Shown here: positions 1 through 64,000 of the stretch, in pieces
Numbering within the stretch: the first letter of the stretch is position 1
How the letters are laid out: each line of letters starts with the position of its first letter
Assembly (NCBI GenBank): GCA_008501635.1
Contig: QQUJ01000010.1
Span: 248,001 to 312,000 of the forward strand
DNA length: 64,000 nucleotides
Direction: 5' to 3'
DNA from: Pseudomonadota bacterium
Lineage (GTDB): Bacteria > Pseudomonadota > Gammaproteobacteria > QQUJ01
Translations under genes and position numbers: made by a program
The notes under the pieces: model-generated
Told to the model about the DNA's origin: nothing
Databases searched by the model: none
What the model saw: only the letters and a program-made list of their open reading frames with translations

Positions 1-713
1 GTCCCCGCAAGGCTATTGGCGACCAGCGGTCGTCTCTCGTCGTCGAATATCCAACCCTCTACCTTGATGCCGTCACTCCCACCCTCGGTCACTCGATGCC
101 GGTGCGCTTTCACGTTTTTCAGTGCGGCGTCAAGAAACCCGTAGTCGTAGAGGTTGATCAATGCGCCGATTATCTTTCCGTCCGCCAGATCGGTAATGGG
201 GGTAGCCACGCCGAGATGCGGCAACTCGACGCCTTCAATCTCGGAGTTGAAGGCACTGACCAGGTAGGTCTCCTGGATGCCGCGAATCCGCAACTCTTCG
301 CCACTCTGCGTCTCGCCAATCTCGTCGAGGTCGGTGTCGGCAACGACGATACCCAGACTGTTTATCACGTGGATGTCGCGCAGATCACGGTCGAGAACCA
401 GTTTGTTCTGCTGCAGATGACGCGTCAGCAGCAGGGCATTCTCATCGTTGTACCTCGCAGCCGGTATCATTTGCAGCCTGGCCAGCCGGGAACGGATGAA
501 TCCGTCCGAGGCAAAATCCTCGGCGCGCGCCTGCTTGGCGGCGAGCGACGTGCGGATCAGGCCGGCAACGGTGATGGCGTGACTGTGCAGCTCTTCCTGC
601 GCGGCGGAGACGAAATAGCGTTCGATGCTCTGCAACGCGTAGAGGCTGACGACGGCCAACGGCACCAATAACAGGGCGAGCAGCGTGACCTGGAGTTTAC
701 GGCGAATGCGCAT
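1..713 (-). CDS. Membrane sensor with extracellular Cache-like domain (3' part outside window)
   Basis: The reading frame is open from an ATG at 713 to the window edge (about 237 residues) and continues outside. The start follows the stop of the upstream c-di-GMP gene by 33 bp, so the two may be co-transcribed. Residues 8-27 form one hydrophobic helix (LLALLLVPLAVVSLYAL region), followed by a long soluble segment containing HVINSLGIVVADTDLDEIG and LGVATPITDLADGKIIGAL, a pattern typical of double-Cache periplasmic sensor domains. The output domain lies beyond the window, so histidine kinase, chemoreceptor or diguanylate cyclase are all possible. No strong Shine-Dalgarno sequence is visible. 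Confidence 0.7.
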   Translation of the reverse strand, partial: MRIRRKLQVTLLALLLVPLAVVSLYALQSIERYFVSAAQEELHSHAITVAGLIRTSLAAKQARAEDFASDGFIRSRLARLQMIPAARYNDENALLLTRHLQQNKLVLDRDLRDIHVINSLGIVVADTDLDEIGETQSGEELRIRGIQETYLVSAFNSEIEGVELPHLGVATPITDLADGKIIGALINLYDYGFLDAALKNVKAHRHRVTEGGSDGIKVEGWIFDDERRPLVANSLAG

Positions 714-746
714 CGCGAAAGATCGGGGCTTGGCTCGGCGCGGCGA

Positions 747-3700
747 TCAATGCATCAGCGGCGCGGAGAGCAGAGCCGGAATCTGATCCGCGGGCACCGG
801 GCGGCTGAAGAGAAAGCCCTGTGCGCGGTGACAGCCGATCGAGCGCAGGAACTGCAGCTGCTGCTCGGTTTCGATGCCCTCGGCCACCACCATCAAGCGC
901 AGCGAATGCGCCAGCGCCACCACCGCCTGGGTGACTTCCGCATCCTGCTCGCTGTCCGGGACGTTGCGCACGAAGGAGCGATCCACCTTGAGCGCGTCGA
1001 TCGGCAGTTGGGTGAGGTAGCTGAGCGAGGAGTAACCGGTGCCGAAATCGTCCACGGTCAAACGGATGTCCATCGCCTTGAAGCTGCGCAGCAGCTTGGC
1101 CACCTCCTTGATACGCTGCATGACCGCGCTCTCGGTGATCTCGAGCTCCAGATAGCGGGCCTCCATGCCGGACTCCCGCAGTATCGTCTCCACCACCGCA
1201 ATCAGGTTCTCCTGATGCAGTTGAAGGGCCGAGAGGTTGATGGCCATCTCCAGCGGCGGCAGGCCGGCCTCGCGCCAGGCGACGTGCTGTTCGGCGGCGG
1301 CGTGCAGTACCCACTCGCCGACCGGGACGATGAGCCCGGTCTCCTCGAGCAGGGGAATGAAGTCAGCGGGTGCGACCAGCCCGAGATCGGGATGTTGCCA
1401 GCGGATCAGCGCCTCAACCGCCTCGACAGCGCCGGTGTGGATATCCACCTGCGGCTGGAAATGCAGCACGAACTCATCGCGTTCCAGCGCCTTGCGCAGT
1501 GAGGTCTCCAGCGAGAGCTGTTCAAAGCTGCGCGAGCTGGTGTCCGCGCTGTAGAACTGAAAGCGATTCTTGCCGCGCTCCTTGGCTTGATACATCGCCT
1601 CTTCGGCGCGGCCCAACAGCTGGCTGGCATCCTTGCCGTCGGCGGGGTACTGGCTGATGCCCACGCTGGCAGTGACGAAGAGTTCCTTGCTGTCGATCGA
1701 GAACGGTTCCTTGAAGGTGTTGAGGATGCGCGTGGCAAAGGGGGCGACATCGTCGTTGGCCTCGTAGTTCTGCATCAGGATGGCGAACTCGTCGCCGCCA
1801 AGGCGCGCGAGGATATCGCCGCCGCGCACGCAGTCGTTGATGCGCCTGGCGATATCGCGGATCAACTGGTCGCCGGCAGCGTGGCCGAGCGTCTCGTTGA
1901 TCACCTTGAAACGATCGACGTCGAGAAACAGCGTGGCGAGTATGCTATCACCGCCCTTGCGGTGATGGAGGGTCTGCTCCAGACGATCGACGAAATGGGC
2001 CCGGTTGGGCAGACCGGTGAGTGCATCGTAACTGGAGAGCAGATGAATCTGCTCGGCGGCCTGCCGCTCCTTGGTGACGTTGCGCCCGGTGGTGATGAAG
2101 TGCGTCACCTCGCCGTCGGCGTCCATCAGCGGCGTGATGGTCTTGTCTTCATAGAAAAGCTCGCCATCCTTGCGCCGGTTCATGAAGACGGCGCGGAAGG
2201 TATCGCCGCCAAGAATGGTCTGCCACAGATCGCTGTAGAACGCCTCATCGTGCAGGCCGGACTGGAGCAACACCGGCGTGCGCCCGAGAACTTCAGCGCT
2301 GCTGTAGCCCGAGCTCTCCTCGAAGGCGGGGTTGACGTACTCGATGATCCCGTTGCGGTTGGTAATGGCGACGATCTCGGCGGCGGCCTCGATGGCGCTG
2401 GAGAGCTGGCGCATCTGGTGTTCACGCTGGCGCCGTTCGGTGATATCGACGCCGATGCTGAGTACCGAATTCGTTTCGTCAGGGCGGGCGAGTGCGGTGC
2501 AGTGCCATTCGATGCGGCGCTGCTCGCCGCCACGGGTGAGGCAGGTCACCTCGCACTCCGCGGTGCCGCCGGTTGCCACGATCCGGTCGATGGTTTCACG
2601 GCTGGCTTGCCGTTCCTCATCGTCCACGAAGAGGTCGATGAGATTTTTTCCCAGCACCTCCTCGGAGCGATAGCCGCTCAACGTCTCGGAGGTTCTGTTG
2701 AAGAGCTGGATGCCCTCCTCGGGATGCCAGAGCACGATCAGTGTCGGTGCGATCTGGACCAGGCTGTGCAGCATCTGCTCGCGATCGGCCAGCTGGTGCA
2801 GCGTGCGGGCGTGTTGGTCGCGCAGGCGCAGAGTGCGCATCCCGTAGCTGAGATCGGCACCCAGCTGTTTGAGCAGCGTCACTTCGGCGCTGTCGAACGC
2901 ATTGCCGTCGCTGGAGTAGATCGCCAGTGCCGCCCAGGATGCGCCCTCTTCAATAAGCGGAATGCCGGTCACCGAACGGAAACCGCTGGCCAGCGCCTGT
3001 TCACGCCACGGTTCGAACCCTTGATCGAGTTCGATATCGCGGATCACCACCGTGCGCCTTTCACGCAGCGCCTTGCCCACCGGCCCGTTGCCGAATTTGG
3101 AGTCGGCGCCCCAGGTAACGCGGAGACTTTCGAGGTATTTGGCGGCAGTGCCCGCACCGGCCGCGACGCGCACGGTGGTCGCTTCATCCTGCTGCGGAAT
3201 GCCCACCCACGCCAGCTCGTAGCCGGCGATCTCGGTGATGACGCGACACACCTCCTGGAGCAGCTGCTGTTCCGATTCGGCACGCATCACCGCGTGGTTG
3301 GCGGCGCTCAGCGCACGATGGGCGCGGTTGAGGTGGGTGAGTTCCGCGGTGCGCTCGGCGACGCGCGTGGTGAGCTCGGTACGCGCCGCCTCCAGTGCCT
3401 CGGTCTGCTGGCGCAGGTGGTGAACGATGCTGGCGCGCGACAGGGCATAGCGCAGCGTGCGGACCAGGATGTCGCGATCGGTCTCGCCTTTGATCAGGTA
3501 GTCCTGGGCGCCGAGCTCGATATAGCGTCGGGCCTGCTCATCGTCCTGCTGACCGGTGAGTACGACGACGGGGAGGTCGGGTGCAGCGTTGCGGGTGCGC
3601 ACCAGGCATTCGATACCTTCACAGTCGTCCAGGTGGAGGTCGAGCAGGATCAGGGTAAAGGCGTGCGGGGCTTGGAGCAGGCGCTCCGCTTCAGAGATCC

Positions 3701-3884
3701 GGGCGGTTGCTGTAATCTCGGCGTCGATCTCGGGCACATCCTTCAACGCCTCGACGATCAGGCGCGCGTCGCCGGGATTGTCCTCCACCAGCAGGATGTT
3801 CAGTCGGCCCGCGAGGCGACCGTCGATATCGGCGCTCCACGCCGCTTCGGCCCGCATGCCTGGTGGCTCGTTGGACTGCTTCAT
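747..3884 (-). CDS. REC-GAF-PAS-PAS-GGDEF-EAL cyclic-di-GMP response regulator
   Basis: A 1045-residue cytoplasmic protein predicted to make and/or degrade c-di-GMP. Domains in order: receiver (about 27-150, VEDNPGDAR and phospho-acceptor in LLDLHLDD), coiled coil (155-195), GAF (about 200-350), two PAS domains (about 365-485 and 490-615), GGDEF (about 615-780) and EAL (about 790-1040). The cyclase motif is intact (RLGGDEFAIL), with an RGGD inhibitory-site motif five residues before it. The EAL motif (EALIRW), DDFGTGYSSL, LEITES and EGIETEQQ are all present, so phosphodiesterase activity is also expected. No transmembrane segment is seen. It lies directly upstream of a membrane sensor gene, a plausible partner. 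Which activity dominates cannot be read from sequence. Confidence 0.93.
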   Translation of the reverse strand: MKQSNEPPGMRAEAAWSADIDGRLAGRLNILLVEDNPGDARLIVEALKDVPEIDAEITATARISEAERLLQAPHAFTLILLDLHLDDCEGIECLVRTRNAAPDLPVVVLTGQQDDEQARRYIELGAQDYLIKGETDRDILVRTLRYALSRASIVHHLRQQTEALEAARTELTTRVAERTAELTHLNRAHRALSAANHAVMRAESEQQLLQEVCRVITEIAGYELAWVGIPQQDEATTVRVAAGAGTAAKYLESLRVTWGADSKFGNGPVGKALRERRTVVIRDIELDQGFEPWREQALASGFRSVTGIPLIEEGASWAALAIYSSDGNAFDSAEVTLLKQLGADLSYGMRTLRLRDQHARTLHQLADREQMLHSLVQIAPTLIVLWHPEEGIQLFNRTSETLSGYRSEEVLGKNLIDLFVDDEERQASRETIDRIVATGGTAECEVTCLTRGGEQRRIEWHCTALARPDETNSVLSIGVDITERRQREHQMRQLSSAIEAAAEIVAITNRNGIIEYVNPAFEESSGYSSAEVLGRTPVLLQSGLHDEAFYSDLWQTILGGDTFRAVFMNRRKDGELFYEDKTITPLMDADGEVTHFITTGRNVTKERQAAEQIHLLSSYDALTGLPNRAHFVDRLEQTLHHRKGGDSILATLFLDVDRFKVINETLGHAAGDQLIRDIARRINDCVRGGDILARLGGDEFAILMQNYEANDDVAPFATRILNTFKEPFSIDSKELFVTASVGISQYPADGKDASQLLGRAEEAMYQAKERGKNRFQFYSADTSSRSFEQLSLETSLRKALERDEFVLHFQPQVDIHTGAVEAVEALIRWQHPDLGLVAPADFIPLLEETGLIVPVGEWVLHAAAEQHVAWREAGLPPLEMAINLSALQLHQENLIAVVETILRESGMEARYLELEITESAVMQRIKEVAKLLRSFKAMDIRLTVDDFGTGYSSLSYLTQLPIDALKVDRSFVRNVPDSEQDAEVTQAVVALAHSLRLMVVAEGIETEQQLQFLRSIGCHRAQGFLFSRPVPADQIPALLSAPLMH

Positions 3885-4364
3885 CTACTGCGTGCCCTTG
3901 TCCTCTGGTCGGGTCAACGCGGGCACCACTAGCCTGATGGTCTGCTGCACGGGCGAATACGCGTTTCGGTCAATGGCGGCGTTGGCGGCCGCGTTTGTTG
4001 TTGTTATCCACCCGATGGCCGCGTGGCCAGCCGGCGTGGTTTAGATGAATTCCCCAAAATCATTGTGCGTATGGATCAGTTGTTTAGCAGTTGCTTAATG
4101 GACGGTCAAGTCACGCTGCCGGTGCATCCCGTAAGGGCGGAGTGATTCACGCGTGTATCGGAGTGTGCGGTTGTCCACACACGTCAGGTTCTATAACGGC
4201 AGATTTTCACCCCGGCTTGAGCGACTTCATCCGCGGCTGTCTAAGCTTGAGGTGATACGCTGCAAGCACCACGCGGCCAGGCAGGGTTGGATCGACGCTT
4301 GGTACGGCCATTGCTTACCGAATCTTTTCTTATCACCCCTCCATCGTCGGCTGAAGGTACAACC
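3885..4364. other. Divergent intergenic region, no gene seen
   Basis: This 480-bp gap separates the minus-strand c-di-GMP gene from plus-strand maeB. It should hold both promoters. I see only a weak sigma-70-like pair (TTGTCC at 4171, TATAAC at 4192, spacing 15) and no convincing terminator, tRNA or conserved small ORF. Confidence 0.4.
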
Positions 4365-6632
4365 ATGGCAGAAGATCTGCGCGAGAGTTCGCTCCACTAC
4401 CACCGCTACCCCAAACCCGGGAAGCTGGCCATCCAGGCCACCAAACCGCTGGCCAATCAGCGCGATCTGGCCATGGCCTATTCGCCCGGTGTCGCCTTCG
4501 CCTGCGAGGAGATCGTCAACGATCCCACCAGCGCGGCGGAGTTCACTTCGCGCGGCAATCTGGTCGGCGTGATCACCAATGGCAGCGCGGTGCTCGGGCT
4601 GGGCCCGATCGGCGCGCTCGCCTCCAAGCCGGTGATGGAGGGCAAGGCGGTGCTCTTCAAACAGTTCGCCGGCATCGACGTCTTCGATATCGAGATCCAT
4701 CAGGACGATCCCGAGCAGTTGATCGAGACCATCGCCGGATTGGAACCGACCTTCGGGGCCATCAATCTCGAAGATATCAAGGCGCCCGAGTGTTTCATCG
4801 TCGAGAAGGCGCTGCGCGCACGGATGAAGATCCCGGTCTTTCACGACGATCAGCATGGCACCGCGATCTGTACAGCGGCCGGTGTTCTCAATGGACTGCG
4901 AGTGGTGGAAAAAGAGATCGGGCAGGTGCGCCTGGTGGCCTCCGGCGCCGGCGCCGCTGCGCTCGCCTGTCTCGATCTGCTGGTGGCGCTGGGGATGAAA
5001 CCGGAAAACATCACGGTCACCGATATTGCGGGTGTGGTCTACCAGGGACGCAGCGAACAGATGGACCCCTACAAGGCGCGCTACGCCATTGTTACCGAGG
5101 CGCGCACGCTGGACGACGTTATCGACGGGGCGGATATCTTTCTCGGCCTCTCGGCGCCACGGGTGTTGCAGGGCGAGCAGGTGGCGCGCATGGCGCCGCG
5201 TCCGCTGATCTTCGCACTCGCCAATCCAACACCCGAGATCATGCCCGAGGAGGTGCTGGCGGTGCGCGACGATGCGATCATCGCCACCGGGCGCTCCGAT
5301 TACCCGAACCAGATCAACAACGTGCTCTGTTTCCCGTTCATCTTTCGCGGAGCGCTGGATGTGGGGGCGACCACCATCAACGAGGCGATGAAGATCGCCT
5401 GCGTCAAGGCGATAGCCGATCTCGCCTTGGCCGAGGTCTCCGATGTGGTGGCAGACGCGTATCAGGGGCAGTCGCTCGTTTTCGGTCCCGACTACATCAT
5501 CCCCAAGCCCTTCGACCCACGCCTGATCACTGCCATTTCTCCTGCGGTGGCGGCGGCTGCGATGGAGAGCGGGGTTGCCACCCGTCCCATCGAAGATATG
5601 CGTGCCTACCGCGAGCAACTGAGTCGCTACGTGGTGCGCTCGGGCACGGTGATGAAGGGCGTGTTCAACGTCATCCGCGAGGCCCCGCGCCGCCTGCTCT
5701 TTTCCGGTGGTGAGGATGAGCGCGTATTGCGTACCGTTCAGACCCTGCTCCAGGAGAACGCGTTGCCGCCGCTGGTGGTCGGTCGTCGTTCCGTGGTGGA
5801 GCAGAATATCCGGCGCCTGGGTCTGCGCGTGCGGCCCGATAGCGACTTCGAACTGCTCGATCCGGGGGAGTACGGTGGGTATGGCGAACTGGCCGCGGAG
5901 TATCATGACCTGATGGGTCGCCGTGGCGTGCTGCCCGCCGATGCCGAAGGTATCCTGCGCAGCAGTCCGACGGCGTTGGCCGCGCTGCTGCTGCGGCGCG
6001 GCGAGGCGGATGCGATGATCGCCGGCCCCAGCGGCGGCTTCCACGAGCACTACAAGCAGATCGTCGACATCATCGGTCTGCGCGAGGGAGTGCGGGTGCC
6101 GGCGGCGATGCAACTGCTGATCCTCGACAAAGGCACCTATTTCATTGCCGACGCCTACATCAACTACAAACCCAGCGTCGATGAACTGGTGGAGATCACG
6201 CTGCTGGCGGCGGCCGAAGTCCGACGCTTCGGCATGGTACCCAAGGTGGCGCTGGTGTCGCACTCCAACTTCGGGAGTGTCGACAGCCCTTCGGCGCTGC
6301 GCCTCCGTCAAGCGCGGGCCATCATCGAGCAGCGTGCGCCGGAACTCGAGATCGAAGGGGAGATGCAGACCGACGCGGCGCTTTCGGAAAAGGTGCGGCA
6401 ACGGGTGTTCCCCAAGTCCAAGCTCACCGGTTCGGCCAACCTGCTGGTGATGCCCAGCCTGGATGCCGCGAGCATCACCTTCAACGCCATCAAGGCGATC
6501 GGCAACGGTGTCTCGGTCGGGCCGATCCTGCTCGGCACCGCCAAACCGGTGCACATCCTCAACCGCACGGTGACGACCCGCGGCGCGGTCAACCTGGGTG
6601 CCCTGGCGGCGGCGGATGCGGCGGTCTCGTAA
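4365..6632 (+). CDS. maeB: NADP-dependent malic enzyme with phosphotransacetylase-like domain (MaeB)
   Basis: Oxidative decarboxylation of malate to pyruvate and CO2. The 755-residue length matches the large MaeB form. The first about 430 residues carry malic-enzyme motifs: [22 protein letters not shown] and a Rossmann stretch [15 protein letters not shown]. The remaining about 320 residues form a phosphotransacetylase-like domain, which in this family is regulatory rather than catalytic. The open frame extends to 4287, but ATG 4365 (MAEDLRES), preceded by AAGG, gives the family N-terminus. It sits before dctB-dctD-dctPQM, so imported malate could be converted directly to pyruvate. Confidence 0.95.
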
Positions 6633-6640
6633 TCGGTCTC

Positions 6641-6674
6641 GCGGTGCATGTGCGGGTTTCCGCACATGCACCGC
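6641..6674 (+). terminator. Perfect 14-bp hairpin after maeB
   Basis: GCGGTGCATGTGCG (6641-6654) and its exact reverse complement (6661-6674) flank a 6-nt loop GGTTTC, nine bases after the maeB stop. No T-run follows on either strand, so it may be a 3'-end stabiliser or partial attenuator instead of an intrinsic terminator. Confidence 0.55.
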
Positions 6675-6828
6675 TGTGATAGCGTGAACGCTTGGTTTAC
6701 TCGCAAGCGACTTGCCTGAAGAACGGCATGCGCCGGGCATTGGGAGACCCTGCCATGGACCCCATCCTGCAAATCCCACCACACGAGCGCGTGATGCGGA
6801 TCGGTGCCCGATGGCGGCGGGGCGATTG

Positions 6829-9111
6829 ATGCCGGGTTCGTTGCAAATACGCTGGATCGTGGCCGGCCTGATCGTGGCGATCTTTCCCCTGGTCCTGTGG
6901 TGGGTGGGGACGAAGGCGACCGACGACGGGTTGGGTCAACTGCAGGAACGCGGTGCGGACAAACTCGACCTCTATCGATTCAGCCTGCAGGGAGAACTGG
7001 AGAAGTTCGAATTTCTGCCGCACATCCTGGCGCAGAACAAAGAGGTCGTCCAACTGCTGCAGCGTGGCGAGTCGGTCGTGGGCGGCGAGCCGATCAACCG
7101 CTATCTGGAACGCTTCAACGAGATCAGCGGTGCCTCCGATACCTACGTGATGGATCGCTCCGGCCTGACGCTTGCCGCCAGCAACTGGAACACCGCACTG
7201 CCCTTCGTCGGTAAACGTTTCGCCTTCCGCCCCTATTTTCAGGAGGCGATGAAGGGCCATGCGGGGCGCTATTACGCGCTGGGCACCACCTCGCAACGGC
7301 GCGGTTTTTACTTCTCCTTTCCGGTGCAGCAGGACCAGGCCATCCTCGGGGTAGTCGTGCTCAAGGTGAGCGCCGAGCGCCTGGAGAGACTTCTCTCCCA
7401 CGATACCGATACCGTCATCGTCACCGATGCCAAGGGGGTGATCTTCCTCTCCACCAAGCCCGATTGGGTGTTTCGCACGGTGAAACCCCTGGACCCCGCC
7501 GAACGTGAACAGCTCCGGGCCAGTCGCCAGTATTCCGATGCCGAACTGCTGCCCCTGCCGGTGAGCGGGGAGGATTATCAACCGGGCGGATGGCGCCTGC
7601 TGACCTTGCGCGAGCCGGGTGGGGCGGGCCGCATCAGGGCGCAGAGCACCCGTTATCTGGTCCAGACCTCGCAGGTGCCTTACGCCAACTGGATCATCCA
7701 CCTGCTCACCGATACCGACCCGGTGGAGCGGGATGCCCTGATTCAGATGATCCTCGCCGCGGTACTGATGGCGGCGTTGGTGCTGGCTAGTGGTTTCCTT
7801 TATCAGCGGCGCGTCAATCTGATGGTGCGTATGGAGTTTCAGCGCCGTGCGCGCGAGGCGCTGGAGCAGAGCGAGGCCAATACCCGCTCGATCATCTCCA
7901 GCACCCAGGCGGGACTGGTGACCATCGATACGGACGGTAGGATCGACTCCTTCAATCCCACTGCCGAGCTGTTGTTCAATGTGCGCTCGGCCAACGTGGT
8001 CGGCCAACCGTTCACGGATCTGATCTCGTTGCCCGATGGGCAGTCGGTGGAACGCTGGATGGCCGATGCGCGGCAGCGCGTCTACACCCAGCCCGAGGTG
8101 CTGGAGACCGTGGCCTGCCGCACCGATGGCACCACCTTTGCGGTGGAGATGGCCGTAAGCCGGATGAGCTTTTCACGCGGAGAACGATTTCTGGTCACAT
8201 TGCACGACCTTACCGAACGCAAGCGCGCCGAAGAGGCGCTGCGCCGTGCCCACGATCAGATGGAAGAGCGGGTCAAGGTGCGCACCGCCGATCTGGTGGA
8301 GGCCAACCGTCGTCTGCAGGAGGAGATCCAGGAGCGTAAACGTGCCGAAGAGGTGCTGCGCCAGGCGCAGGACGAACTGGTTCAGGCGGCCAAGCTGGCG
8401 GCCATCGGTCAGATGTCGGCGGGCATCACCCACGAACTCAATCAGCCGTTGGCGGCGATCCGTTCCTATGCCGACAACGCACGCGTGCTGCTCGCGCGGC
8501 AGCGGCGCGCGGATGCGGTATCCAATCTCGGCGCCATCGTCGAACTGACCGACCGCATGGCCGAGATCACCGGGCATCTCAAGGCATTTGCCCGTCGCAC
8601 CAGCGGCGAGCCGGTGCCGGTATCGCTGGGCGATGTGGTGGACTATGCGCTGGGTCTGATCGCCTCGCACACCAGGATGGATCGGTTTCAGACGCATCGC
8701 GAGGCGCCGGAGGGCGATGTCCGGGTGCTGGGTGATCCGATCCGGCTCGAGCAGGTGATTCTGAATCTGCTGCAGAACGCGCTCGATGCCATGGCCCATA
8801 GCGAGCGGCGCGAACTCTTCATCGGCTATGCGCGGAACAGTGGCAAAGGGATACTGACCATTCGTGATACCGGAAGCGGGATTGCCGAGGATCAGTTGGC
8901 GCACATTTTCGATCCCTTCTTCACCACCAAAGAGGTGGGTGAGGGGCTGGGTCTGGGCCTCTCCATCTCCTACGGCATCGTTCGCGACTACGGCGGGGCG
9001 CTGCGCGCCGCCAATCACCCGGAGGGTGGCAGTATCTTTACTGTGGAGTTGCCGTTGGCGGAGGAGGAGGCGCCCGGCGTGGCGGCGGGGGCCGTGGCGG
9101 AAGGGCGTTGA
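6829..9111 (+). CDS. dctB: C4-dicarboxylate sensor histidine kinase DctB
   Basis: Membrane histidine kinase that senses dicarboxylates in the periplasm and phosphorylates DctD. From the chosen ATG at 6829 there are two membrane helices (about residues 8-25 and 300-325) flanking a periplasmic Cache-type sensor. They are followed by a PAS domain (about 355-465), a coiled coil, the HisKA H-box (THELNQPLAAIRSYADNAR) and a HATPase domain with N-box (LNLLQNALDAM) and G-boxes (DTGSGIAE, GLGLGLSISYGI). ATG 6811 is an alternative start; GGCGGGG before 6829 is the better ribosome-binding site. It is followed by dctD, interrupted only by a repeat element. Confidence 0.9.
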   Translation: MPGSLQIRWIVAGLIVAIFPLVLWWVGTKATDDGLGQLQERGADKLDLYRFSLQGELEKFEFLPHILAQNKEVVQLLQRGESVVGGEPINRYLERFNEISGASDTYVMDRSGLTLAASNWNTALPFVGKRFAFRPYFQEAMKGHAGRYYALGTTSQRRGFYFSFPVQQDQAILGVVVLKVSAERLERLLSHDTDTVIVTDAKGVIFLSTKPDWVFRTVKPLDPAEREQLRASRQYSDAELLPLPVSGEDYQPGGWRLLTLREPGGAGRIRAQSTRYLVQTSQVPYANWIIHLLTDTDPVERDALIQMILAAVLMAALVLASGFLYQRRVNLMVRMEFQRRAREALEQSEANTRSIISSTQAGLVTIDTDGRIDSFNPTAELLFNVRSANVVGQPFTDLISLPDGQSVERWMADARQRVYTQPEVLETVACRTDGTTFAVEMAVSRMSFSRGERFLVTLHDLTERKRAEEALRRAHDQMEERVKVRTADLVEANRRLQEEIQERKRAEEVLRQAQDELVQAAKLAAIGQMSAGITHELNQPLAAIRSYADNARVLLARQRRADAVSNLGAIVELTDRMAEITGHLKAFARRTSGEPVPVSLGDVVDYALGLIASHTRMDRFQTHREAPEGDVRVLGDPIRLEQVILNLLQNALDAMAHSERRELFIGYARNSGKGILTIRDTGSGIAEDQLAHIFDPFFTTKEVGEGLGLGLSISYGIVRDYGGALRAANHPEGGSIFTVELPLAEEEAPGVAAGAVAEGR

Positions 9112-9112
9112 A

Positions 9113-9286
9113 CTTTTATCTCGCGCAAAGACGCAAAGGCGCCAAGAATCGCAAAGCATGAAAAAAATTTACGCTGAATTGGGGGCAAGGCGGAACACAC
9201 CGTATGCTCGTGCGGCCATGGGCCGACGAGGGTGCTCGATCTGCCCAATAATATCTTTGCGCCCCTTTGCGTCTTCGCGCGAATGA
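9113..9286. repeat. CGCAAAG inverted-repeat element, copy 1 (dctB-dctD gap)
   Basis: The left arm (9113-9158, with CGCGCAAAGACGCAAAGG) and right arm (9252-9286, TTTGCGTCTTCGCGCG) are imperfect inverted repeats separated by about 93 bp. The arm begins two bases after the dctB stop. The interior contains ATTGGGGGCAAGGCGGAACA (from about 9178), resembling the interior of the copy at 60405. It fills the intergenic space inside a two-component operon. Confidence 0.8.
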
Positions 9287-9306
9287 AATTCAGTAAAAGG
9301 ATCAAT

Positions 9307-10653
9307 ATGAGTGAAGGCACGGTCATTCTGGTCGACGACGAACCGCACGTACTGAGTGCCGGCCGGCAGACGTTGGAGCTGGCTGGGCTCGAGGTGATCG
9401 CTTGCCCTAGCGCTGATGCGGCGTTGTCGCATGTCGCCAGCGACTGGCCGGGCGTGGTGGTGACCGATGTGAAGATGCCGCGCATCGATGGCTTCGAACT
9501 GCTCAAGCGTCTGCGCGCGCTCGACACCGACCTGCCGGTGGTGCTGGTGACGGGGCATGGCGAGATCTCCATGGCGGTGCAGGCGATCCGTGACGGCGCC
9601 TACGATTTCATCGAAAAGCCCTATCGGGCGGAGCTGCTGATCGATGTGGTGCGCCGCGCCCTGGAGAAACGCCGGCTGGTGATCGAGAACCGGGTGTTGC
9701 GCTCGGAACTCAAGGAAAAGGGCAGCGATGGGCCGGTCATCATCGGCAAGTCACCGGCCATCACTCGCCTGCGCCAGATCATTGCCAATGTCGCGGAGAC
9801 CGACGCCGACGTGTTGATTCTCGGCGAGACCGGAACCGGCAAAGAGTTGGTCGCGCGCAGCCTTCATGCACAGAGCCCGCGCCGAAACAGAAACTTCGTG
9901 GCCCTCAACTGCGGCGCTATCCCCGAGGCGCTGATCGAGAGCGAACTCTTCGGGCACGAGCCGGGTGCGTTCACCAACGCCGTGAAACGGCGTGTCGGCC
10001 GCTTCGAGCATGCCAGCGGCGGCACCGTGTTTCTCGATGAGATCGAGAGCATGCCGATACCGTTGCAGGTAAAGCTGCTGCGTGTACTGCAGGAGCGCGT
10101 CATCGAGCGGCTGGGCTCCAATGACAGTATTGCCGTGGACGTGCGCATCGTGGCGGCCACCAAGGTCAATCTGCGCGATCTGGTGGCGCAGGGCACCTTT
10201 CGTGAGGATCTGCTCTACCGCTTGGATGTGGTGCGTGTCGAGATTCCTCCGCTGCGCAACCGCATCGAAGACGCACCGCTGCTTTTCGAACACTTTCTCA
10301 CCGCCGCCTGCGCGCGCTACGGACGCCGCGCCGCGCCGCTCACTTCGGAGACCATCCACGATCTCATTGCCCAATCCTGGCCGGGCAATGTACGCGAACT
10401 GCAGAACGCGGCCGAACGCTTTGCGCTGGGCTGCTACGAACCGGCCGTGGCGGGGCCTGGCGGCGCTGCAGCCAATGACCCACCCCTGACGCTTCCCGAA
10501 CAGGTGGAGCTCTTCGAAAAGAGCCTCATCGTCCAGGAACTGGCCCACCAGCAGGGCAACGTCAAGGCGACTTACGAGGCGCTCGGTCTGCCGCGCAAGA
10601 CGCTCTACGACAAGATGAAGAAATACGACATCAGCCGCAGCGACTATACCTAA
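9307..10653 (+). CDS. dctD: Sigma-54-dependent C4-dicarboxylate response regulator DctD
   Basis: A 448-residue bacterial enhancer-binding protein activating sigma-54 transcription of the TRAP transporter genes. ATG 9307 is preceded by AAAAGG. Domains: receiver (about 1-120; VDDEPHV, VVTDVKMP), AAA+ ATPase (about 140-375; Walker A GETGTGKE, Walker B VFLDEIES) and a Fis-type helix-turn-helix at the C-terminus (VKATYEALGLPRKTLYDKMK). The loop that contacts sigma-54 reads GAFTNA instead of the consensus GAFTGA. The partner kinase is DctB immediately upstream. A sigma-54 promoter with tandem repeats lies 157 bp after its stop. Confidence 0.93.
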   Translation: MSEGTVILVDDEPHVLSAGRQTLELAGLEVIACPSADAALSHVASDWPGVVVTDVKMPRIDGFELLKRLRALDTDLPVVLVTGHGEISMAVQAIRDGAYDFIEKPYRAELLIDVVRRALEKRRLVIENRVLRSELKEKGSDGPVIIGKSPAITRLRQIIANVAETDADVLILGETGTGKELVARSLHAQSPRRNRNFVALNCGAIPEALIESELFGHEPGAFTNAVKRRVGRFEHASGGTVFLDEIESMPIPLQVKLLRVLQERVIERLGSNDSIAVDVRIVAATKVNLRDLVAQGTFREDLLYRLDVVRVEIPPLRNRIEDAPLLFEHFLTAACARYGRRAAPLTSETIHDLIAQSWPGNVRELQNAAERFALGCYEPAVAGPGGAAANDPPLTLPEQVELFEKSLIVQELAHQQGNVKATYEALGLPRKTLYDKMKKYDISRSDYT

Positions 10654-10743
10654 AAGGCGCGGCCTCGAGCTGTGTGGTGTTTCGCCGGAGTGACTTTCCA
10701 GATGTGCGGATCTTCGCACCTTGGTGCATCGCAACAGAAAACC

Positions 10744-10774
10744 TTATAACAGAGATAAGTCCTTGTTATAACAG
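10744..10774 (+). promoter_or_regulatory. Tandem upstream activator sites, probably for DctD
   Basis: The 9-mer TTATAACAG occurs at 10744-10752 and again at 10766-10774, 22 bp apart, about two helical turns. The second copy is part of a perfect palindrome TGTTATAACA (10764-10773). They lie about 36-66 bp upstream of the -24 element, a normal position for enhancer-binding protein sites. DctD binding is inferred from context. Confidence 0.65.
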
Positions 10775-10809
10775 GTGCGATCTGCGAATCCTCACCTGCC
10801 AGCTAGGGT

Positions 10810-10825
10810 TGGCCCTTGAATTGCA
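10810..10825 (+). promoter_or_regulatory. Sigma-54 (-24/-12) promoter of dctPQM
   Basis: TGGCCCTTGAATTGCA has GG at 10811-10812 and GC at 10823-10824 with the exact spacing of the sigma-54 consensus TGGCAC-N5-TTGCW. It lies 112 bp upstream of the dctP start and downstream of paired TTATAACAG repeats, beside a DctD-type activator gene. Confidence 0.8.
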
Positions 10826-10936
10826 CCTGGCCAGTGGAACCGGCCGCAATAACCAGCGGCGGCGATGAACCGCCGATGCCGTGGCCGGATACCCATAAGA
10901 TTCATACCTTTAGAAAGCCACTAGGAGACGAGAGTC

Positions 10937-11926
10937 ATGCGTTTTCGTACATTTGCAACCGCTGCAGTTGCCGCCGCCGCCCTGACCATGGGATCCATGC
11001 AGGCGATGGCAGCACCCATAGTCATCAAGTTCGCCCACGTGGTGGCCGAAAACACCCCCAAGGGTCAGGCCGCCAACAAGTTCCGTGATCTCGTTGCCGA
11101 GCGTCTGGGCGACAAGGTCGTTGTCGAGGTCTATCCCAACTCCCAGCTTTTCGGCGACAACAAGGTGCTGGAGGCGATGCTGTTGGGTGACGTTCAGTTG
11201 GCCGCACCCTCGCTGTCCAAGTTCGACCGTTACACGAAGAAACTTCAGGTCTTCGATCTGCCGTTCCTGTTCAAGGACATGGCCGCCGTCGATGCCTTCA
11301 TGAATTCCAAGGACGGCGCCAAAATGATGCGCTCCATGGAGAAGAAGGGCCTGGTCGGTCTCGGCTTCCTGCACAACGGCATGAAGCAGATCTCTTCCTC
11401 CAAACCGTTGAAAGTACCTGCCGACGCCGCCGGACTGAAGTTCCGTATCCAGACTTCCGATGTGCTGGCAGCCCAGTTCGAAGCGGTTAACGCGACGCCG
11501 CTGAAAAAGCCCTTCTCCGAAGTCTTCACCCTGCTCCAGACCAAGGCGATCGACGGTCAGGAGAACACCTGGTCCAACATCTACTCGAAGAAGTTCTTCG
11601 AGGTGCAGGACTACATCACCGAGTCCGATCACGGTTACCTGGGCTATCTGGTGGTGACCTCGACGGAGTTCTGGAACGGTCTGCCCAAGGACATCCGCGC
11701 CGAGCTCGACAAGGCGATGGCCGAAGCGATTGCCTTCGGCAACAAGGTGGCGCTCGACAAGGACACCGACGACATGAAGCGCATCGCCGAATCCGGCCGC
11801 ACCCAGATCATCAAGCTGAGTGCCGCCGAACGCACCCAGTGGGTCGAGGCGATGAAGCCGGTGTGGAAGAAGTTTGAAGGCGAGATCGGTTCCGATCTGA
11901 TCAACGCCGCCGCCAAGGCGAAGTAA
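10937..11926 (+). CDS. dctP: TRAP transporter periplasmic C4-dicarboxylate-binding protein DctP
   Basis: A 329-residue solute-binding protein delivering dicarboxylates (malate, succinate, fumarate) to the DctQM permease. The N-terminus is a classic Sec signal peptide with probable cleavage after AMA at about residue 26. Family features include IKFAHVVAENTPKGQAANKF near the mature N-terminus, the ligand-contact stretch LKFRIQTSDV and the GQENTWSNIYS segment. It is the first gene of a three-gene operon driven by the sigma-54 promoter at 10810. ATG 10937 is preceded by AGGAGACGAG. Confidence 0.95.
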   Translation: MRFRTFATAAVAAAALTMGSMQAMAAPIVIKFAHVVAENTPKGQAANKFRDLVAERLGDKVVVEVYPNSQLFGDNKVLEAMLLGDVQLAAPSLSKFDRYTKKLQVFDLPFLFKDMAAVDAFMNSKDGAKMMRSMEKKGLVGLGFLHNGMKQISSSKPLKVPADAAGLKFRIQTSDVLAAQFEAVNATPLKKPFSEVFTLLQTKAIDGQENTWSNIYSKKFFEVQDYITESDHGYLGYLVVTSTEFWNGLPKDIRAELDKAMAEAIAFGNKVALDKDTDDMKRIAESGRTQIIKLSAAERTQWVEAMKPVWKKFEGEIGSDLINAAAKAK

Positions 11927-11949
11927 TCACTCCCTGCGGAGTCGCGTAG

Positions 11950-12573
11950 ATGTTTCTCAACATCGCCAACAAAGTGGAGGAGGGAGTGATCTCCCTCCTC
12001 CTCGTTTTGATGACCCTGCTGGTGTTCCTGGAGGTCGTGCTGCGGTTCGGCTTCAACACTGGGTTGTTGTGGGCTCAGGAGCTGACGCTGCATATGTCGG
12101 CGTGGTTCGTGTTGTTTGGGGCCTCCTACGGCATCAAGGTCGGTGCCCACATCGGTGTCGATGCCGCAGTGCGGTTGCTGCCCGACAAGGCGCACCGCGT
12201 GGTCAGCGTTCTGGCCATCGCGCTGTGCCTGGTCTACTGCGCGCTGTTCCTGGTCGGCTCGTGGGTGTACCTGGCGAAGATGTACAGCATCGGCATTGGG
12301 CTGGAGGATGTGAAATTTCCCGGTGCGCTGTTATGGCTGATGTCCGAAGAGACCGCCTGGGAGGCGCTGCGTGTCGATGCCGAAGACCCGGCGCTGCCGG
12401 TGTGGATCGCGCATGGTATGTTGATCGTGGGGTTCGTGTTTCTGGTGATACGACTGCTGATGTTGATGTGGGCGGTGATCGTCGGCAAGGCGGTCGGCTT
12501 CAGCTTCTCCGACGAGGCCAAGGAGAGCATGCATTTGGCTGAGAAGGATAAGGAAGAGGAGGCCAAGGCATGA
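11950..12573 (+). CDS. dctQ: TRAP transporter small permease DctQ
   Basis: A 207-residue membrane protein with four predicted helices (about residues 10-35, 48-65, 85-110, 150-175). EVVLRFGFNTGLLWAQEL and the following SAWFVLFGASYGIK are typical of DctQ. It pairs with DctM to form the membrane part of the sodium-driven TRAP transporter. The charged C-terminal tail (EKDKEEEAKA) ends in an ATGA overlap with dctM, indicating translational coupling. Confidence 0.93.
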   Translation: MFLNIANKVEEGVISLLLVLMTLLVFLEVVLRFGFNTGLLWAQELTLHMSAWFVLFGASYGIKVGAHIGVDAAVRLLPDKAHRVVSVLAIALCLVYCALFLVGSWVYLAKMYSIGIGLEDVKFPGALLWLMSEETAWEALRVDAEDPALPVWIAHGMLIVGFVFLVIRLLMLMWAVIVGKAVGFSFSDEAKESMHLAEKDKEEEAKA

Positions 12574-13970
12574 CCACCGCCGCGCTGTTCATCATTCTGT
12601 TCATCTGCATTTTCATGGGCGTGCCCGTGGCCATCTCTCTGGGCCTCTCCAGCGTGCTGACCATCCTGTTCTTCTCCAGCGATTCGCTGGCCTCGGTGGC
12701 ACTGAAACTGTTCGAGGCGCTTTCCGAACATTACACGTTGCTGGCGATCCCGTTCTTCATTCTCTCGTCGGCCTTCCTCTCCACCGGCGGTGTGGCGCGC
12801 AGGATCATCCGTTTCGCCATCGATTGCGTGGGGCACATCCGCGGCGGTCTGGCCATGGCTTCGGTCATGGCCTGTATGCTGTTTGCGGCGGTGTCGGGCT
12901 CGTCACCGGCGACGGTGGCGGCGATCGGCTCCATCGTCATCGTCGGCATGGTGAAGTCGGGATACCCCGAGAAGTTCGCCGCGGGCGTCATCGCCAACGC
13001 CGGTACGTTAGGGATTCTGATACCCCCGTCCATTGTGATGCTGGTCTATGCGGCCGCGACAGAGGAGTCGGCGGCGCGTATGTTCATGGCCGGTTTCATC
13101 CCCGGCATCATGATGGGTCTGCTGCTGATGGTCGCCATCTACATCGTGGCGCGCGTCAAGGGGCTGCCGGCGCAGGATTGGCCGGGATTCAGGGAGCTCT
13201 TCGCCTCGGGATTCAGCGCCCTGGGTGGATTGATGCTGATCATTATCGTGCTCGGCTCGATCTATGGTGGTATCGCCAGCCCCACCGAGGCGGCGGCGGT
13301 ATCCGCGGTTTACGCTTTTCTGGTCGCCTGTTTCGGTTATCGCGACATGGGACCACTGAAGCGGGTGCCCTGGCGCAAGGCGGGTGAGGGCGCTGGCTCG
13401 ATGGTGGTGCGCAACATGGCGCAAATCGCCTGGGCAATGCCCAAATGCATCGGCGACCAAGAGGTGCGCCATGTGGTGATGGATGCCGCCAAGGTTTCCA
13501 TCATGCTGCTCTTCATCATCGCCAACGCGATGCTGTTCGCCCATGTGCTGACCACCGAGCGCATCCCCCACGCGATCACCGAGGTAATCGTCCATTGGGG
13601 CCTGCCGGCATGGGGCTTCCTGATCGTGGTCAACCTGCTGTTGTTGGCGGCGGGCAACTTCATGGAGCCCTCGGCGATCATCCTGATCATGGCGCCGATT
13701 CTCTTTCCCATCGCGGTACAGCTGGGGATCGACCCGATCCATCTCGGCATTATCATGGTGGTGAACATGGAGATCGGTATGATCACGCCGCCGGTCGGGT
13801 TGAACCTCTTCGTCACGGCCGGCATCACCGGCAACAGCCTGGGGTGGGCGGTGAAGGCCGCCATGCCGTGGCTGGGTCTGTTGCTCTTTTTCCTGATTCT
13901 GATCACCTACATTCCGCAGATCTCGCTGTTCCTGCCGGAGTTCATCGATCAGCTGCGGGGTTACAAGTAA
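12570..13970 (+). CDS. dctM: TRAP transporter large permease DctM
   Basis: A 466-residue, highly hydrophobic protein with about 12 membrane helices. Family motifs include the cluster AAVSGSSPATVAAIGSI and NAGTLGILIPPSIVMLVYA near residues 105-150, and GNFMEPSAIILIMAPI and MEIGMITPPVGLNLF towards the C-terminus. It moves the dicarboxylate using a sodium gradient. The start overlaps the dctQ stop, and a bidirectional terminator follows at 14001. Confidence 0.95.
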   Translation: MTTAALFIILFICIFMGVPVAISLGLSSVLTILFFSSDSLASVALKLFEALSEHYTLLAIPFFILSSAFLSTGGVARRIIRFAIDCVGHIRGGLAMASVMACMLFAAVSGSSPATVAAIGSIVIVGMVKSGYPEKFAAGVIANAGTLGILIPPSIVMLVYAAATEESAARMFMAGFIPGIMMGLLLMVAIYIVARVKGLPAQDWPGFRELFASGFSALGGLMLIIIVLGSIYGGIASPTEAAAVSAVYAFLVACFGYRDMGPLKRVPWRKAGEGAGSMVVRNMAQIAWAMPKCIGDQEVRHVVMDAAKVSIMLLFIIANAMLFAHVLTTERIPHAITEVIVHWGLPAWGFLIVVNLLLLAAGNFMEPSAIILIMAPILFPIAVQLGIDPIHLGIIMVVNMEIGMITPPVGLNLFVTAGITGNSLGWAVKAAMPWLGLLLFFLILITYIPQISLFLPEFIDQLRGYK

Positions 13971-14000
13971 GGCATCGTTTTAGCAGGCAGCGCCCCCGAA

Positions 14001-14034
14001 ATGAAAAGGCCCACCGACCGGTGGGCCTTTTCAT
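14001..14034. terminator. Bidirectional intrinsic terminator after dctM
   Basis: ATGAAAAGGCCCACCG (14001-14016) and its exact complement (14019-14034) form a long GC-rich stem with A- and T-rich edges. It serves dctM on the plus strand and the converging DUF3579 gene on the minus strand. Confidence 0.9.
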
Positions 14035-14060
14035 CTGTCTGGGGAGAATATGCCGATGGG

Positions 14061-14381
14061 TTACTTCTTCGCCTCCGGAATAATCTGGGGCTCTTCGTCA
14101 CCCGGTATCTCGTCGCACAGGCGCAGGTCGTTGGTGCGCGCAAACTCCATGATCTGCCGATACTGCTCGGGGTCTTTCTCCTTGAGCGAGTTGTCGACAA
14201 CCATGCATTTGATGCCGTTCTTTACCGCTGGTTTGAGAAACGGCGAGTACTGAATGCGGCGGCCGCGAAAGGTTGAGAAGTTACCGCTCATGCGCTCGGC
14301 CCAGTCGCTGGGTCGAAACGTCTTGCCCTTCTGGGTAATGCCTTCGATGATGATTTTTCCCGGTTTGTCGGAGTCCGACAT
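14061..14381 (-). CDS. Conserved small protein, DUF3579-like
   Basis: A 106-residue soluble protein with a strong Shine-Dalgarno sequence (GGAGG) before ATG 14381. The sequence IIEGITQKGKTFRPSDWAER, followed by a C-terminal half with PEQYRQIMEFARTNDLRLCD, matches my memory of the DUF3579 family of proteobacteria, whose function is unknown. It has no membrane segment or metal-binding cluster. It is monocistronic, ending at a terminator shared with dctM. Confidence 0.75.
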   Translation of the reverse strand: MSDSDKPGKIIIEGITQKGKTFRPSDWAERMSGNFSTFRGRRIQYSPFLKPAVKNGIKCMVVDNSLKEKDPEQYRQIMEFARTNDLRLCDEIPGDEEPQIIPEAKK

Positions 14382-14659
14382 GAATCCTCCTGCGGCGTGA
14401 CCGCCCTGACTGCGTGACGTATATCTCTAAAGTGAAGTGTATTTTTCCCCCATTGGGGATGCAATCGCTAGTTTGGATCACTGCCAGGTACATTAGGGGT
14501 GGAGAGACGCTGCGTGATGAGGAGGCGGATTCCAGCATGTTCAGTACGTATGTTGCAGAGCAGCATGCACAGAGGGATACGCTGCGATCTGCGCATGGAA
14601 GGCTGACAGTGAAGCCGGAGATGCCTATGATCGCCGCAGATTACCGTGAGGGGTTTGTG

Positions 14660-15106
14660 ATGAGCGAGGAGATGCGATTAATCGGTTGGCGCGAGTGGGT
14701 GTCGCTCCCCGATCTCGGCATCAATCGTATCAAGGCGAAGGTGGATACCGGGGCGCGCACCTCGGCTCTGCACGCCTATTTCGTCGAGCCCTACGAAGAG
14801 GATGGGCGCATGCGCGTGCGTTTCGGAATCCACCCGCTGCAGAATTGCGACGATCTTACCGTGGAGACCAGCGCTGACGTGGTGGACTATCGCTGGGTGA
14901 GTGATTCCGGTGGTCATCGCGAGCAACGCTACGTGATCGTCACCCAGGCGCAGTTGGGGGAGCGGAGTTGGCCCATCGAATTGACGCTCACCAACCGTGA
15001 TACCATGCGTTTCAGGATGTTACTGGGGCGCACCGCCCTGTGCGGTAACTTCCTGGTCAACTCGGGCAAGTCGTACCTCTTCGGCCGACCGCCGCGAAAC
15101 CGTTGA
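14660..15106 (+). CDS. Retropepsin-like ATP-dependent zinc protease family, RimK-associated
   Basis: A 148-residue protein of the family often named RimK-associated ATP-dependent zinc protease (DUF785). ATG 14660, preceded by TGAGGGG, gives [19 protein letters not shown]. The motif [13 protein letters not shown] carries the DTGA aspartate characteristic of retropepsin-like folds, and [13 protein letters not shown] follows near the C-terminus. It lies just upstream of rimK and probably in its operon. The real substrate is not known; a role in handling peptides modified by RimK is inferred from the repeated gene association. Confidence 0.85.
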
Positions 15107-15146
15107 CCCGTCCCATGCAAAAAATCACCCGTGCACGGAGCCGTCT

Positions 15147-16052
15147 ATGAAGATCGCCATTCTTTCGCGCAATCGTAAGCTCTACTCCACCTCACGCCTG
15201 GCTGCAGCGGCCAAGGAGCGTGGACATGAAATACTGGTTGTCGATCCGTTGCGATGCCACATGGATATCGCCACCATGCGCCCGAGCATCTACTTTCGTG
15301 GCGAGAAACTGGAAGACTTCGATGCCGTCATTCCGCGCATTGGCGCTTCGATCACCACTTATGGCTTGGCGGTGTTGCGCCAGTTCGAAATGCTGGGCTG
15401 TTATCCCCTCAATGAGTCGGTGGCCATCGGCCGCTCACGCGATAAATTGCGCGCGCTGCAGTTGCTGTCACGCAAGGGGGTGGGGATGCCGGTCACCGGT
15501 TTCGCCCATCAGGTGAGCGATACCGAGGACTTGATCCGTTTGGTCGGCGGCGCGCCGCTGGTGGTGAAACTGCTGGAGGGAACCCAGGGCCGCGGTGTGG
15601 TGCTGGCCGAGACCCACAAGGCGGCAGAGAGTCTGATCGATGCCTTCCGTGAGCTGCACGCCAATTTCCTGGTCCAGGAGTTCATCAAGGAGGCGGGGGG
15701 CGCGGACATCCGCTGTTTTGTCATCGGTGAAAAGGTGGTCGCCGCCATGCAGCGCCAGGCCAAGGCGGGTGAGTTCCGTTCCAATCTGCATCGCGGGGGC
15801 AGCGCCACGTTGATCCGGCTGACGCCGGAGGAGCGCTCTACCGCCGTGCGTGCCGCGCGCACCATGGGTTTGAATGTAGCCGGTGTCGATATCCTGCGCT
15901 CGAACCATGGTCCGGTGGTGCTGGAGGTCAACTCGTCGCCCGGCCTGGAGGGCATCGAAAAGGCGACCGGCAAGGACATCGCCGGCCTGGTCATCCAGTT
16001 CATCGAGAAGAACGCCAAACCCAATCGCACCCGTACCCGCGGCAAGGGCTGA
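15147..16052 (+). CDS. rimK: RimK-type ATP-grasp amino acid ligase
   Basis: A 301-residue ATP-grasp ligase similar in length and sequence to RimK, which adds glutamate residues to the C-terminus of ribosomal protein S6. GGAG sits 6 nt before ATG 15147. Motifs: [18 protein letters not shown] at the N-terminus, [19 protein letters not shown] (nucleotide binding), [18 protein letters not shown], and the metal-binding end [20 protein letters not shown]. It is followed six bases later by a desuccinylase-like gene and preceded by the associated protease. Another substrate than S6 is possible. Confidence 0.92.
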
Positions 16053-16058
16053 AGCAAT

Positions 16059-17114
16059 ATGGCGAAGGCGGGTTCGGGCTTCACCATCGCCGGCCGTGAG
16101 ATCAAGCGCGGCAGCCGCGAGACCATCGAACTACCGCTGCCGCATCTCTTCACCCACTCCCCGGTGGCGATGCCGGTGCATGTGGTGTGCGGGCGGCGCG
16201 ACGGGCCGCGGCTGTTTGTCTGTGCCGCTGTGCATGGCGATGAGATCAACGGCGTGGAGATCATTCGCCGTCTGGTCAAGACGCCGATACTGCGCAGCCT
16301 GCGCGGCACGCTGGTGGCGATTCCCGTGGTCAACGTCCACGGCTTCATCTCCCACTCGCGTTACCTGCCCGACCGGCGCGATCTCAATCGCAGCTTTCCC
16401 GGCTCCGAGTCCGGGTCGCTCGCCGGCCGCCTGGCGCGGCTGTTTCTCTCCGAAATCGTCGAAAAGTGCACCCACGGCGTTGATCTGCACACCGGTGCGG
16501 GCCATCGCACCAACCTGTCGCAGATCCGCGCCAACCTGGACGATCCCGAGACCCTGAAACTGGCGCGTGCCTTTGGTGCCCCGGTACTGATCAACGCCAA
16601 TCTGCGCGATGGTTCATTGCGCCAGGCGGCGGCCGAACTGGGTATCCCGACGCTGCTTTTTGAAACCGGCGAGGCGCTGCGCTTCGATGAGATCTCGATT
16701 CGCGCCGGAGAACGCGGCATTCTCAATGTCATGCGCATACTCGAGATGCTTCCCGCGGGAAAACGCCGGCGCGCAGCCCCTGAACCAGTGGTGGCCCGTG
16801 CGACCAGCTGGGTGCGGGCGCCCATCAGCGGCGTGCTGCGTATGTTGGTCCCGCCGGGGGGGCGGATTAGCAAGGACGGCCTGCTGGCGGTGGTGGCCGA
16901 TCCTTTTGGCGAGCGTGAGGCAGAGGTGCGCGCGCCCTTTGAAGGCATCGTCATCGGGCGCACCAATCTGCCCTTGGCCAACGAAGGCGATGCGCTCTTC
17001 CATCTGGCGCGATTCCGACGTCTTGACGAGGTGGCGGGGAGCGTGGAGGAGTTCCACGAGACGCTGTGGCCCGAGACACCCGACGAGACCCACGCCGAAG
17101 GCCCGATCCTCTAA
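16059..17114 (+). CDS. Succinylglutamate desuccinylase/aspartoacylase family zinc hydrolase
   Basis: A 351-residue M14-like metallohydrolase. Zinc ligands are visible in AAVHGDEINGVEIIRRL (H and E near residue 55) and DLHTGAGHRTN (H near residue 145); the catalytic glutamate is probably in LLFETGEALRF. The C-terminal about 110 residues form a biotinyl/lipoyl-like beta domain (VRAPISGVLRMLVPPGGRI; VRAPFEGIVIG) usual in this subfamily. It starts six bases after rimK. The family hydrolyses N-acyl amino acids. With RimK and the protease it may form a system that adds and removes amino acids, which is inference. Confidence 0.88.
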   Translation: MAKAGSGFTIAGREIKRGSRETIELPLPHLFTHSPVAMPVHVVCGRRDGPRLFVCAAVHGDEINGVEIIRRLVKTPILRSLRGTLVAIPVVNVHGFISHSRYLPDRRDLNRSFPGSESGSLAGRLARLFLSEIVEKCTHGVDLHTGAGHRTNLSQIRANLDDPETLKLARAFGAPVLINANLRDGSLRQAAAELGIPTLLFETGEALRFDEISIRAGERGILNVMRILEMLPAGKRRRAAPEPVVARATSWVRAPISGVLRMLVPPGGRISKDGLLAVVADPFGEREAEVRAPFEGIVIGRTNLPLANEGDALFHLARFRRLDEVAGSVEEFHETLWPETPDETHAEGPIL

Positions 17115-17246
17115 GCCACACTCACAGCACTCATAATCTTGAGTGCAATACTCAGAAAATCAGCTATACCCTATTCAGGTAACTGCGACTGGCGCGGGCG
17201 TGACTGAGCGACGGTACGCCGGGTTTTGCGCGACAGGAGAACGACC

Positions 17247-17660
17247 ATGTGGAAACGAGTACTGCCGGGAATTGCCGTTCTGTTGGCAATGGTTCTGATG
17301 CCGAACGCAATGTCGGCCCAACATGAGGCAAGTCTCTACATCATTTCACCCAAGGATGGCGAGACGGTGAACAGCCCTGTGACGATCCGGTTCGGACTGC
17401 GGGGCATGGGCGTGGCGCCCGCCGGGGTCGAGAAGGCGGGAACCGGTCATCATCATTTGTTGATCGACGTAGGCGAGCTGCCCAGGGGCGTGCCGATACC
17501 GGCCGATGATCGCCACAAGCACTTCGGGGGCGGGCAGACGGAGACCACTATCGAGCTGGCCCCGGGCCGGCATACACTGCAGCTGCTGCTCGGCGACCAT
17601 GTCCATATTCCTCATGATCCACCGGTGATGTCGAAGCGGATCGAGATCACGGTGAAGTAG
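17247..17660 (+). CDS. Secreted DUF4399-like protein
   Basis: A 137-residue exported protein. ATG 17247 follows GGAGAACGACC and begins a signal peptide with likely cleavage after MSA. The mature part is a small beta-rich domain with SLYIISPKDGETVNSPVTIR, a histidine-rich GTGHHHLLIDV, DDRHKHFGGGQTETTIEL and LGDHVHIPHDP. The clustered histidines suggest metal binding, but I know of no defined function for this family. It is monogenic, ending at a shared bidirectional terminator. Confidence 0.75.
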   Translation: MWKRVLPGIAVLLAMVLMPNAMSAQHEASLYIISPKDGETVNSPVTIRFGLRGMGVAPAGVEKAGTGHHHLLIDVGELPRGVPIPADDRHKHFGGGQTETTIELAPGRHTLQLLLGDHVHIPHDPPVMSKRIEITVK

Positions 17661-17680
17661 GCTCCCGGATCGAGGGCGAA

Positions 17681-17706
17681 AAAAAGCCCCCGGAGTGGGG
17701 GCTTTT
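17681..17706. terminator. Bidirectional terminator between DUF4399 gene and hdrB
   Basis: AAAAGCCCCC and GGGGGCTTTT (about 17682-17706) form a GC stem with A and T flanks. It stops the plus-strand DUF4399 transcript and the minus-strand qmo-hdr operon. Confidence 0.9.
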
Positions 17707-17726
17707 GCCTGGAATCAGCGAGCGCT

Positions 17727-18623
17727 TCAGCCGGCCTTTTCCTCGAGCTTCCGGGCGCGGATCATCTGGCCGTCCAGTCCGGCGTCCTTGCTGTTGCGCC
17801 CGAAGGCCACCGAGAAGAGCTGCGAGTAGTAGACCACCGGCATCTCGAACTTGGTGTTGTAGGTCTGGTTGATGTGACCCTGGTAGACCTCGACGTTCAT
17901 CTGGCAGACCGGGCAGGGCGTGACGATCAGGTCGGCGCCGCCGTCGTAGGCGGCTTCGATGATGTCCTTGACCATGGCCTGACTCTTTTCAGGCTCGGAG
18001 AACATCAGCGCACCGCCGCAGCACTGCACCTTTTTGTCGTAATTTTTCACCGCATCGGCGCCGGTCGCTTCGATCATGCGATCAAGATAGAGCGGGTTCT
18101 CATAGCTCTCGCCGACGATCCCGAAGGGGCGGTTGGTCTGGCAGCCGACGTAGCCGGCGATCTTGAGCCCTTCCAACGGCTTCTTCACCTTGGCTTGGAC
18201 GGCGTCGAGCCCGATGTCCTCGATCAGCACCTCGACCATGTGTCGTGCTTTGGGCTCGGCCTGGGTCGACAGACCACCCACCTGCAGCGCCTGGTTGGCC
18301 TCTTCCATCAGCTGCCGGTTTTCCAGCAACCGGTCTTTGGCCTCGCGCGTGGCAAGCCAGCAGGCCGCGCAGGTGGCGACGATGTCCTGACCCGGCAGAT
18401 GCTTTTCCGCCAGCGCAATGTTGCGCGCCGACAGCGCGATGCGCGGCAGCTCGCCGCCCTTGGCGTAACCGATGGAGGCCGAGCAGCAGTTCCAGTCCGG
18501 TATCTCGTTGAGCTGAACCTCCAGCTCCTCGCACATCGTCTGCACCGACTGCTGATAGTTGGATGAGGAGGCCTTGCTCTGCGAGGAGCAGCCGGGGTAG
18601 AACGCGTATTCTTTCTTCGCCAT
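17727..18623 (-). CDS. hdrB: Heterodisulfide reductase subunit B-like protein (HdrB)
   Basis: A 298-residue cytoplasmic protein with two cysteine-rich CCG domains that bind noncubane [4Fe-4S] clusters. ATG 18623 gives MAKKEYAFYPGCSSQSKASS. Cysteine motifs: DWNCCSASIGYAKGG, ATCAACW, VGCQTNRPFG, QCCGGALMFSEPEKS and VTPCPVCQMNVEVYQG. It is the last gene of qmoA-qmoB-hdrC-hdrB. HdrB with HdrC replaces the membrane subunit QmoC known from sulfate reducers, so it probably passes electrons between the QmoAB flavoproteins and a quinone or another acceptor. A repeat element separates it from hdrC. Confidence 0.9.
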   Translation of the reverse strand: MAKKEYAFYPGCSSQSKASSSNYQQSVQTMCEELEVQLNEIPDWNCCSASIGYAKGGELPRIALSARNIALAEKHLPGQDIVATCAACWLATREAKDRLLENRQLMEEANQALQVGGLSTQAEPKARHMVEVLIEDIGLDAVQAKVKKPLEGLKIAGYVGCQTNRPFGIVGESYENPLYLDRMIEATGADAVKNYDKKVQCCGGALMFSEPEKSQAMVKDIIEAAYDGGADLIVTPCPVCQMNVEVYQGHINQTYNTKFEMPVVYYSQLFSVAFGRNSKDAGLDGQMIRARKLEEKAG

Positions 18624-18651
18624 GGTGGTCACCTGCTGGATTGAGTTCTTG

Positions 18652-18757
18652 CAACGCAAAGGCACAAAGACGCAAAGGGAGCAAAGTTTTTATTTGTCCA
18701 GTGAATCAACGAATTTCCTTCGTGCACTTGGCCTCTTTGTGTCTTGGCGATGAGAGC
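18652..18757. repeat. CGCAAAG inverted-repeat element, copy 2 (hdrC-hdrB gap)
   Basis: The left arm (18652-18686, AACGCAAAGGCACAAAGACG) and the right arm (about 18713-18757, CTCTTTGTGTCTTGGCG) are imperfect inverted repeats around a short AT-rich centre. The element occupies most of the gap inside the minus-strand qmo-hdr operon. It is more diverged than copies 1, 3 and 4. Confidence 0.7.
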
Positions 18758-18766
18758 TTTTGGCAC

Positions 18767-19387
18767 TTAATTCCCTTCAGCCGGTTTGGCCTTGGCCTCT
18801 TCAATCTCGCGGGCCTTGTTGATGATGGCCTGCAGGCCGCTGATGTCCTTGATGCGGTGACCGCCGACCATCTCGCCGACACTCATGCGCTTGGCCTTGA
18901 GCATGCCGAGGCCGATATCCTTGTGCTTGAGGGCGGTTTTGATACCCGCGCCGAAGCCGTTCATGAAATAGAGGGCGATACCCAGCTTGAGCTCGTTGAC
19001 GCGCCCCTTTTTCATCAGGTTGTCCCAGAACTTGTCGGCGAATTTGCGGGTCGGCTGGCCCTGCGGCGCCAGCCCCTGACGCGCGGCGTAATGCGCCAGC
19101 CCGTGCATGATGTGGGTGATTGGCAGCTCGCGTGGGCAACGCACGATGCAGTTGTAACACGAGGTGCACATCCACATGGAGGGGCTGGAGAGCACCTCCT
19201 CGCGCTTGTTGGCGCGGATCATCATGAACAGTTCCTGGGGCGGGTGCTCCCAGTGCGGACCCAGCGGGCAGGAGCCCGAGCAGACCCCGCACTGCATGCA
19301 CATCTTGACCCACTTGCCCTCCTCGACATTGGCTTCCACCTCGCGGAGGAAGTTGCCGCGGTAGTCGGGTTGAACGCCAGCATTCAT
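18767..19387 (-). CDS. hdrC: Heterodisulfide reductase subunit C-like ferredoxin (HdrC)
   Basis: A 206-residue iron-sulfur protein. The start ATG 19387 is preceded by AGGAG. Two cluster motifs are complete: CMQCGVCSGSCP and CTSCYNCIVRCPRELP, each expected to hold a [4Fe-4S] cluster. The C-terminal region (ALKHKDIGLGMLKAKRMS and following) resembles HdrC and QmoC soluble domains but has no membrane helices. It lies between qmoB and hdrB and would relay electrons between them. Confidence 0.9.
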   Translation of the reverse strand: MNAGVQPDYRGNFLREVEANVEEGKWVKMCMQCGVCSGSCPLGPHWEHPPQELFMMIRANKREEVLSSPSMWMCTSCYNCIVRCPRELPITHIMHGLAHYAARQGLAPQGQPTRKFADKFWDNLMKKGRVNELKLGIALYFMNGFGAGIKTALKHKDIGLGMLKAKRMSVGEMVGGHRIKDISGLQAIINKAREIEEAKAKPAEGN

Positions 19388-19430
19388 GACCAATCTCCTG
19401 GGTATTCGTCCATATCGGGGTGGACGAGTA

Positions 19431-21680
19431 CTAAAATTTGAAAGGACTGAGGCCGATCTTGTCGATCACGCCCATATAGTCGTTGATGATCTCGGGAATG
19501 CGCTGGATGTCGGTGATGCTCACTTCGTGGGTCATCACCCGCTCCTTCTCCAGATTCAGCGTCTGCAGCGTGTCGTCGATCTTGCCCATGCGATAGGAGG
19601 CAAGTTCCGAGCCCTTGACGAAGTGGCACTGGTAGTTGTCGCCCTTCTTGCAGCCCATCAGCAGCACACCGTCGTAGCCGGAGTTGAGCGCATCCGTCAC
19701 CCAGATGGTGTTGACCGAACCCAGGCAGCGCACCGGGATGACCCGCACGTACTGGCTGTAGGACTGACGCGTGACACCGGCCATGTCCAGCGCCGGGTAG
19801 GCGTCGTTCTCGCAGGCCAGGATCAGTACCCGCGGCTTCTCCTCGAACTCGTCGGGGATCTCCACCGCTTTGAGTTGCTGACCGACGGTCTCGACCGAGT
19901 AGTTCTCGAAGGAGATGACGCGCACCGGGCAGGCGCCCATGCAGGTGCCACAGCGCCGGCAGCGCGCCTCATTGAAGACCGGGTAGCGCTTCTCGTCCTC
20001 GTCGATGGCGCCAAAGGGACACTCCACGGTGCAGCGTTTGCACTGGGTGCAGCCTTCCTTGCGGAAGCTGGGGAAGCTGAGGTCGCCCGAGCGTGGATGG
20101 GCGGCGCGGCCCAGGGCGGCGTTCTCCACCGCCTGGATGGCTTTCAGTGCGGCGCCGGTGCCGTCCTCACGGGCCTGCGCCAGGTCCATGGGCCGGCGTA
20201 CCGGGCCGGCGGGGTAGATGCCGGTGCGGCGCGACTCGTAGGGAAAGCAGATGAAGTGCGAGTCGCTGAAACCGTGCTTGAGCTGGGGCAGATCGGGCCC
20301 CTGGCGATAGGTGAGGTTGAGAATGGAGTCGGCGGGCTTGATCTCCACCTCCGGCACCTCTGCCTCTTCGGCATTATCCGCGAGGGCTGCGGCCTGGATC
20401 TGGGCCTCGATGTCGACGCCGGAGTTGGGCACCTGGCCGGTAGCGAGCACCACCAGATCGGCGTCGATGCGGCCGGGTTCGTTGAGGATCAGATCCTGAA
20501 ACTCCACCGCCAGGCCGTCGTCCTCGGGTTGTACGGCGCTCACCACGCCTTTGCTGAAGGTGATGCCGCGGTCCTGGCCGGCACGGTAGAAATCCTCACC
20601 GCCGGACCCTGGGGTGCGCAGGTCGGTGTAGAGGATGGTGGTATCGATCTCGGGATTGGCATCCTTGAAGTACATCGCCTGCTTGATGCTGGTCGAGCAG
20701 CAGTGGCCGGAACAGTAGGGCAGGTGGCCCTCCTTGTCGCTGCGTTGCCCGGCGCACTGGACGAAGACCACGCTCTTTACCGGCTTGCCGTCCGAGGGTC
20801 GGGCGATGGGCGCGCCGTCGGCCGCGCGCGCCAGATCCTCCAGCGCCAGCTGGTCGATCACGTTGGCGCTGGCGCCGAAACCCAGCTCCGGAAGCTGGTT
20901 GGCGTCGTACGGTTCGTAACCCGAAGCCATCACAATGGCGCCGAACAGCTCGGTCTGGCTGCCTCCGCTTTCGGTGGTGATCTGGGCCTCGAAACAGCCC
21001 GGTGCGCCGTTGGTCCGGGTCAGCGTGCTGTTAAGGAAGATGGCTATTTTGGCGTGCGCCGCGACAGCCGCGATCAGTTCGGCGATACCGGAATCGGCGG
21101 GGCCGTCGTAGGGCGCGCGCTGCGGGATGTCGCGCCACAGGCGGGCGGCCTTGCCGCCCAGGCTACCGGTCTTCTCGACGATCGCCACCTCGTAGCCGGC
21201 ATTGGCCGCCTCGATGGCTGCGGTGAGGCCGGTGGCGCCGCCACCCACCACCAGGATGCGCTTGTTGCCGCCCACCTTGGTGTTGGCTTCCGGCACCTTG
21301 GTGAACTTGGCCTCGGCGCAGGCCATGCGGATATAGTCGTTCGCCATGTCCTGCGTCGTTTCCGCCGCCTCGGGATCGTCGGGGCGCACCCAGATGACGC
21401 CTTCGCGCAGATTGGCACGCACCATGGCGACACCGTCGAAATTGAAAGCTTCGGTTTTGACGCGGCGCGAGCAGGCGCCGAGCATCAAGTGAGTCACCTC
21501 GCCGGCATCGATATCGTCCTGGATCAGCTTTACACCCTCGGCAGAACAGAGGAACTCGTGCTGTTTGGCGAAAGCCGCCTTGCCCTCGCGCTCGGCGATG
21601 GTGGCCAGTTGTTTGGTGTCGAGGCGGTCGCCGATGCCGCAACCGCTGCAGATGTAGGCGCCGATCTTTTTCTCGGACAT
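19431..21680 (-). CDS. qmoB: QmoB-like HdrA flavoprotein fused to ferredoxin and MvhD-like domains
   Basis: A 749-residue cytoplasmic electron-transfer protein. The N-terminal part has IGAYICSGCGIGDRL and GACSRRVKTE, as in HdrA. A FAD-binding domain follows (ILVVGGGATGLTAAIEAANA near residue 140), then two [4Fe-4S] motifs (CTQCKRCTVECP, CRRCGTCMGACPVR). The last about 130 residues are MvhD-like (LILACENDAYP, VRCLGSVNTIWV, MGCKKGDNYQCHF). This domain order is that of QmoB of the quinone-interacting membrane-bound oxidoreductase. ATG 21680 is chosen over longer frames; qmoA ends 1 bp upstream. Its usual partner is APS reductase, absent here. Confidence 0.92.
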   Translation of the reverse strand: MSEKKIGAYICSGCGIGDRLDTKQLATIAEREGKAAFAKQHEFLCSAEGVKLIQDDIDAGEVTHLMLGACSRRVKTEAFNFDGVAMVRANLREGVIWVRPDDPEAAETTQDMANDYIRMACAEAKFTKVPEANTKVGGNKRILVVGGGATGLTAAIEAANAGYEVAIVEKTGSLGGKAARLWRDIPQRAPYDGPADSGIAELIAAVAAHAKIAIFLNSTLTRTNGAPGCFEAQITTESGGSQTELFGAIVMASGYEPYDANQLPELGFGASANVIDQLALEDLARAADGAPIARPSDGKPVKSVVFVQCAGQRSDKEGHLPYCSGHCCSTSIKQAMYFKDANPEIDTTILYTDLRTPGSGGEDFYRAGQDRGITFSKGVVSAVQPEDDGLAVEFQDLILNEPGRIDADLVVLATGQVPNSGVDIEAQIQAAALADNAEEAEVPEVEIKPADSILNLTYRQGPDLPQLKHGFSDSHFICFPYESRRTGIYPAGPVRRPMDLAQAREDGTGAALKAIQAVENAALGRAAHPRSGDLSFPSFRKEGCTQCKRCTVECPFGAIDEDEKRYPVFNEARCRRCGTCMGACPVRVISFENYSVETVGQQLKAVEIPDEFEEKPRVLILACENDAYPALDMAGVTRQSYSQYVRVIPVRCLGSVNTIWVTDALNSGYDGVLLMGCKKGDNYQCHFVKGSELASYRMGKIDDTLQTLNLEKERVMTHEVSITDIQRIPEIINDYMGVIDKIGLSPFKF

Positions 21681-21681
21681 G

Positions 21682-22974
21682 TTACTGACCCTCCGTCGCG
21701 GCGACGCGGTTGACAACCTGGATGGCACGCAACGCGCTGGCGGTGGCGTTCTGCACCGCGCGGTTCACGTCCAGCGCATCGCCGGCGCAGCCGGCGGCGT
21801 AGATCGCCTGGCCATCGGCCTCGAATTCCAGGAATCCATCGGGATTGACACGCAGATCGGCAGCCGGGATCTGACTGGCGTGTACGCTCGGCTCCATGCC
21901 CACGGCGAGCACCACCAGATCGTGCGGGGTGTCGTAGCGCTGATAGCCTTCGGTGTTGACGCCGTGCAGGATCAGATCGCCGCTCGCTTTGTCCTCGGTG
22001 ATGTTGGCCACCTTGGATTTAACGAAGCCGACGTTGGGGTCTTCCTGCACGGTGCGGTAGAAGTCGTCAATGCGATCGATGGCGCGGATATCAATGTAGT
22101 AGATCGTGGATTTGGCACCTTCGGCGCCGCGCTCGCTGACATAGGTGGTCTGCTTCAGACTCGCCATGCAGCAGATGCGCGAGCAGTGGCGCAGATGGTT
22201 GCGATCGCGCGATCCGGCGCACTGGATGAAGGCGATATTGGTCGCCTCCTTGCCGTCGGAGGGGCGCAGCAGCTTGCCGCCGGTAGGGCCGTGGGGATCG
22301 GCCAGCCGCTCGAACTCGACGTTGGTGATCACGTTGGCGAAGCGGTCGTAGCCGTAAGGCTGAATCTTGGCGGCATCGTAAGGACGCCAGCCGGTCGCCC
22401 AGATCACCGCACCCACCTTCAGGTCGGTGGTCTGCTCGCCCATGCCCAGATCGATCGCGTCGTACTTGCAGGCTGCCCTGGCCTTTTCGCCGTCGCCATT
22501 GGCAACAACGCGTGGATCGAGTACGTAGCGCTGCGGAAAGGCGTGGGTATGGGGCAGGTAGGCGCCCTTGCGTTTGCCCAGGCCGTAGTTGAACTCGTCG
22601 TCAAACTCGGTTTCCAACGCTTTGGCGCAGTCGCCGCAGGCGGTGCAGTTTTCGGTGACGTAACGCGGCGCAGTACGCAGGGTGACGGCGTAGTCGCCGG
22701 GTGCGCCGTTGACCTTGGTCACCTCGGTCATGGTCAGCACGCGCACGTTGCGGTTGCCCTTCAGGCGGCGATAGTTGATCTCGATGCCGCAGGTGGGAAA
22801 GCAGAGCTTCGGGAAGTACTTGTAGAGCTGGCTGACGCGCCCGCCCAGCGATGGGCCTTTCTCCACGAGCACCACCTGCTTGCCGCATTCGGCGGCTTCC
22901 AAGGCCGCGGAGATGCCGCTGATGCCACCGCCCACCACCAATATGGTTTGGTTGGTCGCGATCACGTTGCTCAT
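21682..22974 (-). CDS. qmoA: QmoA-like HdrA-family flavoprotein
   Basis: A 430-residue FAD protein, first gene of the operon. ATG 22974 follows GGGGGAGGGACATCAA. Motifs: ILVVGGGISGISAALEAAE (FAD dinucleotide fold at the N-terminus), FPTCGIEINYRRLK and NCTACGDCAK (cysteines likely for a cluster), and PAADLRVNPDGFLEFEADG near the C-terminal FAD region. The length matches QmoA. It is divergent from cbbQ; the 305-bp gap should hold both promoters. With QmoB, HdrC and HdrB it probably links APS/sulfite metabolism to the quinone pool in sulfur oxidation. Confidence 0.92.
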   Translation of the reverse strand: MSNVIATNQTILVVGGGISGISAALEAAECGKQVVLVEKGPSLGGRVSQLYKYFPKLCFPTCGIEINYRRLKGNRNVRVLTMTEVTKVNGAPGDYAVTLRTAPRYVTENCTACGDCAKALETEFDDEFNYGLGKRKGAYLPHTHAFPQRYVLDPRVVANGDGEKARAACKYDAIDLGMGEQTTDLKVGAVIWATGWRPYDAAKIQPYGYDRFANVITNVEFERLADPHGPTGGKLLRPSDGKEATNIAFIQCAGSRDRNHLRHCSRICCMASLKQTTYVSERGAEGAKSTIYYIDIRAIDRIDDFYRTVQEDPNVGFVKSKVANITEDKASGDLILHGVNTEGYQRYDTPHDLVVLAVGMEPSVHASQIPAADLRVNPDGFLEFEADGQAIYAAGCAGDALDVNRAVQNATASALRAIQVVNRVAATEGQ

Positions 22975-23279
22975 TTGATGTCCCTCCCCCAAGAGGTGTG
23001 TTTGGTGCTGTCGCGATTGCGCTGGTGGCGAAACCGGGACCCGCTGGCAGTCGGCCCGCCGAAGGGTGTGCTACGCTCAATTCATCGGCTTGAAGCTTGG
23101 AAATCGAGTAACGGGTCGAGGCCAATAGGATACGGCGCCGCACCGGGGCCAAGGATTCAAATTTCGAATGGCCGAATAAAATGGGTCAATCAGCAGATGT
23201 TGATGCGATCGATAATCGGATAGTTACCTGGGTTGTGTAGGTACAGGACGTGACGCAACCAATGCCTCCGGGGGGAAGC

Positions 23280-24095
23280 ATGGACCAAGCGACGCACTGT
23301 GACGGTGCTATGGAAACACTACGTAGCGAACCTTATTACGAACCGCAACAGGATGAGGTTGCCCTCTTCGAGGCCGGTTACCGCAGTGGGTTGCCGGTGC
23401 TGCTCAAGGGGCCGACCGGTTGCGGCAAGACGCGGTTCGTGGAACATATGGCGTGGCGCCTGGCGCGGCCGCTGATCACTGTGGCCTGCCACGACGATCT
23501 CACCGCGGGGGATCTGATCGGGCGTTTCCTGATTCGCGGCGGTGAGACGCTATGGACCGATGGACCACTCACCCGCGCGGTACGCGCCGGGGCGATCTGC
23601 TATCTCGACGAGGTTGTCGAGGCGCGCAAAGACACCACGGTGGTGATCCATCCGTTGGCGGATGACCGCCGCCGCCTGCCCATCGACAAGCTGGGTGAGG
23701 TGCTGGAGGCACCTCCCGAGTTCTGTCTGGTGGTCTCCTACAATCCCGGTTACCAGAGTGTGCTCAAGGATCTCAAGCAGAGCACCCGCCAACGCTTTCT
23801 TGCCCTGGAGTTTGATTATCCGCAGCCCGAGCTGGAGGCGCGCATTGTCGGTCAGGAGAGCGGTGTCGATCCGCAGACCGCGCAGCGCCTGGTGCGCTTC
23901 GCCCACATGACGCGCAATCTCAAAGGAAGCGGCCTGGAGGAGGGCGCCAGTACCCGGCTGCTGGTGCACGCCGCCCGACTCATTGCGGCGGGCATCGCTC
24001 CGGAGCGTGCCTGTCGCGCCGCTATCGCGCAGGCATTGACCGACGATCAGGAGGTGCTGGCAGCCGTCAACGAATTCTGCGGCGCCGTTTTCTAG
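23280..24095 (+). CDS. cbbQ: CbbQ/NorQ-family AAA+ ATPase (MoxR type)
   Basis: A 271-residue hexameric-type AAA+ ATPase. Walker A is [19 protein letters not shown], Walker [12 protein letters not shown], and [10 protein letters not shown]-like [16 protein letters not shown] is diagnostic of the CbbQ/NorQ/GpvN group. ATG 23280 has GGGGGGAAG just upstream; GTG 23250 and ATG 23262 are weaker alternatives. With CbbO it remodels inhibited RubisCO, while NorQ-NorD does the same kind of job for nitric oxide reductase. Neither target is in this window; the sulfur-oxidiser context favours CbbQ. Confidence 0.85.
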
Positions 24096-24116
24096 GCTCC
24101 GTTTCAGCTCTGACCG

Positions 24117-26297
24117 ATGACGCTCGAACGACGCAAACACTACCGGATCGAGGAGCGGTTGGAGGATATTCTCGCCCCGGTGCTGTCGTTCAGCCGCACC
24201 GCCACCAGGGCGGCCCTGCAATTGGTGCGACTGCGGCGCGAACGCCAGGAGTTGGCGTTCCACTGGATCGAAGTGGTTGCCCATAGCAGTCTGGAACTGG
24301 CGTTCCACCTCGCCGAGCGCTACACGGCGGCCGCCCAGGTGCTCAGCGCCACGGATATCGAACGCTGGATAAAGGCGACGCTCGATGCACTCGACCATTC
24401 GGGCCTGCAGTCCGCCCGTGCCGAGCTGGATCGCTACGCGGAATACTCCCTGACCCATTCCACCACCGCCTGCCCGGTAACGCTGCCGGAGGTGCGCCGG
24501 CGACTGGAGATATTCCTGCGCGGGCTGAGCGGCCGAACGCTGCATATCGAGCCCGACGATGACGCCTACACCGACAGTGAGATCATCTTCCTGCCCAAGG
24601 TGATCGATCGTTACCCGGATCGGGAGTCGAATCTTGCGCTCTATCGGGCCCTGACCATACATCTCTGGGCACAGACCCGCTTTGGCACCTGGCAGTTGCC
24701 GGGGTTTCTCGGGGATACAACCGAGGTCTTCGACGCCGCCCGCTTCTGGCGCATGGGGGCGTGGGAAGCGATCGGCATCACCGCCAAACCGGGGAAGTTC
24801 GTTGATACGAAACGCCTGATCTGCGCTTTCAATACGTTGGAGACCGCGCGTCTCGATGCCTGCATTGAGCGCGAACTGCCGGGTTTGGACCGCGCCCTGG
24901 CGGCTTTGCGCGCACCGTTGCCACCCAACCCGGAGGCGGCTGTCTGGGCTGCGTGTTACGAGCGTCTGTGCCGCCCGCAGGCTGGCGTCGAGGACAGTTA
25001 CCGGATGCTCGCCACGGTTTACACACTGCCCGCGCCGACGGCGCACGCCTACCAGAGCGTGATGCGTCCTGAGGTCGTGGAGAGGGTGCGCGAGCGTCGC
25101 ATCGAGGAGGAAGAGACGCGTTTTCGCAAGTGGTTTGCGGAGAGCGGTGCCCGCGCGGCGCCAACCGCGCAGCCGTCCGATACACCGCTGGCCCGTTCCC
25201 AGCACGCTGAAGGCCTGGGCGACGAGTCGAATCCGGTGGAGTTTTTGCCGCAGACGGTCGATGTGCTGGCGGCCCCGGGCCGAGCCCGTAGCCTGATGGA
25301 CTCCATCCTCCAGGATCTGGGCGAACTGCCCCGTCACTACATGGAGGGTGAAGGCGATGGGCTCTATCTCTGGAGCGCCGGCGATCCCGGCAGTCCCGGC
25401 GAGAGCGACCGCACGACCAGGCTGCCCGAAGTTCGACGCTATCCGGAGTGGGACTATATACGTCAGGACTATCACCACGATTGGTGTTCGCTGGTAGAGA
25501 CGGATACCACGGCGGGTGATGCTGATTTCGTCCTGCGTACCTGTGACAAGTACCAGGGGGTACTGAAAACCCTCAAGCGCACCTTCGCGCTGCTGCGGGA
25601 GGAGGATCGGTTGTTGCGGCGCCAGCGTGAGGGTGACGAGGTCGATGTCGATGCGCTCGTGGACAGCTGGTCGGATCAACGCCGCGGCGCGGAATCGGCC
25701 GAGGGGCTCTACGTCAAGCGCCACAAACTGGAGCGTGACATCGCGGTGCTCTTCATGGTGGATATGAGCGGTTCGACCAAGGGCTGGGTCAATGAGGCGG
25801 AACGTGAATCGCTGGTGCTGTTGTGCGAATCGCTGGAGATGTTGGACGACCGGTATGCCGTCTACGGCTTTTCAGGAATGACGCGACAGCGTTGCGAGAT
25901 CTACCGCATCAAGCGCTTTGACGATGCCTACGATCAGGCGACGCGCGAGCGCATCGCGGGAGTGCGGCCCGGCGAATATACCCGGATGGGTGTGGCCATC
26001 CGCCACCTCACTCAGCTCCTTGGTTCCGTCGATGCGCGCGTCCGGCTCCTAGTCACGATCACCGATGGCAAGCCCGATGACTTCGACGGCTATCGGGGCA
26101 AGTATGGTATCGAGGATACCCGTCGTGCCCTGGGTGAGGCGATGGAGAGCGGCCTGCACACCTTCTGTATCACCCTCGACCGCGAGGCGCAGGACTATCT
26201 GGCGCACCTCTACGGCCCGGCCAATTTTGCGGTCGTCTCCGATGTGGCATCCCTGCCCTACAAAGTGGCGGACACCTATCGCCGCATAACCACTTAG
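24117..26297 (+). CDS. cbbO: CbbO/NorD-family von Willebrand factor A protein
   Basis: A 726-residue cytoplasmic partner of the CbbQ ATPase. The N-terminal about 200 residues are helical and charged (YRIEERLEDILAPVLSFSR). The C-terminal about 200 residues form a VWA domain with an intact MIDAS start, VDMSGSTKGWVNE, plus GVRPGEYTRMGVAIRH and TDGKPDDFDGYRGKYGIED. In CbbQO the VWA domain recognises the RubisCO large subunit and the ATPase pulls on it. The gene begins 21 bp after cbbQ. NorD is the alternative identity. Confidence 0.85.
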   Translation: MTLERRKHYRIEERLEDILAPVLSFSRTATRAALQLVRLRRERQELAFHWIEVVAHSSLELAFHLAERYTAAAQVLSATDIERWIKATLDALDHSGLQSARAELDRYAEYSLTHSTTACPVTLPEVRRRLEIFLRGLSGRTLHIEPDDDAYTDSEIIFLPKVIDRYPDRESNLALYRALTIHLWAQTRFGTWQLPGFLGDTTEVFDAARFWRMGAWEAIGITAKPGKFVDTKRLICAFNTLETARLDACIERELPGLDRALAALRAPLPPNPEAAVWAACYERLCRPQAGVEDSYRMLATVYTLPAPTAHAYQSVMRPEVVERVRERRIEEEETRFRKWFAESGARAAPTAQPSDTPLARSQHAEGLGDESNPVEFLPQTVDVLAAPGRARSLMDSILQDLGELPRHYMEGEGDGLYLWSAGDPGSPGESDRTTRLPEVRRYPEWDYIRQDYHHDWCSLVETDTTAGDADFVLRTCDKYQGVLKTLKRTFALLREEDRLLRRQREGDEVDVDALVDSWSDQRRGAESAEGLYVKRHKLERDIAVLFMVDMSGSTKGWVNEAERESLVLLCESLEMLDDRYAVYGFSGMTRQRCEIYRIKRFDDAYDQATRERIAGVRPGEYTRMGVAIRHLTQLLGSVDARVRLLVTITDGKPDDFDGYRGKYGIEDTRRALGEAMESGLHTFCITLDREAQDYLAHLYGPANFAVVSDVASLPYKVADTYRRITT

Positions 26298-26528
26298 ATG
26301 ACCGTCTGGTGGGGTGCAGTGATCGCACCCTGCGTTGGTCTTGACCGCGGTGTGTGTCCGGCAGGAGTCTCGGCAGTCCCACGCATACGGCGTCAGCTCG
26401 CTCGGAATCCAGGTCGAGACGTTGATTGCCTGCGATCGGGGTAAGCTGCACCATCACGTCTCTTTGCGCGTCTGCCTGCTCCGCGCATCGGGATACCGCA
26501 GGCGCCGTGACCGGAGGATGGCTTGAAC

Positions 26529-26987
26529 TCAATGCGCCGTCGGACGCAGCTTTTCTTTGGACAGTCGTGCAGCCGCAGCCTCTTTCTCATCGTACGCCTT
26601 GCCCGACCAGAGCATGTCGTAGGCGATCTCCTCATTGCCGTTCTCGCACAGCTCCAGTACCTTCTGAAACAGTGGTTGGAAGGTGCTGCTGCGGTGGGAT
26701 TGCTCGTGCTCGGCAAAGGAGCGCCAGAAGGTGATGATCAGTGCCTCGCGGTCTTTCAGGGGGCTCGCCACCGGCTTCCCGATGGTGCTGCCTTCGTTGG
26801 AGATATTGCCGCTGTTGACGCAGACGAAACCGCCGACGAAACCGGTGTCGGAGTGATAGGTCTTGACGTTTTCGCACAGGTAGGCCACCCGCTCTTCGAG
26901 GTCCTCGATGGCGAAGCCGGGCTTGAGAACGACGCGGTTGACAGTGATGCAGCCGTCGTGGGGGAATCCTGGTATGAATCCGCTCAT
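26529..26987 (-). CDS. Conserved hypothetical protein, possibly ABM-like alpha-beta barrel
   Basis: A 152-residue soluble protein with start MSGFIPGFPHDGCITVNRVV and no signal peptide. The middle section, FVGGFVCVNSGNISNEG then EALIITFWRSFAEHEQSHR, recalls antibiotic-biosynthesis-monooxygenase-like (dimeric ferredoxin-fold) proteins, where a tryptophan-containing strand precedes such a helix. I do not recognise a named family. It has its own AT-rich promoter region (26988-27080) and is separated from the upstream Deg protease gene by a terminator. Confidence 0.6.
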   Translation of the reverse strand: MSGFIPGFPHDGCITVNRVVLKPGFAIEDLEERVAYLCENVKTYHSDTGFVGGFVCVNSGNISNEGSTIGKPVASPLKDREALIITFWRSFAEHEQSHRSSTFQPLFQKVLELCENGNEEIAYDMLWSGKAYDEKEAAAARLSKEKLRPTAH

Positions 26988-27080
26988 GGGTTACCTCCGG
27001 ATAGCAATTAAATAAGTAATTAAGTATGTACTTATTAGCCAATATTATAGATAACAGAGGGATATAGTCAAGTATTAGGC

Positions 27081-27117
27081 GATAAAAAACCCGGCATTCG
27101 CTGCCGGATTTTTTATC
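27081..27117. terminator. Intrinsic terminator after the Deg protease gene
   Basis: The stem CCCGGCA/TGCCGG with flanking AAAAAA and TTTTTT (GATAAAAAA...TTTTTTATC) lies 15 bp downstream of the protease stop on the minus strand. The symmetrical A/T flanks make it potentially bidirectional. Confidence 0.85.
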
Positions 27118-27131
27118 ATTTAATCAGGGGG

Positions 27132-28481
27132 TTACTGCAGCAGGACAAAGAATCCACTGTTACCGCGTTGCAGATTCATCAGCAGCGGTTGATCGGGAGC
27201 CACCACGCGCCGCAGATCATCGAGATCGCTCACCGGTCGCCGGTTGGCCGAGAGAATAAGGTCGCCCTTGCGTAACCCGGCCTGTTGTGCGGCGCTGCCG
27301 CGTACCACTTCCAGGATACTGACCCCCTCGGGATCGGCGCCGGTTACGCTGCCGAGGGTGGCACCCGTCAGTCGTGGATGGATACGCTCGCCCTCCACTT
27401 TGTCGACCTTGGGCGGCGCGATTACCGCGGTCAGTGTCATGCGGCGGCCCTCGCGCAGAATACCCATCTCCAGCTTCTCCCCGATGCGCACCAGACCGAC
27501 TGCGTTACGCAGGTCGGATGCACTGCGCACCTTACGTCCGCCGACAGTGAGGATAATGTCACCGGTCTTCAGCCCCGCTTTGTCGGCCGCTGAACCCTCA
27601 ACGATATTCGCGACCACGGCGCCGCGATGCTGTTTGATATCGAAGGCGCGGGCCAGTTCGGGGGTGAGATCCTGTACTCCGACGCCCAACAGACCGCGGC
27701 GTACTTCGCCGTGCTCCACCAGCTGCTCGGTAATCTCGCGGGCCATGTTGCTGGGGATGGCGAAGCCGATACCCACGTTTCCGCCCGCCGGTCCGATGAT
27801 GGCGGTATTGATTCCCACCAGCTCACCGCGCAGATTGACCAGTGCGCCGCCCGAATTGCCGGGGTTGATGGAGGCATCGGTTTGAATGAAGTCCTCGTAA
27901 CCCTCGATGCCGAGACCAGTACGGCCCAACGCCGAGACGATACCCGAAGTGACGGTCTGTCCGAGACCAAAGGGATTGCCGATGGCGACGACGAAATCTC
28001 CCACCTGCAGCTGGTCGGAATCTGCCAACGCAACGGCTGTCAGATTCTCCGCCTCGATCTGGATGACGGCGACATCCGCCTCCGGATCGGAACCGACCAG
28101 CTTGGCGTCGAAGGCGCGCCCGTCGCGCAGGGTTACCGCGATCTCTTCCGCTTTGGCGATCACATGATGGTTGGTCAGCAGGTAACCGCGCCTGGCGTCG
28201 ATGATGACGCCGGATCCCGCGCTCCGGGTGCGACGCTCGCGTGGTTGATTGGGCGGCAGATCGAAGAAGCGGCGGAAGAACGGATCCTGCAGCAGGGGAT
28301 TGTCCTCGACGATGACGCGGCTACGAGTGGCGATGTTGACCACGGCCGGAGTCACCTTTTCAAGCATGGGTGCAAGGCTCGGCAGTTCCTCGCCGTTGAC
28401 GGCAAAGGGTAGCGCGGCGTGCGCGGCACCGGGCCCGATGACCAGCAGCGCGCTCAGGGTCAATGCAGCCAGTCTTTTCAT
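27132..28481 (-). CDS. degQ: Do-family periplasmic serine protease (DegP/DegQ type)
   Basis: A 449-residue periplasmic protease/chaperone for misfolded envelope proteins. It has a signal peptide cleaved after AHA (about residue 22). The catalytic triad is visible: His in LTNHHVIAKAE, Asp in PEADVAVIQIE, Ser in NPGNSGGALVNLRG. Two PDZ domains follow (about 255-345, with VANIVEGSAADKAGLKTGDI, and 355-449, with ILEVVRGSAAQQAGLRKGDL). The short linker suggests DegQ more than DegP. ATG 28481 directly abuts the TAG of the upstream Hsp20 gene, so it is likely translated from the same heat-shock transcript. Confidence 0.93.
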   Translation of the reverse strand: MKRLAALTLSALLVIGPGAAHAALPFAVNGEELPSLAPMLEKVTPAVVNIATRSRVIVEDNPLLQDPFFRRFFDLPPNQPRERRTRSAGSGVIIDARRGYLLTNHHVIAKAEEIAVTLRDGRAFDAKLVGSDPEADVAVIQIEAENLTAVALADSDQLQVGDFVVAIGNPFGLGQTVTSGIVSALGRTGLGIEGYEDFIQTDASINPGNSGGALVNLRGELVGINTAIIGPAGGNVGIGFAIPSNMAREITEQLVEHGEVRRGLLGVGVQDLTPELARAFDIKQHRGAVVANIVEGSAADKAGLKTGDIILTVGGRKVRSASDLRNAVGLVRIGEKLEMGILREGRRMTLTAVIAPPKVDKVEGERIHPRLTGATLGSVTGADPEGVSILEVVRGSAAQQAGLRKGDLILSANRRPVSDLDDLRRVVAPDQPLLMNLQRGNSGFFVLLQ

Positions 28482-28988
28482 CTAAGACTCCACGTTGATG
28501 GTGATACGGTTGCTGGAGCTACGTTGCAGCTTGGGCAGGGTGATGGTGAGGATGCCGCGCCGGTAGTTGGCCTTGGTTCGTGCCTCATCGACCGCCCCCG
28601 GCAACGGCAGGGCGCGTTCGAATTGGCCGTAGGCGCACTCCATGATGTGGTAGCGGCCCTGGCGCTGTTCATTTTGTATCCGCTTCTCGCCGCGCACGAC
28701 CAGGTAATCGTCGATCACCTGGATGTCGAAGTCGTCGGGCTCCAGCCCCGGAGCCTCGAGGCGCACGGTAAATTGCTGTTCCTCTTCATTGATCTCGGCC
28801 GCCAGCAATCCCCAGCGCGGCGCATTCCGTACCATCTGCTCGGTGCCGGTCTCGAGACCATTGCGCGCGCGTTGCGGGTTGAAGTGAGTCAGTGCGTTGA
28901 CCGCGCGCTGGCGCAATTGATGCCAACCCTCCGCCAGGCTGTAGAGTGTCCGTCCGAAACCATCCCGTAACTGATCCAGTGTGCCCAT
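28482..28988 (-). CDS. Hsp20/alpha-crystallin family protein
   Basis: A 168-residue small heat-shock protein. The alpha-crystallin domain spans about residues 60-165: LEAPGLEPDDFDIQVIDDYL, VVRGEKR, a central AYGQFERALPLPG and the beta-strand KANYRRGILTITLPK. The N-terminal about 50 residues (MGTLDQLRDGFGRTLYSLAE) are amphipathic. It precedes the protease gene with no gap and is likely in one operon with the Hsp20 gene at 29251. Its sequence differs clearly from that neighbour, so they are not a recent duplication. Confidence 0.92.
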   Translation of the reverse strand: MGTLDQLRDGFGRTLYSLAEGWHQLRQRAVNALTHFNPQRARNGLETGTEQMVRNAPRWGLLAAEINEEEQQFTVRLEAPGLEPDDFDIQVIDDYLVVRGEKRIQNEQRQGRYHIMECAYGQFERALPLPGAVDEARTKANYRRGILTITLPKLQRSSSNRITINVES

Positions 28989-29188
28989 GGCTGCTCCTTC
29001 CGGTGAGTGCTCTTCAGGTCATTCTCTGTCGAGTGTCATTGCTCGGGAATCGCTACCAAAGACAGCGTCGTGACCCCAAGAGTTCCCGACGCGCGCCCGA
29101 GGGACCGCTGCACAGCGCCTTACCCGCAAACCCTATGTCTCGCTATTGCGGTTCCCGGTCAGGTGAAGTACCGGCATCCCGATGAAAC

Positions 29189-29218
29189 GGGGCGGTAGGT
29201 CTCGCGACCGCCCGCCCC
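29189..29218 (-). terminator. GC-rich hairpin between the two Hsp20 genes
   Basis: GGGGCGG (29189-29195) pairs with CCGCCCC (29212-29218), and inside it GGTC pairs with GACC around loop TCGC. On the minus strand only a weak T-rich stretch (GTTTC) follows. It could partly terminate transcription after the first Hsp20 gene or protect its mRNA end. Confidence 0.45.
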
Positions 29219-29250
29219 TTGCGCCGCACCGCCTTTGGGGAAGTCGAGCG

Positions 29251-29697
29251 TCAGCCATTCACCTGAATACGGCGTGGCTGGAGCTTTTCGTGCTTGGGGA
29301 TCACGATCTCCAGCACACCGTTGTCGCCACGGGCCGTGATGCCTTCGGGATCCACCGAGTCAGGCAGCGTGAAGCGGCGGTAAAAACTGCCGCGCACGCG
29401 CTCGACGCGACGATAACCCGCGCGCTCCTCCTCCGATTCCAGCTTCCGTTCACCGCGCAGGGTGAGAACGCCGTTTTCCATGGTGATCTCGATCGATGCC
29501 GGATCAACGCCCGGAACGTCGGCGAGGATCACGTAGCGATTCTGTTCCTCTTTGATGTCCACGGCGGGTACCCAATCGCTGGCCACTACGTGGCCGGAGT
29601 CCTCGTCGCGGGGTGAGGCCGTGCGGTTGTCAAACAGTCGATTGATCTCTTGCACCTGATTGATCAGGCTCCAAGGGTCGTAGCGTAGTAGTGCCAT
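29251..29697 (-). CDS. Hsp20/alpha-crystallin family small heat-shock protein
   Basis: A 148-residue chaperone that holds unfolding proteins. It starts MALLRYDPWSLINQVQEINR, the usual IbpA/Hsp16.6-like beginning. The alpha-crystallin domain runs from VDIKEEQNRYVILADVPGVD to the end, with MENGVLTLRGERK, RGSFYRRFTLPDSVD and ITARGDNGVLEIVIPK. The start is preceded by GGAGAGC. About 57 bp upstream is a strong sigma-32-like promoter. It is the first gene of a heat-shock group with the second Hsp20 and the Deg protease. Confidence 0.95.
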   Translation of the reverse strand: MALLRYDPWSLINQVQEINRLFDNRTASPRDEDSGHVVASDWVPAVDIKEEQNRYVILADVPGVDPASIEITMENGVLTLRGERKLESEEERAGYRRVERVRGSFYRRFTLPDSVDPEGITARGDNGVLEIVIPKHEKLQPRRIQVNG

Positions 29698-29753
29698 TTC
29701 TGCTCTCCTATGGTTCGTTCACCCACTCACAAGATACGGGGCCGATGGCAGAA

Positions 29754-29781
29754 ATATGGGACTGGTCGATCCGGTTTCAAG
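29754..29781 (-). promoter_or_regulatory. Sigma-32 (RpoH)-type heat-shock promoter
   Basis: On the minus strand, CTTGAAA (29781-29775) and CCCATAT (29760-29754) are separated by 14 bp, matching the RpoH consensus (CTTGAAA, 11-16 bp, CCCATNT). Transcription would begin near 29746, giving a leader of about 50 nt before the Hsp20 start at 29697. Confidence 0.85.
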
Positions 29782-29837
29782 GGCGACTGATGATCCCGGT
29801 GTGGGCAGCCTGGGCACAAGATGTGGATAAGTTGTGA

Positions 29838-29853
29838 ACACAATATATTGTGG
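29838..29853. promoter_or_regulatory. NrdR box 1 upstream of nrdJ
   Basis: ACACAATATATTGTGG agrees with the NrdR-box consensus ACACWATATATWGTGT at all but the last base. NrdR represses ribonucleotide reductase genes in response to ATP/dATP. It lies 297 bp upstream of nrdJa in the 437-bp gap between the Hsp20 and nrdJ genes. Confidence 0.75.
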
Positions 29854-30007
29854 CACCGGCTTGACTGGCGGAACCCGTGAGTCTATGTTGGAAAGGCAAT
29901 CTTTTTTCTGTGAAACAGTTCCTATTTGTATGTTTTTTATGGCTTATTGTCTCCACCAGGAAGCGCTTGACCGGAACAAACCAAAGGCGTAATCTTCTCG
30001 ACCCATA

Positions 30008-30023
30008 ACACTACATGTTGTGT
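30008..30023. promoter_or_regulatory. NrdR box 2 upstream of nrdJ
   Basis: ACACTACATGTTGTGT matches the same consensus with two differences in the centre and perfect outer half-sites. It lies 112 bp before the nrdJa start and 170 bp from box 1, much further than the usual roughly three-turn spacing. Confidence 0.65.
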
Positions 30024-30134
30024 TGCCGGTTCGGGAAAGCAGCGTCCCGAACCGGTCCCCCGGCAGCACCAAAACAGGCCGTCCCGCCCAGGGGCCAAGT
30101 AAAAAGAACCAGAGTGGAGAGGGAGCATCGCCCA

Positions 30135-32288
30135 ATGACACCCGCGCAGCTTAAAGTTGTGAAGAAATCTGTTTCCGAAATTCCCCTGCAGCCCGCCTCC
30201 CTGGATATCTGGGACAAAAAATACCGCCTGAAAAGCAAGCAGGGGGTGGCCATCGATCAGACCATCGATGAGACTTACCAGCGTGTCGCCCGCGCCCTGG
30301 CCGATGTCGAGGAGACGCCCGAGCTGCGCGAGAAATGGAACCAGCGCTTCGTCTGGGCGTTGCGCCACGGCGCCATCCCGGCCGGCCGTATCACCTCCAA
30401 TGCCGGGGCGTGGGAGCATAAGCCCGCTACTTCCACCATCAACTGCACGGTCTCCGGCACCATCCACGACTCCATGGACGACATCCTTGGCAAGGTGCAC
30501 GAGGCGGGTCTGACGCTGAAGGCCGGGTGCGGCATCGGCTACGAGTTCTCCACCCTGCGCCCGCGCGGCGCCTATGTCTCGGGGGCCGGCGCCTACACCT
30601 CGGGACCGCTGTCGTTCATGGATATCTACGACAAGATGTGTTTTACGGTCTCTTCGGCCGGGGGGCGGCGCGGTGCGCAGATGGCCACCTTCGATGTCGG
30701 TCACCCCGACATCATGGAGTTCGTCCGCGCCAAGCGCGAGGATGGCCGGCTGCGCCAGTTCAACCTCTCACTGCTGATCACCGCTGAATTCATGGAGGCG
30801 GTGAAAAACGATGCCCAATGGCCGCTGGCATTCCCGCTGGCGGAGGATGAAGTGATCGCCGACGGCATCGACCTCCACGACCCGCAGCAGGTGGTGTGGC
30901 GCGAATCACCGGTCCAGGGGCGCTACGTCACCAACGAATCGGGTCAGGTGGCGTGTCGCGTCTACAAGACCATCCGCGCCCAGCGGCTGTGGGATGTGAT
31001 CATGGCCTCGACGTATGACTACGCTGAACCCGGATTCATCCTGATCGACAAGGTCAACGAGATGAACAACAACTGGTTCTGCGAAAACATCCGCTCAACG
31101 AATCCCTGTGGTGAGCAGCCTCTCCCACCCTACGGTTCCTGCCTGCTCGGTTCGGTCAATCTCACCAAATTCGTGCGTGAGCCATTTACCGATAAGGCGT
31201 CGTTCGACTGGGAGCAGTATGACGAGGTGGTCGCGGTGTTCACGCGCATGCTCGATAACGTGGTCGAGATCAATGGTCTGCCGCTCGACAAGCAGCGCGA
31301 GGAGATCATGACCAAGCGCCGTCACGGCATGGGTTATCTGGGTTTGGGTTCCACGCTGACCATGCTGGGCATGAAGTACGGAGCGCCCGAGTCGCTGGAG
31401 TTCACCGAACGGGTCACTCGTGAGATGGCGCTGAGCGGTTGGAAGGTGGCGTTGGAGCTGGCCGAGGAGAAGGGGCCGGCACCGATACTGGAACAGATGT
31501 TCACCGTTACCGCGGAGATGCTGCGCCGGCGTCCCGAAATGGCCGACGATGGCTACAGGATCGGTGACCAGGTGCCGGGTAAGGTGCTGCACGCGAAATA
31601 CAGTCGCTACATGCAGCAGGTCGCCGAAGTCGACCCGCAACTGGTGCGGCGCCTGGCCGAAGTCGGGGCGCGGTTTACCCATCACAGCTCAATTGCGCCG
31701 ACCGGCACCATCTCGCTGTCGCTGGCCAACAATGCCAGCAACGGCATCGAGCCGAGCTTCGCCCACCAGTATTCGCGCAACATCATTCGTGAAGGGCGCA
31801 AGACCAAGGAGAAGGTCGATGTCCTCTCCTTTGAGTTGCTGGCCTATCGTGAAATGATCAATCGCAAGGCCAATCCCAACAGCGACAAGGCCGACGAGCA
31901 GTTACCCGATTACTTCGTCGCCGCCGAAGACATCACCCCCAAAGCGCACGTCGATGTACAGGCCGCTGCGCAGAAGTGGATCGACTCGTCTATTTCCAAG
32001 ACCGCCAACGTGCCCACCGATTACCCCTATGATGAGTTCAAAAGCATCTATCTTTATGCCTACGCAAAGGGATTGAAAGGTTGCACCACCTTCCGCTTCA
32101 ACCCCGAAGCGTTCCAGGGCGTGCTGGTCAAGGACAAGGATCTTGAGGGCACTACCTACCGGTTTACGTTGGAAGATGGCACAACCGTGGAGTTGAAGGG
32201 CAATGAGGAAGTGGAATACGACGGCGAGATGCATACCGCCGCCAATCTTTACGATGCCCTCAAAGAAGGGTACTACGGAAAATTCTAA
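30135..32288 (+). CDS. nrdJa: Adenosylcobalamin-dependent ribonucleotide reductase, large fragment (NrdJa)
   Basis: A 717-residue class II ribonucleotide reductase catalytic subunit that reduces ribonucleotides using a B12-derived radical, independent of oxygen. Features: SNAGAWEHKPATSTINCTVS near residue 100 (first active-site Cys), FTVSSAGGRRGAQMATFDVG, STNPCGEQPLPPYGSCLLG with the radical-site NPCGE motif near 320, and PTGTISLSLANNASNGIEPS. The C-terminal cysteine pair is missing here and lies in the next gene, so the enzyme is split as in pseudomonads. ATG 30135 follows GGAGAGGGAG; the open frame extends to 30015. Two NrdR-like boxes precede it. Confidence 0.93.
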   Translation: MTPAQLKVVKKSVSEIPLQPASLDIWDKKYRLKSKQGVAIDQTIDETYQRVARALADVEETPELREKWNQRFVWALRHGAIPAGRITSNAGAWEHKPATSTINCTVSGTIHDSMDDILGKVHEAGLTLKAGCGIGYEFSTLRPRGAYVSGAGAYTSGPLSFMDIYDKMCFTVSSAGGRRGAQMATFDVGHPDIMEFVRAKREDGRLRQFNLSLLITAEFMEAVKNDAQWPLAFPLAEDEVIADGIDLHDPQQVVWRESPVQGRYVTNESGQVACRVYKTIRAQRLWDVIMASTYDYAEPGFILIDKVNEMNNNWFCENIRSTNPCGEQPLPPYGSCLLGSVNLTKFVREPFTDKASFDWEQYDEVVAVFTRMLDNVVEINGLPLDKQREEIMTKRRHGMGYLGLGSTLTMLGMKYGAPESLEFTERVTREMALSGWKVALELAEEKGPAPILEQMFTVTAEMLRRRPEMADDGYRIGDQVPGKVLHAKYSRYMQQVAEVDPQLVRRLAEVGARFTHHSSIAPTGTISLSLANNASNGIEPSFAHQYSRNIIREGRKTKEKVDVLSFELLAYREMINRKANPNSDKADEQLPDYFVAAEDITPKAHVDVQAAAQKWIDSSISKTANVPTDYPYDEFKSIYLYAYAKGLKGCTTFRFNPEAFQGVLVKDKDLEGTTYRFTLEDGTTVELKGNEEVEYDGEMHTAANLYDALKEGYYGKF

Positions 32289-32344
32289 GGCTGCGGTGTC
32301 TATTCGATAGAGACCGAACATCGCCTCCCGGGAGAACCAAGAGC

Positions 32345-33049
32345 ATGACCACCAAGATTGATAAAAAGATTGTCGATTACGGCGTCGCCAAGGACGAACC
32401 GAAAGAAGATCTGGATTTCGATGCCGTTGAAGCCGAGCAACCCTCCAACGTCATACATATGCACGAGAAGCTGGAACGGCCCGAGATGCTGGTCGGTTCC
32501 ACCTACAAGATCAAGACCCCGCTCACCGAGCATGCGCTCTACGTGACCATCAACGATGTCATCCTCAACGAAGGCACCGAACACGAGCTGCGGCGCCCCT
32601 TCGAGATCTTCATCAACTCGAAGAACATGGATCACTTCCAGTGGATTGTTGCGCTCACCCGTATCATCTCGGCGGTGTTTCGCAAAGGCGGCGATGTCAC
32701 TTTCCTGGTCGAAGAGCTCAAAGCGGTGTTCGATCCACGCGGCGGTTACTTCAAAAAGGGCGGCAAGTTCATGCCTTCGCTGGTGGCGGAGATCGGCGAT
32801 GCCATCGAAACCCATCTCAAGTTCATCGGCTTGCTGAAAGACGAAGAGCTGAGTGAGCATCAGAAAAAGCTGATCGCCGACAAGCGTGCGCAGTACGAGT
32901 CGAGAAAGCAGGATGCATCCAAGGAGGCAACTGCTGAATCACCGTACCCGGCAGAGGCGCGCCTGTGTGGCAAGTGCGGCGAACAAGCAGTCATACGCAT
33001 GGACAACTGCGATACCTGCCTGGCCTGCTCGGATTCCAAGTGCGGTTGA
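32345..33049 (+). CDS. nrdJb: Class II ribonucleotide reductase C-terminal subunit (NrdJb)
   Basis: A 234-residue protein equivalent to the detached C-terminal part of NrdJ. The middle contains the TSCPD-like segment (LYVTINDVILNEGTEHELRR; FIVEELKAV-like VTFLVEELKAVFDP). The C-terminus has CGKCGEQAVIRMDNCDTC and a final CSDSKCG. Such cysteines relay reducing equivalents from thioredoxin to the active site and/or bind zinc. It begins 56 bp after nrdJa, with GGGAGAACC as ribosome-binding site. Both genes are needed for activity in split systems studied elsewhere. Confidence 0.9.
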   Translation: MTTKIDKKIVDYGVAKDEPKEDLDFDAVEAEQPSNVIHMHEKLERPEMLVGSTYKIKTPLTEHALYVTINDVILNEGTEHELRRPFEIFINSKNMDHFQWIVALTRIISAVFRKGGDVTFLVEELKAVFDPRGGYFKKGGKFMPSLVAEIGDAIETHLKFIGLLKDEELSEHQKKLIADKRAQYESRKQDASKEATAESPYPAEARLCGKCGEQAVIRMDNCDTCLACSDSKCG

Positions 33050-33073
33050 CAGTGCCCCCGGACCCTATAGAAT
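33046..33073 (+). promoter_or_regulatory. Strong sigma-70-like promoter at the end of nrdJb
   Basis: TTGACA (33046-33051) and TAGAAT (33068-33073) are separated by 16 bp. The -35 box overlaps the nrdJb stop codon. No ORF with a ribosome-binding site follows before the terminator near 33207, so it appears to drive a short RNA. Confidence 0.7.
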
Positions 33074-33079
33074 CAATGC

Positions 33080-33236
33080 CCATTACCTGTCGCGCTGAGC
33101 GCAGGTGAGCACGGGAGGAGTATCGGGCAACCAACAAAAAGTAAATGCCGGCACTGGGAATCGCATGAGGGTTCACAGACTGTGTCGGGAAAGAAAAAGA
33201 AGAATGAAGGCGGCTCGCTTGAGCCGCCTTTTTTTG
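33080..33236 (+). ncRNA. Candidate small RNA of about 155 nt
   Basis: A near-consensus promoter (33046-33073) and an intrinsic terminator (GGCGGCTC/GAGCCGCC stem at 33209-33228 followed by seven T residues) bracket this stretch. It contains a 5' hairpin candidate (ACCTGTCGCGCTGAGCGCAGGT, as ACCTG/CAGGT arms at about 33084-33105) and three GGGA-type motifs (33114, 33159, 33188). I do not recognise 6S RNA, tmRNA, SRP RNA or a known riboswitch. It could also be an attenuated leader of the lipoprotein gene at 33381. Confidence 0.55.
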
Positions 33237-33380
33237 TGATGGATTCTGCAGCGGTTCGCAACCTGCGGCAGCGCATGCAGCGCAACCCGCATGGATACGC
33301 GGATCGCCGACAATTGCCTCCGCTCCGCCCTTGTGATATTCCGCCACTGGAGTTCTCCCGTCTTGCGCAGGAGGTGGATC

Positions 33381-34529
33381 ATGCGAATGGCAGCGTTGCC
33401 GGCCTTTTTGAAACGCGTGCTGGTCTGCGTCTGTGCAACCGTATTCTTCTTTACCGGCTGCGCCACCATCCCCGACAGCTCGGAGCTGCCGGTTCAGTTC
33501 AAAGTGCCGGTGTCGGTATGGCAACCGGTGCAACGTCAGCAGGCGTTGCGGGCATTGGCACCCGAGGATCGCGCGCGGCTCTGCCCGGACGATGATGCTA
33601 CCCTTTTCCCGCCGCTGCTGCGCGAGGTCAAACTGATCGGATCTTTGACCAACTACAATTCCGTGGCGCAGGCATTCATTGTCGCGATCTCCAACTATCT
33701 GCCCTACGCTGTGGCGTTTGGGGATCGCGAGAATGTCGAACGGCTGCGCGACTATCTGATCGAAGCAGCCGAATCTCGGGCCTATTTGCAACGCTACAGA
33801 AACGATTTTGGAATCAACGGGTATGCACCCGACAACGAACCCGCTTATGTGCAGGCCTTGATGCTCATTCCCCTGAGTCTGGCCTACGACTATCTAACGC
33901 AGGTATACGGTCGTGATGACCCGGGGACTATCAGAATCAGGGAGTGGGGGGATGCCCTTGTGGACGCCATCCTCGGTGCCGGTGACCGATTGCAGAAGGG
34001 CTACGACCGCTGGGCTGCAAAAGCGGCCGGATTCGGTCTCTGGGGGGCGGTCAGCGGCAACACCAAGGCCCTGCGCGCTGGTTGGGGGTTGTTCAGCTTC
34101 GGGCAATCGGTCGTTGCACAAGACGGCCGGCACGTCTATGCCGACCTCTACTCCGGGACGCAAGCCATCAAGTACCTGATTATGGCGATCGGTATGCAGG
34201 TCCTGGCGGCTGAGGCTTTCGCGGCGGCTGGCTTCGAGGATGTCTATGCCTGGAAATCCAGTGATGGCAAAGGAAGCCTGCATGACACGGTCCATTGGTT
34301 GATGCTGTATTCCGGTACCGTTCCGGGCAGCTACCTGGGCAGTCACTATCACAGCACCTTGAAGGGACCCGCGTGGGCGGAGTTTTATCTGCGGCGCTTC
34401 CCGGGCACAGCCACCAGCCGGCTGATCGAGCAGACGATCAATCGACCCACCAAACACGGGATTTACACGGGGTACTTCGGCGGTTGGACCACCTGTCTGG
34501 TCCACCCGCTGGAGCCGGCGAGCAGATGA
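33381..34529 (+). CDS. Putative lipoprotein of unknown function
   Basis: A 382-residue exported protein. ATG 33381 has a near-perfect ribosome-binding site (GGAGGTGGATC). The N-terminus (KRVLVCVCATVFFFTGCATI) ends in a plausible lipobox TGC, so it is probably anchored in a membrane. The rest is helical, with YNSVAQAFIVAISNYL, PEWVQ-like PAYVQALMLIPLSLAYDYLT and YSGTQAIKYLIMAIGMQVLA. The repeated helix pairs might form an alpha/alpha toroid as in alginate-lyase-like proteins, but I see no catalytic motif. A stand-alone RAM-domain gene follows. Confidence 0.65.
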   Translation: MRMAALPAFLKRVLVCVCATVFFFTGCATIPDSSELPVQFKVPVSVWQPVQRQQALRALAPEDRARLCPDDDATLFPPLLREVKLIGSLTNYNSVAQAFIVAISNYLPYAVAFGDRENVERLRDYLIEAAESRAYLQRYRNDFGINGYAPDNEPAYVQALMLIPLSLAYDYLTQVYGRDDPGTIRIREWGDALVDAILGAGDRLQKGYDRWAAKAAGFGLWGAVSGNTKALRAGWGLFSFGQSVVAQDGRHVYADLYSGTQAIKYLIMAIGMQVLAAEAFAAAGFEDVYAWKSSDGKGSLHDTVHWLMLYSGTVPGSYLGSHYHSTLKGPAWAEFYLRRFPGTATSRLIEQTINRPTKHGIYTGYFGGWTTCLVHPLEPASR

Positions 34530-34625
34530 TCCGCGAGAATCCTTGCGGCGGAAAATCGATTCCGCTCCTTGATCCCTGCCTGTGCTTCTCTTTTACTACA
34601 CTGAAACCGAGCCAGGAGCATTCCA

Positions 34626-34907
34626 ATGATCACTGCTATCGTCATGCTGAAAGTCACTCGCGACCGCATTCCTCAGGTTGCCGAGGAGCTTGCTGACATC
34701 AAGGGGATATCCGAGGTCTTCTCTGTCAGCGGTCGTTACGACCTGGTGGCCATTATCCGTGCCGAGAGCAATGACGAATTGGCCGATCTGGTAACGGGGC
34801 ATCTGCTGAAGGTGGAGGGCATCACCGACTCCGAGACGCTGATCGCCTTCAAGGTCTACTCGCGCCACGATCTCGATACCATGTTTTCCGTGGGGATGGA
34901 GATGTAG
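34626..34907 (+). CDS. Stand-alone Lrp/AsnC ligand-binding (RAM) domain protein
   Basis: A 93-residue protein consisting only of the ligand-binding domain found at the C-terminus of Lrp/AsnC regulators: MITAIVMLKVTRDRIPQVAE, a middle VSGRYDLVAIIRAES and GITDSETLIAFKVYSRHDLD. There is no helix-turn-helix, so it cannot bind DNA alone; such proteins bind amino acids or modulate full-length Lrp members. GCCAGGAGC precedes ATG 34626. The gene is monocistronic as far as can be seen. Confidence 0.88.
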   Translation: MITAIVMLKVTRDRIPQVAEELADIKGISEVFSVSGRYDLVAIIRAESNDELADLVTGHLLKVEGITDSETLIAFKVYSRHDLDTMFSVGMEM

Positions 34908-35043
34908 GTCGGGTGGTTGAAAATGGCGGCCCGCGCGGTGAACAGATCCTGGTTTTTTCGCTGCTGACTGTCATTTGACACCCCTTGGTGGGGGCGTTAC
35001 TGTGCCCCGCGCCGACTCCCATCGAAAAACAATGGATGGATCC

Positions 35044-36039
35044 ATGCGTTGTGTTCTTATCCTGATACTCCTGCTGCCCGTACGGGTTGGGGCGGCGGAG
35101 CCCATTCCGGTTTCCGTTCAGACTCTCAAGGAGCTCGCGATCCACCCGCAGGTCGAGGCACCGGCAACCGTCGTCAGCCTCAATCACAGCCAGGTGGGCG
35201 CGAAGATCACGGCCACGATCGACGAACTCGCCGTGCAGGTCGGCGATAAGGTGCGCAAGGGCGATCTGCTGGTTCGGCTGGATTGCACCGACTACCGCAT
35301 CCGCCAGCGCCAGACCGATGCGGCGCTGGCGGGCTCCAAAGCTCAGCTACGGCTGGCGGAATACCGGCTGCAACGGGCACGGGCGCTGGCCAAAAGCAGC
35401 AATGTCTCCGAGGAGTTGCTGGTCCAGCGCGAGGTGGAGTTGACCGCCCTGAAGGCGGAGATCCGCGCGCGCGACGCCGCGCTGGCCGGCGCGAGCGAAG
35501 ATGTGGCGCGCTGCGAACTGCGCGCCCCCTTCGACGGCGTGGTGGTCAAGCGCATGGGGCAGACCGGTGAACTCGCCGCGCCGGGCAAGGGGCTGGTGGA
35601 GCTGCAGGATGTGGACAGCATCGAGGTGTCGGCGCAGGTACCGGGAGCGCAGGCGGTGCACCTGGCGGGTTCGCCCGACATTCAGTTCCGGGATGACGGC
35701 GACCACTACCCGCTGCGGCTGCGCGCCGTGATTGCGGTACGCGATCCACGCGCACGAACCCAGGAGGTGCGCTTGCAGTTCAGCGGCACGCGTGCCCTCC
35801 CGGGCACCGCAGGGCGTGTTTTGTGGCGCGACGATCAGCCCTATGTGGCCGCCGATCTGGTGGTGCGGCGCAACGGTCTCCTGGGTCTGTTCCTGGCCGA
35901 AGGCGAGGTGGCACGCTTTCACCCCCTGCCCGCCGCCCAGGAAGGGCGACCCGCCCGCGTCGATCTGCCGCCCGATACGCCGGTGATCGTCGCCGGGCGT
36001 GTCAATGTGGTTGACGGGTCCACCATCCGTCGCCAATAG
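35044..36039 (+). CDS. RND efflux periplasmic adaptor (membrane fusion protein)
   Basis: A 331-residue adaptor connecting an inner-membrane RND pump to an outer-membrane channel. The signal peptide runs to about residue 19 (cleavage near GAA). A lipoyl half-motif (SQVGAKITATIDELAVQVGD), an alpha-hairpin (about 75-130) and the second half-motif (CELRAPFDGVVVKRMGQTGE) are clear, followed by a beta-barrel region. ATG 35044 has GGATGGA upstream; 35032 is possible. It is followed by the pump gene 10 bp later. No outer-membrane channel gene is nearby. Confidence 0.88.
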   Translation: MRCVLILILLLPVRVGAAEPIPVSVQTLKELAIHPQVEAPATVVSLNHSQVGAKITATIDELAVQVGDKVRKGDLLVRLDCTDYRIRQRQTDAALAGSKAQLRLAEYRLQRARALAKSSNVSEELLVQREVELTALKAEIRARDAALAGASEDVARCELRAPFDGVVVKRMGQTGELAAPGKGLVELQDVDSIEVSAQVPGAQAVHLAGSPDIQFRDDGDHYPLRLRAVIAVRDPRARTQEVRLQFSGTRALPGTAGRVLWRDDQPYVAADLVVRRNGLLGLFLAEGEVARFHPLPAAQEGRPARVDLPPDTPVIVAGRVNVVDGSTIRRQ

Positions 36040-36049
36040 GCGCCGCGCA

Positions 36050-39000
36050 ATGCTCGAACGCCTGCTGCGCAATCACGTACTCGCCAATCTTGTCTTCGTC
36101 CTGATTCTGGTGATGGGCGTGGCCGCGTACCTGCTGTTGCCGCGCGAACAGGATCCGACCATCAATTTCAACTGGATCCAGATCACCACGGTCTATCCTG
36201 GTGCGGCGGCGGAGGATATCGAGAAACTGGTCACCGATCCGCTGGAAGATGCACTGGCGCAGATCAGTGATATCCGCTTCATCTCCTCCACCAGCCGCGA
36301 TAATCTCTCCAGCATCCTGGTGCGCTTCAACGAACTCGACGAGAAGACCTTCGACAAGCGGGTCACCGATCTGCGGCGCGAGATCCAGAACAAAGCCAAC
36401 GATGAGCTGCCGAGCGAGGCGGAGCAGCCGCGCATCTTCGAGATCAACTCTTCCAACGCCTTTCCCAGCGCCACGGTACTGGTGGTGGGGCCGGCGTTCG
36501 ACGAAAACCTGCGCAAGCAGGCGCGCAACGTCAAACGTGACCTGGAGCGTCTCAAGGGGGTCTATCAGGTGCAGGCCATGAGCCTGCTGGAGCCGGAGCT
36601 GCAGGTCAATTTCATCCCCGAACGCCTGGAGGGGATGGGGGTGACCGCGGTGGACGTCGCCAACACCGTGGCGGCCAATTTCCGCGACACCTCGGCGGGT
36701 ACCGTGCGTCTGGGGGATCAGGAGTGGCTGGTGCGTGTGCTGGGCACCGACAGCGAGCCTTCGTACCTGGCGCAGATCCCCATTTCCACCGCGCAGGGTG
36801 AGGTGCCGCTGGGCGCAGTCGCCGAGGTGGAACGCGGTCGTGAGGAGCCGGATCGGTTGGTTTCGTTCAACGGGCGACCCGCGGTCATGCTCTCGATCAT
36901 GAAACAGGGCAACGCCAACATGCTCGAGCTGGTGGAGCAGATCCGCGGCTACATCGACCGCTACAACGAACTCTCACAGGTGCGCGGTGTGGAGATGGTG
37001 CTGGCCGACGATCAGACCGTCGTCACCCGCGAGGCGCTTTCGGTGATGCAGCGCAACGCATTGTTAGGATTGGCGTTGGTGCTGTTTGTCACCTGGCTGT
37101 TCCTCGGCAGCCGCATCGCGTTGCTCACCAGTATCGGCATTCCCTTCACCCTGGCGGGCACCTTCTGGGCATTGAGTGCCATGGATCAGACCCTCAATGT
37201 GACGGTACTGCTCGGCGTGGTGATCGTGCTCGGCATGCTGGTGGACGACGCCGTGGTCGTCGTCGAATCGATCTATTATCGATTGGTGCGCGGCATGGAA
37301 CCGCTGCAGGCGGGCATCGAATCGTTGCGTGAAGTCTTCGCGCCGGTGACCGCTTCGGTGCTGACCACCATGGCGGCGTTTTCCCCGCTGATGCTGATGC
37401 CGGGCATCCTCGGCAAGTTCATGTTCGTGGTGCCGCTGGTGGTGACCACGGCACTGGCCATCAGCTTGCTGGAAGCCTATTGGATGCTGCCGGCCCACGT
37501 GGCGGCCTTCAAGGTGCGATTCGACAAGCCGGGGCGCATCCAGGTGCTGCGCGAGCGCGTCAATCATCAGATTCGCATCCAGTACACGCTCATACTGGTG
37601 AAAGTCCTGCGCTGGCCGAAGAGCGCCCTGACGCTGGTTTTCGTGCTCTTTCTCGGCGCGCTGGGCGCGGTAGGCAGCGGCTTGATCCGCATGGAGTTTT
37701 TCGCCTTCGATCCGGTGCGGCTCTACTACATCAACATCGAGATGCCCGCCGGCACCGCCATCGATAAGACGCTGAATACCGTGCAGACCATCGAGGAGCG
37801 CGTGCGCAGCCGTATCGAGCCGCATGAGCTGCGCGCCATCGTCTCCTACGCCGGGATCCGCTTTACCGAGACCGAGCCGCTGTTCGGCGATCATAACGGG
37901 CAGATCCTGGTCAGCCTCAACCCACGTCGGAATGGCATGCGCGAGGTGGACGAGGTTATCGAGGCGACCCGGCCGGTGCTGAACGAGATCCCCGGCCCGC
38001 GCCATGTTTCATACCTGCGCATTGCCGGTGGCCCGCCGGTCACCCGACCGATCAGCGTCAAGATACGCGGCACCGATTTTCCGCAGATCCGTGCCGCGGT
38101 CGAGGATATGAAAGCGATCCTTGCGACGATGCCGGCAGTGCGCGACGTGGTCACCGATGACACCCCCGGCAGCAGCGTGTTGAACCTCAGGCTCGATACC
38201 GATGCGGTGCGCCGCGCGGGACTCAATCCCGCCGATGTGGCGCGCATCGTGCGCCTGCTGGTGGATGGCGAGGTGGTGGCGACGTTGCAGGACGCGGGTG
38301 AGAAGGTGAACGTGCGGGTGCGCGCCCGCGACGATGCCCAACTCGATATCGAAAACATTCTGCGTCAGAGTGTTGCCTTGCCCGGCGGTGGTATAACGTT
38401 GCTGGGTAATCTGGTGAACCATGAGGCAGCCATCGCCAAAGGCAGCATTCGCCACTACAATTTCAAACGCACCATCACCGTCGAGGCCGACCTCGACAAG
38501 CTGCAGATCGACACCAAGCAGGCCAATGAGCGGATCATGGCCGAGTGGGAGAAGATCCGCGCGCGCCACCCCAGCATCGATCTCGATTTTACCGGCGAGC
38601 TCGACGACATTCAGGAGAGCCTGGATTCGATCTTCGTGCTGTTCCTGTTCGGCGTCGGGCTGATCTACGCCATCCTCGGCACCCAGTTCAAGAGTTACTT
38701 TCAGCCGCTGATGATTCTCGCCTCGGTGCCCATGGCCTTCACCGGTGTCGCCATCGGCCTGGTCATCACCGGCAATCCGCTGAGTCTGTTCACCCTTTAC
38801 GGCGTGGTGGCCCTGGCCGGTATCGCGGTCAATGCCGCCATCGTTCTGATCAGCGCCGCGAACGCCAGGCTGGAGGCGGGCATGTCGGTGCTGCACGCGA
38901 CGATCTACGCCGCACGCCGGCGCGTCATTCCGATACTGATCACCGCGCTGACCACCGTGGCGGGGCTCTTCTCACTGGCCACGGGACTGGGCGGCAAATC

Positions 39001-39160
39001 GCTCATGTGGGGGCCGGTGGCCACCTCCATCGTTTGGGGCTTGGCCTTCTCGACGGTGCTCACGCTTTTCGTCGTGCCGCTGCTGTTCCGCCTCTTTATG
39101 CGGCCGACTGCGGCGGCCAAACGCCGGCACGAGACGCTCAGCGCGCCTGTGACCGAGTGA
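36050..39160 (+). CDS. RND-family inner-membrane efflux transporter
   Basis: A 1036-residue proton-driven pump with the usual twelve membrane helices and two large periplasmic domains. It starts MLERLLRNHVLANLVFVLIL. YPGAAAEDIEKLVTDPLEDA and the charged helix-4 motif VVIVLGMLVDDAVVVVESIY (proton relay aspartates) are conserved, as is FTLYGVVALAGIAVNAAIVL in the second half. The N-terminal LPREQDPTINFNWIQI resembles HAE-type pumps of multidrug type. The substrate cannot be told. Its stop codon lies 2 bp before an inverted-repeat element. Confidence 0.93.
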   Translation: MLERLLRNHVLANLVFVLILVMGVAAYLLLPREQDPTINFNWIQITTVYPGAAAEDIEKLVTDPLEDALAQISDIRFISSTSRDNLSSILVRFNELDEKTFDKRVTDLRREIQNKANDELPSEAEQPRIFEINSSNAFPSATVLVVGPAFDENLRKQARNVKRDLERLKGVYQVQAMSLLEPELQVNFIPERLEGMGVTAVDVANTVAANFRDTSAGTVRLGDQEWLVRVLGTDSEPSYLAQIPISTAQGEVPLGAVAEVERGREEPDRLVSFNGRPAVMLSIMKQGNANMLELVEQIRGYIDRYNELSQVRGVEMVLADDQTVVTREALSVMQRNALLGLALVLFVTWLFLGSRIALLTSIGIPFTLAGTFWALSAMDQTLNVTVLLGVVIVLGMLVDDAVVVVESIYYRLVRGMEPLQAGIESLREVFAPVTASVLTTMAAFSPLMLMPGILGKFMFVVPLVVTTALAISLLEAYWMLPAHVAAFKVRFDKPGRIQVLRERVNHQIRIQYTLILVKVLRWPKSALTLVFVLFLGALGAVGSGLIRMEFFAFDPVRLYYINIEMPAGTAIDKTLNTVQTIEERVRSRIEPHELRAIVSYAGIRFTETEPLFGDHNGQILVSLNPRRNGMREVDEVIEATRPVLNEIPGPRHVSYLRIAGGPPVTRPISVKIRGTDFPQIRAAVEDMKAILATMPAVRDVVTDDTPGSSVLNLRLDTDAVRRAGLNPADVARIVRLLVDGEVVATLQDAGEKVNVRVRARDDAQLDIENILRQSVALPGGGITLLGNLVNHEAAIAKGSIRHYNFKRTITVEADLDKLQIDTKQANERIMAEWEKIRARHPSIDLDFTGELDDIQESLDSIFVLFLFGVGLIYAILGTQFKSYFQPLMILASVPMAFTGVAIGLVITGNPLSLFTLYGVVALAGIAVNAAIVLISAANARLEAGMSVLHATIYAARRRVIPILITALTTVAGLFSLATGLGGKSLMWGPVATSIVWGLAFSTVLTLFVVPLLFRLFMRPTAAAKRRHETLSAPVTE

Positions 39161-39162
39161 TG

Positions 39163-39430
39163 GTGTACTGCTTCACCCTTGGATGCCTTTTCAGAGCCCC
39201 TCAGACTCGCCAGATCAAGGCGCAGCGCGCAGGCAATGGCCCCAGGCCCTTGTCAATCGCTGCAACGCAGAGCTGGCGAGTCTGAGGGGCTCCCTGCGGG
39301 CGAGCCGTTGCGGGGCCATCTGCGGCGTTGCGCTCGCTTGAATTGGTGTCAACCAGTCCTGCGCTCGTGCGCCTTGCAGTTGACCCCGCGGCGACTCGCT
39401 GAAGAGGCATCCAAGGGTGAAGCAGTACAC
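39163..39430. mobile_element. MITE-like element with perfect 25-bp terminal inverted repeats
   Basis: The 25 bases at 39163-39187 (starting GTGTACTGCTTCACCC) recur exactly as reverse complement at 39406-39430. A second perfect inverted pair, GAGCCCCTCAGACTCGCCAG (39194-39213) and its complement (39272-39291), lies inside. The 268-bp unit has no transposase. It starts 2 bp after the RND pump stop, and its right end is read as the C-terminus of the converging EamA gene. A non-autonomous element or a large folded RNA are both possible. Confidence 0.8.
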
Positions 39431-40305
39431 ATTGCCACGCCGACAATGGTGACCAGCATCCCGGCAATACCGATCGCCTGCATCCGCTCGCCGAACATCA
39501 CCCAGGCAATCAGCGCCGTGACCGGCGGCACCAGGTAGAAGAGGCTGGCGGTCTTGGCCGCCGCCCCGCGGCGGATCAGTACCAGCAACAGGCTGATGGC
39601 ACCCAACGACAGCACGAAGGTGAGCCAGCCGAGGGCGAAGAGGAAATCCGCCGTCCATTGCACGGTCATGGTCTCCAGCCAGGGCGCGAGCAGGAGCATC
39701 GCCACGCCCGAGGCGGCGAACTGGATGATGGAGCCGGTGCGCAGATCCATGCCGCCGCAGTGGCGCTTCTGATAAAGGGTGCCGGCGGTGATGCCCAGGA
39801 CCGCGACCACCGCGCAGGCCACGGCGGGCAGATTGGCTTCGGCCAAATGCATTTTGTTGGCCACCACCAGCAGTACGCCGAACAGGCCCAGCCCAAAGCC
39901 GAGCCATTGGCGTCCGGTGACCCGTTCCCCGAGCACCGGTCCCGCGGCGACGGCGGTCAGCAAAGGCTGCAGGGCCGTGATCAGCGCGGCGGTGCCGGCG
40001 GGCAGGCCGAGGTGGATCGCGGTAAAGACGCCTCCCAGATAGGTGGCGTGGATCATCAGGCCGGCGACGGCGATGTGACCGATCAGGCGCCAGTGGGTGG
40101 GCCAGGGCGCGCGCATGGCCAGGGCGACGACCAGCAGAATCGCGGTGACCAGGGCAAAGCGGATGAGTAGAAAAGTGAAGGGTTCGGCGTAGGGCAGGCC
40201 ATACTTGGCGCCGATGAAACCGCTGCTCCACAGCAGCACGAACAGCGGTGGTGCGGCCGCCAGCCAGTTGGCGCGGCGGGTGGGAGCGGCGGAATCAGCA
40301 CTCAT
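39349..40305 (-). CDS. EamA/DMT-family transporter with altered C-terminus
   Basis: A 318-residue inner-membrane protein with ten helices and two EamA repeats (PLFVLLWSSGFIGAKYGLPY; second repeat beginning AVACAVVAVLGITAGTLYQK). Family members export metabolites such as amino acids. The native domain ends near VTIVGVAMCTA (about codon at 39430); the last about 26 residues (SPLDASSASRRGVNCKAHER and on) are encoded by the inverted-repeat element and look non-native. ATG 40305 is chosen; ATG 40341 lacks a ribosome-binding site. Confidence 0.85.
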   Translation of the reverse strand: MSADSAAPTRRANWLAAAPPLFVLLWSSGFIGAKYGLPYAEPFTFLLIRFALVTAILLVVALAMRAPWPTHWRLIGHIAVAGLMIHATYLGGVFTAIHLGLPAGTAALITALQPLLTAVAAGPVLGERVTGRQWLGFGLGLFGVLLVVANKMHLAEANLPAVACAVVAVLGITAGTLYQKRHCGGMDLRTGSIIQFAASGVAMLLLAPWLETMTVQWTADFLFALGWLTFVLSLGAISLLLVLIRRGAAAKTASLFYLVPPVTALIAWVMFGERMQAIGIAGMLVTIVGVAMCTASPLDASSASRRGVNCKAHERRTG

Positions 40306-40374
40306 GGGAGATCCAATGGTTGTCTCGTTAACGGCCGGCATTGTAGCGTAGTCGCTGACCAGGAAACCCGGCCT

Positions 40375-40857
40375 ATGGGAAAGAGCAAGGTTCGCCAAGC
40401 ACATACGGATGCCGATATTGAGGCGGTACGCGCACTGTTTCTCGAGTACGGCGAGTCACTGGGATTCAGTCTCTGTTTCCAGGGCTTCGATCAGGAGTTG
40501 GCGGCGCTCCCCGGTTGCTATGCGCCGCCCGCGGGCCGCCTGCTGCTGGCGCTGGTCGACGGGCAGCCGGTGGGCTGTGTCGGCCTGCGCGGTCTCGATG
40601 AAGAGGGCGCGTGCGAGATGAAGCGGCTCTACGTGCGACCCATCGCGCGCGGACTGGGCCTGGGATGGGACCTGGCCAGCACCGCGGTGGACACGGCCCG
40701 TGAGATCGGCTATCGCACCATGCGCCTCGATACCCTGAGTTCGATGGTGAGCGCCGACGCGGTCTACCGCGGCCTGGGCTTTGTCCCCATCGAGGCCTAC
40801 TACCACAACCCCCATCCCGAAGTGCGTTACTTCGAGCTGGATCTGGAGTCGCTGTGA
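40375..40857 (+). CDS. GNAT-family N-acetyltransferase
   Basis: A 160-residue acetyltransferase that transfers an acetyl group from acetyl-CoA to an unknown amine. The central strand and acetyl-CoA loop are CEMKRLYVRPIARGLGLGWD, with the Q/RxxGxG/A-like RGLGLG, followed by LDTLSSMVSADAVYRGLGFV, the usual C-terminal substrate region. It begins 70 bp from the divergent EamA start. The stop overlaps a small CPXCG protein gene (GTGA), suggesting a joint transcript. Confidence 0.88.
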   Translation: MGKSKVRQAHTDADIEAVRALFLEYGESLGFSLCFQGFDQELAALPGCYAPPAGRLLLALVDGQPVGCVGLRGLDEEGACEMKRLYVRPIARGLGLGWDLASTAVDTAREIGYRTMRLDTLSSMVSADAVYRGLGFVPIEAYYHNPHPEVRYFELDLESL

Positions 40858-41039
40858 TCGATAGTGTGGAACTCCCGTGCCCGCATTGCGGTGAGTTCAT
40901 CACCATTGGCCTCGATCTGTCCGAGGGTGACCACACCCGGATCGAGGACTGCGCGGTCTGTTGTGCGCCGATGGTGGTGTCGGTCGTCGACTCGCTGTCG
41001 GGCAAGCCATTGGTTACCCTGAACCGCGACAACGAGTAA
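40854..41039 (+). CDS. Small CPXCG-motif cysteine-rich protein
   Basis: A 61-residue protein starting at GTG 40854, overlapping the preceding stop. Two cysteine pairs, LPCPHCGE near the N-terminus and EDCAVCCAP in the middle, suggest a zinc ribbon. Small proteins of this type are widely conserved in gammaproteobacteria without a known role. Confidence 0.85.
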   Translation: MIDSVELPCPHCGEFITIGLDLSEGDHTRIEDCAVCCAPMVVSVVDSLSGKPLVTLNRDNE

Positions 41040-41078
41040 ACCCGCAGCAAGCCCTGACTTAAGGATTTCTGACCCGTC

Positions 41079-42365
41079 ATGAATATTGTGCAGTATCCGC
41101 CGTTGCGCCTCGCCTGGCTGGTTTGGGGTCTGGGTGCCTGTCTCTATCTGATCGGCTTCTACCAGCGGGTGGCGCCGGCGGTGATCACGCGGGAGCTGAT
41201 GGCCGATTTCACCATCGGCGCGGCCGCTCTGGGGAACCTCTCGGCGTTCTATTTCTACAGCTACGTGGCGATGCAGGTACCGACCGGGATCCTGGCCGAT
41301 CGCTGGGGGCCGCGACGTCTGCTCACCCTGGGGGCGGGCGTGGCGGCGGCGGGCACACTGTTTTTTGCCCTGTCGGAGAGCCTGGCATTGGCCAGTCTGG
41401 GGCGTCTGATGATTGGTGGATCGGTGGCCGTGGCCTTCGTCTGCATGCTCAAGCTCGCTGCCCATTGGTTCGCACCGCGCCAGTTCGCACTGACCAGCGG
41501 TATCGCGCTCTTTGTCGGTGTCGTAGGCGCGGTGGCGGCGGGCGTGCCCTTACGCCTGCTGGTCAATCAGTTTGGCTGGCGCCCGGTGATGCTGGTCTCG
41601 GGCGTGGTAACCGCGGTGGTGGCCATCGCCATCTGGGTAGTGGTGCGCGATGACCCCAGCGAACGCGGCTATCGCAGCCACGCCGTCGGGCACGCCGATC
41701 CCGCTACCCCGACGGAAGGCGTACTGGCGGGGATCGCGCGGGTGCTGGGCTTTCGCAACATCTGGTTGTTGTTTCTGGTACCCGGCGGAGTGGTGGGATC
41801 CATACTCACCTTTTCCGGGTTATGGGGAGTGCCCTATCTCACCACCCACTACGGGATGAGCACCGCCGACGCGGCCGGGATGTGTTCGGTGATGTTGGTG
41901 GCGTGGGCGGTGGGCGGACCGGTATTCGGTGGATTATCCGATCGCATCGGCCGGCGCAAACCGCTCTACGTGCTGGGCTGTATCATCCTCACGGCGGCCT
42001 GGGCCGTGATACTGCTGGTGCCGGCGCTGCCGATGCCGCTGCTCTGGGCTTTGATGCTGTTGGCCGGATTTGCTTCGGGCAGTATGATCCTCGGCTTTGC
42101 GTTTGGGCGGGAATCGGTGCCGCCGCGCCTCTCCGGCACGGTGGCCGGCGTGATCAATATGGGGGTGATGCTGGGTCCCATGGTTCTGCAGCCGACAGTG
42201 GGCTGGATGCTGGATCGCCACTGGGCCGGGGAACTGGTCGCCGGGGCGCGTACATACGGTGTCGAGGCCTACCGCGCGGGCTTTGCGCTGATGCTCGGCT
42301 GGGCGTTGCTGGCGACGCTGCTGATCCTTTTTACCCGTGAAACCCACTGCCGGCAGCAGGTGTAG
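41079..42365 (+). CDS. Major facilitator superfamily transporter
   Basis: A 428-residue membrane protein with 12 predicted helices. The loop 2-3 motif reads GILADRWGPRRLLTLGAGVA and its counterpart in the second half GGLSDRIGRRKPLYVLGCI. The order NIVQYPPLRLAWLVWGLGA and FYQRVAPAVITRELMADF resembles MFS permeases of the nitrate/oxalate-antiporter-like groups, but the substrate is not evident. It is preceded by the GNAT and CPXCG genes; no adjacent enzyme suggests a substrate. Confidence 0.9.
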   Translation: MNIVQYPPLRLAWLVWGLGACLYLIGFYQRVAPAVITRELMADFTIGAAALGNLSAFYFYSYVAMQVPTGILADRWGPRRLLTLGAGVAAAGTLFFALSESLALASLGRLMIGGSVAVAFVCMLKLAAHWFAPRQFALTSGIALFVGVVGAVAAGVPLRLLVNQFGWRPVMLVSGVVTAVVAIAIWVVVRDDPSERGYRSHAVGHADPATPTEGVLAGIARVLGFRNIWLLFLVPGGVVGSILTFSGLWGVPYLTTHYGMSTADAAGMCSVMLVAWAVGGPVFGGLSDRIGRRKPLYVLGCIILTAAWAVILLVPALPMPLLWALMLLAGFASGSMILGFAFGRESVPPRLSGTVAGVINMGVMLGPMVLQPTVGWMLDRHWAGELVAGARTYGVEAYRAGFALMLGWALLATLLILFTRETHCRQQV

Positions 42366-42453
42366 CAGCTGCCGGTCCGTGCTCCCTTGATGAGCCTTGG
42401 CTAGGAGTTGCGTTTTGCCGAGTTGTGGACCGATGGCCCTGCGGGGTCGTGAC

Positions 42454-43308
42454 ATGTTTATCCGCTGGCTGTTGCTGGCGGCAATGTGTTTCGCAGGCGG
42501 CGCCGCTGCGACAGAGCAGGGGTTGCTGTGGCGTATCGACGGTGACGCCGGCAAACCGAGTTATCTGTTCGGCACCATCCACTCCGATGACCCGCGGGTC
42601 AACCGCCTTCCGCAGCCTGTGCAAGCGGCGCTCGATGGCTCCGACAGCTATGTGATGGAGGTGGTGCTCGACGAGGCGGCGATCGTGGAGCTCACCCTGG
42701 CCTCCATGCTGCCGCCGGAGCAGAGCCTCAAGGATTTTCTCGACGAATCAGCGTACCGGCGCACGGTCGCTGCCATGGCCGGGTACGGTTATCCGGAAGC
42801 GGCGGTGGCGCGCATCAAGCCCTGGGTGGTGCTCACCACGCTGAGCACGCCCCGTTCGCGCGGCGATGAAATCCTCGATCTGGTGCTCTTTACCCGCGCC
42901 GACGGTCTCGGGAAGCGCATTCACGGCTTGGAGACTGTCGCCGAGCAGGTGGCCGTGCTCGATCAGATTCCGATGGAAGATCAGATCGCAGCGCTGAAGG
43001 ACACGCTCGATCATCTGGACCAGTTGGAAAAGGTCTTTAATGATCTGTACGACGCCTATCTCTCGCGCAACCTCACCCGCCTGGTCGAGCTGAGCGACGA
43101 GCACCTGCACTTCGGCGACCGCGAAGCCGGCGAGGCGCTGATGACGCGCCTCATCGATGAGCGTAATCGGCGCATGGTCGAACGGTTGCAGAAACGGTTG
43201 CGTGAAGGTGGCGCCTTCATCGCCGTTGGCGCGCTCCATCTCCCTGGTGAAGCGGGATTGATCGCCCTGCTGCGCGCGCAGGGACTGAAGGTCACCGCGG
43301 TTTACTGA
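42454..43308 (+). CDS. TraB/GumN-family protein
   Basis: A 284-residue exported protein of the TraB/PrgY/GumN group. It has a signal peptide (FIRWLLLAAMCFAGGAAA), the N-terminal family motif SYLFGTIHSDDPRV and the C-terminal AFIAVGALHLPGEAGLIALL. In this fold the histidines and glutamate form a possible metalloprotease-like centre (GTIH and GALH), as suggested for TIKI/TraB relatives. ATG 42454 is the best start for a signal peptide. The rhomboid gene follows one base after the stop. Confidence 0.88.
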   Translation: MFIRWLLLAAMCFAGGAAATEQGLLWRIDGDAGKPSYLFGTIHSDDPRVNRLPQPVQAALDGSDSYVMEVVLDEAAIVELTLASMLPPEQSLKDFLDESAYRRTVAAMAGYGYPEAAVARIKPWVVLTTLSTPRSRGDEILDLVLFTRADGLGKRIHGLETVAEQVAVLDQIPMEDQIAALKDTLDHLDQLEKVFNDLYDAYLSRNLTRLVELSDEHLHFGDREAGEALMTRLIDERNRRMVERLQKRLREGGAFIAVGALHLPGEAGLIALLRAQGLKVTAVY

Positions 43309-43309
43309 G

Positions 43310-44011
43310 ATGATTCCGCTGCACGATGACAATCCGATCGAGATCACACCGTTTCTCACCGTCGGCCTGATCGTTGCCTGTGTACTGGCGTTTTTCTGGC
43401 AGCTCTCGCTGGGTGAGGCCGGACAGCGCGCGATCTACAGCTTCGGCGTCATTCCCGCTGTGTTGTTCGACAGCAAACAGCTACCGCCCGAGTTGGATCT
43501 TTTGCCGGCGGAGCTGACGGTGTTTACTTCGATGTTTCTGCACGGTGGCTGGATGCACCTGATCGGCAACATGCTCTACCTGTGGATCTTCGGCAACAAT
43601 ATCGAGGATGCCATGGGGCACGGGAGGTTCATCGCGTTCTATCTGTTGAGTGGTGTCGGTGCTGCCCTGGCGCAGTCGTTGATCGATCCCACGTCGGTGA
43701 TTCCCATGATCGGTGCCAGCGGCGCCATCTCCGGCGTGTTGGGGGCCTACCTGTTGCTCTATCCCCATGCCCGGGTCCTGGTCGCGATCCCGCTCGGGTT
43801 CATCTTCTACACGCTGCGACTGCCCGCTTTAGTGGTGCTCGGTTTCTGGTTCGTGCTGCAGCTCATCAACACCGCTCTCGCCGCGCCCGGTCAAGGCGGG
43901 GTGGCGTTCATGGCCCATGCCGGGGGATTCGTTGTCGGCATGGCCCTGCTGCCTGCCTTCAAACGCAAGGGGGTGCGGTTGTTCCACCCGGCGCGCCGGA
44001 CGCCGCGGTAA
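43310..44011 (+). CDS. Rhomboid-family intramembrane serine protease
   Basis: A 233-residue membrane protein with six to seven helices. Rhomboid hallmarks are present: GWMHLIGNMLYLWIFGNNIE in helix 2, the catalytic serine in MIGASGAISGVLGAYLL and the catalytic histidine in FMAHAGGFVVGM. It cleaves transmembrane substrates, which are unknown here. The N-terminal MIPLHDDNPIEITPFLT is the common rhomboid start. Its tight linkage to the TraB-like gene (one-base gap) indicates co-expression. Confidence 0.93.
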   Translation: MIPLHDDNPIEITPFLTVGLIVACVLAFFWQLSLGEAGQRAIYSFGVIPAVLFDSKQLPPELDLLPAELTVFTSMFLHGGWMHLIGNMLYLWIFGNNIEDAMGHGRFIAFYLLSGVGAALAQSLIDPTSVIPMIGASGAISGVLGAYLLLYPHARVLVAIPLGFIFYTLRLPALVVLGFWFVLQLINTALAAPGQGGVAFMAHAGGFVVGMALLPAFKRKGVRLFHPARRTPR

Positions 44012-44131
44012 AACAATCCTCGAGATTCGCCAGGCTCCACCGGCAGGCCAGGTCACGGTCCGGGCGAGAACCACGAGGTCTGTGCATGGGTGCGTTAGAA
44101 TGCCGTTTGGCACCACCAACTGTTATCGTGA

Positions 44132-44845
44132 ATGAGTGATCCCAAGGACAAACTGCCCGCGCGCTCCAGTCGCAGCGAAGTGGCCGACTTCATCGACAAA
44201 CTGGCGGTGACGCCGGTTACGCGCGCGGCCGGTGAACGCGGACGCCTGATCTTCGCCATGGATGCCACCGCCAGCCGCGGGCCGACCTGGGACCGCGCCG
44301 CGCAGATCCAGGCCGAGATGTTCACCGAGACGGCGGCATTGGGCGGGCTCGACATCCAGTTGGCTTTCTACCGCGGCTTCTTCGAGTTCACCGCCACGCC
44401 CTGGCTCAGTGACGCCGATGCGCTGCTCAAACGCATGACGGCGGTGAGTTGCCTGGCCGGGCAGACCCAGATCAGCCGCATCTTTCAGCACACTATCGAA
44501 GAAACCGAGCGTCGGCGCGTCAACGCGCTGGTCTTCGTTGGTGACTGCATGGAGGAGGATGCCGATCAGCTCGGTCAGCTTGCCGGCCAGCTGGGTCTGC
44601 TCGGTGTGCCGGTGTTCGTTTTTCACGAGGGTTTCGATCCGGTTGCGGCCCACGCCTTCCGGCAGATCGCGCAACTGTCGCGCGGCGCCTACTGCCGCTT
44701 CGACGCCGGCAGCGCGCAGCAATTGCGCGATTTATTGAGTGCAGTAGCGGTTTTTGCTGCGGGCGGACGCAAGGCGCTGGAGGACTACAGTCAGCGCAAG
44801 GGGGGCGTGACGCTGCAGCTGACCCACCAGATCGGCAAGCAATGA
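44132..44845 (+). CDS. VWA-like domain protein
   Basis: A 237-residue soluble protein with a von Willebrand A-like fold. The metal site motif is a variant, FAMDATASRG (DxTxS in place of DxSxS), followed by threonine-rich loop VSCLAGQTQISRI and ALVFVGDCMEEDADQLG. It overlaps the next gene (ATGA), which encodes a membrane J-domain protein. The pair probably acts together; the partner or target is unknown. Confidence 0.82.
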   Translation: MSDPKDKLPARSSRSEVADFIDKLAVTPVTRAAGERGRLIFAMDATASRGPTWDRAAQIQAEMFTETAALGGLDIQLAFYRGFFEFTATPWLSDADALLKRMTAVSCLAGQTQISRIFQHTIEETERRRVNALVFVGDCMEEDADQLGQLAGQLGLLGVPVFVFHEGFDPVAAHAFRQIAQLSRGAYCRFDAGSAQQLRDLLSAVAVFAAGGRKALEDYSQRKGGVTLQLTHQIGKQ

Positions 44846-45615
44846 GCGGGCGTTTTCTCCTCGTTCTGCTCATCGGATTGGCCATCGTCGGTTTCTTTGG
44901 CTACCGCTGGTTCGTGCGCACCCCGCCGCAGCAGATCGCCCAGAAACTGCGGCAGTCCGTGCTGTGGATCGCGGCCGGTGCCTTGATTCTGTTGGCGGCC
45001 AGCGGCCGCGCACACTGGCTGTGGGCTTTGCTCGGCGGCGCGTTGCCCTTCGCCCAGCGGCTGCTGATGGCGTGGCGCGCGTTCAATCTGTTCAAGCACC
45101 TCAAGGGCCAGATGGGCGGCCCTGGCGGTGGACTGGGAGGATCGCCGGCAACAGGTAGTGGCGGGCGGAGTTCCACGGTCAATACCCGCTTTCTGCGCAT
45201 GAGCCTCGATCACCAGAGTGGGGCGCTGACCGGCTTGGTGCTGGAGGGCGCGTTCAAGGGCAGACGCCTGAGCGAGCTCGATCTTGATCAGCTGCTGGAG
45301 CTGCTCGGCGAATGCCGCAGCGACGAACAATCGGCGGCGGTGCTCGAGGCCTACCTCGATCGCGAGCACCCGGACAGCTGGCGCGAACGCTTCACGGCGC
45401 GCGGTGGCCGGACGGGCAGCGGGAACGGCGCACTGGGCGCGGCCATGAATCGTGAGGAGGCCTATCAGGTGCTCGGCCTGGAGCCGGGCGCGGACGAAGC
45501 GGCTGTCATCGCCGCGCACCGGCGCCTGATGCAGAAGCTCCATCCCGATCGCGGCGGCTCCACGTTTCTCGCCGCCAAGATCAATCAAGCCAAGGATCTG
45601 CTGCTCGGGAAGTGA
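44842..45615 (+). CDS. Membrane-anchored protein with C-terminal J domain
   Basis: A 257-residue protein with two N-terminal membrane helices (about 4-22 and 36-70), a glycine-rich linker (GGPGGGLGGSPATGSGG) and a helical middle region that recalls TerB/DjlA-like parts (FLRMSLDHQSGALTG). The last about 60 residues form a J domain with intact HPD (MQKLHPDRGGSTF). The J domain would recruit DnaK to the membrane. The start overlaps the VWA gene stop. Confidence 0.88.
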   Translation: MSGRFLLVLLIGLAIVGFFGYRWFVRTPPQQIAQKLRQSVLWIAAGALILLAASGRAHWLWALLGGALPFAQRLLMAWRAFNLFKHLKGQMGGPGGGLGGSPATGSGGRSSTVNTRFLRMSLDHQSGALTGLVLEGAFKGRRLSELDLDQLLELLGECRSDEQSAAVLEAYLDREHPDSWRERFTARGGRTGSGNGALGAAMNREEAYQVLGLEPGADEAAVIAAHRRLMQKLHPDRGGSTFLAAKINQAKDLLLGK

Positions 45616-45663
45616 GCCCCCGCCGCCAGCAGCACACCCCACGTTTCCGGGACAGAAGCCGAT

Positions 45664-46131
45664 ATGACCGAAATCGAACAGGATGCCGAGTTGCTGAAGA
45701 TCATCGAAGAGGTCTTCAACCAGAAGATCCCCTTCAACCGGGTGCTGGGGCTGCGGGTGCACTCGCTCAACTACGACTCGCCCGCGATCCGTTTCGACAT
45801 GCGCCCCGAACTGGTCGGCAACTTCATGCGTGGCAATCTGCACGGCGGGGTCATCTCTTCAGTGATCGATGTCGCCGGCGGCATGACCGCGTTCCTCGGG
45901 ATTCAACACAAGATGGGCGACGAGGCGCTAGAGAAGAAACTCGATCGGTTTTCCAAGCTGGGCACCATCGATCTGCGTGTCGACTATCTGCGCCCGGGTT
46001 TCGGCGAATGGTTCGAGGCCACTGGATTCATCCTGCGCACCGGCAACAAGGTGGCGGTGACGCGCATCGAACTGAAGAACGATCAGGGCGAGCTGATAGC
46101 CACAGGGACCGGGGCCTACGTCGTGGCCTGA
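45664..46131 (+). CDS. Hotdog-fold thioesterase, YigI-like
   Basis: A 155-residue thioesterase-like protein of the PaaI/YigI type. The conserved stretch GNLHGGVISSVIDVAGGMTA carries the hotdog helix with the probable active-site region, and IDLRVDYLRPGFGE and VAVTRIELKNDQGELIATGT complete the fold. Length equals YigI. It hydrolyses acyl-CoA thioesters of unknown specificity. Start ATG 45664 is 48 bp after the J-domain gene. Confidence 0.88.
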   Translation: MTEIEQDAELLKIIEEVFNQKIPFNRVLGLRVHSLNYDSPAIRFDMRPELVGNFMRGNLHGGVISSVIDVAGGMTAFLGIQHKMGDEALEKKLDRFSKLGTIDLRVDYLRPGFGEWFEATGFILRTGNKVAVTRIELKNDQGELIATGTGAYVVA

Positions 46132-46803
46132 AGCGGATGGACCGCGGTCGGCTGCCCGCCTGTTGCGCTGACCGCTGCAGTAGGCATCGGTCGGTTAGGC
46201 GCCAGCACGAACCGCTCGTGCCCACTCCCCGCCGTGCCGGTTGAGCGAGGCGGAGAGGCCGACGCAGCACAGCCGGTAGTCGGCGACGTCCCTGACCCTC
46301 GGCGGAGGGATACCGCGGAAATCGAGTTCGCAGGTCGTATCATCGGTCTCGGGGTCGGGACAGGAACGGAACAGGTCGCCGGGCGCGATCCTGAGATCGA
46401 TGCAGTGCTCGTGGCAGTGAGTGGGACCGAGCCCCACCCGCTGTTTGGGATGAAATGCAGGATCGTCCACTTTCAGTCCGTGACAGAAGGCCTGAATCTC
46501 CGGGGCCGGCGTGGGCCAAATGACGGGTCTGCAGTTTCGTCAGCGCGACGATGTCGATGGCGGACAGCAATGCCTAGTTTCAGCTGGAGATGGCGGTGTG
46601 CAAGATCGGCCGCTATGCGCGGGTCCGCCGCAGGCGTAGCGAATTGCGGGTGCAAGTGGTGCGCGATCAACAAGGCAAGTGGCAGGTACAGCACAAACAG
46701 CAGCCGGACCTGGCTGGAGAGACGGCGAAGGAAGACCCTGCCTGGTCGCGCCGGGCTATGGTAACGTGAGCCGATCGTCCAGTAGTGTTGCACCTGATCG
46801 GCC
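46132..46803. other. 670-bp region with possible decayed minus-strand gene
   Basis: No intact gene is evident. On the minus strand protein-like stretches occur in successive frames: LRRLSSQVRLLFVLYLPLAL (frame ending 46473), then LSAIDIVALTKLQTRHLAHA and KQRVGLGPTHCHEHCIDLRI to a stop at 46195. Together they might be a frameshifted gene read from about 46760 to 46195, but I cannot name a family. Sequencing error is an alternative. Confidence 0.35.
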
Positions 46804-47277
46804 ATGACACCCGCTATCGACGCCGCTAAACGGGCCAGGATTTCCCACAAGATCCACGAGTACCGGCACGATCCGGCTGCGGCATCTTATGGAATCGAGG
46901 CGGCGCAGGCGCTGGGTGTGGTACCGGAGCGTGTTTTCAAAACCCTGCTGGTCAGCCTCAACGGCGACGTTAAACGCCTCGCGGTGGGCATCGTCCCCGT
47001 CGTGCGGCAGTTGGACCTGAAGGCAATCGCGGTGGCCTGCGGGGCCAAAAAGGCGGAGATGGCCGATACCCGGGAAGCGGAGCGCGCGACCGGCTACGTG
47101 GTGGGCGGCATCAGTCCGATGGGGCAGAAGAAATGTCTCCCCACGCTGATCGACAGTTCCGCCCAGGGAATGGACACCGTCTATGTCAGCGCGGGGCGGC
47201 GCGGTCTGGAGATCGAACTTGCTCCCGAGGACCTGCAACGGCTCACCCGTGCCCGGTTTGCCGCCATTGCCCGCTGA
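46804..47277 (+). CDS. ybaK: Cys-tRNA(Pro)/Cys-tRNA(Cys) deacylase, YbaK family
   Basis: A 157-residue trans-editing enzyme that removes cysteine mischarged on tRNA-Pro. Family features: the N-terminal MTPAIDAAKRARISHKIHEY, the acidic loop YGIEAAQALGVVPERVFKTL, VPVVRQLDLKAIA and the loop YVVGGISPMGQKKCLPTLID. The GISPxGQ-type sequence and conserved lysine (KTL) fit YbaK/EbsC. It is preceded by a possible decayed region and followed by an ABM-domain gene. Confidence 0.92.
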   Translation: MTPAIDAAKRARISHKIHEYRHDPAAASYGIEAAQALGVVPERVFKTLLVSLNGDVKRLAVGIVPVVRQLDLKAIAVACGAKKAEMADTREAERATGYVVGGISPMGQKKCLPTLIDSSAQGMDTVYVSAGRRGLEIELAPEDLQRLTRARFAAIAR

Positions 47278-47325
47278 GTCGACAGCCGCTCCCGCGCTTC
47301 TTATGATGGCTGCAGAGAGTCGCGC

Positions 47326-47655
47326 ATGAATTGGATAGCCAATACCCCCGAACCGCCGTATTACGCGGTCATCTTTACCAGTACACGCGTACCGGACGAT
47401 GGCAAAGCGTACGATGCTGCTGCACAGCGCATGGTGGAATTGGCTGCTCAACAACCCGGTTTTCTCGGTATCGAGTCGGTGCGTAGCGGGCGAGAGGGGA
47501 TTACCGTCTCCTACTGGCGTAGCGAAGCCGACATCGCCCGCTGGCGCGACCATGCCGAGCACCGCATTGCGCGTGAACGTGGACGTAGCGAGTGGTACGC
47601 AGAGTTTCGCCTGCGGGTGGTGAAGGTGGAACGGGAGTACCGTTACGAGCGTTGA
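47326..47655 (+). CDS. Antibiotic biosynthesis monooxygenase-domain protein
   Basis: A 109-residue ABM-type ferredoxin-fold protein. The pattern YYAVIFTSTRVPDD, then QQPGFLGIESVRSGREGITV and SYWRSEADIARWRDHAEH is characteristic. These dimeric proteins can be heme- or quinone-acting monooxygenases, but many have no known activity. The gene stands alone with 48 bp to ybaK. Confidence 0.88.
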   Translation: MNWIANTPEPPYYAVIFTSTRVPDDGKAYDAAAQRMVELAAQQPGFLGIESVRSGREGITVSYWRSEADIARWRDHAEHRIARERGRSEWYAEFRLRVVKVEREYRYER

Positions 47656-47688
47656 GGTTTGACTGCCGACCGGGTCAAGAGGGGGTTG

Positions 47689-48198
47689 ATGCGCGCGACG
47701 AAACGATGGCGAAAATCGACCGGTTGCATCGCGCTGTTGGTGTCGATTGCCAGCACCCTGGCGCAGGGCGTAGAGCCCGCCGCGGCCAACCGTGTCGCCA
47801 ACGATCAGTGGAGTTTCGCGGTAGCGGAGCGCCGTATGCAGGAGATTCACGCCATCGGTGCACAGCTGACCGCGCTCTCCCGCGAGGCGCTGCCCACCGG
47901 ACTCTCGGCCGCCGAACGCACCGAGTTGGCGCGTTTCACCCATTGGCTCTACAACAGCGCACGCAAGTTTCATCACCTGGCGCGGGGTTGGGGCGCCTTC
48001 CTCAAAAGAGTGCCGCGCAGTGCTGCCGCCGATCCAACCCAACAGGAGCGGCTGCAGGAGATGAATCGTTCCTTCTCGCTGCGTTATCTCAATATGGTCA
48101 GCAGTGCAACGGACGAGGTGCTGGCATTTCGTTTCGACAACCCAGCTCTACGCACAAGACACGAGAAGGTGGTGCGCCTGATCGCCCATCTGCAGTAG
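47689..48198 (+). CDS. Exported helical protein of unknown function
   Basis: A 169-residue protein. ATG 47689 is preceded by GAGGGGG; a longer frame begins at TTG 47659. The N-terminus has a basic segment and hydrophobic core (GCIALLVSIASTLAQG), probably a signal peptide. The mature part is helical and charged (FTHWLYNSARKFHHLARGW). I do not recognise a family. Confidence 0.6.
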   Translation: MRATKRWRKSTGCIALLVSIASTLAQGVEPAAANRVANDQWSFAVAERRMQEIHAIGAQLTALSREALPTGLSAAERTELARFTHWLYNSARKFHHLARGWGAFLKRVPRSAAADPTQQERLQEMNRSFSLRYLNMVSSATDEVLAFRFDNPALRTRHEKVVRLIAHLQ

Positions 48199-48296
48199 CG
48201 GGTGGGGTGAGCCTGGAAAATATTTTCGGGTGTCCATGGCAGAACGGTACGAAGTGCCCCATCATAGGGCGGCTTTGAGCGTGCCTACCACTACCG

Positions 48297-49415
48297 ATGA
48301 TACGTGACGCCACTCTGGAAGATCTCGACCAGCTGGTCGAGATCGAAAACCGCTGCTTTGAAACCGACCGGCTGTCGCGCCGCAACTTCCGCTATATGCT
48401 GACCAAGGGCCATGCGGCCACGTTGGTCGATGAGCGCGAAGGACAGGTGTGCGGCTACGCCATGGTGTTATTCTCGGATGGCACCTCGCTGGCGCGTCTC
48501 TACTCGATCGCAGTGGATCCCGATTGGCAGGGTCACGCCATCGGTCGGGCATTGGCGGAGGCTGCCGAGCAGGTAGCGGTCGATGGGGAGTGCGTCTCCA
48601 TGCGCCTCGAGCTGCGACCCGACAACGCGGCGGCACTGCAACTCTATCACTCGCTGGGCTATCGCCAGTTTGGCTACGTCGCGGACTACTATGAGGATCA
48701 CGCCGATGCGATCCGCCTGGAGAAATCCCTGGCGCCGGAGTTGACGACGGATCTCGCCACCGTACCTCACTACCGGCAAAGCCTGGAGTTCACCTGCGGT
48801 CCGGCGGCACTGATGATGGCGCTGGCGACGCTGGATCCGCAGCTGGTGCTCAACCGCAAACTGGAACTGCGCATCTGGCGCGAGGCGACCACGATCTACA
48901 TGACCTCGGGTCACGGCGGTTGCGGTCCGTACGGGCTGGCGTTGGCGGCCTATCACCGCGGCTTCGATGTCGAGATCCATGTCTCCGATCCGGGCGCGCT
49001 GTTCCTCGACTCGGTGCGCAGCCCGGAGAAGAAAGAGGTGATCGCGCTGGTGCAGGAGGATTTTGAAGAGGAGATCGCGGAACTGCCGATTCGGCTCTAC
49101 CATGATCGGGTACCCGTCGCTCGGCTCGAGGCGCACTTTGCGGCCGGCGCCATTCCCCTGGTGCTGGTCAGTTCCTACCGCATCTACCGTGAGAAATTCC
49201 CCCACTGGGTGGTGGTCACCGGCTTCGATGAACGCTTTATCTATGTTCACGATCCCTACATCGACGAGGAGAAGGGCAAGACGGCGTCGGACTGCATCAA
49301 CATGCCGATACTGCGCAAGGATTTCGAACGTATGGCCCGTTACGGCAAATCGGCCCAGCGGGCGGTGCTGATCATCAAACGTCGTGTCGAAGATGCCGGC
49401 GCGCAGAAGAAATAG
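48297..49415 (+). CDS. GNAT acetyltransferase fused to C39-like peptidase
   Basis: A 372-residue two-domain protein. Residues 1-147 are a RimI-like GNAT domain (MIRDATLEDLDQLVEIENRC; SIAVDPDWQGHAIGRALAEA; NAAALQLYHSLGYR). Residues about 155-360 form a papain-like C39-type peptidase: catalytic Cys in LEFTCGPAALMMAL, His in FPHWVVVTGFDE, Asp in YVHDPYIDEE. The pair gene, starting 19 bp later, is an RLAN-type RimK ligase. Such associations have been interpreted as peptide synthesis or tagging systems. No separate precursor peptide gene is visible nearby. Confidence 0.88.
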   Translation: MIRDATLEDLDQLVEIENRCFETDRLSRRNFRYMLTKGHAATLVDEREGQVCGYAMVLFSDGTSLARLYSIAVDPDWQGHAIGRALAEAAEQVAVDGECVSMRLELRPDNAAALQLYHSLGYRQFGYVADYYEDHADAIRLEKSLAPELTTDLATVPHYRQSLEFTCGPAALMMALATLDPQLVLNRKLELRIWREATTIYMTSGHGGCGPYGLALAAYHRGFDVEIHVSDPGALFLDSVRSPEKKEVIALVQEDFEEEIAELPIRLYHDRVPVARLEAHFAAGAIPLVLVSSYRIYREKFPHWVVVTGFDERFIYVHDPYIDEEKGKTASDCINMPILRKDFERMARYGKSAQRAVLIIKRRVEDAGAQKK

Positions 49416-49433
49416 AGGAGTTTCGCAATCGCC

Positions 49434-50924
49434 ATGGGCAATTACATCGTTGTCGTCGATCACCCCAAGGATTGGATGGAAGGATTGCCGGAGACCGAAC
49501 TGGTCTCCATTAACGACTATCTGACCGATCCCCGTTATCTCGAAGCCAAGGGATTGCATGTCGTCAACCTGTGTCGCAGCTATCGCTACCTCGGTACCGG
49601 CTACTACTGTTCGCTGCTCGCCGAGGCGCGCCATCATCGCGTCATTCCCTCGGTGCGAACGCTGCAGGACCTGAGCAGCAAGGCGATCTACAGCCTCGGC
49701 GTGGAGGATCTCGATTCACTGGTCAACAAGAGCCTGAAAAAGCGCGGTGCCGGGCTCACCTTCACCGCTTTCGAGGTGTTGGTGATCTTCGGCCAGACCC
49801 AGGAGCCGCAGCTCGAGGAGCTCGGCCGGCAGCTCTTCGAACTCTACCGCGCCCCACTGCTCAAAGTGGAGTTCCGCCGCGCCGACAAATGGCGTATCGG
49901 CAGTCTCAAGGCGGCGCATCTGAACGCCCTGCCGAGTGATCAGGTGGAGCTGTTCGCCGCGGCGTTTGAAGCTCACACCCATCGCCGCTGGGTGCGCCCG
50001 CGCACCAAGAACGTCTATCGCTACGATATGGCGATTCTTTGGGATCCCAATGAGAAACTGCCGCCCTCCAATAAACGCGCACTGCAGGGTTTTCAGAAGG
50101 CTGGTCGTGCGCTGGGACTCGACGTGGAACTCATCGAGCGCAAGGATTATGCGAGTCTCGCCGAATACGATGCGCTGTTCATTCGCGAAACCACCGCGGT
50201 CAATCATCACACCTATCGTTTTGCCAAGAAGGCGGAATCCGAAGGCATGGTGGTCATCGACGATCCTGATTCCATCCTGCGATGCACCAACAAGGTCTAC
50301 CTGCACGAACTGTTTCAACAGCACAAGGTGCCGGCACCCAAGACGCTGGTGTTACGCAAGGGCGAGCCGGTGGATATCGCAGCGCAACTCGAGTTTCCCT
50401 TGGTTCTAAAAATCCCGCACGGTTCGTTCTCGCGTGGCGTCTACAAGGCACGCAATCAGCGCGAGTGCCGGGAGTACGCTGAACGGCTGTTTCGCGAATC
50501 GGATCTGATACTGGCGCAGGAGTTTCTCTACACCGAATTCGACTGGCGCGTCGGGCTCTTCAATGGCGAGCCGCTGTTCGTTTGCCAGTACTTCATGAGC
50601 AAGCAGCACTGGCAGATCGTGCGTCACGGCGCCAACGGAAAATCGAGTGCCGGCGATTCGCGCAGCTACCTGGTTGACGATGCGCCCAAGGAGGTGGTGC
50701 GCATCGCCCTGAAAGCGGCGCGCAACATCGGCAAGGGATTGTACGGCGTCGATATCAAGCAGAACGAAGATGGCCTGTTCGTCATGGAGGTCAACGATAA
50801 TCCCAATATCGATGCCGGCGTTGAGGATGCCTGTCTCAAGGATGAGCTCTACCGGATGGTATGCGCGGAGTTTCTGCGGCGTCTTGAGGGACGGGGGCGC
50901 CGGGCGGGTGATTCAACGACATGA
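49434..50924 (+). CDS. RimK-like ATP-grasp ligase with N-terminal RLAN domain
   Basis: A 496-residue protein. The first about 150 residues (NYIVVVDHPKDWMEGLPETE; RSYRYLGTGYYCSLLAEARH) match the RimK-like ATP-grasp N-terminal (RLAN) domain. The C-terminal half is an ATP-grasp ligase: DAILWD-like MAILWDPNEKLPPSNKRAL, LVLKIPHGSFSRGVYKARNQ (nucleotide loop), FLYTEFDWRVGLFNGEPLFV and the metal-binding VMEVNDNPNIDAGVED. It probably ligates amino acids to a peptide or protein. It is partnered with the GNAT-C39 gene and is the second RimK-type ligase in the window. Confidence 0.9.
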   Translation: MGNYIVVVDHPKDWMEGLPETELVSINDYLTDPRYLEAKGLHVVNLCRSYRYLGTGYYCSLLAEARHHRVIPSVRTLQDLSSKAIYSLGVEDLDSLVNKSLKKRGAGLTFTAFEVLVIFGQTQEPQLEELGRQLFELYRAPLLKVEFRRADKWRIGSLKAAHLNALPSDQVELFAAAFEAHTHRRWVRPRTKNVYRYDMAILWDPNEKLPPSNKRALQGFQKAGRALGLDVELIERKDYASLAEYDALFIRETTAVNHHTYRFAKKAESEGMVVIDDPDSILRCTNKVYLHELFQQHKVPAPKTLVLRKGEPVDIAAQLEFPLVLKIPHGSFSRGVYKARNQRECREYAERLFRESDLILAQEFLYTEFDWRVGLFNGEPLFVCQYFMSKQHWQIVRHGANGKSSAGDSRSYLVDDAPKEVVRIALKAARNIGKGLYGVDIKQNEDGLFVMEVNDNPNIDAGVEDACLKDELYRMVCAEFLRRLEGRGRRAGDSTT

Positions 50925-50973
50925 GGCAAGCTTTGTTATCCTTGCCTTTCCCATACTGGCAAGGATTTGACTC

Positions 50974-51417
50974 ATGAAGCGTCACGACGGTCTCCAACCT
51001 CTGTCCCGCGAACATCATCCGGCGCTGGTGCAGGCAAAGCGGCTGCGCGACTTTGCCGGCAACGCCGCACAGGCGCGTGAACTGGGTCTCGCATTTTTAG
51101 GTTTTTGGGATGCCGAGATTGCGCAGCACTTTCGCGACGAGGAGGAACTGCTCCTCCCTCTTTTAGCGCAGCGTGCCGGCGATGATGCCGGGGAGATCAT
51201 GGAGACATTGGCCCAGCACGTTCAGCTGCGCCGCTCTGTTATGCAGCTGCGCCGTCTGTCGGGTGCCAACGCCCCCGTCGACGCACCCCTGCTCAACGCG
51301 CTCGGCGATGGCCTGAAGTCACATGTGCGATTTGAGGAAGACGTGCTCTTCCCGTTCGCCGAGCAGAATCTGCCGGAAGAGGATTTGACCTATCTGGAGC
51401 AGCAGCTTACCCGCTAG
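50974..51417 (+). CDS. Hemerythrin-like HHE-domain protein
   Basis: A 147-residue four-helix protein expected to bind a diiron centre. Ligand-type residues lie in LSREHHPALVQ, EIAQHFRDEEELLLPLL, ETLAQHVQLRRS and KSHVRFEEDVLFPFAEQNL. Roles known in the family include oxygen, nitric oxide or iron sensing and repair of iron-sulfur centres. It has its own start ATG 50974 about 50 bp after the ligase gene and ends 8 bp from a decayed minus-strand gene. Confidence 0.88.
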   Translation: MKRHDGLQPLSREHHPALVQAKRLRDFAGNAAQARELGLAFLGFWDAEIAQHFRDEEELLLPLLAQRAGDDAGEIMETLAQHVQLRRSVMQLRRLSGANAPVDAPLLNALGDGLKSHVRFEEDVLFPFAEQNLPEEDLTYLEQQLTR

Positions 51418-51425
51418 CAGCAATG

Positions 51426-52030
51426 CTACTTCGCGGCGGCGATCTCGGTTCGTGCCTTAACGGCGCCACCGAGCGTTTCGCGTGCCATGTTGCGTAACGC
51501 GCTGTCGTCCCCTGGTTTGGTGAGATATGTGTACACACTGACATCGTTGATTGGCGTCGGTACGGCATCGCGCTCGTCGGCTCCAGAGAGAATGATGCGC
51601 GCGGCCTCCGGGCGCAGCTGGCGGCAGCGCTTCATGAACTCGATCCCCGATATCCTGGGCATGCGCAGATCTCTGATGATCAGGCCCGCGCGATGGCGCG
51701 CCAGCAACCTGAACGCCGGTTCGGGCTCGCTGGCGGCAAGTAACCTGTCGTTTTCATTGCGCAACCGCGCGTTGAGTACGTTGTCGTCGCCGAGTCAACC
51801 CTGTGCGATGCGTCTTGTCGCTCGCCATTCCGATCAATTCGAACGCAGGCGGTTGCGCCGGGCAGTTGGCGAAATCGGACGTCGACAGCGGCCCGGCTAA
51901 GTTGTGGCCCTGCACCTCATCGCGCTCGCGTTGACGTAGATACGCCGCGTGCTCCCCGGTCTCCACACCTTCGGCCACGATGCGCAGGCCGAGATCGCGA
52001 CCGTGGCGCTGATTGCGCTGGCGATGCGTT
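51426..52030 (-). pseudogene. Decayed EAL/receiver-domain gene
   Basis: Two fragments in different minus-strand frames. The upstream one (to about 51754) holds the end of an EAL domain: LGLRIVAEGVETGEHAAYLR with QGHNLAGPLS. The downstream one (to stop at 51426) is a receiver domain lacking its normal start: LGDDNVLNARLRNENDRLLA, LIIRDLRMPRISGIEFMKRC and LSGADERD. A frameshift near 51760-51790 separates them and most of the EAL domain is missing. It abuts recG, so a larger c-di-GMP gene probably decayed here. Confidence 0.75.
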
Positions 52031-52118
52031 ACAATCGGGCCTTCGTTTCTTTCACATCGAGGTCAGGGCCACGTCCTCAAGCCGCTCACAAGCTGCAGCG
52101 AATCTTTCCGAACTGCCG

Positions 52119-54173
52119 GTGACGCAACTGCGGGGCATCGGGGAACGGGTTGCACAGAGTCTGCAACGCCTGGGCATCGTTACCGTCCAGGATGTGCTGT
52201 TTCACCTGCCGTTGCGCTATCAGGATCGCACCCGCGTCACCGCCATCGGCGCGCTGCGCGCGGGCGACGAGGTGGTGATCGAAGGCGAGGTGCAGCTCGC
52301 CGAGATCGCCTTCGGCAGACGCCGCGCGCTGCTGGTGCGGGTGAGCGACGGCACCGGTTCGCTGACCTTGCGTCTCTTTCACTTTTCGACTCAACAGCAG
52401 CGCGCCTTCGAGCGCGGGCGCCGGGTACGCTGTTTTGGTGAGGTGCGCCGCGGTCCCGCGACCCTGGAGCTGGTACACCCCGAGTATCGCTTTGTCATTG
52501 CGGGTGCAGAAGAGGGTGCCGAGGAGACACTGACGCCCATCTACCCGACGACCGAGGGCGTGGGTCAGGCGACGTTGCGGCGCCTGACCGATGCGGCATT
52601 GCTGTTGCTGCACGCGGGCGCATTGACCGAGTGGTTGCCCGATGACGTGCTGCGCATGCTCAAAATGCCCGTGCTGGACACTGCGTTACGTCTGCTGCAT
52701 CGACCCCCTCCCGAGGTGGATCTGGCAGCCCTGCGCACCGGGCGCCATCCGGCGCAACAGCGCCTGGCGTTTGAAGAACTGTTGGCACAGCACCTCAGTC
52801 TGCGGCGGCTGCGCGAGCGTATGAAGCGTCATCGGGCGCCGATGCTGCGCGGTGATGGCACGCTCAGTTCAGCGTTGGCGGCCGCGTTGCCCTTTCGACT
52901 CACCCGCGCCCAACGGCGCGTCATCGACGAGGTGCGCGCAGACCTTGCCGAAGACCACCCGATGTTGCGCCTGGTGCAGGGGGATGTCGGCTCGGGTAAA
53001 ACCGTTGTCGCGGCACTCTGCGCGCTCGGCGCGATCGAGGCGGGTTATCAGGTGGCGCTGATGGCGCCCACCGAACTGCTCGCCGAACAGCATCTGAAGA
53101 ACTTTGCCCATTGGTTGACCCCGCTCAATGTCGCTGTGGGGTGGCTCGGGGGCAAGAGTCGCGGACGCGCCCGTCAGCAGGCGCTGGAAGCATTGAGCGC
53201 GGGCGCGACCCAGCTCATGGTGGGCACCCACGCGCTGTTTCAGGATGACGTGCGCTTCAATAACCTGGGGCTGGTCATCGTCGACGAGCAGCACCGCTTT
53301 GGCGTTCACCAACGCATGGCGTTGCGCAACAAGGGGCAGGCCGGCGACAGCCATCCGCACCAGCTGATCATGACCGCCACACCGATCCCGCGCACCCTGG
53401 CGATGACCGCTTATGCCGATCTCGACACCTCGGTGATCGATGAGCTTCCGCCGGGGCGTTCGCCGGTGACCACGGTGGCGCTGCCCGATACGCGGCGTGG
53501 CGAGGTTCTGCAGCGGGTCGAGTCGGTCTGCGCGGGTGGCGGTCAGGCCTACTGGGTGTGCACCCTGATCGAGGAGTCGGAGACGCTGCAGGCGCAGGCC
53601 GCGGAGGAGACTGCACAGCAGCTGGCGGCGGCGTTGCCGCAGTTGCGTGTGGCGTTGGTGCACGGGCGCATGAAAGCGGCGGTGAAGGAAGGGGTGATGG
53701 CGGCCTTCAACGCCGCCGCAATCGATCTGCTGGTGGCGACGACTGTGATCGAGGTGGGTGTGGACGTGCCCAACGCCAGCCTGATGATCGTCGAGAATCC
53801 GGAGCGGCTGGGCCTGGCGCAGCTCCACCAGCTGCGCGGCCGCGTGGGTCGGGGTGCCGCGCAGAGCCACTGTGTGCTGCTCTATAAACCACCGCTGTCG
53901 GACAATGCGCGCGAGCGGCTGGCGATCTTGCGCGAGACCAACGATGGCTTCGAGGTGGCGCGCCGCGATCTGGAGCTGCGCGGTCCCGGCGAGGTGCTCG
54001 GCACGCGCCAGAGCGGTATGTTGCAGCTCAAGGTGGCTGATCTACTGCGCGATCAGGCGCTGATTCCCCAGGTGCAGCGGGTGGCGGCTGAGCTGTTCAG
54101 CCGTTATCCCGGCCATGTGGATCCCCTGATCCGGCGTTGGTTGGGCGAAGCGCCGCGCTACGGAACCGTGTGA
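52119..54173 (+). CDS. recG: ATP-dependent DNA helicase RecG
   Basis: A 684-residue helicase that remodels stalled forks and recombination intermediates. The wedge/OB region (QDVLFHLPLRYQDRTRVTAI) is at the N-terminus. Helicase motifs: LVQGDVGSGKTVVAALCALG (Walker A), VIVDEQHRFGVHQRMALR (DEQH box), MTATPIPRTLAMTAY, VATTVIEVGVDVPNASLMIV and QLHQLRGRVGRGAAQS. GTG 52119 is used but has no ribosome-binding site, and family homology (LSELPVTQLRGIG) runs slightly upstream of it without an in-frame start. The upstream decayed gene may have altered the start. Confidence 0.93.
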   Translation: MTQLRGIGERVAQSLQRLGIVTVQDVLFHLPLRYQDRTRVTAIGALRAGDEVVIEGEVQLAEIAFGRRRALLVRVSDGTGSLTLRLFHFSTQQQRAFERGRRVRCFGEVRRGPATLELVHPEYRFVIAGAEEGAEETLTPIYPTTEGVGQATLRRLTDAALLLLHAGALTEWLPDDVLRMLKMPVLDTALRLLHRPPPEVDLAALRTGRHPAQQRLAFEELLAQHLSLRRLRERMKRHRAPMLRGDGTLSSALAAALPFRLTRAQRRVIDEVRADLAEDHPMLRLVQGDVGSGKTVVAALCALGAIEAGYQVALMAPTELLAEQHLKNFAHWLTPLNVAVGWLGGKSRGRARQQALEALSAGATQLMVGTHALFQDDVRFNNLGLVIVDEQHRFGVHQRMALRNKGQAGDSHPHQLIMTATPIPRTLAMTAYADLDTSVIDELPPGRSPVTTVALPDTRRGEVLQRVESVCAGGGQAYWVCTLIEESETLQAQAAEETAQQLAAALPQLRVALVHGRMKAAVKEGVMAAFNAAAIDLLVATTVIEVGVDVPNASLMIVENPERLGLAQLHQLRGRVGRGAAQSHCVLLYKPPLSDNARERLAILRETNDGFEVARRDLELRGPGEVLGTRQSGMLQLKVADLLRDQALIPQVQRVAAELFSRYPGHVDPLIRRWLGEAPRYGTV

Positions 54174-54288
54174 GGCGCAGCCCGTCCTCAGTTTCCCGCA
54201 AAGATGTAGAATACGCGCCCAGTTGATCGATGAGGTGCAGGCAAACAATGCGCGGTGACACCCCGCTTCGCAACCCAGTAACCCGGCC

Positions 54289-55200
54289 GTGGCGGCGACC
54301 GCGATGATGGCGCGTCTGGTCGAACGGTTGCCCGGGCGGCTGCCTGATTTTGCGCGCCTGGTGCGGCTCGACAAGCCGATCGGCATCTACCTGCTGTTGT
54401 GGCCGCCGCTGTGGGCGTTGTGGATTGCCGGTGACGGCCGTCCCGATCCGCTGGTGGTGGCGGTGTTCGTGGCGGGGGTGATTCTGATGCGCTCCGCCGG
54501 CTGCGCCATCAACGATTACGCCGATCGTCACTTCGATGGTCACGTGGCCCGCACCCAGGCGCGCATGATCCCCGCCGGTCGCATCCGGCCGCGCGAGGCA
54601 GTGGTGGCCTTTGCGGTATTGTCGCTGTGCGCCTTTGCCCTGGTGCTGCTGATGAACTGGCTCACCATCGGGCTCTCGCTCATCGGCCTGGCGCTGGCGG
54701 CGGTCTACCCCTATTCCAAGCGCCATACCTACCTGCCGCAGGTGGTGCTGGGGGCGGCGTTTGGCTGGGCGGTGCCGATGGCGTTTGCGGCGCAGACCGG
54801 TACGGTGCCGGCACTGGGCTGGTTGATGTACGTGACGGCCATCCTCTGGGCCACCGCCTACGACACCATGTACGCCATGGTGGACCGCAAGGACGATCTG
54901 AAGATCGGCATCAAATCCACCGCCATCCTGTTCGGCGAACTGGACAAGTTGATCATCGGGATCCTGCAGGCGCTGGTGCTGGGTGCGCTGTTTCTCATCG
55001 GGCAGCAGGCCAAACTGGGCGGCTTCTATTACATGGGACTGACGGTCGCGGCCGGGCTGGCGATCTATGAGCAGTGGATGATCCGCGAACGCGAACCCGC
55101 TGCCTGTTTCAGGGCATTTTTGCACAACAACTGGTTCGGTCTGGTGGTCTTCTGCGGAGTGGTACTCGATTTCTGGGCGCGGGGGCGGGTTGGGGTGTAG
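54289..55200 (+). CDS. ubiA: 4-hydroxybenzoate polyprenyltransferase UbiA
   Basis: A 303-residue membrane prenyltransferase in ubiquinone biosynthesis. It has about nine helices. The two prenyl-diphosphate/Mg binding motifs are NDYADRHFDGHVARTQARMI (near residue 70) and DTMYAMVDRKDDLKIGIKST (near 195). LDKPIGIYLLLWPPLWALW at the N-terminus is typical. GTG 54289 is used; ATG 54304 or 54307 would lose only five or six residues. A CGCAAAG repeat element lies downstream, then converging comF. Confidence 0.93.
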   Translation: MAATAMMARLVERLPGRLPDFARLVRLDKPIGIYLLLWPPLWALWIAGDGRPDPLVVAVFVAGVILMRSAGCAINDYADRHFDGHVARTQARMIPAGRIRPREAVVAFAVLSLCAFALVLLMNWLTIGLSLIGLALAAVYPYSKRHTYLPQVVLGAAFGWAVPMAFAAQTGTVPALGWLMYVTAILWATAYDTMYAMVDRKDDLKIGIKSTAILFGELDKLIIGILQALVLGALFLIGQQAKLGGFYYMGLTVAAGLAIYEQWMIREREPAACFRAFLHNNWFGLVVFCGVVLDFWARGRVGV

Positions 55201-55218
55201 AGGCTGCGGGTATTATTG

Positions 55219-55295
55219 AACTTTGTCTCGCGCAAAGGCGCCAAGATCGCCAGGCAAAACAAACCCTTTGCGTTCTTTGCGCGAGACAAAGCTGA
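55219..55295. repeat. CGCAAAG inverted-repeat element, copy 3 (ubiA-comF gap)
   Basis: CTTTGTCTCGCGCAAAG (55221-55237) is repeated exactly as its reverse complement at 55275-55291, with GGCGCCAAGATCGCC and CCTTTGCGTT inside. Only about 37 bp separate the arms. The transcript would form a strong hairpin and could end the converging ubiA and comF transcripts. Confidence 0.85.
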
Positions 55296-55321
55296 ATCAA
55301 TATTCGCGGCTTCCGCCGCTC

Positions 55322-56068
55322 CTACCGCCCCGCCGCCGGTGTGCGGCACACCGCCCACACCTCCACCCGCTCCACGCCCGCGCGACGCAGCATGCGTGTC
55401 AGTTCGGTGACCGTGGCACCGGTGGTGACGACATCGTCGATCAGTGCGACGTGGCGGATGTTCCGGAGATCCCTGACACGAAAAGCGCCGTGCAGGTTGC
55501 GGCGTCGCTCCAGTGCGCTGAGTCCGGTCTGCTGGGATGTGGGGAGCTGTCGTCGGCACCGCTGTGGTTGCAGCGGGATCTGCAACCGCCTCGCCAGCGG
55601 GCGCGCCAGCTCCAGCGCCTGGTTGAAGCCGCGTTCGCGCAGGCGCCGCGGGTGCAGCGGCACCGGGATCAGCGCCTGCGGGTAGGTACCCGGCGTAAGC
55701 CGCTGTTGCAGGTAGTCGACCAGCAGATCACCCAACACCCGTGCATGGCTCAGACGGCCCTGGAATTTGAGCCCGCCGATCAACTCGTCGGCGGGTGGCA
55801 GATAGCGGAACGGGGTGAGACAGCGATCAAACAGCGGGCGTTTCTTCAGGCACCGCCCGCACGGCAGGTGAGTGGTGCCCGCCGCGGTGGGGAGGGCGCA
55901 GATCGGGCAGCAGGGGTCACTGACCGTCAGCTCCTGCTGACAACCCGGGCACAGATCGCGCCGGCCGGGTGCATGGTCTCCGCACAAGACGCAGGTGGGC
56001 GGATAGAGCCAGTGCTGTATACTTCCTCGGAAGTGTGTACCTAACGCAAACCATTGATCTTTAGTCAT
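55322..56068 (-). CDS. comF: ComF/GntX-family amidophosphoribosyltransferase-like protein
   Basis: A 248-residue protein of the ComF group, linked to DNA uptake or use of DNA as nutrient. The N-terminal zinc ribbons read PPTCVLCGDHAPG, DLCPGCQQEL and CCPICALP with CGRC. The phosphoribosyltransferase PRPP loop is VALIDDVVTTGATVTELTRM. Family members normally begin close to the WLYPPTCVLCG stretch, so the first about 17 residues (MTKDQWFALGTHFRGSI) look like an extension created at the island boundary. In many gammaproteobacteria comF is the divergent neighbour of bioB, here separated by the island. Confidence 0.9.
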   Translation of the reverse strand: MTKDQWFALGTHFRGSIQHWLYPPTCVLCGDHAPGRRDLCPGCQQELTVSDPCCPICALPTAAGTTHLPCGRCLKKRPLFDRCLTPFRYLPPADELIGGLKFQGRLSHARVLGDLLVDYLQQRLTPGTYPQALIPVPLHPRRLRERGFNQALELARPLARRLQIPLQPQRCRRQLPTSQQTGLSALERRRNLHGAFRVRDLRNIRHVALIDDVVTTGATVTELTRMLRRAGVERVEVWAVCRTPAAGR

Positions 56069-56139
56069 TTGTCACCCCCTCCTTGGGGTGTGTTAATATG
56101 ATACTTGACACAAATATAATAATGGGCAATACTAAGCCC

Positions 56140-57084
56140 ATGAACAAGAAAATCGACACCATCGTTAACAATATCCCACGGGCCTGCGCTGATGAAACCG
56201 CTGCCGTGCTGTTCTTAGAAGCGCAACGGTGGGGTGATATGCCAATCTGTGCGCACTGCGAGTCTGAGAACGTCTACCAGATGAAGGGCCGTGATGGTGA
56301 GCGTAACAAGCGGTTCCTGTGGCGTTGTAAGGACTGCGGAAAGCAATACACCGTTCGCGTTGGCACCGTGTTTGAAGATTCCCGTATTCCCCTGCGCCAC
56401 TGGTGCTACGCGTTCTGGGCTGCCTGTGCCAGTAAAAAGGGTGTTTCAGCCCTTCAGATTAAGCGCCAGACTCAAGTGACCTATAAAAGCGCTCTGTTCA
56501 TGATGCACCGCATCCGATTCGCCATGGCGGATGAACCCGGTGCGCCACGCCCATTGACTGGAACGGTTGAGGTCGATGAAACCTACGTAGGCGGGAAACC
56601 CCGGCACCGTGGCCCCCAAAACCCAAAGAAACGAGGCCGTGGGACTGACAAGCCACCCGTGGTAGCCATCGTTGAACGTAATGGCGACGTGCGCGCCGCT
56701 GTCGTTGATAAGGTCAACGCCAAGAACCTCAAGCGGATGATCCGCGAGAATGTGGACCAAAGCGCCAAGATCATGACTGACGAAGCCAGCTTCTACAAAG
56801 GTTTGGGCAAAGAGTTCGAGGGTGGTCATCACACGGTAGTTCACAGCCGAGGCGAGTACTCTCGGGGCGATGTGACCACGAACGCCGTAGAAGGCTTCTT
56901 TTCGATCCTCAAACGCGGAATCAACGGCACGTTCCACAGCGTCAGCAAGAAGCATCTGCACCGCTATGTGGGGGAATTCGCCTTCCGATACAACACGCGG
57001 AAGATCACGGACGGTGAGCGAGTTATAACGGTTATAAAGAAGGCTGAAGGCAAGCGGTTGATGTACAAGGCTCCAGCGGAGTGA
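56140..57084 (+). CDS. IS1595/ISXO2-family transposase
   Basis: A 314-residue transposase from ATG 56140 (MNKKIDTIV); ATG 56098 is also in frame. It has the zinc-ribbon at the N-terminus (CAHCESENVYQMKGRD; CKDCGKQYTVRVGTVFEDS) and an ISXO2-type DDE core: VEVDETYVGGKPRH, KIMTDEASFYKGLG and TNAVEGFFSILKRGINGTFH with HLHRYVGEFAFRYNTRK. All appear intact. I cannot identify clean terminal inverted repeats around it. It may have brought in the island or be a later passenger. Confidence 0.9.
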   Translation: MNKKIDTIVNNIPRACADETAAVLFLEAQRWGDMPICAHCESENVYQMKGRDGERNKRFLWRCKDCGKQYTVRVGTVFEDSRIPLRHWCYAFWAACASKKGVSALQIKRQTQVTYKSALFMMHRIRFAMADEPGAPRPLTGTVEVDETYVGGKPRHRGPQNPKKRGRGTDKPPVVAIVERNGDVRAAVVDKVNAKNLKRMIRENVDQSAKIMTDEASFYKGLGKEFEGGHHTVVHSRGEYSRGDVTTNAVEGFFSILKRGINGTFHSVSKKHLHRYVGEFAFRYNTRKITDGERVITVIKKAEGKRLMYKAPAE

Positions 57085-57106
57085 CGGGGCAGTTTCCTGC
57101 CCCGTC
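57083..57106 (+). terminator. Hairpin at the transposase stop
   Basis: GACGGGGCAG (57083-57092) and CTGCCCCGTC (57097-57106) form a perfect 10-bp stem around TTTC. It overlaps the transposase stop codon and lies beside the end of the converging tiny ORF. No clear T-run is present. Confidence 0.6.
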
Positions 57107-57116
57107 GATTGCTGAC

Positions 57117-57215
57117 CTATTTCGGCCAAGAGCGCCAATGTGCGCATACTCGCTCCAGACGACCGAAGCGGCGACGCACATAGGCACGGACATGAACGGT
57201 TTTTACAGTGTTCAT
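57117..57215 (-). CDS. Tiny basic protein (32 residues) with perfect Shine-Dalgarno
   Basis: ATG 57215 is preceded by AGGAGGTGAG at ideal spacing. The 32-residue product begins MNTVKTVHVRAYVRRRFGRL and ends VCAHWRSWPK. It is strongly basic with one Cys-His pair. It is encoded opposite the transposase and ends 11 bp from the transposase hairpin, so it may be part of the mobile element. I know no named family; the quality of the start signal is the main support. Confidence 0.6.
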   Translation of the reverse strand: MNTVKTVHVRAYVRRRFGRLERVCAHWRSWPK

Positions 57216-57217
57216 AT

Positions 57218-57241
57218 CTCACCTCCTATGTTGAGAGGTGA
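57218..57241 (-). promoter_or_regulatory. Hairpin that can sequester the ribosome-binding site of the tiny ORF
   Basis: On the minus strand CTCACCTC (57241-57234) pairs with GAGGTGAG (57225-57218), the latter being the Shine-Dalgarno sequence of the 32-residue ORF. The 8-bp stem with an 8-nt loop could hide the site until melted or displaced. Confidence 0.6.
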
Positions 57242-57341
57242 GAGCGTCTTACTAGACTTACCTAAGGTCCTGTACTAACATCGCAGGCGCAACTGACCGG
57301 TAAGCGGCGATAGGTCCGCTCTCTTAACCCACCACCTAAGG

Positions 57342-57444
57342 TGGTGCCGGTGACAGGGATCGAACCTGCATGGGCTACCTCGGCAAAGGATCACAGCCCA
57401 CTAGGACCCAAACCTAGCGCGTATACCATTTTCGCCACACCGGC
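57342..57444 (-). tRNA. Class II tRNA-like gene, leucine-type body with UGG (proline) anticodon
   Basis: Read on the minus strand from 57444: acceptor GCCGGTG pairs with CACCGGC, followed by A73 and an encoded CCA (57344-57342). The D-arm GCG-AAAATGGTATA-CGC has G18G19. The anticodon arm is CTAGG-TTTGGGT-CCTAG, giving anticodon TGG (57410-57408) with U33 and G37. A 31-nt variable region contains a GGGCT/AGCCC stem. The T-arm is GCAGG-TTCGATC-CCTGT. The D-arm, CTAG-type anticodon stem, A73 and long variable arm are leucine features; the anticodon reads proline codons. All stems are intact, so it is probably functional. Charging identity is unproven. Confidence 0.75.
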
Positions 57445-57448
57445 AAAG

Positions 57449-57479
57449 CAGAACCGCTCTTCGGAGCGGTTCTGTTTTT
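57449..57479 (+). terminator. Intrinsic terminator (plus strand) next to the tRNA-like gene
   Basis: CAGAACCGCTC-TTCG-GAGCGGTTCTG followed by TTTTTA is a textbook terminator with a stable UUCG loop on the plus strand. It would stop read-through from the transposase side before the gene at 57486. On the minus strand it stands between that gene and the tRNA. Confidence 0.85.
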
Positions 57480-57485
57480 AAGTGT

Positions 57486-57986
57486 TCATGGTATTTCCCC
57501 TTTATAGTCTTTAATGGCGTATACAGCCTTTTTGCCCTCTACGTTCTTGATAAGACCTTTTTGCGAAATCCTGTACAGCTTCGAATTAAGTTTTGATCGC
57601 TCAGAGATTTCGCCGGTTTTCTTGTACAGCGCAATGATGATTTGATCGAGGCTGGCTACTCCGCCGTATTCCTCAATTATTGAGAGGATCTGGAAATCCG
57701 CCTGTTCGCTAGGCCCTATAGCGAGTTGCTTAATCAACTCTTCGGGAAGGCCCTCAAGATCTGACGGCAACAGTGTGAGCCTGGGTACATCGCTGGTAGG
57801 GTGATCAACTTGCGCTGCTTCGCCGCGACTAAATTGCTCTAAGTCGGCGTAGAGGGATTCGAATTTCTTGATGCGGTCGGCACAATTTTGCCAACCCCTT
57901 GAGTTTTCGCTAAATTTTTGTAGGCACTTATGATTATAGGCGATTTGTGCCTTGACAAAATCAAGGTGTTTCTTTAGTCTATCCAT
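57486..57986 (-). CDS. Island protein with C-terminal winged-helix-like domain
   Basis: A 166-residue protein of unknown family. Residues 1-55 are charged and probably coiled (MDRLKKHLDFVKAQIAYNHK). The last about 70 residues have the pattern of a winged helix: FQILSIIEEYGGVASLDQII, YKKTGEISERSKLNSKLYRI and GLIKNVEGKKAVYAIKDY. It may be a DNA-binding regulator of the island. A strong minus-strand promoter at 58108-58136 and paired palindromes lie upstream, and the tRNA-like gene lies downstream in the same direction. Confidence 0.65.
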   Translation of the reverse strand: MDRLKKHLDFVKAQIAYNHKCLQKFSENSRGWQNCADRIKKFESLYADLEQFSRGEAAQVDHPTSDVPRLTLLPSDLEGLPEELIKQLAIGPSEQADFQILSIIEEYGGVASLDQIIIALYKKTGEISERSKLNSKLYRISQKGLIKNVEGKKAVYAIKDYKGEIP

Positions 57987-58041
57987 CGTTAATCGTCGCC
58001 ACGGTTAACTAACGTTTAAGGGATGTCATGCCTTGCGCGGC

Positions 58042-58104
58042 ATAAGCCCCGAGTCTCAGGAAGCCCGGAATGCCGTCAGCATTCTGGGCTTTCACTTATG
58101 GGGC
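58042..58104 (-). other. Structured 5' leader of the winged-helix-like gene
   Basis: AAGCCCGGAATGC (58061-58073) and GCATTCTGGGCTT (58079-58091) form a 13-bp stem with one mismatch, nested inside GCCCC/GGGGC (58046-58050 and 58100-58104). A smaller ATGCC/GGCAT hairpin adjoins at 58028-58043. All are in the predicted 115-nt leader. No T-run follows, so it is not an obvious terminator. Confidence 0.55.
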
Positions 58105-58107
58105 TGC

Positions 58108-58136
58108 AATATACTCCCGCGTGAAATTGGCGTCAA
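58108..58136 (-). promoter_or_regulatory. Sigma-70-type promoter of the winged-helix-like gene
   Basis: On the minus strand TTGACG (58136-58131) and TATATT (58113-58108) are spaced by exactly 17 bp. Transcription would start near 58101 and run through the structured leader into the gene ending at 57486. Confidence 0.75.
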
Positions 58137-58149
58137 GTTGTAAGGATTC

Positions 58150-58186
58150 TTTGCAAGTGGCGCAAATGATTTGCAGCGAGTGCAAA
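58150..58186. promoter_or_regulatory. Tandem 17-bp palindromes (probable operator)
   Basis: TTTGCAAGTGGCGCAAA (58150-58166, one mismatch) and TTTGCAGCGAGTGCAAA (58170-58186, perfect TTTGCA-N5-TGCAAA) start 20 bp apart, about two helical turns. They lie 14 bp upstream of the -35 box of the minus-strand promoter and overlap the start of a small plus-strand ORF, so a regulator could control both. Confidence 0.65.
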
Positions 58187-58368
58187 ACGAATGGAAAACG
58201 AATAGAGCGGAAAAGTTGGCTGCGAAAGAAAAACGGAATCGAGGGCCAGAACCCGAGTTGCTGAAGATTGTAGGCGACTGGCGGGGTGCTATGGGAAAGG
58301 CTGTTAAGAAAATGCGGCCTAAGGATGGATGGCCTGAGCCAGAAAAGAAGCCGAAGAAGGATAAGTAG
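58180..58368 (+). CDS. Possible small lysine-rich island protein
   Basis: About 62 residues from GTG 58180 (TTG 58171 is also in frame). The sequence GPEPELLKIVGDWRGAMGKA and KKMRPKDGWPEPEKKPKK resembles small conserved island proteins I have seen with a GDW...KKxRPxxGWP pattern, but the family has no known function. There is no good ribosome-binding site, and the start lies in the tandem palindromes. It ends 15 bp from converging hicA. Confidence 0.45.
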   Translation: MQNEWKTNRAEKLAAKEKRNRGPEPELLKIVGDWRGAMGKAVKKMRPKDGWPEPEKKPKKDK

Positions 58369-58383
58369 ATAAAAGAGTGTCAA

Positions 58384-58650
58384 CTATTTAATTAATTTGA
58401 GCTTTTTTAGCTGACTTTCTGACCACCCAATCTCCACCAGTAGTTCTTTTAGCAGTTTTGGGCCATAGGTTTTTTTAGGGTGCACATGGACGGTCACACG
58501 CTTGATAGTGTGACCGTCATTTTCTTTTCTGAATGCTTGAATAGCGCCGCGAGTTTCTTCTCTTATCCAGCCGTCTTTCTCCAGGGCCTTAACTAGCTCA
58601 CCTGCCGTAATGTTATTAAGTTGATTCCAAATATTTTGGTGGAAACTCAC
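58384..58650 (-). CDS. hicA: HicA-family toxin (mRNA interferase)
   Basis: An 88-residue HicA/YcfA-type protein with a double-stranded-RNA-binding-like fold. Key parts are TAGELVKALEKDGWIREETR, RVTVHVHPKKTYGPKLLKEL and IGWSESQLKKL; the usual HicA catalytic histidine is probably within VTVHVHPKK, though the normal GSHH motif is replaced by GAIQAF. It begins at GTG 58650, overlapping the hicB stop. It would cleave mRNA when HicB is lost. Confidence 0.82.
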   Translation of the reverse strand: MSFHQNIWNQLNNITAGELVKALEKDGWIREETRGAIQAFRKENDGHTIKRVTVHVHPKKTYGPKLLKELLVEIGWSESQLKKLKLIK

Positions 58651-58943
58651 GTGGCGACCGAAAGTTCTTCAATCCTTGAAAAGCCTTTCTTGTGAAAAAG
58701 CGACTCTATTGGTTGGAAAAACCACGTCTTGAATGAGAACTTTTCTACGCACAAAGGAAGCGGTTCACCGTGCTTGAGTAACGACACTATATAAGCCTCT
58801 GCCGCGTGTTTTACATTCTCAATCGCCTCATCTTCTGTAGTTCCACCAACATGCACACCCTTAAGATCAGGGCAATAGGCGTAAAACTCCTCGCCGTCAG
58901 GTTCTACGTGAATCCTGACGCATATTCTCAAGACTTTGATCAT
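58647..58943 (-). CDS. hicB: HicB-family antitoxin
   Basis: A 98-residue protein with an RNase H-like HicB fold: VEPDGEEFYAYCPDLKGVHV and GGTTEDEAIENVKHAAEAYI. ATG 58943 has AAGGAG upstream. No ribbon-helix-helix or helix-turn-helix follows the HicB domain, so DNA binding must be by another route or another protein. It precedes hicA, the reverse of the commonest hicA-hicB order. Two related palindromes upstream probably are its operator. Confidence 0.82.
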   Translation of the reverse strand: MIKVLRICVRIHVEPDGEEFYAYCPDLKGVHVGGTTEDEAIENVKHAAEAYIVSLLKHGEPLPLCVEKFSFKTWFFQPIESLFHKKGFSRIEELSVAT

Positions 58944-58989
58944 GGCCCAACTCCTTAGACTCCGATAGGGCTCAGAGCCTAACCCATGA

Positions 58990-59044
58990 ACAAACCACAA
59001 CATATTGTGGTTTGTCAGTGTATAACCACCAACATATAGTAGTT
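58990..59044. promoter_or_regulatory. hicBA promoter/operator region with two related palindromes
   Basis: ACAAACCACAA and TTGTGGTTTGT (58990-59015) are perfect 11-bp arms around CATA. A weaker relative, AACCACCAACATATAGTAGTT, lies at 59024-59044, starting 30 bp after the AACCAC of the first. They are positioned 47-101 bp upstream of the hicB start, suitable for autoregulation. Confidence 0.65.
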
Positions 59045-59045
59045 A

Positions 59046-59350
59046 CGTACTGTTTCGAGCCCACCTGGGGACGAAACCCCATTAGTAACAGAAACTTAGA
59101 CAACCATCCCCTAAGCAATGTTTAGCACACTACATAGCGGCTGGAAAGCGCTGAATTGTAATCCTTTGTAATAAATAAGTACATCAGAGAAAGCTAATAT
59201 TCCCGGTATCGGGAAGTTTCCTCGTCTTTGCGTAAAGTATACACTTGCGTACTTCCTAGCCATTCGTAAACCACCGGATTCCTTTCCAGTTGACCGGGTA
59301 TCAGGATTCGCTACCCTACCGCGGTCCCAACGCCAGCGCCGAGATCGCCT
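59046..59350. other. Island right end and bioB upstream region
   Basis: A 305-bp stretch without a gene. The first about 210 bp are AT-rich like the island; the final 60 bp before bioB return to GC-rich composition. TTTGCGTAAAGTATACACTT at 59227 resembles the comF 5' end. I see a partial match to a biotin-repressor half-site (TCGTAAACC at about 59264) but no full palindrome. Confidence 0.5.
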
Positions 59351-60394
59351 ATGTCGACCACAGTACCATTGACTGCCACGCCAGTGCGCCACGATTGGAA
59401 TCGCGCCGAGGTGCATGCACTGTTCCAGCGGCCCTTCTTCGATCTGCTCCACGAGGCCCAGTCGCTGCATCGCCGCCATTTTAAACCACAGCAGATCCAG
59501 GTCAGCACCCTGCTCAGCATCAAAACGGGTGGTTGCCCGGAAGATTGCGGTTACTGCCCGCAGAGCGCCCACTTCGATACCCGGTTGGAGAAGGAGCGCC
59601 TGCTCGGTGTCGCGGAGGTGATCGACAACGCGCGCGCCGCCAAGGCCAACGGTGCGGGCCGCTTCTGCATGGGCGCGGCCTGGCGTAACCCCAGCGATCG
59701 TGATTTTGAGCGTGTGTTGCACATGGTGCGCGGTGTCAAAGCCGTCGGACTGGAGACCTGCCTGACGCTGGGCATGTTGACCGACGCCCAGGCCGCCGCG
59801 CTTCAGGAGGCGGGGCTCGACTACTACAACCACAATCTCGATACCTCGCCGGAGTATTACCCCGAGGTCATCACCACCCGCACCTACGGTGATCGACTCG
59901 ACACCTTGAATCATGTGCGTAACGCCGGTCTCAAGGTCTGTTGCGGCGGCATCATCGGCATGGGCGAGAGCCGTGAGGATCGAGTCGGGTTGCTGGCGGA
60001 GCTCGCCAATCTGCCCCATCACCCGGAGAGCGTGCCGATCAATCAGCTGGTGAAGATCCCCGGCACACCCCTTGAGAACGCGCCTGATCTCGACCCCTTC
60101 GAACTGGTGCGCACCGTGGCGGTGGCGCGGCTGATGCTGCCGCAATCCTATGTACGGCTCTCTGCCGGGCGCGAGGCGATGAGCGACGAGTTGCAGGCAC
60201 TCTGTTTCATGGCCGGGGCCAACTCCATTTTTCACGGTGAAAAATTGCTGACCGCCGGCAATGCCAGCGTGCGTCGCGACGATGCGCTGTTCGCACGCCT
60301 CGATCTGGTGGCTGAGCACACGGCCGATCATGAGCACACCGGCGGCACCGACAAAGGTCCCGCGCTGTACGGTAATGCCTGTGTTTCTCATTAG
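59351..60394 (+). CDS. bioB: Biotin synthase BioB
   Basis: A 347-residue radical-SAM enzyme inserting sulfur into dethiobiotin. The SAM cluster motif is [18 protein letters not shown] (CxxxCxxC near residues 60-67). The second [2Fe-2S] cluster ligands are represented by [10 protein letters not shown]-like [22 protein letters not shown] and [12 protein letters not shown], with RLSAGREAM carrying the arginine ligand. It leads bioB-bioF-bioH-bioC-bioD. Only a weak ribosome-binding site (GAGATC) precedes ATG 59351. Confidence 0.95.
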
Positions 60395-60404
60395 ATTTTC
60401 TTTT

Positions 60405-60565
60405 CAACGCCAGGACGCAAAGGCGCCAAGGACGCAAAGAAAAAGATCGTTCTTCAAAAACACGTTGCGATGCTCAAATCAATACAGCCATGTGCCGATT
60501 TGGGGCGGGGGGCCAAAACACCCTATCTCTCTTTGCGATCTTCGCGCCTTTGCGTCCTGGCGTTG
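60405..60565. repeat. CGCAAAG inverted-repeat element, copy 4 (bioB-bioF gap)
   Basis: Arms of 35 bp (60405-60439 and 60531-60565) are inverted with 31 of 35 matches; both contain GACGCAAAGGCGC. The interior includes ATTTGGGGCGGGGGGCCA (from about 60498), related to the interior of copy 1. The element fills the gap inside the bio operon and supplies the bioF upstream region. Confidence 0.85.
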
Positions 60566-60579
60566 AAAGCGTTTCACCC

Positions 60580-61764
60580 ATGGCCGACCCCAGTGAGTTC
60601 GATCTGCAATCTGCCCTGGTGAAACGCCACGCCGCGGGCCTCTACCGCACCCGCCGGGTGCTCGCGGGGCCGCAGTCAGTCGAGGCGGTGGTCGATGGCC
60701 GCGCGTGCCTGACCTTCTGCAGCAATGACTATCTGGGGCTGGCCAACCACCCGCAAGTGATCGCCGCCTTCCAGGCGGGCGCTGAACGTTACGGTGTCGG
60801 CGGCGGCGCCTCGCATCTGATCACCGGACACTCGGCGGCCCACCATGCGCTGGAGGAGGAACTCGCGGCCTTTGTCGGACGCCCCCGCGCGCTGCTCTTC
60901 TCCACCGGCTATATGGCGAACCTCGGGGTGATCGCGGCGCTGCTCGGGCGCGGCGATACGGTCTACCAGGATCGGCTCAACCATGCCTCGCTGATCGACG
61001 CCGGACGGTTGGCGCAAGCCGATTATGTGCGTTACGCACACGCTGATGCGGCGGATCTGGCAGCGCGATGCCTCGCGCCGAAGTCGGGGCGCAAGCTGGT
61101 AGCGACCGATGGTGTGTTCAGCATGGATGGTGATCTCGCACCGCTGGCTGATCTCTGCCGCACGGCGCGGGAACGGGGTGCCTGGGTGATGGTGGACGAT
61201 GCCCACGGTATCGGCGTGCTGGGCGGGCAGGGCCGCGGCACGCTCGAGCACTTCGGGCTGGGCGTTGAGGAGGTGGCGGTGCTGATGGGCACTCTCGGCA
61301 AGGCGTGCGGCACTGCCGGGGCTTTCGTTGCCGGCAGTGAGGCGCTTGTCGAGACTCTGATCCAGCAGGCTCGCCCCTATATCTACACCACGGCCATGCC
61401 GCCTGCGGTGGCCGAGGCGACGCGAGCGAGCCTGCGCCTGATCGACAACGAGAGTTGGCGGCGGGCGCATCTGAGGGCATTGATCGAGCGTTTTCGCCGC
61501 GGGGCTCAGGCTATCGGTCTGCCGCTCATGGACTCGCATACGCCCATCCAGCCATTGGTGGCCGGCGATGCGGCGCGGGCGCTGCGTTTGAGTGCGGCAC
61601 TCTGGGAACGCGGTATCCTGATTACCGCGATCCGCCCCCCGACCGTACCGCAAGGCAGCGCGCGGCTGCGAATCACGTTCTCTGCCGCGCACAGCGAGGC
61701 CCATGTGGATCGTCTGCTGAGCGCCCTGGACGCGGCGTGGCGCGTGTGCGGCGATGTTGGCTGA
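60580..61764 (+). CDS. bioF: 8-amino-7-oxononanoate synthase BioF
   Basis: A 394-residue PLP enzyme condensing pimeloyl-ACP (or CoA) with alanine. Motifs: [60 protein letters not shown] (Asp that binds the PLP ring) and the Schiff-base lysine in [18 protein letters not shown] 60580 is chosen because homology starts there ([16 protein letters not shown]). The ribosome-binding site is poor (GAAAG), probably because the repeat element abuts it. It overlaps bioH by 11 bp. Confidence 0.95.
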
Positions 61765-62533
61765 GCCCGCACTCTACACTCGCACGCACGGTGCGGGTCC
61801 CGAACTGGTGCTGGTGCACGGTTGGGGCCTCAACGGCGCGGTGTGGGACGAGTTGGCTGCGGATCTGACGCGGCGTTTTCGGGTCACGGTGCTCGATCTG
61901 CCCGGCTACGGGCGCAGCCCCTTGGACGGCGCGCCCTACATCTTGTCGTGGTTGGCCAGCGAGTTGGCGCGAGCGGTGCCGCGTCCGGCCACCTGGCTTG
62001 GCTGGTCGTTGGGTGGGCTGATTTGCCAGCAGGTGGCCATCGATTTTCCGCAGCGGGTGGAGCGACTGATCATGGCGAGCAGCACACCGCGCTTCGTGCG
62101 GAGTGCCGGGTGGCCGAGCGGTATTGCCCCCGAGGTACTGACCCAGTTCGCCGGCGATCTGGCCGCCGATTTGCGCGGCACTCTGCACCGGTTTCTCGCC
62201 CTGGCGTCACGCGGCAGCGACCACGCCCGCGGCGAACTGCGCGCGTTGCGCGAGCGACTCTTGCGTCACGGTGAGCCCGCGCCACGGGCTGTGCAGGGCG
62301 GATTGGCGCTGTTGCGTGACACCGATCTGCGTGCCGAGCTGGCACGGATCCGGTGTCCGGCGCTCTGGGTACTGGGAGAGCGCGATCAGCTCGTTCCGGC
62401 TTCGGTTCAAGAGGGTCTGTCGCCTTTGATGCCGAAAGGGTGCTGCGCGGTAATCGGCGGTGCTGCGCACGCGCCTTTCCTGTCTCATCGGACCGAGTTT
62501 GCGTCCCTTATCGAGGAGTTTGTCTGTTCATGA
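61754..62533 (+). CDS. bioH: Pimeloyl-[ACP] methyl ester esterase BioH
   Basis: A 259-residue alpha/beta hydrolase that removes the methyl group from pimeloyl-ACP methyl ester, ending pimeloyl synthesis. The triad is visible: Ser in [12 protein letters not shown], Asp in [11 protein letters not shown], His in [11 protein letters not shown]; the oxyanion region is [15 protein letters not shown]. It starts inside the end of bioF and overlaps bioC by ATGA, so translation is coupled. Confidence 0.95.
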
Positions 62534-63417
62534 ACGGCGCAACCAGCGAACCGCACCTTCTCGACAAGCGTGCGGTGCGTGCAGCATTCAACAGAGCGGC
62601 AGCGAGTTACGATGCGGCCGCCGGGCTGCAGCGCGAGGTGGGGGAGCGGCTGCTGGAGCGGCTCGACTGGATCAAATTTCAACCGCAACAGATCCTGGAA
62701 CTGGGTTGCGGTACGGGTCACTGCACCCGGATCCTGGAGAGACGTTATCGCAAGGGGCGACTGGTGGCGCTTGATCTGGCCGAGGCTATGTTGGAGCGGG
62801 CGCGCCGTGGCGGTGGCTGGTTTCACAAGACCCGCTATCTCTGCGGCGATGCCGAGCGGTTACCTGTAGCCGACGCCAGCGCCGATCTGATCTTCTCCAA
62901 TCTTACCCTGCAGTGGTGCAACGATCTGGGTGCCACGTTCCGCGAGTTCCGGCGCGTGTTGCGTCCTGGCGGTGTGGTGCTGTTCAGCACTTTTGGCCCC
63001 GACACCCTGTACGAGCTGCGCGCCGCCTGGGCGGCGGTCGATGAACGCAGTCACGTCAACCGCTTTCTCGATATGCATGACGTGGGCGATGCACTGCTGA
63101 GCGCGGGATTGGGCGATCCGGTGATGGATGTGGATCGGATCCGCATCGACTACCAGAACGTGCGCGCACTGATGTGCGACCTCAAGGCGATCGGTGCCCA
63201 CAACGTGACCGCCGATCGGCCCCCGGGTCTGACCGGGCGCCGTCGGATGGCGGCGGTGGAGCAGGCCTACGAGCCGCTGCGCCGCGAAGGCCTGTTACCG
63301 GCCAGTTACGAGGTGGTCTATGGCCATGCGTGGGGTCTGACGGGCGGGGGCGCTGTCTGTTCCACCGGCCCCGCCGATGAGGTTGCGATCTCACTCGATC
63401 GCCTGCGTGGAAGCTGA
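62530..63417 (+). CDS. bioC: Malonyl-[ACP] O-methyltransferase BioC
   Basis: A 295-residue SAM methyltransferase that caps malonyl-ACP to start pimeloyl synthesis. ATG 62530 overlaps the bioH stop. Motifs: VRAAFNRAAASYDAAAGLQR at the N-terminus, SAM-binding ILELGCGTGHCTRILERRY, CGDAERLPVADASADLIFSN and LTLQWCNDL followed by GGVVLFSTFGPDTLYELR. All are typical of BioC. Confidence 0.95.
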   Translation: MNGATSEPHLLDKRAVRAAFNRAAASYDAAAGLQREVGERLLERLDWIKFQPQQILELGCGTGHCTRILERRYRKGRLVALDLAEAMLERARRGGGWFHKTRYLCGDAERLPVADASADLIFSNLTLQWCNDLGATFREFRRVLRPGGVVLFSTFGPDTLYELRAAWAAVDERSHVNRFLDMHDVGDALLSAGLGDPVMDVDRIRIDYQNVRALMCDLKAIGAHNVTADRPPGLTGRRRMAAVEQAYEPLRREGLLPASYEVVYGHAWGLTGGGAVCSTGPADEVAISLDRLRGS

Positions 63418-63419
63418 GC

Positions 63420-64000
63420 ATGGGCCAGGGCTTTTTCGTAACCGGAACCGATACGGGCATCGGCAAAACGTTGGTAGCGGCCGCACTGTTGCGTCGCTGG
63501 CGCGAGCTGGGCTGGCGGGTCGGTGCGATGAAACCGGTCGCCTCCGGGTGTCGCCCCACCCCGGAAGGTTTGCGTAACGCGGATGCCGAAAGCCTGCGCG
63601 CCGAATGTACGTTGCCGTTACCGTACGCCAGGATCAACACCTATGCCTTCGAGCCGCCCATCGCGCCGCATATCGCTGCCGCCGAGGCAGGTGAGGAAAT
63701 CCGTCTCGCACCCCTGGTCGAGCGTTGTCGGCAGCTGAGCTCGGAATGCGACCGCTTCGTTGTCGAAGGGGTGGGCGGTTGGTGCGTACCGCTCGGTGAT
63801 GCATTGACCACAGTGGATCTGGCGCGTGAACTCGCCTGCCCCGTGATCGTCGTAGTGGGATTGCGATTGGGGTGCCTCAACCATGCGCTGCTGACGGTCG
63901 AAAGTATCCGGCACTGCGGTCTAACGATGGCGGGTTGGGTGGCCAATACGGCGGATCCAGCCTGTGAACGTCAGGCGGCGTTGGTGGCGACTTTGGAGCG
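63420..64000 (+). CDS. bioD: Dethiobiotin synthetase BioD (3' end outside window)
   Basis: The first about 193 residues of an ATP-dependent synthetase that closes the ureido ring of dethiobiotin. The P-loop is FFVTGTDTGIGKTLVAAALL, the substrate/metal residues lie in MKPVASGCRP, and FVVEGVGGWCVPLGDALTTV matches the second conserved region. ATG 63420 follows the bioC stop by 2 bp. The end is cut by the window edge. Confidence 0.95.
   Translation, partial: MGQGFFVTGTDTGIGKTLVAAALLRRWRELGWRVGAMKPVASGCRPTPEGLRNADAESLRAECTLPLPYARINTYAFEPPIAPHIAAAEAGEEIRLAPLVERCRQLSSECDRFVVEGVGGWCVPLGDALTTVDLARELACPVIVVVGLRLGCLNHALLTVESIRHCGLTMAGWVANTADPACERQAALVATLE

Follow-up and report, generated by a model that had tools for sequence, protein, structure and literature searches.

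A leucine-bodied tRNA with a proline anticodon in IS1595-family transposons and its link to CCA codons of the transposase gene

Transposons of the IS1595 family with passenger genes consist of a transposase gene and a variable cargo between inverted repeats and are flanked by an 8-bp target duplication. No paper that we found in the open-licence literature describes a tRNA among the cargo of such an element. Recoded gut phages carry suppressor tRNAs which read UAG as glutamine (PMC10879173). The allo-tRNAs of uncultured bacteria are class II-like molecules with non-cognate anticodons, and one group of them is linked to transposons (PMC7609411, reviewing Mukai et al. 2017). Here we describe a class II tRNA with a leucine-type body and the proline anticodon UGG, located in a window of 64,000 nt, by which we mean the whole stretch of DNA that was analysed.

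The original prediction had placed this tRNA gene inside a mobile island, and indeed a complete transposon surrounds it (Table 1). The element codes for a DDE transposase with an N-terminal zinc ribbon (PF12760, 2e-11), its terminal inverted repeats of 23 bp contain mismatches, and an 8-bp target duplication flanks it; it is a member of the IS1595 family. Within its genome it occurs a single time. Genes similar to that of the winged-helix protein stand upstream of the tRNA in many relatives, and HARE-HTH matches were found among these upstream genes. In three loci (L063, L117, L191) the gene is replaced, as judged by eye, by an XRE-type regulator with an ImmA/IrrE-like peptidase region. Seven others (L053, L057, L066, L093, L102, L105, L119) have a winged-helix-type or similar gene together with a UGG tRNA and no recognisable IS1595 transposase in reach, which suggests remnants or another carrier. 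The small ORF of the window, MNTVKTVHVRAYVRRRFGRLERVCAHWRSWPK, is preceded by a good ribosome-binding site, and its leader seems to be structured. Its relatives are mostly unannotated and come from plasmids of Xanthomonas, Limnohabitans, Vibrio, Alteromonas, Escherichia and Salmonella; one is located downstream of an IS1595 transposase (L192). As a fixed partner of the tRNA this ORF was dismissed, since it is absent at the other tRNA loci.

Table 1. Features of the transposon and of its flanks, in window coordinates
Feature	Position	Strand	Basis
8-bp target duplication TACTTCCT, left copy	56020-56027		sequence
Complete IS1595-family transposon, 3222 bp	56028-59249		inverted repeats and flanking duplication
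Left terminal inverted repeat CGGAAGTGTGTACCTAACGCAAA	56028-56050	plus	
IS1595-family transposase, 314 aa from ATG at 56140	56140-57084	plus	PF12762 1e-44, NF033547 1e-61
Transposase CCA codon 13, N-terminal site, alignment column 27	56176-56178	plus	
Transposase CCA codons 136 and 138, linker before catalytic domain; 138 is column 218, near linker sites 196 and 201	56545-56553	plus	
Transposase CCA codon 312, C-terminal site, alignment column 458	57073-57075	plus	
Basic small ORF of 32 aa between tRNA and transposase	57117-57215	minus	
tRNA with leucine body and UGG anticodon	57342-57444	minus	RF00005 match, sequence, fold
Encoded CCA of the tRNA	57342-57344	minus	
Hairpin between winged-helix gene and tRNA, terminator-like on the plus (transposase) strand	57445-57478		
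Protein of 166 aa, N-terminal helices followed by a C-terminal winged helix; gene immediately upstream of the tRNA	57486-57986	minus	
HicA-HicB toxin-antitoxin pair, transposon cargo	58384-59003	minus	PF07927, PF15919
Right terminal inverted repeat CGCAAGTGTATACTTTACGCAAA, minus-strand reading	59227-59249	minus	
8-bp target duplication TACTTCCT, right copy	59250-59257		sequence

The Rfam model RF00005 matches the minus strand at 57345-57444 with 50.8 bits (cut-off 29); ARAGORN missed the tRNA at this place. On the minus strand its layout is GCCGGTG TG GCG AAAATGGTATA CGC G CTAGG TTTGGGT CCTAG T-(long arm)-AT GCAGG TTCGATC CCTGT CACCGGC A CCA. All stems are paired throughout (7-bp acceptor, 3-bp D, 5-bp anticodon and 5-bp T stem), and U33, UGG, G37, A73 and an encoded CCA are present, so that the cloverleaf had been described correctly as intact. 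The variable region of 31 nt, which is built from an outer stem, an inner hairpin and a 3' bulge, had been called unusually large. This holds also in comparison to the host itself, whose five tRNA-Leu have variable regions of only 13-15 nt. In E. coli, leucine identity depends on A73, A14, A15-U48, G18G19 and A20a, and C2-G71 acts as a signal against SerRS (PMC9976931). The window tRNA possesses each of these elements, which agrees with the proposal of a leucine body with a proline anticodon; A35 of the leucine anticodons is absent, as UGG has G35 instead. With tRNA-Pro it has the UGG anticodon and A73 in common, but not the short variable loop, C1-G72 and G15-C48, in place of which there are 31 nt, G1-C72 and A15-U48. 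Its acceptor branch is of the 7/5 type and not of the 8/4 or 9/3 type known from allo-tRNAs. Five tRNA-Leu and three tRNA-Pro genes (UGG, CGG, GGG) are present in the host genome. Both sets are already full, so the window tRNA is an extra gene. No clear promoter was seen for it.

To find further tRNAs of this kind, a pattern of the leucine D-arm and U33-UGG-R37 was searched in the genomes of 84,980 species and in 2.9 million viral contigs. This yielded 79 further matches with UGG and a class II tRNA fold; A73 is present in 75. According to a rough calculation only a handful of random matches to the pattern would be expected, thus the window tRNA is more than a product of chance. The hosts belong to at least nine phyla and include the named strains Mesorhizobium mediterraneum USDA 3392 (L056), Roseobacter sp. 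HKCCD6576-2 (L127), Ferruginivarius sediminum WD2A32 (L137) and Acidobacteria bacterium AB60 (L140). Throughout the family U48 is kept in 99% and A73 in 95% of the members, and most members lack the proline identity features C1-G72 and G15-C48. The variable regions cluster at 14-20 and at 27-35 nt, and many of the longer ones share, by eye, the outer stem and inner hairpin of the window tRNA. In the stems 97% of the cells are paired and 303 are changed on both sides, a value which no shuffle reached among these members, pre-selected for pairing as they are. We found no close copies of the window tRNA in 56 genomes of the same class, in plasmids or in phages. A recent capture from the host's own tRNA-Leu was also considered and rejected, as there is no consistent excess similarity.

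These data bear on the idea that the gene might be decaying, as the original prediction had considered, or an accidental tRNA. UGG is only one change away from UAG, and some distant members have lost pairs or U33, as such a gene might. However, the relatives keep UGG and the cloverleaf across phyla, their stems covary, and there is the codon link described below. Neither another isotype nor random decay in relatives, either of which would have refuted the original prediction, became apparent. For practical purposes this reading is already refuted.

Next to the tRNAs, a transposase of the IS1595 family is present at 52 out of 78 UGG tRNA loci, the window included. In 27 loci besides the window the two genes are convergent and less than 100 nt apart. 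Conversely, only a minority of IS1595 elements carries a leucine-body tRNA, and very few do so in the sample of Gammaproteobacteria. Is it then the anticodon UGG that belongs to the transposon, or any odd leucine tRNA? A covariance model made blind to the anticodon by scrambling was run on 80 viral IS1595 loci. It located 15 leucine-body tRNAs near transposases, of which, by manual reading, ten have UGG, two AGG, two UGC and one GGA. In viral contigs without IS1595, at least 13 leucine-body tRNAs lacking A35 were found, with 12 different anticodons among the matches listed. With ten out of 15 when linked and such diversity when unlinked, UGG is tied to the transposon and is no general property of odd leucine tRNAs. 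A viral scan for the variants AGG, CGG and GGG led to an IS1595 transposase only on one contig that was already known (L214). Two leucine-body tRNAs, L636 with GGG and L639 with AGG, have variable regions of 36 and 30 nt, respectively, and no IS1595 transposase in reach. Viral contigs furthermore contain leucine-body tRNAs with anticodons for stop codons (CUA, UCA, UUA; L386, L416, L420, L432). The identities of tRNA and transposase are uncorrelated (Mantel -0.01), hence the notion of a general coevolution of both was given up.

The link becomes much more specific at the level of codons. CCA makes up 30% of the transposase proline codons in elements with the tRNA and 16% in those without, while the share of the alanine codon GCA does not differ. 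Viewed by alignment column, CCA is fixed at an N-terminal LPxAC site, in the linker before the catalytic domain and at a C-terminal KRLxYxxP site; the four sites counted include columns 27 (N-terminal), 196 and 201 (linker) and 458 (C-terminal). In the enlarged set, 77 out of 80 proline codons at these sites are CCA if a UGG tRNA is present, compared to 12 out of 50 in tRNA-less relatives (p=9e-19, from Fisher tests that count genes as independent and on columns picked from the same data). Elsewhere in the transposase the respective numbers are 59 of 370 and 175 of 1331 (p=0.17). Counted by genes, 40 of 42 UGG-linked but only nine of 167 tRNA-less transposases have CCA at one site or more. When all codons at all columns were scanned, the four CCA columns took ranks 1, 2, 3 and 5 in the set with tRNA and were not listed in the set without. 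Phylogenetically independent pairs agree in about six cases and oppose in none, with four undecided (median p 0.03). The hold-out L528, which was found after the idea had been conceived, has CCA at all three of its proline sites. Statistically, the CCA sites of the transposase and the UGG anticodon of the tRNA are linked. The transposase of the window contains seven CCA codons, among them 13, 136, 138 and 312, and CCA is hardly used by the neighbouring genes of the host. A similar enrichment in the upstream winged-helix genes was looked for and dropped, as 50 CCA among 243 proline codons give no clear signal.

Such fixed codons are not expected from a general mistranslating tRNA, which would insert leucine at CCN codons of the host as a toxic, addictive or defensive factor. 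The proline anticodon on a leucine body would suit this role, as would the toxin-antitoxin cargo of the same element. Nevertheless, it gives no reason for CCA to be fixed at certain positions in the linked transposase. Defence models match weakly, and besides the HicAB pair no gene of the element was recognised as a defence gene, which speaks against the defence factor suggested before. We consider general mistranslation improbable.

Exceptions and variants have been found as well. At two loci (L127, L087) the tRNA is accompanied by a transposase that lacks CCA at the sites. Conversely, a site is occupied by CCA in nine tRNA-less transposases; near those of the nine that were rechecked no UGG tRNA was found. 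Elements with other anticodons agree with the codon link. The tRNA of L214 has an AGG-like anticodon and mismatches in the anticodon stem, and the two CCT codons of its transposase gene are located exactly at two of the sites. L199 and L224, whose anticodons are not UGG, show no CCA at the sites and a leucine codon at the last one. Leucine-body tRNAs with UGC stand near transposases of another IS1595 subclade (L200, L201, L529, L530), and similar tRNAs occur in L643-L645. All five transposases compared for this pairing, including that of L217, have GCA at alignment column 150, so UGC with GCA is possibly a second codon-anticodon pair. For the leucine-body tRNAs with UCU, which lie near the transposases of L315 and L498, no corresponding link to AGA codons was found. 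In one tRNA-less subclade the C-terminal proline codon is always CCT (L232, L234, L241, L260, L321, L502, L505, L507, L510, L511, L519, L526), in genes that otherwise prefer CCG or CCC. Therefore, fixation of a codon at the last site has other causes too.

This last observation fits the view that the codons serve translational pacing: a rare CCA where domains meet and where the transposase ends, with a tRNA that sets the decoding speed and with an inserted residue that is irrelevant or proline. The positions near the N-terminus, in the linker and at the C-terminus are as one would expect for pacing, CCA is rare in the neighbouring host genes, and the CCT fixed at the last site by the tRNA-less clade is likewise an uncommon codon. 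Yet pacing leaves unexplained why a leucine body has been kept across phyla and why relatives, like the elements whose anticodon is altered, use leucine codons at the last site, nor does it suit a tRNA family in which the proline identity features are mostly lacking. We regard it as unlikely, though it deserves more attention than the other alternatives.

Which amino acid would be inserted at the CCA codons? The body of the tRNA argues for leucine, and an E. coli tRNA-Leu with changed anticodon inserts leucine (PMC12269064). At the last site the tRNA-less relatives have leucine in 29 and proline in 19 cases, and at the first site mostly I, A, F, M, L or V. This site falls in a predicted helix. 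A likelihood test over all CCA sites favours proline over leucine by the profile of the relatives, because the linker sites are not leucine-like. A first column scan for recoding at strictly conserved leucine columns was negative. The class II tRNA at L531 2671-2755 has UGG on a serine-like body (G73), and the adjoining IS1595 transposase has CCA at column 201; this leaves room for the possibility that the point is any residue other than proline. Judged from sequence, leucine at the CCA sites is likely, and an ambiguous decoding of CCA as leucine and proline is possible. The residues of the relatives also touch the question of sign. Leucine at the CCA sites might yield a poorer or dominant-negative transposase, and the tRNA would then limit transposition. 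Transposons are usually self-limiting, and the codon link is compatible with an effect of either sign. However, leucine or other hydrophobic residues are the usual ones at the first and last sites in tRNA-less relatives, hence the leucine form should be the working one. Negative control by the tRNA thus appears a little less probable still than pacing.

The explanation that we favour, with moderate confidence, is that the passenger tRNA of the transposon decodes particular CCA triplets in the transposase gene of the same element, with leucine as the probable residue, and that full transposase activity depends on this tRNA. LeuRS would charge the tRNA, which would compete with the host tRNA-Pro at CCA. 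If the host tRNA-Pro acted alone, a transposase with proline at the sites would result; with the transposon tRNA, part of the transposase would receive leucine at two or three positions and would come close to what is usual in relatives at the first and the last site. Such a leucine form may be the active one or be needed for full activity, so that expression of the tRNA would license transposition. The winged-helix protein encoded upstream of the tRNA may be a regulator. A stricter version, about which we are more hesitant and which we hold to be somewhat doubtful, is a private sense codon in this transposon branch: the fixed CCA would be read as leucine by the element's own tRNA while the host keeps the standard code, and only elements that bring the tRNA would make a fully active transposase. 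Under this stricter version, the variant pairs, AGG with CCT and possibly UGC with GCA, would be key and lock changing together.

The hairpin which is terminator-like for the transposase strand is located beyond the tRNA, so that the transposase mRNA may include the tRNA in antisense. About half of the close arrangements look similar. The tRNA gene could then have a non-translational role, as a processing site, an insulator or an antisense partner of the transposase mRNA. Such a role accounts for neither UGG nor the CCA codons, of which the triplet is conserved and the flanks are not: the adjoining codons vary synonymously, and a pairing between mRNA and anticodon loop that reaches beyond the codon was rejected, as conservation is limited to the triplet. 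We rate this possibility slightly below that of general mistranslation.

The fixation of CCA together with a linked UGG tRNA needs explaining even if the amino acid should be a different one. If decoding by the transposon's own tRNA is confirmed, it would be a natural ambiguous genetic code and a new way of controlling transposition, perhaps also a safeguard that keeps elements without the tRNA from using the transposase. It would furthermore allow the origin and the tolerance of ambiguous decoding to be tested directly. We found no report of a comparable transposon-tRNA codon system in the open-licence literature, and a recoding of sense codons that is confined to one gene and carried by the mobile element of that gene is not known as far as we could find.

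Several described systems come close to it. Allo-tRNAs are distinguished by an acceptor branch of 8/4 or 9/3, by an identity for serine or alanine and by a great diversity of anticodons (PMC7609411), in contrast to the 7/5 branch, the leucine body, UGG, the association with IS1595 and the matching transposase codons found here. In engineered refactored codes a tRNA-Leu with anticodons for serine codons decodes these as leucine (PMC12269064), and thus a leucine-bodied tRNA with a foreign anticodon is at work there; unlike the transposon tRNA, these codes are synthetic and genome-wide, and the competing tRNA has been removed from the cells. The suppressor tRNAs of recoded phages are similar to the system proposed here in that the tRNA of a mobile element changes the reading of the element's own codons in a host with standard code, and here, too, the element's own genes carry matching codons, with CCA fixed at the transposase sites. 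The phages, however, reassign a stop codon in many genes, whereas the transposon would act on a sense codon, at few sites of one gene and in competition with the tRNA-Pro of its host.
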